DNA of 34,744 bases from an uncultured Pirellula sp. (GTDB lineage: Bacteria; Planctomycetota; Planctomycetia; Pirellulales; Pirellulaceae), in contig CAIYZV010000439.1 of NCBI GenBank assembly GCA_903930765.1, positions 1 to 34,744 of the forward strand. Reading direction: 5' to 3'. Shown here in pieces: positions 1-34,744 of the stretch; the stretch's first letter is position 1, and every line of letters begins with the position of its first letter. A model generated the notes under the pieces. The model made no database searches, was not told the origin of the DNA, and worked only from the letters and a program-made list of their open reading frames with translations. A program made the translations under genes and the position numbers.

Positions 1-108
1 CTTTTCACCAATCTCGAGCGCATCGGTGTCCCCGCAGACCAACTCGAGCGGATCAAAAAAGAACGCAAGCCTGAGATTATCGCTCAACTCCTAGAGAAGA
101 AACTCTAG
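1..108 (+). CDS. C-terminal end of an unidentified protein (partial)
   Basis: Frame 1 is open from the window edge to a TAG at 106-108 and encodes 35 residues. The tail is rich in Glu, Lys, Leu and Ile and looks helical or coiled-coil (it contains VPADQLERIKKERK and ends AQLLEKKL). Nothing in it identifies a family. Its 3' end overlaps the 3' end of the convergent methyltransferase gene by about 32 bp, which is a tight tail-to-tail arrangement. Confidence that this is coding rests on the charged, helix-like composition and the absence of a better explanation for the stretch. Confidence 0.55.
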   Translation, partial: LFTNLERIGVPADQLERIKKERKPEIIAQLLEKKL

Positions 109-997
109 CATCCGAACGTTGCATCGAAGTCTTTTTAGCAACGGCGATGTATCCGCCTGCACGCAACCCGCTGCACCACGGCGAAGAGAGCAACCCGCTG
201 GAGGTTCGATTCAATCGAATCCAGCGATCGAGCCGAAATCCCGCTCGGTGCAAATCCCGCTTCAATTCCCGCTCTGAGAAAATATGTAAAAACATGCTCG
301 GAAGACCGCGGTATGCGTAAACCCGGTCTCCGAACTCCCATTGGGAATCTCGAACACTCCTCCACCAATCCGCGATCCATCGACGCACTCCACCGGGATC
401 CCGCAGCCACGTTCCCCGATTATGGACATGCACCAAGAACCGTCCATCGGGACGCAGCACCCGGTGCACGTGCCTCAATAGCTCCAGGCGATTGTTCCGG
501 CCTTGGATCATCCCGATGGAACTGTACAGGCAATACGCAAGGTCGATCTGCTCGTCGGAGAGGAACGCCATTTGGACCAGATTCCCTCGAACCAACGCGA
601 CTCGTTCAGAAATCGCCGCATTGGCGTTTTTCTTCGCCGCGACCTCGCTCAACATCGACTGGCTCAAATCGATCCCGATCACCCTCCAGCCACGTTCTGC
701 CAACGGGATGGAACACCGGCCTGTGCCACACGCTAAGTCGACAGCCACACCAGCTTGACCTCCATAGCTCGACGAGATCTCATCGGCCACACTCATCACC
801 AGGTTGCGATCCAATTCAAGCAGCGGGTGGCCGTGATGGAAGCCATCGTATTGGGTAGCAATACTCGCTTCATGGACATAATCCCACGTTCCCCTGGATA
901 CTCCCGGAGGCAATTGCCAAGCGGGACGGTTCCTCCCGTTGTCTCCTTGGATGGGATCACTGGGCCGTGAGCTTCCTGTTTCGTTCCCTGTAGTCAT
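77..997 (-). CDS. class I SAM-dependent methyltransferase
   Basis: 306-residue predicted cytoplasmic methyltransferase of the Methyltransf_11/25 type. The SAM-binding motif I (VDLACGTGRC) lies near residues 86-95, the acidic residue ending the second strand is in VIGIDLS (about 107-112), and the post-III segment LRPDGRFLVHVHN is at about 181-193. The first 40 residues are polar and probably disordered. The substrate cannot be told from sequence. The ATG at 997 lies 7 nt after the stop of the upstream nuclease-family gene, so it is probably the last gene of the minus-strand run starting at 3828. No Shine-Dalgarno is evident, consistent with reinitiation. The 3' end overlaps the incoming plus-strand gene. 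Confidence 0.85.
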   Translation of the reverse strand: MTTGNETGSSRPSDPIQGDNGRNRPAWQLPPGVSRGTWDYVHEASIATQYDGFHHGHPLLELDRNLVMSVADEISSSYGGQAGVAVDLACGTGRCSIPLAERGWRVIGIDLSQSMLSEVAAKKNANAAISERVALVRGNLVQMAFLSDEQIDLAYCLYSSIGMIQGRNNRLELLRHVHRVLRPDGRFLVHVHNRGTWLRDPGGVRRWIADWWRSVRDSQWEFGDRVYAYRGLPSMFLHIFSERELKRDLHRAGFRLDRWIRLNRTSSGLLSSPWCSGLRAGGYIAVAKKTSMQRSDARVSSLGVER

Positions 998-1004
998 GCG
1001 ACGC

Positions 1005-2141
1005 TTATGGCTGGACCAATTCCAACGTCGCCATCACGGGATGATGGTCGCTCAGGTCACGTTCCTTCCGATCCTTGGTATAGCGAGTCTCCCAATGGTC
1101 TGCATCGGGACCTGCACCTCGAATGTTGTGCTGCGACAACACTTCGATCTTTTCAAATCGATAACCGCCAGAACCTTGGACCAACGAGGAGGACGCGAGG
1201 ATTCGATCGAACTGCTTGTCGAGAATCAAATGGGTTCTTCTGGCATCAGCGGGCGATCGTTCGAGCAAATCGATAAGATCGTCATTGGTTTCAGGAGTCC
1301 CTTTACCCAGCAGCAGATGCATTCCATCTCCGTCTGGCAGGATGGCACCAGCGGGTTCCTCGACATTCAAATCCCCCAGGATGATGACATTCTCACCACT
1401 TGCGATTTGCCGCCTCATCCATTCATGTGCCAACCTAGCTTGTTTCGACCGCAGTTCGGCTGCATCGGCAGTCGCTCGGAGATGCATCACCATCAACGTT
1501 AAAGGGATCGTGCGATCGCCAGCTTGCCACTCAAACCGTGCGATTAAATGCTTGGAGAGGTTATAGAACTCTTTCGAGTTGAACATGCTGTAGTTTTGCT
1601 CGCGGCGGGAAAACTCCACCAATCCCGAGCGGAATAGAATCGCGACATCTTGTTCCGTACCGCTATCGTAGCCATCGATGAATGCGACACGGTAGGACAA
1701 GTCATGGCGGTCTTTGAGCACTTTAGTCAGCGCCTGCATGCAGGCGCGGTCCTCGATTTCCTGCACGGCCAGAATGGTCGGTTCGAAATCGGCAATTGCC
1801 GAAGCGAACATTGCCACGCGCCAATCCCACTCCTCGCGACTCGGAGCCGATTGCTCCTTGGCCACGGAACTCCGATTGTTTTGGGTCTCATCATCGAAGA
1901 ACCATTCCAGATTCCACGTCGCGACGGTCAATGTTTTCGGAGCACGGTCTGCGGACCATTGTTGCGCCGATACTATTGGCGTCGATACTATTGGCAGCGA
2001 AACCAGGATACCGCAAAGTACAAAGGGCATGAATCGATGAGACGCGGATCGTTTGGGCGCTAAGAACTTCGCTACCGATAATCCAGACATCGAAAACCCA
2101 CCACAAAAAGTACCAATCCCGATATTCGTCGAAACGATCAT
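1005..2141 (-). CDS. secreted endonuclease/exonuclease/phosphatase family protein
   Basis: 378-residue member of the DNase I-like EEP superfamily (metal-dependent phosphodiesterases acting on nucleic acids, phosphoinositides or sphingolipids). Visible motifs in order are the strand-1 Asn in TWNLEW (about residue 77), the metal-binding Glu in VQEIED (about 128), the GDLNVE motif, and the terminal SDHHPVMA with the Asp-His pair. The N-terminus has a long basic stretch then a hydrophobic export segment ending near VSAQQ, so the protein is probably exported. I place the start at the ATG at 2141 because it overlaps the purU stop as ATGA. The frame stays open upstream to 2222, and an internal ATG at 2030 would give a more compact signal peptide. 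The signal peptide contains a 15-bp duplication. The substrate is unknown. Confidence 0.85.
   Translation of the reverse strand: MIVSTNIGIGTFCGGFSMSGLSVAKFLAPKRSASHRFMPFVLCGILVSLPIVSTPIVSAQQWSADRAPKTLTVATWNLEWFFDDETQNNRSSVAKEQSAPSREEWDWRVAMFASAIADFEPTILAVQEIEDRACMQALTKVLKDRHDLSYRVAFIDGYDSGTEQDVAILFRSGLVEFSRREQNYSMFNSKEFYNLSKHLIARFEWQAGDRTIPLTLMVMHLRATADAAELRSKQARLAHEWMRRQIASGENVIILGDLNVEEPAGAILPDGDGMHLLLGKGTPETNDDLIDLLERSPADARRTHLILDKQFDRILASSSLVQGSGGYRFEKIEVLSQHNIRGAGPDADHWETRYTKDRKERDLSDHHPVMATLELVQP
1968..1995 (-). repeat. 15-bp-period tandem duplication in a signal peptide
   Basis: CGATACTATTGGC occurs at 1968-1980 and again at 1983-1995, giving a 15-bp period. It lies inside the export signal of the EEP-family gene and encodes a repeated IVS segment on the minus strand. 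It keeps the frame. Confidence 0.8.
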
Positions 2142-2998
2142 GACTTGGACCTCGCGATCACTCGATGGAAGTGCAATTGGACCTCGCGATCGCATACGCG
2201 GCGAACTCCTTCGACGAGACACTCCGGCTCATTGTGCTGCTGGCCAACCCGAATCACTTCCTCGAGTTTCATCCCAGGCTGAGCGCTGAACGTCGTCTGA
2301 TGGATGGTTTGATTTCCCGCATCCAATTCAGGAACGATAAAGTGGCATGTCGCACCAAACGTGAGCATCCGGGCTGCGTAGGCATCGTGATAGGGCCGCA
2401 ATCCTCGGAAACTCGGAAGAAGGCCATGGTGCAGGTTGATAATCCGCCCACCTGCAAACTTCCAGCAGGTGTCTGGAGGCAAGACCCTCATGTACCGCGC
2501 TAACACCACGTAATCCGCTTGATAGCGATCGATCACGCGAACCATGGCATCATCGTCCGCAGATCCATCTTCGCGACCGATGAACTCGAACGGGATACCA
2601 AACTCCTTTGCCATCCCTTCGCATTTTCGTCGATTGCCGATGATAACCACCGGATTTGCGTTGAGCCGGCCGTCGCGAATTGCCTCTAGAATGGCCCGCG
2701 GTGTGTACTCCAAAAGGGTCGCACATATCGCCAGATTGGGTTTGTTGGCTCGTTCTTCAGGGCTCCAAACCCGGATCTCCAATCGCTTTTCGGCGGCTGT
2801 CGATCGCATCGCTTCCTGGAGTCCATGGAATTGCGATTGATCCAAATGCAACCGACACATCATCGCGAATACGGCGGCTTCGTCGTGGTCATACATTTGG
2901 ATCTCCGCGATGTTGGCACCTCGGCGAGTGACATCGTGAATAATCGGGTCGGCCAATCCAACATTGTCTGGGCCAACAGCTGTGATAACTATTTCCAT
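2138..2998 (-). CDS. purU: formyltetrahydrofolate deformylase
   Basis: Hydrolyses 10-formyl-tetrahydrofolate to formate and tetrahydrofolate, balancing one-carbon pools and supplying formate for PurT-type purine synthesis. An N-terminal ACT domain (about residues 1-80, beginning IVITAVGPDNVGLADP) is followed by a formyltransferase fold with the PurU hallmarks ADYVVLARYMRVL, the catalytic Asn and His in IINLHHGLLPSFRG, and the Asp in FIVPELDAGNQ. The chosen ATG at 2998 gives 286 aa, the usual PurU length. An upstream ATG at 3061 would add 21 residues that do not resemble the ACT start. Neither start has a strong Shine-Dalgarno. The stop overlaps the next gene as ATGA, so the two are probably translationally coupled. 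Confidence 0.92.
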   Translation of the reverse strand: MEIVITAVGPDNVGLADPIIHDVTRRGANIAEIQMYDHDEAAVFAMMCRLHLDQSQFHGLQEAMRSTAAEKRLEIRVWSPEERANKPNLAICATLLEYTPRAILEAIRDGRLNANPVVIIGNRRKCEGMAKEFGIPFEFIGREDGSADDDAMVRVIDRYQADYVVLARYMRVLPPDTCWKFAGGRIINLHHGLLPSFRGLRPYHDAYAARMLTFGATCHFIVPELDAGNQTIHQTTFSAQPGMKLEEVIRVGQQHNEPECLVEGVRRVCDREVQLHFHRVIARSKS

Positions 2999-3081
2999 GG
3001 GGTACAGCAGGAAGAAGGGGGCAAGAGGGATTTGTTGGTGAAGCGTTCTCGCCCGGCCCATCCAGGATCATCCGGAACCGA

Positions 3082-3828
3082 TTAAAGCAAACTATCGAGC
3101 AGCAAACGGAGCTTACGCAACTCCTGACGCATATCGATTCCTTCATCGGGTTGCATTTCGATACTGAGGGCTTGATCGTACCCGATGTTCTGCAACTGGG
3201 TGATCAATCGGCTGTAGTCGATCTCGCCTTGCCCGACTCGAACCTGCAATTTGTCTTTCTTGGAATCCCGCAAATGGACATGATAAACGTATTTGAGCAG
3301 CTTTTCGTAATTCTTGTTCCGATTGTTGCTGCAAAGATAATGGCTGGGATCAAGTGTCAGCCCCACACCTGGCACATAATCGCAGAGGTTTTTCACTGTA
3401 TCTGGGTCTTCGGTCAAACAACCGATTTTGCTCTTGATGCCGATCCGGACGCCTCGCAGGTCGGCGATTGCCACCAATCGTTGAAGGTGTTCGACTTCCT
3501 GATTGAATGGGGTTCCGTGGACAGCACTAGGGATCGTCAGGGTGACGACCTTGGTGGCCTTGGCCAGATCACAGACTTTTTCAAATCGAGTGTAGTACTG
3601 TTCCCCCTCCCCTTCGATCTTGACGTTATAACTGCAAATATCAAGCCGGTGGGTATCGCGGATCAGCCGAAGCGACTCCTCGAAATTGTCGACCAACTGC
3701 GAAGCGGTCATTGGTCCGCCATCATCGAGAACGATTTCAACTGCCGTGAACTCGAGATCATTGAGAATCTCGATCACTTCGGAAAAAGAAAGTTCTGGGA
3801 AACAACCAGTGGATGCTGCGACGTACAC
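3082..3828 (-). CDS. sugar phosphate isomerase/epimerase (TIM barrel)
   Basis: 248-residue member of the xylose-isomerase-like TIM-barrel family, which isomerises or epimerises sugars or hydroxy acids with a bound metal. Segments typical of the family are VGLTLDPSHYLC, YVYHVHLRDS, VGQGEIDY and the late Glu in ALSIEMQP. At the strand where many relatives carry a metal-binding Glu, this protein reads IGIKSKIG, as I recall for a planctomycete-restricted subgroup, so its chemistry may differ. The start is a GTG at 3828 preceded by a near-perfect Shine-Dalgarno AAAGGAG at 3839-3845. The frame remains open further upstream into recG, but that extension has no family similarity. It heads the minus-strand run with purU. 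The exact substrate is unknown. Confidence 0.85.
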   Translation of the reverse strand: MYVAASTGCFPELSFSEVIEILNDLEFTAVEIVLDDGGPMTASQLVDNFEESLRLIRDTHRLDICSYNVKIEGEGEQYYTRFEKVCDLAKATKVVTLTIPSAVHGTPFNQEVEHLQRLVAIADLRGVRIGIKSKIGCLTEDPDTVKNLCDYVPGVGLTLDPSHYLCSNNRNKNYEKLLKYVYHVHLRDSKKDKLQVRVGQGEIDYSRLITQLQNIGYDQALSIEMQPDEGIDMRQELRKLRLLLDSLL

Positions 3829-3932
3829 GCGAGAGACACTCCTTTGAGCAAACAAGTCCGAATCAGCCCCTATTATCCCCGGATGGACCAAACTGGCAAC
3901 TATACCCCCTCGTTTCAGCAGTAACCCAGTAA
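3829..3932. promoter_or_regulatory. divergent promoter region between the isomerase and recG
   Basis: About 100 bp separate the isomerase GTG (minus strand) from the recG ATG (plus strand), so promoters for both transcripts must lie here or overlap the gene starts. The only clear element is the isomerase Shine-Dalgarno at 3839-3845. I could not pick convincing -10/-35 pairs. Confidence 0.4.
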
Positions 3933-6155
3933 ATGGCTTCGCCGATTGGAATTGACAGCAAGACGCCATTGCAACTCGTTCCGGGAATCGGCGCGCAAAA
4001 AGCCAGCCTTCTGGAACGCCTCGGGCTTCGCCGCGCCATCGATTTGCTTTTTTTCTTCCCACGCACCTACCAAGATGTCCAGCCCTGGAGCACGGCCCTA
4101 GAGCTGACTGAAAACATGCGTGCCTGCGTGCTCGGCACTGTGATCGATATGGATTCGCGATTCGGCTTCGACGGCCGCAGTTCCGTCGGCTTGCTGCTCG
4201 AGATCGAAGGGGGCGGCTACCTCCGATGCGTTTGGTACAACCAACCGTTCCGACGAGAGCAGTTTTCGATCGGCCGGCGAGTATTGGCGACCGGGGTTGT
4301 CAAATCGAGCGGTGTCGCATTACAAATGCGACACCCCGAAGTCCTTCTATTGGCCGATGGCGAGGAGCCACCTCCCGCAAAACCGATCCCGATCTACCCG
4401 CTGACCGAGGGACTCCAGCAGCGGAACGTGGCCCAATCAATCGCTGCCGTCATGCCATTGATCGAGAACGTTGAGGAAGCACTGCCGCTGGAGGTGCGCG
4501 AACGCGCCGCACAGAAACTTGCATGCATGCTCTCGGCAACTTCGAGCTCTGGCAAATCAAACCTAACGTCGTCGGAATCATCTTTATCAAGATTACCTCT
4601 GTTTGACGGGGATACGGCCGAATCCGCCCCACCGAAGCTTCTCTCGATCCATGATGCGCTCCGCATGATCCACCAACCGGAGACAATGATCGAGGCCCAC
4701 GATGCTCGTTTGCGATTCATCTTTCAAGAACTCTTTGTGCTCCAGTTAGCACTTGCGATGCATCGCCACAAAACTCAATATTCGAAACCTGCACCGAGTA
4801 TTCCTTCGAACGCAATGGTGCACGCTCGAATCCTGAAACGCTTCCCATTCGATTTGACCGGAGATCAAACCCTCGCCATCGAAGACATTCGGCGCGACAT
4901 GGCTCGCGAAATACCGATGAATCGTTTGATCCAAGGAGACGTCGGCACCGGCAAAACGGCTCTCGCTCAGTATGCCATGCTCAGCGCGGTCGCGAATCAC
5001 TATCAAGCCGCCATGATGGTCCCGACGGAACTGCTCGCAAGGCAGCATCACCGCAAGCTTTGCGAGCAACTCAAAGACAGCAAGGTCATGATCGAACTGC
5101 TGGTCGGTTCTGTTTCCGGCAAAGACAAGCGAGAACTGCTTCAGCGGATTGCGATAGGTACTGTTGATATCGTCGTCGGCACCCAAGCCCTCATCGGTGA
5201 ACATGTCGAATTTGCGAAGCTAGGTCTCCTCGTGATCGATGAGCAGCACCGTTTTGGTGTGGAGCAACGCGCTAGTTTAAGAAAGTCTCGCACGGTTCCC
5301 CACTATTTGGTGATGACCGCCACACCGATACCTCGCACGCTCGCCATGACCGTTTTTGGAGACCTCGATGTTTCCATCTTGAGGCAGCGTCCACCCGGCC
5401 AATCGGTCGTTCAAACCTATGTTTCCGAACCAGGCCAACAGGAGCGTTGGTGGAACTTTGTCTTGGAACAAGTCCACTCGGGACGACAAGCGTTCGTGGT
5501 TGCACCCCGAGTCGAAGCGACCGGCGAAGAGGATGCTGCAGGTGAATCGGCAGGCGCCATTCAGCAATGGGAGCACCTTTCGCATGGTCCGCTTGCGGGA
5601 TTGCGTGTCGGACTGGTGCACGGGCGCATGGATGGAGAAGAAAAGCAGCAAAAGCTTGACGACTTTGTCTCTGGTAAGATCCAGGTACTGGTCGCAACGA
5701 CGGTCATCGAGGTCGGTATCGACGTCCCCAACGCATCGGTAATGACGATCTTGGACGCAGATCGATTGGGATTAGCACAACTCCACCAATTGCGAGGCCG
5801 TGTTGGCCGAGGTCGATTCCCGGGCTACGTGTGCTTGTTCCCACGCTCGGATATCGGGGATGAAGAACTCGAGCGCCTCAAGCTGTTCGCCTCCAATCAC
5901 GACGGCTTTGCCCTCGCTGAGCTCGATCTCAAATTGCGAGGCCCCGGGGAATTGCTCGGCACACGCCAAAAGGGACTTCCAACCCTCCGCATTGCAGATC
6001 TTTCTCGCGATGCCGAGATCCTTCAATTGGCCCGATCCCTTGCATGCGAGATCATCGCGACCGATCCGCTATTGAATTTGCCGGAACATGCGAAACTGCA
6101 TCGTCAAGTCGTCGCCAAGCATGGCGCGACACTGGAGATCAGCGACGTCGGTTGA
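3933..6155 (+). CDS. recG: ATP-dependent DNA helicase RecG
   Basis: 740-residue superfamily 2 helicase that remodels stalled forks and branch-migrates Holliday junctions. The N-terminal helix-hairpin-helix-like start (LVPGIGAQKASLLERLG) and the OB wedge domain (about 60-150) precede the motor. Helicase motifs are FPFDLTGDQ (Q/0 region), Walker A GDVGTGKT, DEQHRFG as motif II, VMTATPIPRT as motif III, VGLVHGRM and VLVATTVIEVGIDVPNA as motifs IV-V, and QLRGRVGRG as motif VI. The TRG-like RGPGELLGTRQKGLP follows. A Ser-rich insertion near residues 205-235, between the wedge and motor, looks disordered. No Shine-Dalgarno precedes the ATG. The 3' end overlaps the convergent small membrane gene by 17 bp. 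Confidence 0.96.
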   Translation: MASPIGIDSKTPLQLVPGIGAQKASLLERLGLRRAIDLLFFFPRTYQDVQPWSTALELTENMRACVLGTVIDMDSRFGFDGRSSVGLLLEIEGGGYLRCVWYNQPFRREQFSIGRRVLATGVVKSSGVALQMRHPEVLLLADGEEPPPAKPIPIYPLTEGLQQRNVAQSIAAVMPLIENVEEALPLEVRERAAQKLACMLSATSSSGKSNLTSSESSLSRLPLFDGDTAESAPPKLLSIHDALRMIHQPETMIEAHDARLRFIFQELFVLQLALAMHRHKTQYSKPAPSIPSNAMVHARILKRFPFDLTGDQTLAIEDIRRDMAREIPMNRLIQGDVGTGKTALAQYAMLSAVANHYQAAMMVPTELLARQHHRKLCEQLKDSKVMIELLVGSVSGKDKRELLQRIAIGTVDIVVGTQALIGEHVEFAKLGLLVIDEQHRFGVEQRASLRKSRTVPHYLVMTATPIPRTLAMTVFGDLDVSILRQRPPGQSVVQTYVSEPGQQERWWNFVLEQVHSGRQAFVVAPRVEATGEEDAAGESAGAIQQWEHLSHGPLAGLRVGLVHGRMDGEEKQQKLDDFVSGKIQVLVATTVIEVGIDVPNASVMTILDADRLGLAQLHQLRGRVGRGRFPGYVCLFPRSDIGDEELERLKLFASNHDGFALAELDLKLRGPGELLGTRQKGLPTLRIADLSRDAEILQLARSLACEIIATDPLLNLPEHAKLHRQVVAKHGATLEISDVG

Positions 6156-6483
6156 TGTTCCCCAGCCAACCCCGGAACAACGCAATGCCGATCGCGATCA
6201 AAAGGAATGGGCCGGTGATCCATATCGTCTTTCGGTTGTAAAGAAAGAGTCCGACCGCCACGGTGCAAGCCACCAAGAGCATCGCCCCGCCAGGAGCGCG
6301 ACGAATCGCCTCCAGCCCTGGCCACGCCAACCACATGCAGATCAATACCAAGCCAACCTTGCCAAAGGTATCCGAAGCCAGCCAGCGCTGTCCGTCCCAA
6401 ACCATAGGTGCAAATCGCATGGACAGCCCTAAAACCAGGAAGGTCACGCCTATCCCAAATGCCAACCACCGTGGGCTCACCAT
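6139..6483 (-). CDS. small integral membrane protein, unknown function
   Basis: 114 residues with about four hydrophobic segments: near residues 5-25 (LAFGIGVTFLVLGLSM), 42-55 (VGLVLICMWLAWPG), 66-83 (AMLLVACTVAVGLFLY) and 86-104 (TIWITGPFLLIAIGIALF). It ends in NINRRR, which suggests a cytoplasmic basic tail. I recognise no family. The ATG at 6483 overlaps the TGA of the upstream pseudoprotease gene by one base (TGATG), so I prefer it to an ORF extension at 6510. This makes it the distal gene of the HtrA-like cluster, and it may supply a membrane anchor or partner for the exported proteins. That role is inference from position only. Confidence 0.7.
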   Translation of the reverse strand: MVSPRWLAFGIGVTFLVLGLSMRFAPMVWDGQRWLASDTFGKVGLVLICMWLAWPGLEAIRRAPGGAMLLVACTVAVGLFLYNRKTIWITGPFLLIAIGIALFRGWLGNINRRR

Positions 6484-8591
6484 CAGTACGCCTCTAACAA
6501 TCGAAGCCACCTCTGGAGTGGTCCCAGCACCGGGGACTCAGCGATCTTTGCTACCTCGACCTCGGTGCTACTGCGCTGCACGGCATACCCCGCGCCGCGT
6601 GCAACCTCGACAAACCGATCGAGCGATTTTTCTTTCCCGTTCACGAAGAATTGGATTGCTTTAAAGGGCTCGCACGGTGGCATCCGAATTTGCTGAGGTA
6701 GCTTTGGATTGCACAGCCATACCCCCCTCACCAACTCGGGGTTCTGGACCGCGGTGATATAAGCGAGCAACGAACCGGATTCGACACCGCCGAACGCGAT
6801 CCGCCTCGGATCAATGTTGTAGTTCTGAGTCAGGTACGATTGGAGTCGCTGTCCGATCTCGATCTCATCGAACGACCAGCCTTTTTCATCCGCCGATTGC
6901 GCAACCGCCACAATCCAGCGATGCTCCCGGGCAAATACATCCCACGCGTTCGACCATTGCGTTTGGTTCTGTGCGCCAGCTTCACCGAACAGGACTAGCA
7001 CACCGTGAGGTATATCCTCTCGATAGTTCGTCGGAACGATCGCAAAGGCTTTGTTTTTGACATCGCCAAGGGGCAGTTGCACCGTCCCTTTGCTTGTCTC
7101 CTTGCCTGGATTCGCCTCCTTCGAATCCGCAGGCTTGCTTTCCTCCGGTAATTTCGGTCGATAATCCCATTCGAGATCGCTCTCAGGTCTCGCCTTCAAC
7201 TGCAGATCCACTGTCCGTTCCGATTGGTCTGCACCCCGAACTTTGAGCATGACACGCTCTCGGTAGTCCTTCGATGCCAATCGGGATTCGATCGGATGCG
7301 AGCCGTCGATGACCTCTCCTCCGATTTCCAAAATCTCATCACCCACCGACAGCCCCGATTCCTTCGCCGGCGACTCTGGAATCAACCCGCTGATCCGCGG
7401 CCCCGATCCAGTGGCACCACCCGTCTCCGATGCGATGGGCTCGACCAAAATCCCCAAATAGGGTTCGCGGTACGTCGGCAACTCCTTGATCAACTGGCAC
7501 TCGAACGATTTCCGTTCCCCATTGCGATCCACGACGATCGCCATGGTTTGTCCGGCATCCAAGGGTCCCAGGATATGCTTGAGCTGCGAATGGTTTTCGA
7601 TCGGTTGCAACCGATCTGAGCGGTTCCCGAGCGCGACGATTTTGTCACCCGTCATGATCCCAGCTTTTGCCGCAGGAGAGCCAGGCGTCACGCCTTGCAG
7701 CACCACCGGCTCGGAATACTCGTTATTCCCTCGCCAACGAAAACCGATGCGCCCAGGGTGGATGTCTTCTCCTTGCTGCATGCGCGGCAGACGGTCGAGG
7801 ATATCTTGGATCGGGATCGCAAAGCCGATCCCGGAGTCGTACCACTGCTCGACCTCTCCTTCGGTCACAATTCCAGGGTTCAGCGGCGTCAAGATCCCCA
7901 TCGCTCGACCGCGCAGATCAATCACAGGACCACCGTAATTTTGCGGTGAAATCTTTGCATCGGTTTGGATGGCTTTGTTCCACACGCGGCCGGTCGCGCT
8001 CAAAATCCCGACACTGCAACTCGCACTCTGAGGATCGAAGGTCTTGCCCAAGGCCATCACCCATTCACCAACCTGCCAACCCGCTCGATCGCTCACCGAA
8101 ATTGGCTTGAGCGGGCTATCGACATCGATCTTGAGCAACGCCAACTCGCGGCTCAAGTCCCGAGCGACCAACTTCGCGGGCTTGCGCTGTTGGTCGGGCA
8201 AGACGACGGTGATCGATGCCGGCTGGCCTCGAAATTGAAACGTGCTCGTAATGATCCATCCGTCCGCTGACAAAACAGTACCGGTCGACGGACCTTTCGC
8301 AGCCAACTGTTGATTCACAATCTCGGAACCACCAAAGGTCTCCACCTGCACTACGGAATCCTGAGCGTACAGCGTCGCCGCTTGAAAGGCCGCTTGCTCC
8401 AATTCCGACAACGGTGGCGCCGCAGCAATCACCCCAGTAGACATCACAGCGACCGCCCCAGTAGACATCACAGCGACCGCCGCCGTACCCATCGATCGAA
8501 TCCATCGGCCAAACGCATGCCAGAAACCCAGCATCTGAATTGCTCCAACCATCGGTAAATCCGCCGCACCCTTGGTCGTCCTACGCATCAT
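6483..8591 (-). CDS. HtrA-like pseudoprotease with two PDZ domains and a degenerate alpha/beta-hydrolase domain
   Basis: 702 residues, exported. After a signal segment with a duplicated AVAVMSTG unit comes a trypsin-like S1C domain (about 75-260), in which each catalytic position is replaced. The His site in LTNxHV reads ITSTFQF (Phe 118), the Asp site reads RELALLKI (Glu 149), and the GNSGG site reads SPQNYGGP (Tyr 219). Two PDZ domains follow (about 292-367 and 377-467), then a Pro/Lys/Glu-rich linker and an alpha/beta-hydrolase-like domain (about 515-702). There the nucleophile elbow reads FGGVESGS, with Glu 604 at the Ser position and no evident late catalytic His. It is therefore probably a binding or scaffold protein. 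The ATG at 8591 overlaps the previous stop as ATGA. An open extension to 8780 lies inside the neighbour and is rejected. Confidence 0.88.
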   Translation of the reverse strand: MMRRTTKGAADLPMVGAIQMLGFWHAFGRWIRSMGTAAVAVMSTGAVAVMSTGVIAAAPPLSELEQAAFQAATLYAQDSVVQVETFGGSEIVNQQLAAKGPSTGTVLSADGWIITSTFQFRGQPASITVVLPDQQRKPAKLVARDLSRELALLKIDVDSPLKPISVSDRAGWQVGEWVMALGKTFDPQSASCSVGILSATGRVWNKAIQTDAKISPQNYGGPVIDLRGRAMGILTPLNPGIVTEGEVEQWYDSGIGFAIPIQDILDRLPRMQQGEDIHPGRIGFRWRGNNEYSEPVVLQGVTPGSPAAKAGIMTGDKIVALGNRSDRLQPIENHSQLKHILGPLDAGQTMAIVVDRNGERKSFECQLIKELPTYREPYLGILVEPIASETGGATGSGPRISGLIPESPAKESGLSVGDEILEIGGEVIDGSHPIESRLASKDYRERVMLKVRGADQSERTVDLQLKARPESDLEWDYRPKLPEESKPADSKEANPGKETSKGTVQLPLGDVKNKAFAIVPTNYREDIPHGVLVLFGEAGAQNQTQWSNAWDVFAREHRWIVAVAQSADEKGWSFDEIEIGQRLQSYLTQNYNIDPRRIAFGGVESGSLLAYITAVQNPELVRGVWLCNPKLPQQIRMPPCEPFKAIQFFVNGKEKSLDRFVEVARGAGYAVQRSSTEVEVAKIAESPVLGPLQRWLRLLEAY
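8432..8479 (-). repeat. 24-bp perfect tandem duplication in a signal peptide
   Basis: A 24-bp unit at 8432-8455 is repeated exactly at 8456-8479. On the minus strand each copy encodes an eight-residue AVAVMSTG-type segment in the hydrophobic core of the export signal of the pseudoprotease, so the duplication lengthens the core in frame. Confidence 0.92.
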
Positions 8592-9739
8592 GGTCGCACC
8601 TGAATCTTGATCAGCTCTTGGCCCCTTTGCACGAGCACTGCGAACGAATCGCCGCGGTTGATCGTGGACAAGATACGTTCTAATCCTTTTCTGGAATCGA
8701 CGCGAGAATCGTTGACCAGCAGAATTAGATCGTTCGACTTGAGTCCCGATCTGGCTGCGATGGAGTCCTCTCGAATCCAATCGATAAAAGCGGGGGTCTT
8801 CGGAATAACATCTGGGATCAAAGCAATCCCCAAATCGTTCAAACGATGGGGTTGCGGGACCGCTTGCGTGTTCGCTGCAGCCACGTTGGCTTGTCCGGAC
8901 AAAATGCGGTCGACCGAGTTCTTAACAACATCCATCGGCAACGCGTAGTTGAGCCATATTCCCGCTTGTTCGTCGCGCAGTTCTTTACCCACGATCCCGA
9001 CCAATCTTCCCGACAAATCGATCAGCGCACCACCGGTCGCCCCAGGATTGTTGGTCATCACGTCCACCACAATGACCCGGCCTTGATACAACGTTTTCAT
9101 GGCCCCTTTGCGCGTAGTCAACGGAGACATCGCCATCACGACCCCCTTTTGAGAACTGCACGCTTCGTTTCCCGCTGCAATCCCGAACAGATTGGTGATG
9201 GCAAAGACGCGCTGTCCAATTTTGGCGATGTTTTGCGGATCCAATTCGAACCCAAGGAGCCCCGAGTCGGGTACTCGCAGCAAAGCCAATTCGCATTGCG
9301 GATCCACGCCAGCAATCTCAGCATCGAGCCGGCGACCATCGAATGTAACCACGCGAACCTTGTCCACATCGAGCACCGTGCTCCAACTGGTCAAGATCAA
9401 CGAGCCGTCTCCGATGACCACGCCGCTCTGATAGCTCTCCAATCCGCGTGCACCACCCGCCCCATAGAGCTTGACCACCGAGCGTTCCGCGCGACCAAGT
9501 AGTTCTTCGAGGTCGGTTTCCTCCAGTGGCACTTTGGTGTCGGCGATTGGGGCTGTGTCCAGGGCTCCGTCAAGATCTATAGCTGCGTTGTTGTTCAGCG
9601 GATCCGCATCTCGGAGAGGGGAGGCCAGCTCCACTTCCTCGCAGGCATCGATGGGACCTCGCGCGAGCGATTGTGTTGGGCCATTGGCCAAGAACACGGC
9701 TACGGTAACGACAAGAAATATTGGCACGCAAAGCTTCAC
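8588..9739 (-). CDS. HtrA-like pseudoprotease with one PDZ domain
   Basis: 383-residue exported protein. The signal peptide MKLCVPIFLVVTVAVFLANG is followed by an acidic linker, an S1C trypsin-like domain (about 78-275) and one PDZ domain (about 300-383). The catalytic triad is lost at every position. The LTNxHV site reads LTSWSTV (Ser 120 for His), the Asp site reads PQCELALLRV (Glu 150), and the GNSGG site reads NPGATGGAL (Thr 235 for Ser). The oxyanion-loop surroundings are otherwise well kept, so the fold is likely intact. The start is a GTG at 9739 with a strong Shine-Dalgarno (AGGGAGG, 9749-9755) lying in the end of the upstream protease gene. The genes are 2 nt apart. Peptide binding through the PDZ domain, or partnership with the active paralogue, is the likely role (inference). 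Confidence 0.88.
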   Translation of the reverse strand: MKLCVPIFLVVTVAVFLANGPTQSLARGPIDACEEVELASPLRDADPLNNNAAIDLDGALDTAPIADTKVPLEETDLEELLGRAERSVVKLYGAGGARGLESYQSGVVIGDGSLILTSWSTVLDVDKVRVVTFDGRRLDAEIAGVDPQCELALLRVPDSGLLGFELDPQNIAKIGQRVFAITNLFGIAAGNEACSSQKGVVMAMSPLTTRKGAMKTLYQGRVIVVDVMTNNPGATGGALIDLSGRLVGIVGKELRDEQAGIWLNYALPMDVVKNSVDRILSGQANVAAANTQAVPQPHRLNDLGIALIPDVIPKTPAFIDWIREDSIAARSGLKSNDLILLVNDSRVDSRKGLERILSTINRGDSFAVLVQRGQELIKIQVRP

Positions 9740-9741
9740 GA

Positions 9742-11697
9742 TCAGTCGCCTCCCTTCTCTTTGCCAGACTCAATCACCGTTGCTGGCTCCCACTCCGAGC
9801 GCACGACATCGACCACCAATCGTGTTTCCAATCCGTAGGCCAACCGGATTCGCTCAGGAATCTCTTTGCCGTTGTTCTGCTGAACTTTTTCGAAGTAAAT
9901 CTCGGCGGGATCGGATTGGTTGTCGGTGAAAAGTTCGATGCATTGGATGGTCCCTGTCTCCGGAGCGGTGTAAACAACTGCGTCGACTTCTCCCAACGTG
10001 ATTCGCGTTGTATCGAACAAGCCGGCTCGTCCGACCAGCGGACTCCGTCCGATATAGATAGCCTCACCCATCCTGCGAGGGCCCGATTCATGCCATTGCT
10101 GCCACGTTCGGATAGCGAACGCGAGTGGAACGAGTGACTGCTGCTGAATCCACGGAGTCCAGCCTCGCTTCGCATCCACCGCTTCTGTTTTGTCACCGAG
10201 CGTGAAACCGAGCGAACTATCGGTGACCCGGATTTGAACGTTGGTCGTTTCCCCGACAACGGTACCAGCCAGTACCCACGCCTCCTCGGACTTGGGCCAT
10301 TGATTGCGAGGCTTCTGAAGTCCGACGATCCGATCGAGCTCGACGCGATTGAAGTAGTAATTGCTAAAGCCACGTTTGGTCTCATAGCGATCCGCAAGTG
10401 CATCTTTCTCTTTGGGTAGAGCGCCTTCTTTTTTGCGCACTCCTTTACCTTGGGGTGGGGTGCCTGGGCCTGGTTCTTCGGCATCAGGTTTTTCCTCCGG
10501 TTCCTCTTGTGGGCTTTTCGGAGGGGCTTTTGGTTCTTCGCTGGATTCCCCTTTGACGATTTCCTCAAGTTCGATTGGCAGATGGAGATTCTGCAATCGG
10601 ATCGCGGTATCGACGGTGTCTGTGTCGTTTCGGAAACGGAGTGCGACTCGCCACTGCGGCGGGAAAATTCCGGTGACGTTTTTCAATTGGTTCGTCGTAC
10701 CGATCTGCCGATCGTCGAGTCTCAAGATCTCATCGCCGTACCGTAAACCGCGACGATAAGCATCGCTCGATTCCAGAATATTGGAAACGGTGACTTTTCC
10801 TTTTGTGTCTGTTGCCACAGTAAATCCGAGCGTCGCATGGTCGAGGACACGACCGGATCGCAAATGCCAAAAGAAGTTCATGGCTTGTCGTATCGAGATC
10901 GCATAACCGACACCCACGTTGACGCGCCCCCGCTTTTCAAACGAACATCTTCCATTGATCCCAATCAATTCCCCTTGGGCGTTGAAAAGCGGCCCACCGG
11001 AATTTCCGGGATTGATCGCGGCATCGGTTTGAATGCAGTCGCTGTATTCGAGGATAGTACCCGCTGGATATTGATACCGGCGCACACCGCTGATCAGTCC
11101 GTAGGTAACCGTCGGCTGCAGGTTGGTTGCCAAAACAAAAGGATTGCCGGCCGCAAAACACCACTGCCCAACGCGCACGCGGTCACTATTCCCAATCTTC
11201 GCAACCGGAAAATCGTCGCGTCCAAACATTTTGATCACGGCTAAATCGCCGGTTGGATCGATCCCCGCGACGACTGCTTCATACATCTTTCCATCGTTGA
11301 GACCGCATCGCATCCGATGTCCGAAGGGACTCGATACGTGAAAGTTGGTCAGCACATAGCCATCGGGTGTGATGCAAACGCCACTCCCGCCACCTTGGCC
11401 ATCCACCCCAAAAACACCGACGGTGGCTTGTGCGGCCACTCGCATGGCTTCAATGCGCTGTTTTTGAGCTTCCAATACCTCGGCAGCTGGTTCCGGCTGG
11501 GCTGGTTGTAATTGGGCTGGTTGTATTTGGGTGGGGCCTTCGCCTGGGGATTGCCCGATCGCGCGGGAACGGGTGCACTCGAGCACCAGCGAACTGAACA
11601 CCAAAAGCCAAGCGATGGCTAACTGGAAGCCGAGGGGGCCTCCTCGGCATTTCGCAGACGCGTTGCATACGATCGACGTTTTGATCGATTTTTCCAA
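9742..11697 (-). CDS. HtrA/DegP-like serine protease (S1C) with PDZ and a novel C-terminal domain
   Basis: 651-residue exported protease for envelope protein quality control. A hydrophobic segment (about 25-40) serves as signal. The S1C domain (about 85-280) has an intact triad: His 120 in VLTNFHV, Asp 151 in GDLAVIK, and Ser 233 in NPGNSGGPL. A PDZ domain follows (about 286-368), then a Pro/Glu/Lys-rich disordered linker (about 383-436) and a roughly 210-residue C-terminal region that I do not recognise. DegP normally has a second PDZ domain and ends near 450 residues, so this architecture is longer and different. The start is a TTG at 11697, with an in-frame stop six codons upstream and no good alternative. 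It is the first gene of the cluster and is followed by two catalytically dead paralogues. Confidence 0.9.
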   Translation of the reverse strand: MEKSIKTSIVCNASAKCRGGPLGFQLAIAWLLVFSSLVLECTRSRAIGQSPGEGPTQIQPAQLQPAQPEPAAEVLEAQKQRIEAMRVAAQATVGVFGVDGQGGGSGVCITPDGYVLTNFHVSSPFGHRMRCGLNDGKMYEAVVAGIDPTGDLAVIKMFGRDDFPVAKIGNSDRVRVGQWCFAAGNPFVLATNLQPTVTYGLISGVRRYQYPAGTILEYSDCIQTDAAINPGNSGGPLFNAQGELIGINGRCSFEKRGRVNVGVGYAISIRQAMNFFWHLRSGRVLDHATLGFTVATDTKGKVTVSNILESSDAYRRGLRYGDEILRLDDRQIGTTNQLKNVTGIFPPQWRVALRFRNDTDTVDTAIRLQNLHLPIELEEIVKGESSEEPKAPPKSPQEEPEEKPDAEEPGPGTPPQGKGVRKKEGALPKEKDALADRYETKRGFSNYYFNRVELDRIVGLQKPRNQWPKSEEAWVLAGTVVGETTNVQIRVTDSSLGFTLGDKTEAVDAKRGWTPWIQQQSLVPLAFAIRTWQQWHESGPRRMGEAIYIGRSPLVGRAGLFDTTRITLGEVDAVVYTAPETGTIQCIELFTDNQSDPAEIYFEKVQQNNGKEIPERIRLAYGLETRLVVDVVRSEWEPATVIESGKEKGGD

Positions 11698-11797
11698 GAT
11701 CGCGTAGGCCCCTTACGAAGAGTGACTGTCGTACCGCAGCGGGGAGTATCCAAAGCCCAAGAAATACCCCGAGCAAGCCCCCCTGCGTACCACCACA

Positions 11798-11842
11798 TTT
11801 AGCACTACCCAATTCAGTACTGCCAAATTAAGCACTGCCGCA
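11798..11842. repeat. three degenerate 15-bp tandem repeats
   Basis: TTTAGCACTACCCAA, TTCAGTACTGCCAAA and TTAAGCACTGCCGCA follow one another without gaps, sharing the pattern TT-AG-ACT-CC. They are upstream of the protease gene and would lie in its leader if the minus-strand TACAAT is the -10. Confidence 0.6.
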
Positions 11843-11853
11843 TTGTAGCAGTG
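11833..11853 (-). promoter_or_regulatory. inverted repeat with a -10-like core upstream of the HtrA-like cluster
   Basis: CACTGC at 11833-11838 and GCAGTG at 11848-11853 form perfect 6-bp arms with a 9-bp spacer, extendable by one wobble and one A-T pair. On the minus strand the spacer contains TACAAT (11842-11847), a good -10 hexamer. A -35 at the right distance is weak. The arrangement would let a repressor block the promoter. The 9-nt spacer recalls CIRCE, but the arms do not match the CIRCE consensus TTAGCACTC. Confidence 0.35.
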
Positions 11854-12044
11854 TTACCACTTTGGATTCATCGCAAACTCCTTCATCCTTCGAGTGCATC
11901 CCCGTTTTTTTCGTTCTTCCGTTATAGAAGCAAAAATATCGCGAGCCACCCAGAAGGTCGCAGCGCCACCCACCCTAGCCAGCGATCCTTCACGTAAACT
12001 AAAAGCTCACGAAAGTTCACCGATGCCGATCCCGCAGATTATCA

Positions 12045-13106
12045 TTGGAGTCCGGTACGGCAGCGTTCTTACAGCCAGCCACTGTAAACCGACTCGATCT
12101 CAAAAGGAGCGAACCCATCCAATCCCTCGAACCCATCCTTGAAGTGGAAGGGATCCACAAAAGCTATCGGGCCAACCGCGTGCTCCGCGACATCAACCTG
12201 ACACTTCCGCCCGGTGTGGTTGGGTTGCTCGGGCCGAATGGATCCGGAAAAAGCACCTTGATCAAAGCCATCCTCGGTTTGGTTTCGGTCGATGCTGGAC
12301 GGGGTCGCATCCTGCAGTTTCGTTGGCCGGAACAAACAAGGGCCTTGCGAGATCAGATTGGATACTTGCCCGAGGACGATTGCTATCTCCAAGGTCTCCA
12401 GGGGATCGAATCGATTCAGATGATGGCGAGGCTGTCGGGATTGCACCGCACCGAAGCGCTGAGGCGATCGCACGAAGTCGCCGACCTATGCGATCTCGAT
12501 CAAGAGCGCTATCGCAACGTGGAGACCTATTCGACGGGAATGCGGCAGAAGTTAAAATTCGCACAAGCCCTCGTTCACGACCCGCAATGGTTGATCCTGG
12601 ACGAACCGACGACAGGTCTGGACCCATCCCAGAGAGAGCAATTCTTGAGTCGCATCGATACCTTGGCAAAAGAAAAGGGGAAATCCATTCTCCTGTCGAC
12701 TCACATCCTGCACGATGTCCAGCGGGTCTGCGACCACGTCGTGATCCTCGCCAAGGGGGAGATACGGTTGGTCGATACGTTGGCCCGGTTGCAGCAGCCG
12801 ACCCAAGCGGGATTGCAGGTCGGAGTCATCTCCGACGTAGAGCGATTCATGGTTGCTCTAACGCACTGTGGGATCCAATCCAGACGCACCGGCGCATGCG
12901 AACTTCAAGTCCTAGGGGATGGCCCTGAAATCGTAAAACGGATCTGGAGCACGAGCTACGAAACGGGAATTCCAATCCAGCGAATCGATCAAGCTCGCAA
13001 TTCCCTCGAGCAAGCGTTCCTCGATGCCATTCGGGATTCATCGCGAGTAACCATGGGCAACCCGGTGGCGATCGACAACAAAGCATCTTTACCGGAATAC
13101 AGGTGA
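12045..13106 (+). CDS. ABC transporter ATP-binding protein (first pair)
   Basis: Up to 353 residues, a cytoplasmic ATPase subunit of an ABC-2 type exporter. Walker A GPNGSGKST is at about 63-71, followed by a Q-loop region, the signature YSTGMRQK, Walker B WLILDEPTTGLD and the switch His in LLSTHILHD. All look functional. A C-terminal extension of about 100 residues, typical of ABC-2 ATPases such as the NatA/CcmA types, follows. The start is uncertain. The frame opens with TTG at 12045, without a Shine-Dalgarno. The only strong Shine-Dalgarno, AAAAGGAG at 12102-12109, is followed 7 nt later by an ATC at 12117, which is in frame and lies just before the conserved domain. The gene ends 6 nt before its permease. 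Confidence 0.88.
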   Translation: MESGTAAFLQPATVNRLDLKRSEPIQSLEPILEVEGIHKSYRANRVLRDINLTLPPGVVGLLGPNGSGKSTLIKAILGLVSVDAGRGRILQFRWPEQTRALRDQIGYLPEDDCYLQGLQGIESIQMMARLSGLHRTEALRRSHEVADLCDLDQERYRNVETYSTGMRQKLKFAQALVHDPQWLILDEPTTGLDPSQREQFLSRIDTLAKEKGKSILLSTHILHDVQRVCDHVVILAKGEIRLVDTLARLQQPTQAGLQVGVISDVERFMVALTHCGIQSRRTGACELQVLGDGPEIVKRIWSTSYETGIPIQRIDQARNSLEQAFLDAIRDSSRVTMGNPVAIDNKASLPEYR

Positions 13107-13112
13107 GGCTCC

Positions 13113-14117
13113 ATGCCGATTCTCGACGTTGGTTATCGCAACTGGCAAGGCCATCGAACTCCTCGTTGGACGCGGGCAGCGATTATCGCTAGCACTGGTA
13201 TCCACTTGGTCTGGCAAGGGACTTGGCTCAAGCGGGTGCTGCTGTTCATGGTGGTTCCAGCCGCCGTCGCTGCATTCATCGTAGGAACGTTCGAACAAAC
13301 GATCGAACGGCCAGAGGCGCGGGCCGCACTCAAAGGAGCTTTTCGTTCCCCGGTGGTGCAACAAGCAGCAAATGCGAGAGATATCGACTTGGACACCGTC
13401 CTGGACCAACCGGAGACGCTGAGGCATTTCTCCTGGTCGTATGTCCTGTTTGGGTTGCTTCGATACCCACAATCCATTGGTATGATCGTACTGATCGGGC
13501 TCGTGGCACCTCGGCTCATCAGCTACGATCTCCGCAGTCGCGGGTATCTGCTTTACTTATCTCGCCCACTGACACCGTTCGAGTACGTGCTCGGCAAAGC
13601 GGGTATCGTTTATTTTTTATTGTTCATGATGTCGGCAGTACCCGCTTTGCTGGTCTATGTCGTGGGACTATTTCTTTCCACGGATCCGTGGGCCATTTCA
13701 CACACATGGGATCTTCCGCTGCGAATCCTGGCTGCGGCTTTGGTGCTGATCCTACCGACGACTGCGGTCGCCCTGGCCCTTTCGAGCTTGACTCAAGAAA
13801 GTCGATTTGCGGGTTTCGCGTGGTTTGCTATTTGGGTCCTCGGAAGTATTGCATTCCGAATCCTATGGGCTGCCGAACAAGCTCGAAATGGCGGGTTTGG
13901 TTCGCGAGGTCGCAGGATTCGAATGGAAGAAATGGAGGGCTTCTCGTCGTGGATGCTATTGTCTCCCTACGATACGCTCGGCAACGTGCAGCAACAAATC
14001 TTCGGGCTCGTTCCAAAAGAAGCTGCCGCATGGAGCCCGTGGGTCTTGCTCGCGGTGGTTTCCATCGTCGGTTACACGATCGCCTACCGACGCGTCGCTG
14101 GAATGCTCAAGGCTTAG
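13113..14117 (+). CDS. ABC-2 type transporter permease (first pair)
   Basis: 334-residue integral membrane subunit. Hydrophobic segments are visible near residues 40-60 (VLLFMVVPAAVAAFIVG), 110-135 (IGMIVLIGLVAPRL), 160-190 (IVYFLLFMMSAVPALLVYVVG), 205-230 (LAAALVLILPTTAVALALS), 235-255 and 305-330. The segment LISYDLRSRGYLLYLSRPL between the early helices is characteristic of ABC-2 permeases. The large loop at about 60-105 may face outside. The ATG is preceded by GTGAGG at a good distance, 6 nt after the ATPase stop, so the two are co-transcribed. The substrate is unknown. Confidence 0.85.
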   Translation: MPILDVGYRNWQGHRTPRWTRAAIIASTGIHLVWQGTWLKRVLLFMVVPAAVAAFIVGTFEQTIERPEARAALKGAFRSPVVQQAANARDIDLDTVLDQPETLRHFSWSYVLFGLLRYPQSIGMIVLIGLVAPRLISYDLRSRGYLLYLSRPLTPFEYVLGKAGIVYFLLFMMSAVPALLVYVVGLFLSTDPWAISHTWDLPLRILAAALVLILPTTAVALALSSLTQESRFAGFAWFAIWVLGSIAFRILWAAEQARNGGFGSRGRRIRMEEMEGFSSWMLLSPYDTLGNVQQQIFGLVPKEAAAWSPWVLLAVVSIVGYTIAYRRVAGMLKA

Positions 14118-14223
14118 TCGGTTCCTTAGGCAACCTCATTTCGTTGGACTATCTCATGGAATGACCAAAAAGGCTCGCAATGCAATTCCATTACCCCACT
14201 CTGTTTTGACATAAAATGAACCA

Positions 14224-15252
14224 GTGATGACAACAGCCCCTCCATCCGAACACCGAACCAATCTCGAGATACTCGACAGCAACGCACCGCTTGTCGAACT
14301 CCAGCATGCCTCGTTGATGTATGGTACCGTGCTCGGAGTGAACGACATTCACCTGGATCTTCCTCGCGGTGCCTATGCGCTCGTCGGGCCAAACGGGGCA
14401 GGCAAATCCACCTTGATCGGTCTGATCACAGGCGCTCTTCGCCCAACCTTGGGTCACGTCAAAGTATTCGGCACGAATCCCTGCAATTCGCGCCGTGTCC
14501 TGCGACAAATCGGCCTTTGCCCCGCGTCGGATTTATTGGTGCATGGCGTCACCCCAAGGCAATGGTTGAAGCTCCAATTGCAGCTGATCGGTTTGTCGAC
14601 CAAACAAGCGATCGCACGAGTCGACGAAACCCTCGAGTTCGTCGGTTTGGCCGATGCCCAGCATCGCGCGATCAACACGTTTTCTCTCGGCATGCGACAG
14701 CGATGCAAACTGGCCCAAGCGATCTCGCACGATCCGGAACTACTGATTCTCGACGAACCATTCAATGGCTTGGATCCCATTGGTCGACATCAGATGACCG
14801 AGATGCTCATCGCTTGGAAAAACCAAGGAAAAAGTTTGTTGCTGGCCAGCCATGTGCTTCATGAAGTGGAACAGATCACCCAATCGTTCATGCTCATCTT
14901 CGGAGGTAGGTTGCTAGCCAGTGGGACCGCGGGCGAACTGCGACGATTGCTTGCCGATCTCCCTCAAGACATCATCTTGGAATCACCGGACCGCGATCGA
15001 CTCGCATCGAAACTCAGCGGTCAGCCTTGGGTGCGAGCACTTCATCGCACTGTTGAAAGCAATCAACTGATCATCACCGCCGACCGTCCGCTCGAACTCT
15101 ATCAATGCCTGGCGCAATGGTCCAATGGCGACGACCCAATCACCATTGAGCGACTGACGGGAAGCGATGGCGATATCAGCACGCTGTTCCGGTTGCTGGT
15201 TTCAAAGCATCGCGGCGAACGCGCGTATCAACTCTCAGGAACTACCTCGTGA
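14224..15252 (+). CDS. ABC transporter ATP-binding protein (second pair)
   Basis: 342-residue ATPase subunit with Walker A GPNGAGKST, signature FSLGMRQRCK, Walker B LLILDEPFNGLD and switch His in LLASHVLHE, all intact. It carries a C-terminal extension like that of the first ATPase of the operon. The start is either the GTG at 14224 or the adjacent ATG at 14227, and no strong Shine-Dalgarno distinguishes them. A 106-bp gap separates it from the first permease, with no clear terminator there, so read-through from 12045 is likely. Its stop overlaps the GTG of the second permease (GTGA), indicating translational coupling. Confidence 0.88.
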   Translation: MMTTAPPSEHRTNLEILDSNAPLVELQHASLMYGTVLGVNDIHLDLPRGAYALVGPNGAGKSTLIGLITGALRPTLGHVKVFGTNPCNSRRVLRQIGLCPASDLLVHGVTPRQWLKLQLQLIGLSTKQAIARVDETLEFVGLADAQHRAINTFSLGMRQRCKLAQAISHDPELLILDEPFNGLDPIGRHQMTEMLIAWKNQGKSLLLASHVLHEVEQITQSFMLIFGGRLLASGTAGELRRLLADLPQDIILESPDRDRLASKLSGQPWVRALHRTVESNQLIITADRPLELYQCLAQWSNGDDPITIERLTGSDGDISTLFRLLVSKHRGERAYQLSGTTS

Positions 15253-16133
15253 ACCCATTCCCAACATCCACGGCGAATCTGGAAACGCCTTATCAATCGA
15301 GCGTACTCGCTCCGCTCAACCAGCCTAGCACAGGTCTGCTTGTTCAGCGCTGCAATGCCGTTGTCGGTGTTGTCGCCTATGAATTGCGCCGATCGATTAC
15401 ACCTTGGAGAATTGCGCTCTGGGGATTCATGATCGCTATTCCAGTCGCACTCACCGGCACGGTAGCATACCAACTGCGTGGCTCACTCAGCAGCGAGCCC
15501 AATGTCCAAATGGCATTTGCATGGATGCTGTACGTGCTGATGCCCCAAGCCATCACAATGCTCGGGATGCTTCTTTGGGCGACCCCGATCGTGAACTCGG
15601 AGTTGGAGAGCCAAAGTTGGATCTACAGCATCGTCCGGCCAGGCGGCCGCCAAGCCATGCTGCTCGGGAAATATGTGATCGCCGTTCTTTGGACCTCTTC
15701 CTGTGGCGCTGTTGCCTCCACGCTCGCGGTCCCCATGCTGACACTCGCCGCCCCCTTCCACACATGGCTCGCTCTGATCGCCTTGTGCGTTCTGTCCTCG
15801 ATCGCCCACGGAGCTTTGTTCGCCTTCATCGGGGTCATGCTTCAGCGGCGGGCCATGGTTCTCACGTTCAGCTACACCATCCTCGTGGAAGTTTTCCTCG
15901 GATGGATACCGGCAGTCGTCAACAAATTCACCGTCGCGTTCCGACTTCGCTCCCTCTATTTCCATTGGCTCGAACTCCCCATGGTCGATTTCCTGGAAAA
16001 CCCGGAAATGCTCGCCTCCGAAACCCCTAGCTGGATCCATATCCTGTGCCTGCTCCTCGGCTCCGCACTTCTCCTCGCCATCGCTGCGTGGTGGGTGGAG
16101 CGTGCTCAATACCGCTGGCAGTCGGAAGTCTGA
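15249..16133 (+). CDS. ABC-2 type transporter permease (second pair)
   Basis: 294-residue membrane protein with about six hydrophobic segments, at about residues 55-75, 95-115, 135-160, 170-195, 200-225 and 260-285. The motif NSELESQSWIYSIVRPGGR after helix 2 corresponds to the LISYDLRSRG region of the first permease and is typical of ABC-2 systems. The GTG start overlaps the ATPase stop by 4 nt. With the first pair it forms either two heteromeric exporters or a single four-subunit complex. The proximity does not show which. No substrate-binding protein is encoded nearby, which fits export rather than import. Confidence 0.85.
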   Translation: MNPFPTSTANLETPYQSSVLAPLNQPSTGLLVQRCNAVVGVVAYELRRSITPWRIALWGFMIAIPVALTGTVAYQLRGSLSSEPNVQMAFAWMLYVLMPQAITMLGMLLWATPIVNSELESQSWIYSIVRPGGRQAMLLGKYVIAVLWTSSCGAVASTLAVPMLTLAAPFHTWLALIALCVLSSIAHGALFAFIGVMLQRRAMVLTFSYTILVEVFLGWIPAVVNKFTVAFRLRSLYFHWLELPMVDFLENPEMLASETPSWIHILCLLLGSALLLAIAAWWVERAQYRWQSEV

Positions 16134-16134
16134 C

Positions 16135-16192
16135 CGCGCGAATGGTTCTGGGAGCCACTAATGGTCGCCATGTCTCCCGATTCGCCCGCGCG
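16135..16192 (+). terminator. nested stem-loop just after the ABC operon
   Basis: Directly downstream of the TGA at 16131-16133, four pairs of arms nest in order: CGCGC (16135-16139) with GCGCG (16188-16192), GAAT (16140-16143) with ATTC (16180-16183), GGGAG (16150-16154) with CTCCC (16174-16178), and ATGG (16161-16164) with CCAT (16168-16171) around a TCG loop. A run of five T follows about 14 nt later. It could end the ABC transcript or be a structured leader or processing element. There is no immediate U-tract, so terminator function is tentative. Confidence 0.45.
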
Positions 16193-16246
16193 ACTTCATC
16201 AGCTCTTTTTGGCAGGTGCCAGCCCTCTCGGCGCCTAAAAAAACAT

Positions 16247-16275
16247 CGCAAGTCTCTGCCTTAAATAGACTTGCG
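16247..16275. promoter_or_regulatory. 9-bp perfect inverted repeat upstream of groEL1
   Basis: CGCAAGTCT (16247-16255) and AGACTTGCG (16267-16275) are perfect arms with an 11-bp spacer. It is not CIRCE (TTAGCACTC-N9-GAGTGCTAA). Its centre is about 58 bp upstream of the predicted start of the sigma-54 promoter at 16292-16308. It is a candidate site for an activator or repressor. On the minus strand it is followed by a T-run, but no minus-strand gene needs a terminator here. Confidence 0.5.
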
Positions 16276-16291
16276 GTAAAAAACAATTCTG

Positions 16292-16308
16292 TTGGCACGC
16301 GGGTTGCT
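16292..16308 (+). promoter_or_regulatory. sigma-54 (RpoN) -24/-12 promoter for groEL1
   Basis: TTGGCACG at 16292-16299, a 4-nt spacer, then TTGCT at 16304-16308. The invariant GG (16294-16295) and GC (16306-16307) are separated by exactly 10 nt. This matches the YTGGCACGrNNNTTGCW consensus at all but the weakest position. The predicted start near 16319 leaves a leader of about 50 nt to the groEL1 GTG. Sigma-54 promoters need an ATP-hydrolysing enhancer-binding protein, and none is encoded in this window. Confidence 0.8.
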
Positions 16309-16371
16309 CGGAAGCGGGCCACACAAAGTTCGACTGCCAAATCGGGCTGAATCACATTCAAGGAGTTCAAC

Positions 16372-18078
16372 GTGGCAAAACAGATGGTATTTGATGACGA
16401 AGCGCGGCAGCCGCTCTTGGCTGGCGTTTCGAAGTTGGCGCGAGCCGTTCGCAGTACGCTGGGTCCTCGAGGCCGAAACGCGGTTCTCGACAAGGGATGG
16501 GGATCGCCGAAAATCACCAAGGACGGTGTCACAGTTGCAGAAGAGATTGAACTGGACGACCCGTACGAGAATTTGGGCGCCCAACTGGTCAAGGAAGCTG
16601 CCAGCAAGACAAACGATGTCGCCGGGGATGGAACGACCACCGCGACGGTCCTCGCCGAAGCGATCTTCCGCGAAGGCTTGAAAATGATCGCTGCCGGTGC
16701 CGATCCGATGGCTCTCTCGCGGGGAATCGCCAAAGCGGTGGAAGTTGTCCACACTGAAATCGGAAAGATGGCGACCCCGATCGATGCCAAGAGCAAGAAA
16801 GAAATCAAGCAAGTTGCGACAATCGCTGGGAATAATGACCCTGCGATTGGTGATGTTCTCGCCGAAGCATTCCTGAAGGTTGGCAAGGATGGCGTGATCG
16901 CTGTCGAGGAAGGCCGCGGGAGCGAGACGACCGTCGAAATCGTCGAAGGCATGCAGTTCGATCGCGGTTTCCTCTCCCCGCACTTTGTGACCAATCAAGA
17001 CGAAGTCACCGTGGAACTCGAGGACTGCTATATCCTGATCCACGAAGAAAAGATCAGCAACAACAAGAAGCTGATTCCGATTCTCGAAGCGATTAGCAAG
17101 TCGAAGAAGCCTCTTTTGATCATCGCTGAAGACATCGACGGCGATGCGCTCGCAACGCTCGTCATCAATAAAATGCGAGGAATTTTGAACGTGGCTGCGG
17201 TCAAGGCTCCTGGTTACGGGGATCGTCGCAAGGCGATGCTTGGCGATATCGCCTCCCTGACCAACGCGAAAGCCATTTTCAAGGACCTCGGCATCGACCT
17301 TGAGTCGGTCAAGCTGAGCGATCTGGGACGTGCAAAACGGATCCATATCACCAGCGAAGAAACAGTCGTGATCGGCGGCGCGGGCAAAAAGGACCAAATC
17401 GAAGCTCGGGTTGTTCAGATCCGTCGCGAAATCGAAAACACCGACAGCGATTACGACCGAGAGAAGCTCCAAGAGCGACTCGCGAAGCTTGCCGGTGGCG
17501 TCGCACAAATCAACGTCGGCGCGGTCACCGAAACCGAGATGAAGGAACGCAAGGCCTTGATCGACGATGCCAAGGCCGCAACCCAAGCGGCACTCGCTGA
17601 AGGGATTGTGCCTGGCGGTGGTGTCGCTCTTCTCCGCTGCGAATCGGCACTGTCCAAGCTCAAGCTGGAGGGTGATGAAGCTCTCGGTGTTCGAATCATT
17701 TCGAACATCCTGGACTACCCGCTCCGAGCGATCGCCAACAACGCTGGGCTCGACGGCGCTGTCGTTGTCAACCGCGTTCGTCAGCTCAAGGACAAGAACG
17801 AAGGCTACGACGCGAATGCCGACAAGTACGTCGATATGATCAAGGCCGGGATTATCGATCCTGCCAAGGTTGTGAAGACGGCGCTCAGCAACGCTGCGTC
17901 GGTCGCCTCGCTCCTTCTCACCACGGAATCGCTCGTTACCGAAATTCCTAAGGAAGAAGAGCCAGCCGGTGGCGGACATCACCATGACCACGATGGCGGC
18001 ATGGGTGGTATGGGCGGCATGGGTGGTATGGGAGGCATGGGCGGCATGGGTGGCATGGGGATGCCGGGAATGATGTAG
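16372..18078 (+). CDS. groEL: chaperonin GroEL, GGM-tailed copy
   Basis: 568-residue 60-kDa chaperonin. The equatorial ATP site is intact: [18 protein letters not shown] and the catalytic Asp in [20 protein letters not shown] and the late IPKEEEP segment are as in GroELs. The apical substrate groove differs from E. coli: where the enzyme has Tyr-x-SPYF, this copy reads GFLSPHF. The C-terminus is the classical hydrophobic (GGM)n tail preceded by an unusual [11 protein letters not shown] segment. The GTG start has a Shine-Dalgarno AAGGAG at 16360-16365. It is the first gene of the groEL-groES-groEL cluster and is driven by the sigma-54-like promoter. It folds proteins in the cytoplasm with GroES. 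Identity is certain, the special role of this copy is inferred. Confidence 0.97.
17998..18069 (+). repeat. GGM codon repeat encoding the GroEL tail
   Basis: Tandem GGC/GGT-GGC-ATG units encode (GGM)7 near the end of groEL1. It is a low-complexity coding repeat typical of group I chaperonins and absent from the second copy. Confidence 0.9.
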
Positions 18079-18103
18079 TCCGTACCTGCATACGCGATTG
18101 ATT

Positions 18104-18135
18104 CGTGTGCTCTCCCGCGATGGCGGGAAGCACGC
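18104..18135 (+). other. strong hairpin between groEL1 and groES
   Basis: GTGCT (18107-18111) pairs with AGCAC (18129-18133) and CCCGC (18114-18118) with GCGGG (18123-18127), with a GATG loop and a single bulge, extendable by two pairs. There is no U-tract, so intrinsic termination is doubtful. An mRNA-processing or partial-attenuation element that changes groES/groEL2 output relative to groEL1 is possible. Confidence 0.45.
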
Positions 18136-18193
18136 TTCAGCAATAAAAATAACTTCGAATACATTCAAATACATAGAAACAAGGGTGATTGAA

Positions 18194-18490
18194 ATGGCTA
18201 AGGTAAATCTCCGTCCTCTCGATGATCGAGTCGTTGTTCAGCCTCTCGAAGCAGAAGAAACCACCGCTGGTGGTATCGTTTTGCCAGACAGTGCCAAGGA
18301 AAAGCCACAACGTGGCAAGGTCGTCGCGGTTGGACCGGGCAAGTTGCTCGATAACGGCGTTCGCGCCGCTCTCAGCGTCAGTGTTGGCGACGAAGTGATC
18401 TTCGGCAAATACGGCGGAAGCGAAGTCGAAGTCGACGGCGTTGAGTACAAAATCCTTCGCGAGAGCGATGTTCTCGCCAAGCTCGCTTAA
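18194..18490 (+). CDS. groES: co-chaperonin GroES
   Basis: 98-residue 10-kDa lid of the GroEL cage. It has [42 protein letters not shown], including the mobile loop [11 protein letters not shown], and ends [20 protein letters not shown] start at the ATG at 18194, with AAGGG about 8 nt upstream. The frame extends to 18098, but the added residues are unlike any GroES. It is the only groES in the cluster and sits between two groEL genes, so it probably serves both. Confidence 0.97.
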
Positions 18491-18532
18491 TTTCATCCCT
18501 GCAATTAACCCTTAGATAAGGAACTGCGAAGC

Positions 18533-20152
18533 GTGGCTAAGCAACTTCTTTTTGATGATCAAGCTCGTGCACGGATGCTGCAGGGCGTAGAAAAACTCGC
18601 TGATGCTGTTGCCGTGACCATGGGACCAACCGGTCGCAACGTCATCATCGACAAAAGCTTTGGCGGTCCAACCGTCACCAAAGACGGCGTGACGGTCGCC
18701 AAAGAAATCGAACTCGAAGACCGTTTCGAGAACATGGGTGCCAAGTTGGTCGTCGAAGTCGCTCAAAAAACCAGCGACTTGGCCGGCGATGGAACCACGA
18801 CCGCAACCGTATTGGCTCGCGCCATTTTCAAGGAAGGCTTGCGAAACATCGCTGCCGGTAGCAATCCATCGGCTATCCGTCGAGGAATCGACAAGGCTGT
18901 TGACGCTGCCGTTGCGAAGCTTCAAGAACTCGCCAAGCCTGTCAGCCACCGAGACGAAGTCGCCAATGTCGGAGCGATCTCCGCCAACAACGACATGTCG
19001 ATCGGTTTGCTCTTGGCCGAGTCGCTTGAACGCGTCGGCAAAGACGGAGTGATCACCGTCGAAGAAGGCAAGACCGCGGATACGACCGTTGAGTATGTCG
19101 ATGGGATGCAGTTCGACAAGGGATACATCTCCCCGTACTTCATCAATACCCCGTCGGACATGAGCTGCACGTTCGAGAACGCGCTCATCCTTCTTTACGA
19201 TAAGAAAATCAGCAACATTCGCGATCTGATCCCAGTCTTGGAAAAAGTCAGCACCGCTGGCCAGCCACTGTTAATCGTCGCTGAAGACGTCGATGCAGAA
19301 GCATTGACACTGCTCGTCGTGAACAAGCTCCGCGGCACGCTGAATGTTTGTGCGGTGAAGGCTCCTGGCTTCGGCGATCGTCGCAAGGCCATGCTGGGGG
19401 ACATCGCAGTCCTCACCGGCGGTACGTTCATCAGCGAAGATCTCGGTGTTCAACTCGAGAAGATTTCTCTGGAACACCTTGGACGTGCGAAGAAGGTTGT
19501 TGTTGATAAGAACAACACCACCCTCGTCGAAGGTGGTGGGGATCGTAAGTCCATCGATCAACGTGTGGCTCAAATCCGCGCTCAACTCGAGCAAACCGAC
19601 AGCGAATATGACAAGGAGAAGTTCCAAGAACGGCTCGCGAAGATCGCTGGTGGTGTTGCTGTGATCAGCGTCGGTGCCGAAACCGAAGCGGACATGAAGC
19701 AAAAGAAGGCTCGCGTCGAAGACGCATTGCACGCAACACGAGCTGCCGTCGAAGAAGGTATTCTTCCCGGCGGTGGCGTGGCGCTCCTCCGATGCCGCGA
19801 CACCGTGGCCAAGGTTGCAAGCGATTTGTCGGGCGATGAACGAACAGGCGCTGAGATCATCCTTCGCGCCCTCGAAGCTCCCCTTCGTCAAATCGCTGAC
19901 AATGCAGGTATCGACGGTAGCGTGGTTGCCGATGAGGTCCGACAAAAGCCTCTATCCATCGGTTACGACGCAAACAAGGGTCAGTATGTTGACATGCTCA
20001 AGGCTGGCATCATCGATCCTGTGAAAGTTGTCCGTACCGCGTTGGCGAATGCTGCAAGTATCTCAGGTCTCCTGTTGACCACGGAAGCACTCGTCACGAA
20101 CCTCGATAAGGACGATAAGAAGAAGCGCAAGGTTGAAGGTTCGATCCGCTAG
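18533..20152 (+). CDS. groEL: chaperonin GroEL, second copy with a basic tail
   Basis: 539-residue chaperonin. The ATP-site motifs [18 protein letters not shown] and the catalytic Asp in [16 protein letters not shown] are intact, and the apical segment ISPYF keeps the Tyr that copy 1 lacks. It is closer to canonical GroEL than copy 1 in these places. It ends with [15 protein letters not shown] instead of GGM repeats, so the central cavity floor would be charged. The GTG start has AAGGAA 10 nt upstream. The gap to groES is 42 nt, so it is co-transcribed. A terminator follows at 20313-20341. Confidence 0.97.
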
Positions 20153-20209
20153 TTGATCCGAACTGAAACCAACTCGATTGTGGAAGTGAATGTCACCGAT
20201 TTCAAACCA

Positions 20210-20239
20210 CGCGGACTTGGCAATTCAGCAGGGTCCGCG
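20210..20239. promoter_or_regulatory. 7-bp inverted repeat downstream of groEL2
   Basis: CGCGGAC (20210-20216) and GTCCGCG (20233-20239) are perfect arms with a 16-bp spacer in the 226-bp gap before dnaJ. It could be an operator for dnaJ-grpE or part of the 3' end of the groEL2 transcript. No promoter pair is obvious beside it. Confidence 0.3.
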
Positions 20240-20312
20240 GTCTCGGGTCGGCAAATCAAGTGAACCAACCGCACCGGGTGCTTGTTGGATAATCAAGCCT
20301 CAATAAACAAAG

Positions 20313-20341
20313 GGTCATTCGGTAGCGAGTGGCCTTTTTTT
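20313..20341 (+). terminator. Rho-independent terminator after groEL2
   Basis: GGTCATTCG (20313-20321), loop GTAG, CGAGTGGCC (20326-20334) form a 9-bp stem with two G-U pairs, followed at once by seven T (20335-20341). It is only 37 bp before dnaJ, so dnaJ must have a promoter that overlaps it or relies on read-through. Confidence 0.82.
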
Positions 20342-20378
20342 CTGATTCGATCGAACCCACTGTGGAAAGCCTGCTATC

Positions 20379-21512
20379 GTGCCAGCGGACGCCAAACGAG
20401 ATTTTTACGAAGTCCTCGGAGTCGAGAAATCGGCTTCCCAAGACGAGATCGCCAAGGCGTACCGCAAGCTCGCTTTAAAGTATCACCCCGATTCCAATCA
20501 AGGTGATGATGCGGCGATCAATAAGTTCAAAGAGGCCGCCGAAGCCTACGAAGTCCTAAGCGATCCCCAGAAACGGGCCAAGTACGATCGGTATGGGCAT
20601 GCGGGGGCAGAGTCCTCGGGTGGCTTCCGCGACGTTGGCGATATCTTCGAAGCTTTTGGAGATGTCTTCGGCGGAACCATCTTCGAAGACTTTTTCGGGG
20701 GCGGAAGGTCTCGCTCTCGAGTCCGACGAGGTGCCGATCTTCGTTGCGATGTAACGCTCGATCTCGAAGAAGCTGCACGAGGGGTGACGAAAACCGTCTC
20801 CTTGACCCGTCACGCAACCTGCGATGGATGCAGCGGTTCCGGTGCGGCAGCAGGTTCACAACCTGAAAGCTGTAGGCGATGCCAAGGCCGAGGTCAAGTC
20901 GTGCAAGCGACAGGGGTACTCCGGGTCCAGACGACCTGCCCTATTTGCCGAGGCAGCGGCAAAACCATCAGCAACCCTTGCAAGACATGCGACGGCCAGG
21001 GCCTTAAGCCTCACGAGGTAAAACTCGAAGTCAAAATTCCCCCTGGGGTCGACGACGACATGCGTGTTCGCTTGCAGGGCGAGGGACAACCGAGTCCGGA
21101 TGGCGGCCCGCGAGGTGACGCTTATTGCTTTATTCACGTCAAACCCCACCCGATCTTCAAACGGGATGGGCACGACCTCATCCTGCAGTTGCCGATTGCA
21201 TTCAGCCAAGCAGCCTTGGGTTCGAGCATCGAAGTCCCTACGCTCGAAGGTCGCAAGTCCCTCGATATCGCTGCTGGAACGCAAAGCGGTACCGTGTTCC
21301 GATTGCGAGGTCAAGGAATGCCCGATCCGCATTCGGGAGCCAAGGGGGATCTGCTCGTTCAAACGCTCATCGAAGTTCCAAAGAAGCTCAGCAAACGACA
21401 GCAGGAGTTGTTGCGGGAACTGGCCGAACTCGACGACAAAAATATTTCGCCCGAACGGAAAGGTTTCATGGACCGGATCATGGCTTATTTTCAAGGGCAA
21501 TCCGCCTCCTAG
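20379..21512 (+). CDS. dnaJ: chaperone protein DnaJ (type A Hsp40)
   Basis: 377-residue DnaK co-chaperone that stimulates its ATPase and binds clients. The J domain (about 7-72) has the HPD motif at 36-38. A Gly/Phe region (about 80-110) with several GD-IF repeats follows, then the zinc centre with four CxxCxGxG motifs: Cys pairs at 148/151, 165/168, 187/190 and 201/204. The C-terminal beta domains follow. The GTG start at 20379 has only a weak GGAAAG upstream. No dnaK is in the window. grpE follows at 79 bp. Confidence 0.96.
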
Positions 21513-21591
21513 AAAATCAACCAGCAACTCGATGCGAACTCGTCCTCGCAACCACGGAATCACCCAACATTCAATCTCGTAGGTAACACGC

Positions 21592-22185
21592 ATGAACTCA
21601 AATAACGATTCAAATTCTGATGGATCCTCGCAAGACTCCGAGCGAGGCAGGGACCCGAAAGACGCCGTTTTTGCCGAAAACGAAGCGACCGCTTCCGATC
21701 CATCGTCGGAAACACCAGAGCAACTGATCGATGAATTGGAGCAACAAGTCGTCGAGTTGCGAAGCCGCGAGCTGAAAGCCCAAGCGGAACTAGAGAACTT
21801 TCGTCGGCGCATCACCCGCGATTTGGAAACGCAGTTAAAATACGCCGCATTGCCATTGGTCAGCGATTTGCTCGAGGTCGTCGACAATCTGCATCGTGCA
21901 ACCGAGTCTGTATCCGGGGCGACAAACGCCGATGGAATCGTGGCCGGGGTTCGCATGGTTCAGCAGCAATTTGCGAATGTCCTGGCCAAGCATCATTGCA
22001 AACCGATCGCGGGGCTTGGGAAACCGTTTGATCCAAATGTCCATCAAGCCATTTCGCAACAACCGAGCGATCAGTACCCTGCCGGAACGGTGATGATGGA
22101 AACCAGTCTTGGATTCATGATGCATGACCGAGTGATTCGTCCCAGCATGGTCATCGTCTCGACCGGCCCTGCTTCCCAGTCTTGA
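21592..22185 (+). CDS. grpE: nucleotide exchange factor GrpE
   Basis: 197-residue dimeric exchange factor for DnaK. The first 45 residues are polar, Ser/Asp-rich and likely disordered. A long coiled coil follows (about 45-80, LIDELEQQVVELRSRELKAQ), then the beta-domain with FDPNVHQAISQQPSDQYPAGTV and GFMMHDRVIRPSMVIVS, which are diagnostic. An AGGTAA stretch before the ATG may serve as ribosome-binding site. It follows dnaJ in the same direction, in the usual chaperone association. Confidence 0.96.
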   Translation: MNSNNDSNSDGSSQDSERGRDPKDAVFAENEATASDPSSETPEQLIDELEQQVVELRSRELKAQAELENFRRRITRDLETQLKYAALPLVSDLLEVVDNLHRATESVSGATNADGIVAGVRMVQQQFANVLAKHHCKPIAGLGKPFDPNVHQAISQQPSDQYPAGTVMMETSLGFMMHDRVIRPSMVIVSTGPASQS

Positions 22186-22228
22186 TGCTAGCGCTACCTC
22201 CAGCGATTTTTATCGGAGCCACTACACT

Positions 22229-22579
22229 ATGCCAACCTACGACTACGAATGCGATGCCTGCGGGCACACGTTCGAGCTCTTTCAATCGATCTCGGCTGAC
22301 CCAGAGAAGAAATGCCCCAAGTGCAAAAAGCTCAAGTTGCGTCGACTGATTGGAACCGGAGCAGCCGTCATGTTCAAAGGCTCCGGGTTCTATCAAACGG
22401 ATTATAGAAGCGACTCCTACAAGAAATCGGCAGCTGCCGATAAAACCCCGAGCGATACCAGTTCCAGTAGCAGTTCGACATCGAGTGACTCTGCAGCTAG
22501 CAAACCAGACTCCAAACCCGCTCCCTCGAAATCGAGCGAATCAACCCCGTCGAAACCAAAGAAAAAGGGATCGGAGTAG
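22229..22579 (+). CDS. FmdB-type zinc ribbon protein
   Basis: 116-residue protein with an N-terminal zinc ribbon starting MPTYDYECDACGHTF, with Cys 8, 11, 29 and 32 as likely ligands, as in the FmdB/CxxC_CxxC_SSSS family of putative regulatory proteins. The segment RRLIGTGAAVMFKGSGFYQTDY is conserved in that family. Residues 60-116 are a Ser/Pro/Lys-rich tail that looks disordered. The molecular function of the family is unknown. It lies 43 bp after grpE and is probably co-transcribed. It ends the plus-strand block. A 6-bp hairpin AGTCTT-N7-AAGACT overlaps its stop but lacks a T-run. Confidence 0.9.
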   Translation: MPTYDYECDACGHTFELFQSISADPEKKCPKCKKLKLRRLIGTGAAVMFKGSGFYQTDYRSDSYKKSAAADKTPSDTSSSSSSTSSDSAASKPDSKPAPSKSSESTPSKPKKKGSE

Positions 22580-22625
22580 TCTTTCCGCACAAGACTCATG
22601 AACGGATCGCATCGACCAATCGATC

Positions 22626-23198
22626 TTACTTGTCGATCGGTTCGAAATTGTTGTTTCCGATATTGATCGTCTGTGCCTGCAAGTACGCTTGGTTTTCGTG
22701 ATCGAGCGTAATCGTAGCCGACAGGTTTGTAGCTGCTAGGAAAACGGGGCGAAGCCACGAACTATCTGCGTAAGGTGCGGTGATACTCACCGTAACTGTT
22801 TCCGTGTTACCATCAAAAGCCGTAGGCTGAACATTTACCGTAGCCGACCGTATTCCCGTCGCATTGAGGATCTGGCGCGCTCGCGCGATGACCTGGGCCG
22901 GGGATTGCCCTGGAACAATTCCGATCCTCGCCGCTTCATAAGCCGCTTGATCAACACTGTGACGCGCATACATAAATCGGCTGAACTCAAAACCAGCCAA
23001 CAGGATCATAAAGAACAAACCGCTGCAAAGCGCAAACTCAACGGTAAATGCGCCCCGCCGGTTCCGAACCCGTCGGTTCCGAACCCGACGGTTCCGAACC
23101 CGCCGGCTTCCCGCATTCGTCGGTTCTCCGTGCGAGTCTCTTCGATTCGTGGGGCTTGTGTGGCTCATGGGCTCTTGTTCCTTGGGTCGATCTACCAT
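22626..23198 (-). CDS. TadE-like pseudopilin with a basic N-terminal repeat
   Basis: 190-residue TadE-type protein. A basic N-terminus with three RRVRN repeats leads to RRGAFTVEFALCSGLFFMILLAGFEFSRF, the TadE signature of a cleavable GAFTVE site and a hydrophobic helix with Glu at +5 relative to cleavage. The rest is a small beta-rich extracytoplasmic domain. The ATG at 23198 is preceded by AGGAG 5 nt away. A GTG at 23234 has no such site. It lies 39 nt after the TadG-like gene in the same direction and is the last gene of the run. It probably assembles on the surface with the other TadE/TadG-like products (inference). Confidence 0.85.
   Translation of the reverse strand: MVDRPKEQEPMSHTSPTNRRDSHGEPTNAGSRRVRNRRVRNRRVRNRRGAFTVEFALCSGLFFMILLAGFEFSRFMYARHSVDQAAYEAARIGIVPGQSPAQVIARARQILNATGIRSATVNVQPTAFDGNTETVTVSITAPYADSSWLRPVFLAATNLSATITLDHENQAYLQAQTINIGNNNFEPIDK
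23059..23103 (-). repeat. three 15-bp tandem repeats in the TadE-like gene
   Basis: Three copies of a unit CGGTTCCGAACCCG plus one variable base at 23059-23073, 23074-23088 and 23089-23103. They encode RRVRN three times on the minus strand, just before the membrane helix. Confidence 0.92.
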
Positions 23199-23237
23199 GC
23201 GGTCTCCTGTAGCAATCAATAGTGCGAATCGCACTCA

Positions 23238-24494
23238 TCAATTGGTGAGCATGTTCGGCAATGTCGCCGCAATGGTCTTAAATGTAGTCTTCAACGATGC
23301 CGCATCCGGAGCCACATAGGACTGCCCTCCTCCCGCTTGAGCGACTTTTTGCATCAAGTTGACGTCGGCTTGGGCGCTGAATGCGATGGTGTGAGTTCGG
23401 ATATTCATAGTTCTCGCGGAAGCTGCCAAGCCCACAGGGTCGTCTCCTTGGGACATAACACCATCGGTTAGCAAGATGATCGTCTTGAACGAGGTTCGCT
23501 TGGCGAGATTAGGGTCTGTCAGGGAGTTGATCCCCTCTCGCAACCCCGCTGCAATGTTGGTGTTTCCGATCAATGGTTGCGACGAAATCTTCTTCATGGC
23601 CGCCGTAAGCGACGCATAATTCGTCGTTAATGATTGATCGAGCGATGCGACGGACGAGGAGTAGACGCCGAATGTGAAATTGCTGGAATAGGATGCGAGT
23701 GATACTCGGGTTTTGATCGGGTTCTCGTTCAATACCGTTATGAAGATATCCACTGAGTTTCGTAATGCAGCCCATCGGCTCAACGTCGGGTGGGGCAATT
23801 GAAAGTAATTCTGCATCGCCGATTTTCCATTCAGCGTTCCAGGATACGAGAATGGTTTGGAGCTGAGGTCCCAAGCCATGGAACCCGACCGATCCACCAC
23901 CAGACAGACATCCATATCGATCCGGGTCGCAATTCCCGATTGCGATGCAGTGTACGTACTCATCCCCATCAACTGAGGCATCATCACGAGCGAAACACCT
24001 CCGCCGTTCATCCGAGACAGATTGGAATTGATACGGATCGAGTTGATGACTGCTGTGTTGTTGGCGTCAACCACTGGCGTGAAAGCGTACGTACCACTGC
24101 TTTGCAACACAGAGCTACCGGACTCGATCTCTGCATCCGTCAGCTTCAAGGGTTGTCCCCCTACGCGATGCAGTGACGCGATCCGTATCGCTGCGGCTCG
24201 AGCAGATGCTGCCGACTGTGTTTGACCGAGGACGACCAATGCGGCTTTAGCAGCAGCATCGGTGGCTAGGCGTTGCTCGGTACGCACAAGTTCAATGTAC
24301 GCGATGTTAATACTCAACCCCATGACGCCGAGCATGGCGAAGAGAACGATGCATGCCAATGGGACCAAGGCTCCCCGACGGCTTCGACTGCGCCGACGGT
24401 TCGCCAGAGATCCAGTTTGAAGCAATCGATCCGCCAGGTGCGAGGCCAAGCTAGAAAGGGATTGGGGGCTAGTTTCTGTTGTCGTTATCAGCAT
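23238..24494 (-). CDS. TadG-like protein with von Willebrand factor A domain
   Basis: 418 residues. A basic segment RRRSRSRRG precedes one membrane helix (about 41-65, ALVPLACIVLFAMLGVMGLSI), as in TadG/Flp-associated proteins. The N-terminal half carries alternating strands. A vWA domain (about 190-410) follows with the metal-ion site DRSGSM, the Thr of the MIDAS loop in IGNTNIAAG, and the Asp in ILLTDGVMSQGDD. It is likely anchored in the inner membrane and projects outward to bind a partner or matrix. It begins 8 nt after the TadE-like gene upstream and is co-transcribed. No Tad ATPase or secretin is in the window. Confidence 0.85.
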   Translation of the reverse strand: MLITTTETSPQSLSSLASHLADRLLQTGSLANRRRSRSRRGALVPLACIVLFAMLGVMGLSINIAYIELVRTEQRLATDAAAKAALVVLGQTQSAASARAAAIRIASLHRVGGQPLKLTDAEIESGSSVLQSSGTYAFTPVVDANNTAVINSIRINSNLSRMNGGGVSLVMMPQLMGMSTYTASQSGIATRIDMDVCLVVDRSGSMAWDLSSKPFSYPGTLNGKSAMQNYFQLPHPTLSRWAALRNSVDIFITVLNENPIKTRVSLASYSSNFTFGVYSSSVASLDQSLTTNYASLTAAMKKISSQPLIGNTNIAAGLREGINSLTDPNLAKRTSFKTIILLTDGVMSQGDDPVGLAASARTMNIRTHTIAFSAQADVNLMQKVAQAGGGQSYVAPDAASLKTTFKTIAATLPNMLTN

Positions 24495-24502
24495 TTGGAT
24501 TT

Positions 24503-25000
24503 CTATTCCCGCAACATCGTAGCATTCACTGCTAAAACACCTTGATCCCTAAGCACAAAACGTGTCGGAGAGTTTTGTGCCCAAGGAACTTCGATTCGGA
24601 TGGTGATTTCCGTCCCTGCAGGGACCTCCATCAAGTTGGCTGGCGTCACCGCGACTGTAGCACCCAAAATTTTTCGTTGCTGTAGCAATGCATTGCATCG
24701 AGCTACCACTTTGGCGTTATCCGACGTATTGCGAACTGCAAGCCTTGCTCCTTCATAGGCGGCCAACACAGCCGATTGCCTCAAAAAGATTCGTTGGCAA
24801 ACCTCGATCGTTCCAAGAACGAAGGTCAATATGACTGGCAGAACGATCGCCAATTCAATGCTGGCGACCCCAAGACGCCGCTTTGGGTGGGGCATTCCCC
24901 TTCGTTGCCGTGTTCGGTTCGAACAAACCATAAATTCACGTGTTACCAAGTCGCCTGAAAGAGTGTCCATCGGGTGAGAACGGAAGGTATCTTCATTCAC
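24503..25000 (-). CDS. TadE-like pseudopilin
   Basis: 165-residue TadE-family protein. After a basic N-terminus (about residues 25-45) the signature RLGVASIELAIVLPVILTF begins a hydrophobic helix, followed by a short extracytoplasmic domain (EVCQRIFLRQSAVLAAYEGARLA and later). The start ATG at 25000 overlaps the previous stop as ATGA. Later Met codons (residues 11 and 24) are possible if the long leader is not used. It lies between the DUF4114 gene and the TadG-like gene, so all are on one transcript. Confidence 0.8.
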   Translation of the reverse strand: MNEDTFRSHPMDTLSGDLVTREFMVCSNRTRQRRGMPHPKRRLGVASIELAIVLPVILTFVLGTIEVCQRIFLRQSAVLAAYEGARLAVRNTSDNAKVVARCNALLQQRKILGATVAVTPANLMEVPAGTEITIRIEVPWAQNSPTRFVLRDQGVLAVNATMLRE

Positions 25001-25779
25001 TGAGGGAGTGTGGACTCGTCGATTAAGTTCGTTGCGTTCTCAATCCCAACGTCGACTACGAAAAGAGCATCGTTGTAGTCGCGGTCACCACCCCCAATCA
25101 GGTCCTCAAATCCGACCAAAATGAATGGAGAGTCCGGCATGACGAACGCAACGACATGCTGAAAGTTGTCGCAGTTCTTGCTGATGTCATTCCATAACCA
25201 AGGAATGTAGGGCGGGGTCCCTTGGCCATTGAAGGACCTCCAACTCTGGAAGCCGTTTGGGAGCAGAAAGAAATCTAGCTGCCAACCGTTTCCTCCTGTT
25301 CCGATCTCTACAAAATCTCCAGGCTTCAGCGGATTGTCTATGTTGCGAACCGTGCCACCTTGGATCGATGCGTTTGGAAATAGCAAACGAGGTGTCCCGG
25401 GAGTGGTGCTGCCGGCAGGTGAAAATGTAAACCCAAGTGCATTTTGATATCCAGCACCTTCGGCTAGGAAATAGACACGGATTGTCTGGTTTGCTGCCTG
25501 CCTGAGAAAAAAGCGGTCCGGGTCGAGCTTGAATCCTGAAGCGTTGACGAACACGACTTGTTCGGCCAAATTCTTATCGATGATCGCCTGGAATTTTGGC
25601 ATCCATTGCTGATTGAAGGCGGCAGCCCTCGCATCCGATCCCGACACCTGGACATTGCCAATCACTGGGATGTTTTGAGGCAACGGTGTGGCTTGTGGGG
25701 TCGCTGGCGAACCAGCGATCACCGATGATAAACCCATCATCGACCAGCAAAAAATGAACACGATGTTCCGCATCATCAT
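24997..25779 (-). CDS. exported DUF4114-containing protein
   Basis: 260 residues with a signal peptide (MMMRNIVFIFCWSMMGLSSVIAG). The C-terminal third matches the DUF4114 pattern VGFEDLIGGGDRDYNDALFVVDVG, an acidic loop likely to bind calcium and common in extracellular and surface proteins. The middle is a beta-rich domain I do not recognise. The start lies at three consecutive ATG codons with GAGG about 5 nt upstream. It is the first gene of the TadE/TadG run, and its stop overlaps the next start as ATGA. This suggests a secreted partner of the TadE/TadG surface structure (inference). Confidence 0.82.
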   Translation of the reverse strand: MMMRNIVFIFCWSMMGLSSVIAGSPATPQATPLPQNIPVIGNVQVSGSDARAAAFNQQWMPKFQAIIDKNLAEQVVFVNASGFKLDPDRFFLRQAANQTIRVYFLAEGAGYQNALGFTFSPAGSTTPGTPRLLFPNASIQGGTVRNIDNPLKPGDFVEIGTGGNGWQLDFFLLPNGFQSWRSFNGQGTPPYIPWLWNDISKNCDNFQHVVAFVMPDSPFILVGFEDLIGGGDRDYNDALFVVDVGIENATNLIDESTLPQ

Positions 25780-25998
25780 CGCAACCTCGGACTGAAACTA
25801 AGGAGATTTTCGAGAGGCGAATGGGCATCGCCCTTTAGGAAACCGTAGTTTGCAAATTGCCGGGCGAGGCGACTTAGAAAAACGTGTTCGGAAAAAGGAC
25901 AGCGGTCTATTCTCTCCGTTCGATTCAACCGCTACAAACCGTATGCGTAGACGTGAAGCTCGATTTCAAGCAATGCGGTTGGGCACGAGCTAGTTGGG
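25780..25998 (-). promoter_or_regulatory. leader and promoter region of the DUF4114/Tad operon
   Basis: 219 bp without a gene, between the HEAT-repeat gene end and the DUF4114 start. A short hairpin GGGC-ATC-GCCC lies at about 25823-25833. I saw no strong promoter, riboswitch or terminator. A role in driving the Tad-like operon is inferred from position. Confidence 0.3.
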
Positions 25999-26862
25999 TT
26001 AATACACTTCGTTGCGGCGTGTCTTCGACGACTTTTCGAGCGTTCTGCGGGCTCGCCGAACAATGTATTCGGTTTCTCGAGACTTCGAGGACCTTAGCCA
26101 ATGGGAAGTGATTTGCATCACCCAGTCCGGTGCCGTTTTGCTCGCATCGTTCAGCCAATTTGCGACCGAATTTCGGACATAAAGCGATGTGTCGGAACGA
26201 AGGGGTTCGAGAATCGGCAGCCCCAACACAGGCGCATCGCGCAACAGTGCGATGTGTTCGCACCAGACACCCCGCGGTCTCGTGACCTCCGACGCAAACC
26301 GTCGCAACCGTTCATTGCGACTACCCGTCCATGGGACCAGCGACCCGATAGTCGCCACAGGATCCGCGGCAATATGCGGCCTCAGTCCCATCCAAGCCAA
26401 CTCCCGAACGGCGGAGTTGCGATCGTCTGCCAAGGTCTTCATCCAGGCCAACCGGCGAGAAAACTTTAATTCGGCAACCATCCCGACCAGAAGAGCGCAC
26501 CACTCGCGAACAACATCGCTGCGATGCTCTACCAAGTGCGCGTAGGCAGCATCTCCTAGAGCGACATGCCGCGATAAGACGCGTGCCACCCCCCACGATT
26601 GCTTGAGTGCGCTTAGGCCTCGCACGTCTCGAAGCTCCTTGCGATCCTCTGAGTCCAATGGCAACTCGCATGCGTTCGCCAGAGAAAGAAACAAGCGAAC
26701 TCGATCAACGGACAACCATTCGACAAGGGTCTTGGTCTCGATCCAACCCGAATTGAGCGCCCCTAAAATCTCGTCAGGGATGTCGCTCCTGCTCCGAGGG
26801 GCCTTGCGAGATTCCCACTGGACTAGCTGATCTGGCGTGGGATTACCGCGATGTGTTGACAT
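25999..26862 (-). CDS. AlkC/AlkD-like DNA alkylation repair HEAT-repeat protein
   Basis: 287 residues, almost wholly alpha-helical HEAT repeats. The C-terminal part RRFASEVTRPRGVWCEH and SLYVRNSVANWLNDASK matches the AlkC/AlkD-like alkylation-repair family, which excises N3- and N7-alkylated bases without base flipping. I cannot confirm the catalytic residues, so a non-enzymatic DNA-binding relative is possible. The ATG at 26862 is preferred. A TTG at 26883 would add seven residues. It lies 25 nt after the membrane-HTH gene in the same direction and is probably co-transcribed. Confidence 0.72.
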   Translation of the reverse strand: MSTHRGNPTPDQLVQWESRKAPRSRSDIPDEILGALNSGWIETKTLVEWLSVDRVRLFLSLANACELPLDSEDRKELRDVRGLSALKQSWGVARVLSRHVALGDAAYAHLVEHRSDVVREWCALLVGMVAELKFSRRLAWMKTLADDRNSAVRELAWMGLRPHIAADPVATIGSLVPWTGSRNERLRRFASEVTRPRGVWCEHIALLRDAPVLGLPILEPLRSDTSLYVRNSVANWLNDASKTAPDWVMQITSHWLRSSKSRETEYIVRRARRTLEKSSKTRRNEVY

Positions 26863-26887
26863 TGCCGAAAACGTCAACCTCAAACCG

Positions 26888-28108
26888 CTACTTGGAACCG
26901 ATCGCTTTGACCAATGCCGATGTCAAACTGGTCGAGTAATCGGTCTCACCATCCCACCCCCAAAGATTACGAAGGATGTCGGAGGTTAGGATTCCACACA
27001 ATCCCATCAGCAACAGAACCATGGCCAACATACCAACTTGAAGTCCCGTGTATGGGGTTTCGGGTGCACCACGGAGGGCCACCATTCCACCTGCAGCCGT
27101 TGCGTCAACGACATCGGAACCAAAATCAGCCCCCTCTTCCATCACCATGCCGGCGGCCTCCGGCATTCCGACTCCGTCGCCATAACTTCCTGAGTCTTCC
27201 AATTCGATGACCTGGGAACCACTGTCGTCGTCCGCTTCGATTCCACCGGAAGGTGTGAGTTGAAACTCTTCGCCTTGATTGAAATCGACCAACGCGCCAC
27301 TTCCGAGTCCACTGATCCCGCTCTCGCTGGGTTTGGAACCGCCAACATCCGAGCCCGCATCGGCTCCCAAATCGAGACCGGATATGCCGGTACCCGCGAG
27401 ATCAAGAGGTTCATCTTCGAGCGACAATCCGCTATCTGATGGACTCATCAAATTGATCCCGCTTTCAGAACCGAGTCCGATACCCGAATCGGATCCCAAT
27501 ACCAAATCATCTTCGTCGTCCGTCGCTAACTCCAAATCCCCACCGAGGTCGAGACTGCCGCTGCCAACTGGCGTGCCACCCGCAGAGCCTGATTGCAATC
27601 CAAGATCGGAACCGAGCACGTTGGAATCGGGTTGACGGCCTATCAAGTCGATACCGCTGGCCTCGGCTGGGTCGACGGAAAGATTCAGATCGCTTCCAAG
27701 ATCCAAGTCGCTGCTTGAATCACTTGGACTCTTTTGAACCAGTTTGACTCCGCTGCCGCTTTTTGGATCTGGCACCAGCGCGACGTCGCTTCCCTCGTGG
27801 TCGTCCGACAACTTCAAATCCGATCCCAATACGAGATCGCTTGACTCTTTTCCTATGGTGGCACCGGACTTGCCGCCACTGGATCCAACTTCTCGTTCAG
27901 AAACCAGAATCGACGAACCACCAGCGTCTTCATCGAGGGCATCCCCGGCCAGTTCCCCTTGGACCCGCTCCATTTCTTCCTGCTTGAACTTCCAGCTGGG
28001 GCCATCACGGTAGCCGAAGATCTCTCCGCGCGAACGCATCTCGATCAATTCGTCTGTCGAAATACCCAAAATCTTGGCGGCTTCGTCAAGCGATACGTAG
28101 TTTGACAT
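26888..28108 (-). CDS. excisionase-type HTH protein with acidic repeat tail and C-terminal membrane helix
   Basis: 406 residues. An N-terminal MerR/excisionase-like helix-turn-helix (about 3-50, VSLDEAAKILGISTDELIEM with GEIFGYRDGPSWKF) is followed by a long, acidic, Gly/Ser-rich disordered region (about 55-350) with recurring LGSDL or DLGSDL motifs near 93-98, 136-141, 165-169 and 203-207. One hydrophobic helix lies at about 355-376 (TGLQVGMLAMVLLLMGLCGI). DNA binding is suggested by the HTH but was not tested, and this HTH class can also bind protein partners. The layout suggests a membrane-tethered sensor or regulator, or a cell-division or organisation factor. A GGAG about 12 nt upstream is the only plausible Shine-Dalgarno. 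Confidence 0.85.
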   Translation of the reverse strand: MSNYVSLDEAAKILGISTDELIEMRSRGEIFGYRDGPSWKFKQEEMERVQGELAGDALDEDAGGSSILVSEREVGSSGGKSGATIGKESSDLVLGSDLKLSDDHEGSDVALVPDPKSGSGVKLVQKSPSDSSSDLDLGSDLNLSVDPAEASGIDLIGRQPDSNVLGSDLGLQSGSAGGTPVGSGSLDLGGDLELATDDEDDLVLGSDSGIGLGSESGINLMSPSDSGLSLEDEPLDLAGTGISGLDLGADAGSDVGGSKPSESGISGLGSGALVDFNQGEEFQLTPSGGIEADDDSGSQVIELEDSGSYGDGVGMPEAAGMVMEEGADFGSDVVDATAAGGMVALRGAPETPYTGLQVGMLAMVLLLMGLCGILTSDILRNLWGWDGETDYSTSLTSALVKAIGSK

Positions 28109-28451
28109 TCCGGACCATTACTCCGACGAGGGAACACTGAAAAGGCGACGACCAAACTCTGTACTACACTAGTCTACGCAACCACTAGATTCTAGCTATT
28201 GTTCTCAGACAAGCTCATCAAAAACCCGGGAAGTTTTCCGCGGGCCCCTCCTGCCGACCTTCCCAGCCCACAGCAACCCCTTCGGGATCCCACGGCGTCC
28301 CCTTCGGAATCTGGAAAAACCTTGATAGAGCCACCTTGTTAAAACCAGCCACGAATGCTCGGCTGACGTTTGCTCCGATCGTGCGGAAACTGTCGATTAT
28401 TCACAAGTTAACGGGTTTGCAGTTGCCGCTTTGCGTTCAGGGAGATGGCAT
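28109..28451. other. intergenic region, CapA end to HTH start
   Basis: 343 bp with no gene I trust. It should hold the promoter for the HTH gene and the end of the capA-like transcript. I saw CACTAG twice near 28167 and 28182, a small palindrome CTAGATTCTAG near 28184, and TTCAGGGAGA twice around 28436-28460, but no convincing terminator or promoter. Open frames crossing it are shadows. Confidence 0.4.
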
Positions 28452-29441
28452 TCAGGGAGAGGATGGGACAACGGGGGTCGGAATGCCGGCCGGATCCATC
28501 TCAACCGCATCGATCCGCAGATCAACATCTCCAGAGTCGGAGATATCGAGGGTTGCTACCCAGCCGAGCCATACTTCGGGATCCCCGGCGTAGTAGTCGA
28601 ATACGAAATTCCCCAAGCTATAAACAATCGGTTTTCCTCGGTGATAATCGATCGTCTGCGGGATATGGGGATGGGCTCCGACCACCGCCGTGGCCCCTGC
28701 CTCGATGCACCGCTGTGCCAGTTCCCGCTGATCGGGACGAGGCTGAGACTCCAATTCTTCCCCCCAATGAAAAAACGGGATTACCACATCGCATTGGAGC
28801 TCATTGCGGGATTTCTTGATGTCGGCGATCACCCAGTCGGGGTTCAGTGGGGTATTGCCAGCTTGTTTTTTCTTGGCGGCGTACTCCTCGGCGTAAAACT
28901 CGTTGAATCCCAGCAACGCGATCCGCTTCCCTTTCCGTTCCAAAACCAAAGGACGCCGGGATTCCTTGAGATTCCTACCACCCCCGAAATAAGGCAAATC
29001 CACCTGATCGAGGATTTCCATGCAGCCGACCAACCCTTCGGGACCGTAGTCCAGCGAATGATTATTGGCCAAACTCACGGCATCGAAATGCCGCTTCAGG
29101 AAACGCTCTGACCCACCCGCAGCCCGAAATACGTAAGGCTTACTCCGCCTGGAACCCTCATCGCCGAGAACACACTCCAGATTGCCAACCCGCAGGTCGG
29201 CACCCTCGAGCAATCCCTTGCAGCGTTCAAAGGGATCCTTTTCCAACCCGATCCAATGGCCGGGGCCGTTGTCCAGCATGACATCCCCGACAAAAACGAT
29301 ACGGAGTGATGGTTCCGCGGCAATTGCTACCCCATTCCCCCCAGAGCTTGGCCCCGCGAAATGGAAGCAAACCATCAAAACCAGTGTCCTACCAGCGGCG
29401 GCGAGTCCGGGAAGCAGTCCACGAATGCTCAAAGAAACCAT
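28452..29441 (-). CDS. CapA-family exported metallophosphatase-like protein
   Basis: 329 residues, CapA/PGA_cap family (calcineurin-like fold), which acts in poly-gamma-glutamate or other surface polymer handling. Motifs are VFVGDVMLDNG, GNLECVL, VSLANNHSLDYG, PFFHWGEELESQP and VVGAHPHIPQTI, which hold the putative metal ligands. The N-terminus has a hydrophobic segment near 15-35, so it is exported or membrane-bound. I chose the ATG at 29441, since an upstream extension to 29495 adds only a short leader. The neighbours do not include CapB/C, so a polyglutamate role is not supported and its substrate is open. Confidence 0.85.
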   Translation of the reverse strand: MVSLSIRGLLPGLAAAGRTLVLMVCFHFAGPSSGGNGVAIAAEPSLRIVFVGDVMLDNGPGHWIGLEKDPFERCKGLLEGADLRVGNLECVLGDEGSRRSKPYVFRAAGGSERFLKRHFDAVSLANNHSLDYGPEGLVGCMEILDQVDLPYFGGGRNLKESRRPLVLERKGKRIALLGFNEFYAEEYAAKKKQAGNTPLNPDWVIADIKKSRNELQCDVVIPFFHWGEELESQPRPDQRELAQRCIEAGATAVVGAHPHIPQTIDYHRGKPIVYSLGNFVFDYYAGDPEVWLGWVATLDISDSGDVDLRIDAVEMDPAGIPTPVVPSSP

Positions 29442-29634
29442 CTTAATACCACCCAAAAGGCTAAGAACTGAAAAATCAGCCAGGACCCCGTACACCCCAC
29501 GATACTCCCCAGACTTCTAGACTCCACAGACTTCTGGCCGAAATAGCACTGGACAAAATACCCTGCCGCCGCCATCATAACTGGCCCGAAAAACCTAAAA
29601 CCTAAATTCCAAAGCTTATTCAGGAGTAGTTGTC

Positions 29635-29904
29635 GTGCCAAATATCGAGAGTGCCAAGAAGCGGCTTCGCCAGTCGCTCCAACGCCGCGCTCGCAACCGC
29701 GCTGCGAAGTCCTCGTTGAAAACGTCCATTAAGAAACTGCATTCCGCTGTCCAAGCCAAGCAGTTCGATACGGCCCGAACTCATTTTTCGTCGCTTTGCA
29801 AGTTGCTCGACCAGACTGCTTCCAAAGGTATCATTCACGTGAACAAGGCTTCGCGTACGAAGAGCCGATTGAGCAGCTATATCCGCAAGGCTTCCGTCGC
29901 CTAA
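29635..29904 (+). CDS. rpsT: 30S ribosomal protein S20
   Basis: 89-residue basic all-helical protein that binds the 5' domain and h44 of 16S rRNA early in small-subunit assembly. It starts MPNIESAKKRLRQSLQRRAR and continues with RNRAAKSSLKTSIKKL, which are diagnostic. The GTG start has AGGAG at 29622-29626 with 8-nt spacing. GTG or other non-ATG starts are seen in S20 of several bacteria and fit autoregulation. The gene stands alone, with a terminator at 30037-30063. A weak -35-like TGGACA with a -10-like region lies near 29551-29580. Confidence 0.95.
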   Translation: MPNIESAKKRLRQSLQRRARNRAAKSSLKTSIKKLHSAVQAKQFDTARTHFSSLCKLLDQTASKGIIHVNKASRTKSRLSSYIRKASVA

Positions 29905-29995
29905 CCAAGGCCGCGGGTATTCTGGACCGACGTCGAGTCGAGTCGAGAAAACCTGTAGACTCCACGCATGAAGTGGGTTTAGGTCGTTTCGTCTA

Positions 29996-30021
29996 GGCGT
30001 CTCTTTTTCGTTAGAGTCGCC
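29996..30021 (+). other. imperfect hairpin in the rpsT 3' region
   Basis: GGCG-T-CTC pairs with GAG-T-CGCC around a T-rich loop, with one T-T mismatch. It lies between rpsT and the strong terminator and may stabilise the transcript end. A GTCGA triplet repeat (29932-29946) lies upstream of it. Confidence 0.4.
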
Positions 30022-30036
30022 CCAAACGCGTCATTC

Positions 30037-30063
30037 AAAGCACGGCGGATGCCGTGCTTTTTT
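30037..30063 (+). terminator. Rho-independent terminator after rpsT
   Basis: AAAGCACGGC (30037-30046), a GGAT loop and GCCGTGCTTT (30051-30060) form a perfect 10-bp stem, and the T-run continues to 30063. It is the clearest terminator in the window. Confidence 0.93.
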
Positions 30064-30228
30064 ATTGGACTCACAGCACTCCACCCTCAGTGTGCCGTTA
30101 GAAATCTCCCACTGCGAACTCCCGGTACAAGCGTTACCAAAGGACGAACTCTGTTTTTGTCTCGGTGTCCACCTGAATCCATCCGATGAAGGATAGGGTG
30201 TCGTTCGTTTGACAAAAGGAATCGAGTC

Positions 30229-30519
30229 ATGGAATTCGATCGCAATCGTTACTTTATGTTCGGAGTAGTCCTCTTCTTTTTGGGGCTGCAATTCCGCTTT
30301 GTGGATTCGTTCGTACTGAATGAGAGTAGCACCCGAGCTCTCCACAAAATCGCGAAGCAAGCCAAGGTGGCTGATGCGAACGGAGCTACGAACGCGTACA
30401 TGCAAGTCGCCCCATCCCCGAAGAAGACCGTCAAGCCGCCCAATTGGCTCGGCTTTATTCTGCTCACTGCTGGCGGTGTGATGTCACTACATGCGTTGGT
30501 CCTTCCGAAACGGCAATAG
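30229..30519 (+). CDS. small two-helix membrane protein, unknown function
   Basis: 96 residues. Hydrophobic segments at about 8-28 (YFMFGVVLFFLGLQFRFV) and 73-90 (LGFILLTAGGVMSLHALV) flank a polar loop containing Ala, Thr and Lys. No family is recognised. The ATG is preceded by AAAAGGA (30214-30220) with 8-nt spacing. It is followed 47 nt later by an exported protein gene, so the two may form a transcript after the rpsT terminator. Confidence 0.75.
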   Translation: MEFDRNRYFMFGVVLFFLGLQFRFVDSFVLNESSTRALHKIAKQAKVADANGATNAYMQVAPSPKKTVKPPNWLGFILLTAGGVMSLHALVLPKRQ

Positions 30520-30566
30520 CCTCTTCCCGAACCTGTAGCCTTCGCATTCGTGTCCGGAGTACAACC

Positions 30567-31007
30567 ATGTCCAAAGTACATCGGACGCTAAAACGCATCG
30601 CCCGCTCAGCATCGTTCTGGGTTTTCGTCAGCGTCACTTCGACAACGATCCTAGTAAACCTGAACGTGGATTCGAATTCCAACGCATCCAAGGGCCTTTG
30701 GTCGAACGCGGCCCTCGCTGAGGACACGCTTCAAATCCCATCCGCAACTAAAGAACGATCGCTACTCCGCGAAGGATCCTCGGTCGTTGAGTCAAAGGGA
30801 AAATTTCGGATCGTGAAGGACCGATTGGTCTTCCAAGAGGATGGTTCAACACGGTCCTTTGTCTGCCTAGAAAACCAGATGCTCCAGCGTGTTGCGTCGT
30901 ACCTCTCGGAGGAAGATCGACGCTTGGTTTGGGTGGTGACCGGAAGAATTACCGAGTACGAATCCAGCAATTACCTGCTGATCGAAAAGGCGACTCGCGG
31001 ACGCTAA
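30567..31007 (+). CDS. exported or membrane-anchored protein, unknown function
   Basis: 146 residues. A basic N-terminus and one hydrophobic segment (about 15-35, FWVFVSVTSTTILVNLNV) precede a soluble domain of about 70 residues with alternating strands, ending LVWVVTGRITEYESSNYLLIEKATRG. The pattern resembles a small OB-fold-like domain, but I cannot assign a family. The ATG at 30567 has GGAG at 30556-30559, 7 nt upstream. An upstream frame to 30444 overlaps the previous gene and is rejected. Confidence 0.7.
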   Translation: MSKVHRTLKRIARSASFWVFVSVTSTTILVNLNVDSNSNASKGLWSNAALAEDTLQIPSATKERSLLREGSSVVESKGKFRIVKDRLVFQEDGSTRSFVCLENQMLQRVASYLSEEDRRLVWVVTGRITEYESSNYLLIEKATRGR

Positions 31008-31163
31008 ATCGTATTCTAGGCCCCGTTGCTTAGTCTCCCCTTCGGCCTGCAGTGGCACTTCCAGTTGCAGAACTCCGACGTCAGACCGACGGGCGCTAAA
31101 ACGCGAACCTAGCAATTCTTTTTCAGACTCGTCTCAGCAATTCTCATATCACCCAAAATGGGA
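31008..31163. other. convergent intergenic region
   Basis: 156 bp between two convergent genes. An imperfect hairpin CTGCA-TGG / CCA-TGCAG lies near 31051-31074 without a T-run, and AGCAATTCT occurs twice (about 31111 and 31137). No terminator is obvious for either gene. Confidence 0.35.
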
Positions 31164-31868
31164 TTAGTCACGAGCCTGCATCAACGCGGACGGTTGCCCC
31201 TTTTTGAACTGCAAGGAGTACTTCTTTGCAGAAGTTGTTCTCGGTTGTGGATAGATAACCACCGAGTTTTCCTGCCTTTCAACGGTCTCTAGAAAAAGTT
31301 GATGGACTAGCCAATCTCGCGAGCTCTTGGCTGCTTCCAAACGGGGCGGATACATCTCCAGATAGATCCAAATCCATCCGCGTTCCGACTCCATACCGAT
31401 CCACTTCAAACTAGAACGCGTCGGATCCTTGCGAGACGTTTTGTCCGAGGTCTCCTCGGTCACCGTATCCCCCGTCGCGGCTGCATCCGCTCCGCGGAGA
31501 GTCTCTTTCGGCATCTCGGAGATGCGCTGATCAACTTCTTGTTGAGCCAGATCCACCGGTACTCGCAACACGAAGAATTGATCATTCAGGAAATTGGTAA
31601 CGAGTTGCGGGAACTGTTCATCGTCAATCGAAATCGACTTACCGACAACCTTTGAAAGCTCCTTCTCCAGGTCTTGAGGATGAACACGCAAGGCGACTTC
31701 CCAGCGATCGGAGTCATTCCATTCCATTTGCCCGATACAAACGTGAAACGGATGAGGGAAGAACGCCATCGACGAACCGCATAGGCTCGCCAGTGTCATC
31801 GCGCACAGAAGTACACTGAGCGTCGCCCCTATCGCAGTCAGGAAGTGATGCCTCCCGTTTTTAAACAT
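31164..31868 (-). CDS. DUF6702-like exported protein
   Basis: 234 residues with an N-terminal signal segment (about 10-30, TAIGATLSVLLCAMTLASLC) and the motif HPFHVCIGQMEWN just after it, which matches the HPFYVS-x-EIEYN pattern of the DUF6702 family. The middle is a helix- and strand-rich domain, and a Thr/Ser/Asp/Lys-rich insertion occurs at about 130-150. Function is unknown. The ATG at 31868 overlaps the last 8 nt of the M1 peptidase gene, so the pair is coupled. As I recall, this neighbour pairing also occurs in Bacteroidetes, which supports a shared pathway for export or processing. Confidence 0.75.
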   Translation of the reverse strand: MFKNGRHHFLTAIGATLSVLLCAMTLASLCGSSMAFFPHPFHVCIGQMEWNDSDRWEVALRVHPQDLEKELSKVVGKSISIDDEQFPQLVTNFLNDQFFVLRVPVDLAQQEVDQRISEMPKETLRGADAAATGDTVTEETSDKTSRKDPTRSSLKWIGMESERGWIWIYLEMYPPRLEAAKSSRDWLVHQLFLETVERQENSVVIYPQPRTTSAKKYSLQFKKGQPSALMQARD

Positions 31869-34422
31869 TCATTAGGCTCCGTTTCTTGGCCTTCTTTTCT
31901 TTCTTTTCCTTCTTCTTGTCGGTCTCTGCCTTCTTATCCGAATCAACTTTCTTCTCCGGATCGATCGACTTGGTCGTATCCTCAGCCGAGTTTTTCTTTT
32001 CGGAGGGTTCGCTTGGCTCCTGGGAGACTTTTTCCTTCTGCTCTTCGGCTTCCTTCGCCTTCTTTGCCGCTTCGGCAGCGCGTTTTGCTTTTGCCATCGG
32101 ATTGTCGTCTGAGGAACGGCGCTGGCCTTTGAACAGTTGGAACCGAGATGGTTCGATCACTGGTGGGAAATGATTGTTGTCCCGATTCACATCCGCCGTC
32201 TCTCGATAGGGATCCAGTTCGAATTTCACGATCGGCTGCTCGGTGACAACCAGTGTGTCGCACTGGTTTGTGTCCATGCGCCATACCTCCGCTGGTATTC
32301 GAATCTCTTGGGTGCTCCCATCTTCGAGGGTAACTAGCAAGATTACGGGCATGACCAAACCACCGACATTCTTGAACTGAATGCGATAAAAACGATCGGT
32401 TGCATCCAACAACGCCTTGTCCTTTTCGCTCAGTTCGCTAAGTCCTTTTTCGTACGCTCGGCGCTGCTCATCGGTGACCTCATTGGGATCGTATTCGTTA
32501 TAAAAATCCTTGAGCTCTGGAAACTGATCGGCTCGTTTCGGCAATTCCTTGTTGCGCTGCTGCGACAAAGTTTGTAGGCGAGACTCTTTCTTGTCTTTCA
32601 ACTCTTGAGCTGCCTCGTCAGGAGTTCGCCCGTCGAGCATGAAGACCTCGATTTTATCGAGAGCGATATCGCAATGATCCGTCGTGTAGAACCAGCCGCG
32701 CCAAAACCAATCAAGATCCCGGCCGGTCGCATCTTCCATGGTTCGGAAAAAATCTGCTGGCATCGGTCGTTTGAATTTCCAGCGTCGCGAGTATTCCTTG
32801 AACGCGAAATCAAACAGTTCGCGACCAAGAATCGTTTCCCGCAAAACATTTAAAGCGGTTGCCGGTTTGCTGTAGGCATTGGGCCCAAATTGAATGATGG
32901 AATCGCTATTGGTCATGATCGGTACTTGATTCGTACTTTGCATGTAAGGCACGATCAGTTCGGGCTCCCCGCGTTGCGATGGATAGTTCTCCTCCCATTC
33001 TTGCTCGGCCAAGTACTGCAGGAACGTATTGAGACCTTCGTCCATCCAGGACCACTGCCGCTCATCGCTGTTGACGATCATCGGAAAATAGTTGTGACCC
33101 ACTTCGTGAATCACCACCGTAATCAAGGCGTACTTGGTATTCGCCGAGTAGGTACCATCTTCCTTGGGACGAGGTCCATTGAAGCAGATCATCGGATATT
33201 CCATACCGCCGACAGGTCCGTTCACGCTAATCGCAACGGGGTAGGGGTAATCGAATGTGTAGCGGCTATAAACATTAAGGGTATGGATAATCGCGTGCGT
33301 GGAGTACTTGCTCCAAAGGGGTTCTCCTTCGTTGGGATAGTAACTCATCGCCATGACGCGATGGTCGTTCACCTGGTGGCCTTGAGCATCCCAAATAAAC
33401 TTCCTGCTCGATGCGAACGCGAAATCACGGACGTTCTCCGCCCTGAAGATCCACGTCTTGGTGGAGTCTGTCCCTTCCGTCTCGTTCTCCTTCGCTTCCT
33501 CAGGAGTCACAATGAAAACGGGGCGTTCGGCGGATTGCGCAGTGACCAACCTCGCTTGCTGCTCCGCGGTTAAAACCTCGTTCGGGTTCTGCAATTCTCC
33601 TGTCGATGCCACGATATGGTCAGCCGGAGCTGTAATCCGAACGTGATAGTCGCCAAACTCGAGCGTAAATTCACCTTGTCCTAAATACTGCTTGTGCTGC
33701 CAACCGGTAACATCCGTGTATGCGGCTAGGCGAGGGAACCACTGGGCAATCTCGTAAATGTAGTTCCCATCCTTTTCAAAAAACTCATAACCCGTTCTTC
33801 CGTTGAGGAGCCGTGCATTGTTGATCGTGTAAGACCACCGAATTTTGAGCGAAAACTCTTCTCCGCTAAGGAGCGGTTCGGCAAGATCGATCCGCATCAT
33901 TGTGTCGACCACAAAGGTCTTCAGCGGCCGATCGAGAGAGTCGGTCACCGATTCAATGTTGCAACGCCCATCAAACCGGCGTCTCTCCTGAATCGATTCC
34001 ATTTCGGCAGTGGATACGCGATTCGAGAAGGAGCCTCGCATTCCACGCGTACGGTTGGCATCGCTATCGGGAGCAAACAAGTTCGGATCGATCTGCACCC
34101 AAAAATACCGGAGCGCATGCGGCGACTGATTGCGATAGCGAATCGTCTCGGAACCTGCAATCGACTGGTCGGAATCGTTTAATGTTACGTCGATGCTGTA
34201 GTCGACCCGCTGTTGCCAATAATCCGGCCCAGGCTCACCGGCAGCAGAACGGTACGAGTTCGGGGTCGGAAGGATCTCCTCAAGCTGCCTAAATTTGTCT
34301 TCTTGACCTAGCTTGCGATTGGGGAATGGCTGCGCGTTCACGATTCCGCCACTGAGGAACCCAGTGAACAAAATCGTCATAACCGACGCGATACTACTCG
34401 GGACTCGATTCTCAAAAAACAT
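31861..34422 (-). CDS. M1-family zinc metallopeptidase (aminopeptidase-like), exported
   Basis: 853 residues, exported (signal MFFENRVPSSIASVMTILFT, cleavage near IVNAQPF). The N-terminal beta domain is followed by the thermolysin-like catalytic domain with GGMEYP (about 405-410, the substrate-recognition GxMEN-type motif) and HEVGH (about 439-443) spaced 18 residues from the Glu in WMDEG (462), which completes HExxH-x18-E. Later YSKPATAL matches the family's helical part. It ends with a Lys/Glu-rich low-complexity tail from about 780, near the C-terminus, which is odd for M1 enzymes. The ATG at 34422 has AGGGA upstream. A frame extension to 34593 lacks a signal and is rejected. It may trim peptides outside the cytoplasm. 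Confidence 0.9.
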   Translation of the reverse strand: MFFENRVPSSIASVMTILFTGFLSGGIVNAQPFPNRKLGQEDKFRQLEEILPTPNSYRSAAGEPGPDYWQQRVDYSIDVTLNDSDQSIAGSETIRYRNQSPHALRYFWVQIDPNLFAPDSDANRTRGMRGSFSNRVSTAEMESIQERRRFDGRCNIESVTDSLDRPLKTFVVDTMMRIDLAEPLLSGEEFSLKIRWSYTINNARLLNGRTGYEFFEKDGNYIYEIAQWFPRLAAYTDVTGWQHKQYLGQGEFTLEFGDYHVRITAPADHIVASTGELQNPNEVLTAEQQARLVTAQSAERPVFIVTPEEAKENETEGTDSTKTWIFRAENVRDFAFASSRKFIWDAQGHQVNDHRVMAMSYYPNEGEPLWSKYSTHAIIHTLNVYSRYTFDYPYPVAISVNGPVGGMEYPMICFNGPRPKEDGTYSANTKYALITVVIHEVGHNYFPMIVNSDERQWSWMDEGLNTFLQYLAEQEWEENYPSQRGEPELIVPYMQSTNQVPIMTNSDSIIQFGPNAYSKPATALNVLRETILGRELFDFAFKEYSRRWKFKRPMPADFFRTMEDATGRDLDWFWRGWFYTTDHCDIALDKIEVFMLDGRTPDEAAQELKDKKESRLQTLSQQRNKELPKRADQFPELKDFYNEYDPNEVTDEQRRAYEKGLSELSEKDKALLDATDRFYRIQFKNVGGLVMPVILLVTLEDGSTQEIRIPAEVWRMDTNQCDTLVVTEQPIVKFELDPYRETADVNRDNNHFPPVIEPSRFQLFKGQRRSSDDNPMAKAKRAAEAAKKAKEAEEQKEKVSQEPSEPSEKKNSAEDTTKSIDPEKKVDSDKKAETDKKKEKKEKKAKKRSLMNV

Positions 34423-34634
34423 AGTTTTCCCTAGTTGTTCTTTCCATGGTTTTGGTGGCACTGGGGTGTTGGGGCACTGGGGTGTTGGTGGCACTGGCGA
34501 AAGGAAGGATCGATGCCGGGAGGATCTAGCACTCGATTTCCAACCCGCCACTCCCCTGCGAGACATGTCCGACAGGTACGTGTCGGATGGCAACCCGTGC
34601 CATCGCCGTCTCCCATTGCGGTAGCAGTGCTATT
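34423..34634. other. upstream region of the peptidase gene
   Basis: No gene is credible here. It carries a 16-bp tandem repeat (34457-34497) and otherwise plain sequence. The peptidase promoter should lie here on the minus strand, but I could not fix its elements. Confidence 0.4.
34457..34497. repeat. 2.5 copies of a 16-bp tandem repeat
   Basis: GGCACTGGGGTGTTGG occurs at 34457-34472 and 34473-34488, and its first eight bases again at 34490-34497. It is G-rich on the plus strand. Confidence 0.9.
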
Positions 34635-34742
34635 TTAACTGCTGGGCAACCTTTTCCGAATAGGATAACTTTCCAGTCTGATTCCGAGCGGCCGATTGTC
34701 AAAATCTTCGAAGGCAACTGGGCGAATCTGTTTGCGCAGCCG
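34635..34742 (-). CDS. possible C-terminal end of an upstream gene (partial)
   Basis: On the minus strand a frame enters from the window edge and stops at TAA (34635-34637), giving 35 residues (ends GIRLESYPIRKRLPSS). A competing frame also stays open to 34526. I cannot say which is real, and neither shows a known family. It is listed only because the gap upstream of the peptidase needs a promoter and a possible neighbour. Confidence 0.25.
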   Translation of the reverse strand, partial: RLRKQIRPVAFEDFDNRPLGIRLESYPIRKRLPSS

Positions 34743-34744
34743 TA

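Follow-up and report, generated by a model that had tools for sequence, protein, structure and literature searches.

One HtrA-like protease and two predicted HtrA-fold pseudoproteases form a conserved gene trio in Planctomycetota

Introduction

HtrA proteases are generally regarded as homo-oligomers in which the PDZ domains switch the active sites of the same protein, and the known members of the DegP/DegQ/DegS type are described as active homo-oligomers. A locus of an uncultured Pirellula sp. (assembly GCA_903930765.1, contig CAIYZV010000439.1) raises the question of what two paralogues without a catalytic triad are doing directly behind an HtrA-like gene that has kept it. We analyzed this locus in its own contig, referred to here as the window (positions 1 to 34,744, i.e., 34,744 nucleotides), and in its relatives, following up an earlier note on the sequence.

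Results

The trio comprises three minus-strand ORFs in the order g1, g2, g3, which were delimited from the ORFs, Pfam matches and alignments, and in the case of g1 and g3 also from structure models. The catalytic HtrA-like protease g1 (9742-11697; TTG start, 651 residues) has its protease domain at 10957-11388 and a PDZ domain at about 10600-10830. The g2 gene (8588-9739; GTG start, 383 residues) encodes a protease domain at 8993-9427 and a PDZ domain at about 8597-8776, and g3 (6483-8591; ATG start, 702 residues) encodes a protease domain at 7893-8285, PDZ domains at about 7494-7754 and 7236-7394, and a C-terminal esterase-like α/β-hydrolase domain with approximate limits of 6486 and 7169. 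The head-to-tail arrangement described in the earlier note was verified from the coordinates: the stop codon of g1 ends at 9742 and the GTG of g2 begins at 9739, leaving 2 nt, and g2 and g3 overlap by 4 nt in an ATGA that holds the TGA of g2 (8588-8590) and the ATG of g3 (at 8591). Trypsin_2 matched over its whole profile in g1 (E = 2.3e-30), g2 (8.9e-20) and g3 (7.5e-20), which bears out the claim that the fold is kept around the lost triads. PDZ_2 likewise scored above its Pfam cut-off in all three; the statement that both PDZ sets are kept was right as to the presence of PDZ domains in g2 and g3 and loosely worded as to their number, which is one each in g1 and g2 and two in g3. The N-terminal hydrophobic segments of g1, g2 and g3, that of g2 being Sec-type by eye, predict that all three proteins are exported.

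Upstream of g1 in the window lies a divergent ABC transporter (12045-13106). Downstream, a small minus-strand ORF for a membrane protein (g4, 6139-6484, 114 residues from its ATG) overlaps the stop codon of g3 with its own ATG; the earlier note does not mention it. By tblastn, g4 followed g3 in 10 of 60 fetched relative loci, every one from the same genus, and profile searches gave it no family match. A connected BLAST cluster that includes g4 spans 35 loci, in only a few of which its position was read, and the small ORF of another locus (L325) matched only itself in a tblastn search among 20 loci.

The triad positions were located by alignment, and their codons were placed by hand from each ORF start. 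In g1 they hold H120 (11338-11340), D151 (11245-11247) and S233 (10999-11001); the homologous residues are S120 (9380-9382), E150 (9290-9292) and T235 (9035-9037) in g2, and F118 (8238-8240), E149 (8145-8147) and Y219 (7935-7937) in g3, as the earlier note had read them. HMMER alignments to solved HtrA-type chains pair their catalytic H, D and S with S, E and T in g2 and with F, E and Y in g3. These alignments, together with alignments of 59 rows per gene, ruled out an intact triad hidden by misplaced gaps. Trypsin_2 has 17 matches in the window's own genome, three of them the trio; all eight of the others that align over all three positions are HDS, a count that leaves out six unreadable matches (L002, L011 and L014-L017). 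Judged by these residues, g2 and g3 are HtrA-fold pseudoproteases and not HtrA enzymes.

The same division holds among relatives. Every g1 copy that covers the triad positions is HDS (56/56, 61/61, 20/20 and 18/18), and a full triad occurs in none of the covered g2 or g3 copies of any set. The g3 nucleophile motif is NYGG in 56 of 59 fetched rows, in 80/80 named loci, in 17/17 of class set A and in 19/20 of phylum set B. The nucleophile position of g2 is most commonly Ala (39 of 59 rows), with Ser in 10 and Thr in 6. In the class set, 15 of 20 g2 copies have kept Asp, and in two distant copies the first triad position aligns with a His. By this measure the decay of g2 is less uniform than that of g3. 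The Thr and Ser rows would suit a reading in which g2 and g3 still cut by means of unusual residues, such as Thr235 in g2 or another Ser. We regard this as highly improbable, given that the base His is lost in 59/59 g2 rows and 58/58 covered g3 rows, and that the nucleophile is most often Ala in g2 and is Tyr in g3.

Gene order was compared across relatives. Of 60 fetched loci, 56 show the complete trio, and in every one of them its order and strand are the same. This also holds for 67/67 such loci from a named set (80 loci, of which 23 duplicate fetched ones), for 17/17 of class set A and for 19/20 of phylum set B, where the exception (L313) lacks a g3 in the stretch covered. In three genomes of the class g3 is non-adjacent, and is present elsewhere in each. 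Of the 297 class genomes, 257 matched a g2 profile, as did 20 genomes outside the class. By hand count, a g2 of the strength seen in the trio was found in 0 of 32 sampled genomes of one family (f21). In the phylum sample 58 of 244 genomes matched in all, and most of those outside the class had no g2 of that strength. Such a g2 is therefore not universal. The trio occurs in cultured species, e.g., Blastopirellula marina DSM 3645. As to a mobile origin, which we rejected, a tblastn search of g3 against 72,556 plasmid records hit 628 of them, never reaching 60% identity and never spanning as much as 80% of the query; among the matches listed (5 of 628), those with an annotation are Do/DegQ-type proteases.

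The dN/dS values, taken over the protease and PDZ domains in ten unsaturated pairs, were 0.014-0.039 for g1, 0.014-0.065 for g2 and 0.036-0.108 for g3, i.e., purifying for both pseudoproteases. In a quick tree with 36 rows for each gene, g1, g2 and g3 each fell on one side of a branch. The internal TAG in the g3 of one genome of 60 (G033) would fit g2 and g3 being decaying duplicates of g1. The data contradict this reading and leave it next to no probability: order-wide retention and the dN/dS values of 0.014-0.108 rule out decay, and the three genes form deep separate clades. Apart from that TAG, the trio was neither confined to one strain nor frameshifted in relatives. The earlier proposal that g2 and g3 are retained pseudoproteases is strongly supported by the order-wide conservation, the purifying selection and the nearly fixed replacement motif.

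In seven loci g1 and g2 are joined in one reading frame. A segment resembling a signal peptide is missing before g2 in 7/7 of the fused frames and present in 96 of 104 unfused ones. No fusion including g3 was seen in the set of 120 loci or in the 60 fetched loci. These natural in-frame fusions make a mixed complex of g1 and g2 likelier.

Single-chain AF2 predictions were made for g1 (pLDDT 84.7, pTM 0.85) and g3 (pLDDT 88.2, pTM 0.82). In a structure search, whose results were filled by the protease domain, both models matched DegP, DegQ, DegS and Rv0983, the last with Z 32.3, rmsd 3.9 and 280 aligned residues for g1 (against 2z9i) and Z 27.0, rmsd 4.0 and 275 aligned for g3 (against 1y8t). 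The large C-terminal domain of g1 had no Pfam match at E 1, and weak matches alone to PDB sequences (best E 0.19). The C-terminal domain of g3 was identified via a sequence profile and not by structure search: profile A4 (31 rows) matched the esterase LC-Est1C (3wyd) at 3.6e-12, and also PHB-depolymerase and feruloyl esterases. Its nucleophile position in the G-x-S-x-G motif is Glu604 in the window (6780-6782, within G-V-E-S-G-S). Among 144 relative rows, which remained after 32 of 176 without the Gly two residues before or without the domain were dropped, it is Ser in 16 and otherwise E (31), Q (31), G (26), D (12), A (12), R (10), K (4), T (1) or F (1). The nucleophile of this domain is thus mostly lost in relatives, and lost in the window.

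A hydrolase-like domain whose nucleophile is mostly lost resembles a binding module, and both g2 and g3 have kept PDZ domains. Together with the separation of g3 from g1-g2 in three genomes, this would suit a role for g2 and g3 as exported PDZ adaptors or scaffolds beside g1, handing ligands or clients to a MoxR/vWA machine without being subunits of a g1 oligomer. We consider this possible but rather unlikely, since the g1-g2 fusions argue for direct association of the two and g3 has kept a whole protease fold, not PDZ domains alone.

The MoxR/vWA machine enters through the neighborhood of the trio in relatives, which lay outside the view of the earlier note. In 15 of 20 extended loci, a count over 20-kb stretches that includes two loci which supplied query sequences, the genes u4 and/or u3b of a MoxR cluster lie upstream on the same strand; within the same stretches DUF58 was found in 8 loci and MoxR in 6. 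The order in relatives is MoxR AAA_3, DUF58, BatA/VWA, then u4, DUF4175, u3, u2, NPCBM and g1-g2-g3, with Pfam matches at one such locus (L325) of 6.5e-64 for AAA_3, 6e-47 for DUF58 and 1e-16 for BatA. In the window no MoxR cluster stands beside the trio, and matches to MoxR, DUF58, u5 and u4 lie on other contigs; nor does one stand beside it within the fetched stretches of the window's genus, G032, G036 and G376. Three genomes of the order without g2 or g3 were also without u4 at 1e-30, a co-loss that depends on these three genomes and on a single u4 query. Genetic linkage as such is no proof of contact.

Discussion

We propose that the three exported HtrA-fold proteins work as one unit, in which g1 would be the only catalytic subunit and g2 and g3 ancient, purpose-built pseudoproteases, most likely assembled with g1 into a hetero-oligomer of the envelope. 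g2 and g3 would supply PDZ ligand-binding surfaces, with g3 adding a dead-esterase surface, and would determine how active g1 is. The unit may serve the MoxR-DUF58-BatA machinery (Bat-type AAA+/vWA), whose genes lie immediately upstream in many relatives, its probable job being the trimming or quality control of proteins matured or remodelled by that machinery. The complex of g1, g2 and g3, the regulation of g1 and the substrate class are what we infer. Taken as a whole, the picture of an envelope HtrA hetero-oligomer in which a single catalytic subunit is joined by two pseudoproteases, in the service of a Bat-type MoxR/vWA system, has in our view about an even chance of being correct. Strict preservation alongside g1, often next to a chaperone-like cluster, makes it probable that the dead copies are functional components of a single machine.

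Mixed complexes of protease paralogues are known from ClpP/ClpR and Deg5/Deg8. The proposed complex is similar to them in mixing paralogues; however, Clp has a different fold and both subunits of Deg5/Deg8 are active, whereas the trio has the HtrA fold and two dead members. Like DegP, DegQ and DegS (S1C), the trio combines the chymotrypsin fold with PDZ domains, and g1 has the full triad. It differs from them in that two of the three genes have no triad, and in the large C-terminal domain of g1, which is without sequence relatives.

The closest precedent, as a functional analogy, is the magnetosome pair of active MamE and pseudoprotease MamO, which has been studied by experiment (PMC4794232) and which the earlier note does not name. 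As in MamE/MamO and MamE1/MamE2, an active HtrA-type protein and a triad-degenerate partner have their genes in one genomic region. Without an active site of its own, MamO promotes the proteolysis that depends on MamE and is required for MamE to be active, and such pairs are described there as having arisen independently in three magnetotactic groups (PMC4794232). Since MamE activation depended on the TauE domain of MamO and not on contact between protease domains, even the precedent does not demonstrate a mixed protease trimer. We found no Pfam match to TauE at E 0.1 in g2 or g3, and g2 ends after its PDZ domain. All three planctomycete proteins fall well short of the curated NCBIfam cut-off of 800 bits for the MamE and MamO models (g1: MamE 102.5, MamO 55.1; g2: MamO 34.7, MamE 33.8; g3: MamE 86.3, MamO 25.2). 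The trio further differs from MamE/MamO in having two pseudoproteases, a dead esterase-like domain in g3, g1-g2 fusions and MoxR-cluster linkage in relatives, and in its occurrence in most sampled genomes of one class with scattered genomes beyond. The earlier note knew of no described system of this exact form. We too found no description of such a trio among the titles and abstract openings listed in searches of an open-access library; the MamE/MamO pair qualifies the claim.

Metal binding has been described for the pseudoprotease MamO (PMC4794232), and MoxR/vWA partners such as NorQ/NorD are reported to insert metal (PMC9976466; PMC13036017). Both observations, and the specific role suggested by the nearly invariant Tyr of g3, would be in keeping with g2 and g3 having gained a non-proteolytic activity of their own, e.g., metal binding, with proximity to g1 reflecting a shared pathway only. 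We judge this quite unlikely, as the linkage of an intact protease gene in every locus with a readable g1 suggests a role related to proteolysis.

In Bat/MRP operons of Bacteroidetes and others (PMC11834572), the order MoxR, DUF58, BatA/VWA is the one that begins the cluster in the planctomycete relatives. The planctomycete cluster differs in going on with u4, DUF4175, u3, u2, NPCBM and g1-g2-g3, and the accessible text on the described operons makes no mention of an HtrA trio (PMC11834572).

A stronger form of the hetero-oligomer proposal, which we think unlikely as it stands, is an obligate mixed HtrA, e.g., a trimer of g1, g2 and g3 in which one active site is live and the other two are plugged. 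It would be an envelope machine ancestral to the class, coupled mechanically or functionally to the MoxR AAA+/vWA complex and using dead protease and esterase sites as ligand sensors. The trio is found in cultured species such as B. marina, and pull-downs and deletions are therefore feasible. If the stronger form is true, remodelling driven by ATP in the cytoplasm or membrane would be joined to proteolysis outside that needs no ATP. The trio itself, whose one live and two dead members stay together in most sampled genomes of a class, evolve under strong purifying selection and in some loci are fused, would offer a natural case in which ligand sensing can be separated from cutting. It also provides an apparently uncharacterised planctomycete MoxR-type cluster with a testable proteolytic arm.

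Organization of the HtrA-like trio

The three HtrA-like genes lie head to tail on the minus strand of the window as g1 (9742-11697, 651 aa), g2 (8588-9739, 383 aa) and g3 (6483-8591, 702 aa), with a spacing of 2 nt between g1 and g2 and an overlap of 4 nt (ATGA) between g2 and g3, an arrangement described in the earlier note and borne out by the ORF coordinates. The Trypsin_2 profile is matched over its full length by all three. At the positions of the catalytic triad, the alignment gives the same residues as that first reading: His120/Asp151/Ser233 in g1, Ser120/Glu150/Thr235 in g2 and Phe118/Glu149/Tyr219 in g3. Misplaced gaps could have concealed an intact triad in g2 or g3; pairwise alignments to solved HtrA-type chains set their residues opposite the catalytic ones and reveal no hidden triad. 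PDZ domains are kept in all three proteins, as had been claimed, but in unequal number, with one each in g1 and g2 and two in g3. Overlapping the stop of g3 is g4 (6139-6484, minus strand), a small membrane-protein ORF without a family match, which was found 3' of g3 in 10 of 60 relative loci, every one in the same genus. The assembly holding the window (5.74 Mb, 527 contigs, 96% complete) gives 17 Trypsin_2 matches: the trio, eight others that read His/Asp/Ser (HDS) and six that are unreadable.

Distribution and gene order

We sought g2 and g3 each in 60 genomes (the window's own and 59 relatives) and fetched 60 loci (the first set). The genus, order and class are taken here to be Pirellula, Pirellulales and Planctomycetia. 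The order g1-g2-g3 on one strand was found in 56/56 loci with all three genes visible, including second, divergent trios in two genomes; the remaining four are contig-end stretches or trios divided between contigs. One genome of the same genus (G003, 77% complete) had no trio-strength match for g2 or g3, and in G031 g3 lies at the end of a contig, with no g2 match of trio strength. In a class sample of 297 genomes, requested at at least 90% completeness and counted by hand, the g2 profile matched 257 at E <= 1e-50: 91/94 in the order and, by family, 95/95 in f22, 64/68 in f23, 2/2 in f24 and 5/5 in f26, with 0/32 in f21 (perhaps Isosphaeraceae) and 0/1 in f25. Some f23 misses may be broken assemblies, since two of the four (G171 and G239) hold short frames whose match to the g3 profile is confined to its C-terminal part. 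Across a phylum sample, g2 matched 58 of 244 genomes at 1e-35. Of these, 20 lie outside the class, and the trio is therefore patchy beyond it.

Among 20 loci chosen as a class set (a single order locus alongside 19 from the class's other families), g1 and g2 are present in 20/20 and g3 adjoins them in 17/20; the three genomes without an adjoining g3 hold a strong match elsewhere (E 9.3e-220, 7.7e-179 and 2.6e-132). The phylum set of 20 non-class loci has g1 and g2 in 20/20 and g3 in 19/20. A scan of named genomes gave at least 559 relatives of g3, the best 80 of which form the named set; these 80 come from planctomycete groups, bar two labelled only 'bacterium', and strand and order are kept in 67/67 loci where g1, g2 and g3 are all visible. 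Because at least 23 of these 80 were already among the fetched loci, the counts of the sets are not additive. Compared across Planctomycetota, as the earlier note had proposed, the order is kept wherever the three genes are seen together, and the cluster is not unique to one strain.

Triad loss and selection

Every g1 copy covering the positions reads HDS (56/56, 61/61, 20/20 and 18/18 in the first, named, class and phylum sets, partial copies excluded), and no g2 in any set has a full triad. In the first set the g2 His is absent in 59/59, Asp is kept in three, Ser in ten, and all three are lost in 46; all three are gone in 60/70 copies of the named set, 18/20 of the phylum set and only 5/20 of the class set, Asp being kept in 15. 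Two phylum-set copies of g2 (L306 and L308) align a His, but with Gly and Gln at the other two positions. In g3 all three residues are lost in 58/58, 79/80, 17/17 and 19/19 covered copies (sets in the same sequence), the sole exception, in the named set, aligning a His. The nucleophile position of g3 is Tyr in 58/59, 80/80, 17/17 and 19/20, the motif NYGG is present in 56/59, 80/80, 17/17 and 19/20, and the stricter SPxNYGGP in 54, 76, 16 and 15 copies; the twentieth phylum-set row (L313) is part of a g1-g2 fusion and holds no g3. Such constancy is the pattern that a functional residue would show. The residue two before the nucleophile position, which we take to be the oxyanion Gly in active HtrA, is variable in the first-set alignment of g3.

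dN/dS was obtained by a Nei-Gojobori calculation on ten unsaturated pairs, three more pairs being saturated for some genes. Over the protease and PDZ domains it was 0.014-0.039 for g1, 0.014-0.065 for g2 and 0.036-0.108 for g3, so that this test, suggested in the earlier note, finds both pseudoproteases under purifying selection; from these ranges g3 is somewhat less constrained than g1, yet far below 1. The C-terminal domains gave 0.070-0.215 (g1) and 0.016-0.105 (g3). The alternative that g2 and g3 are decaying copies is countered by the order and selection kept in relatives, but finds support in one genome, G033, where g3 (L046, L105) carries an internal TAG in the assembly.

In a quick maximum-likelihood tree built on 116 domains (36 for each trio gene plus eight paralogues from the window's own genome), a single branch sets off each of g1, g2 and g3 (SH-aLRT 97, 100 and 100, respectively), and the three lineages are therefore old. 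One own-genome paralogue, long-branched, joins g1 (support 82). The second trios of G044 (L133) and G029 (L134) are complete but divergent, and their g3 is short. In the tree they group with L297 and L303, two trios from outside the class, so transfer between lineages may have occurred.

Fusions of g1 and g2

In seven loci (L160, L306, L308, L309, L311, L313 and L315), g1 and g2 form a single uninterrupted frame of 861-1290 codons, stop to stop. A hydrophobic segment before the g2 protease domain is missing in 7/7 (maximum 12-residue Kyte-Doolittle mean 0.54-1.16), whereas 96/104 unfused g2 frames carry such a segment, reaching 2.0 or more by the same measure; the seven therefore look like real fusions that have lost the signal peptide of g2, and they speak for an association of g1 with g2. 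Among the loci examined, none had a fusion that includes g3.

C-terminal domains

In the model of g3 (pLDDT 88.2, pTM 0.82), strands and helices alternate along the C-terminal domain (6486-7169, minus strand), whose profile matches solved esterases, best LC-Est1C (3wyd, 3.6e-12). At the position of the esterase nucleophile the window has Glu; just 16/144 alignable rows have Ser there, most alignable relatives carrying E, Q, G or another residue instead, and the domain is thus a second dead enzyme domain within one protein. Outside the class many g3 copies, and within it a few, have frames of ~340-460 codons, too short for the esterase-like domain. The conserved C-terminal domain of g1 (9745-10407, minus strand) is confidently modelled as mostly strands, and sequence searches found no relatives of it in Pfam or the PDB.

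A MoxR-type cluster beside the trio in relatives

Flanking ORFs recur across trio loci, some ORF clusters being shadow frames. In locus L325 the stretch before g1 (L325:190-13307) reads MoxR-DUF58-BatA/VWA-u4-DUF4175-u3-u2-NPCBM, with Pfam matches for MoxR (AAA_3, 6.5e-64), DUF58 (6e-47), BatA/VWA (u5, 1e-16), DUF4175 (u3b, 3.5e-8) and NPCBM (u1, 5.8e-24); u4 (841 aa), u3 and u2 had no convincing family match. This large cluster lies upstream of the trio in many families. Among 20 extended loci, which include both query sources (L320 and L325), u4 and/or u3b lie upstream on the same strand in 15 (L318-L329, L332, L333 and L335), and DUF58 is reached in eight and MoxR in six. L316 has u1 alone upstream and L331 a weak u1 alone; no cluster gene was found in the extended stretch of L317, L330 or L334. 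Over the larger, overlapping sets, restricted to loci whose sequence extends 1.3 kb or more beyond the g1 match on the upstream side (25/180 were too short and one lacked a g1 match), u1 lies upstream of g1 in 29/31 order or family, 18/19 class, 48/63 named, 12/19 phylum (another five having u2 or u3) and 10/22 same-genus loci.

In the window, a divergent ABC transporter faces g1 in place of the cluster, and its genome has MoxR, DUF58, u5 and u4 matches on other contigs. Three genomes of the order without trio-strength g2 or g3 (G052, G229 and G298) also lack a u4 match at 1e-30, and three in which the trio is detached (G005, G032 and G036) have one. In f21, u4 gave no more than distant matches (about 1e-50) in four of five genomes tested, as it did in the f25 genome, and none in the fifth (G112). 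From few genomes and one u4 query, this is suggestive of a co-loss of the trio and u4.

Known systems and a proposed mechanism

PMC4794232 describes MamO of Magnetospirillum as required for MamE-dependent proteolysis, its own triad being dispensable and its protease domain binding metal; an active/inactive HtrA pair is therefore already known as an idea. The claim that no system of this form had been described thus stands for the trio itself, of which our search of the open-access literature available to us found no description, but not for such pairs. Planctomycete g1, g2 and g3 fall short of the MamE and MamO models. A survey of microbial PDZ proteins reports multiple copies in planctomycetes, and the words 'inactive' and 'Rhodopirellula' are absent from its main text (PMC6411480).

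Gene order, lost triads, selection, fusions and linkage in relatives are the observations on which our proposal builds. We give about an even chance to a mixed HtrA of the envelope, with g1 as the cutting subunit, g2 and g3 holding ligands and setting the activity of g1, and the whole working for the MoxR/vWA (Bat-type) machinery; export of the trio, contact among its members, regulation and substrates are what we infer. MoxR AAA+ proteins typically cooperate with vWA partners to act on target proteins, metal insertion included (PMC9976466, PMC13036017), and Bat operons (MoxR, DUF58, VWA) affect stress tolerance (PMC11834572). Our guess is that a protease arm clearing failed clients of the MoxR/vWA machinery would fit.
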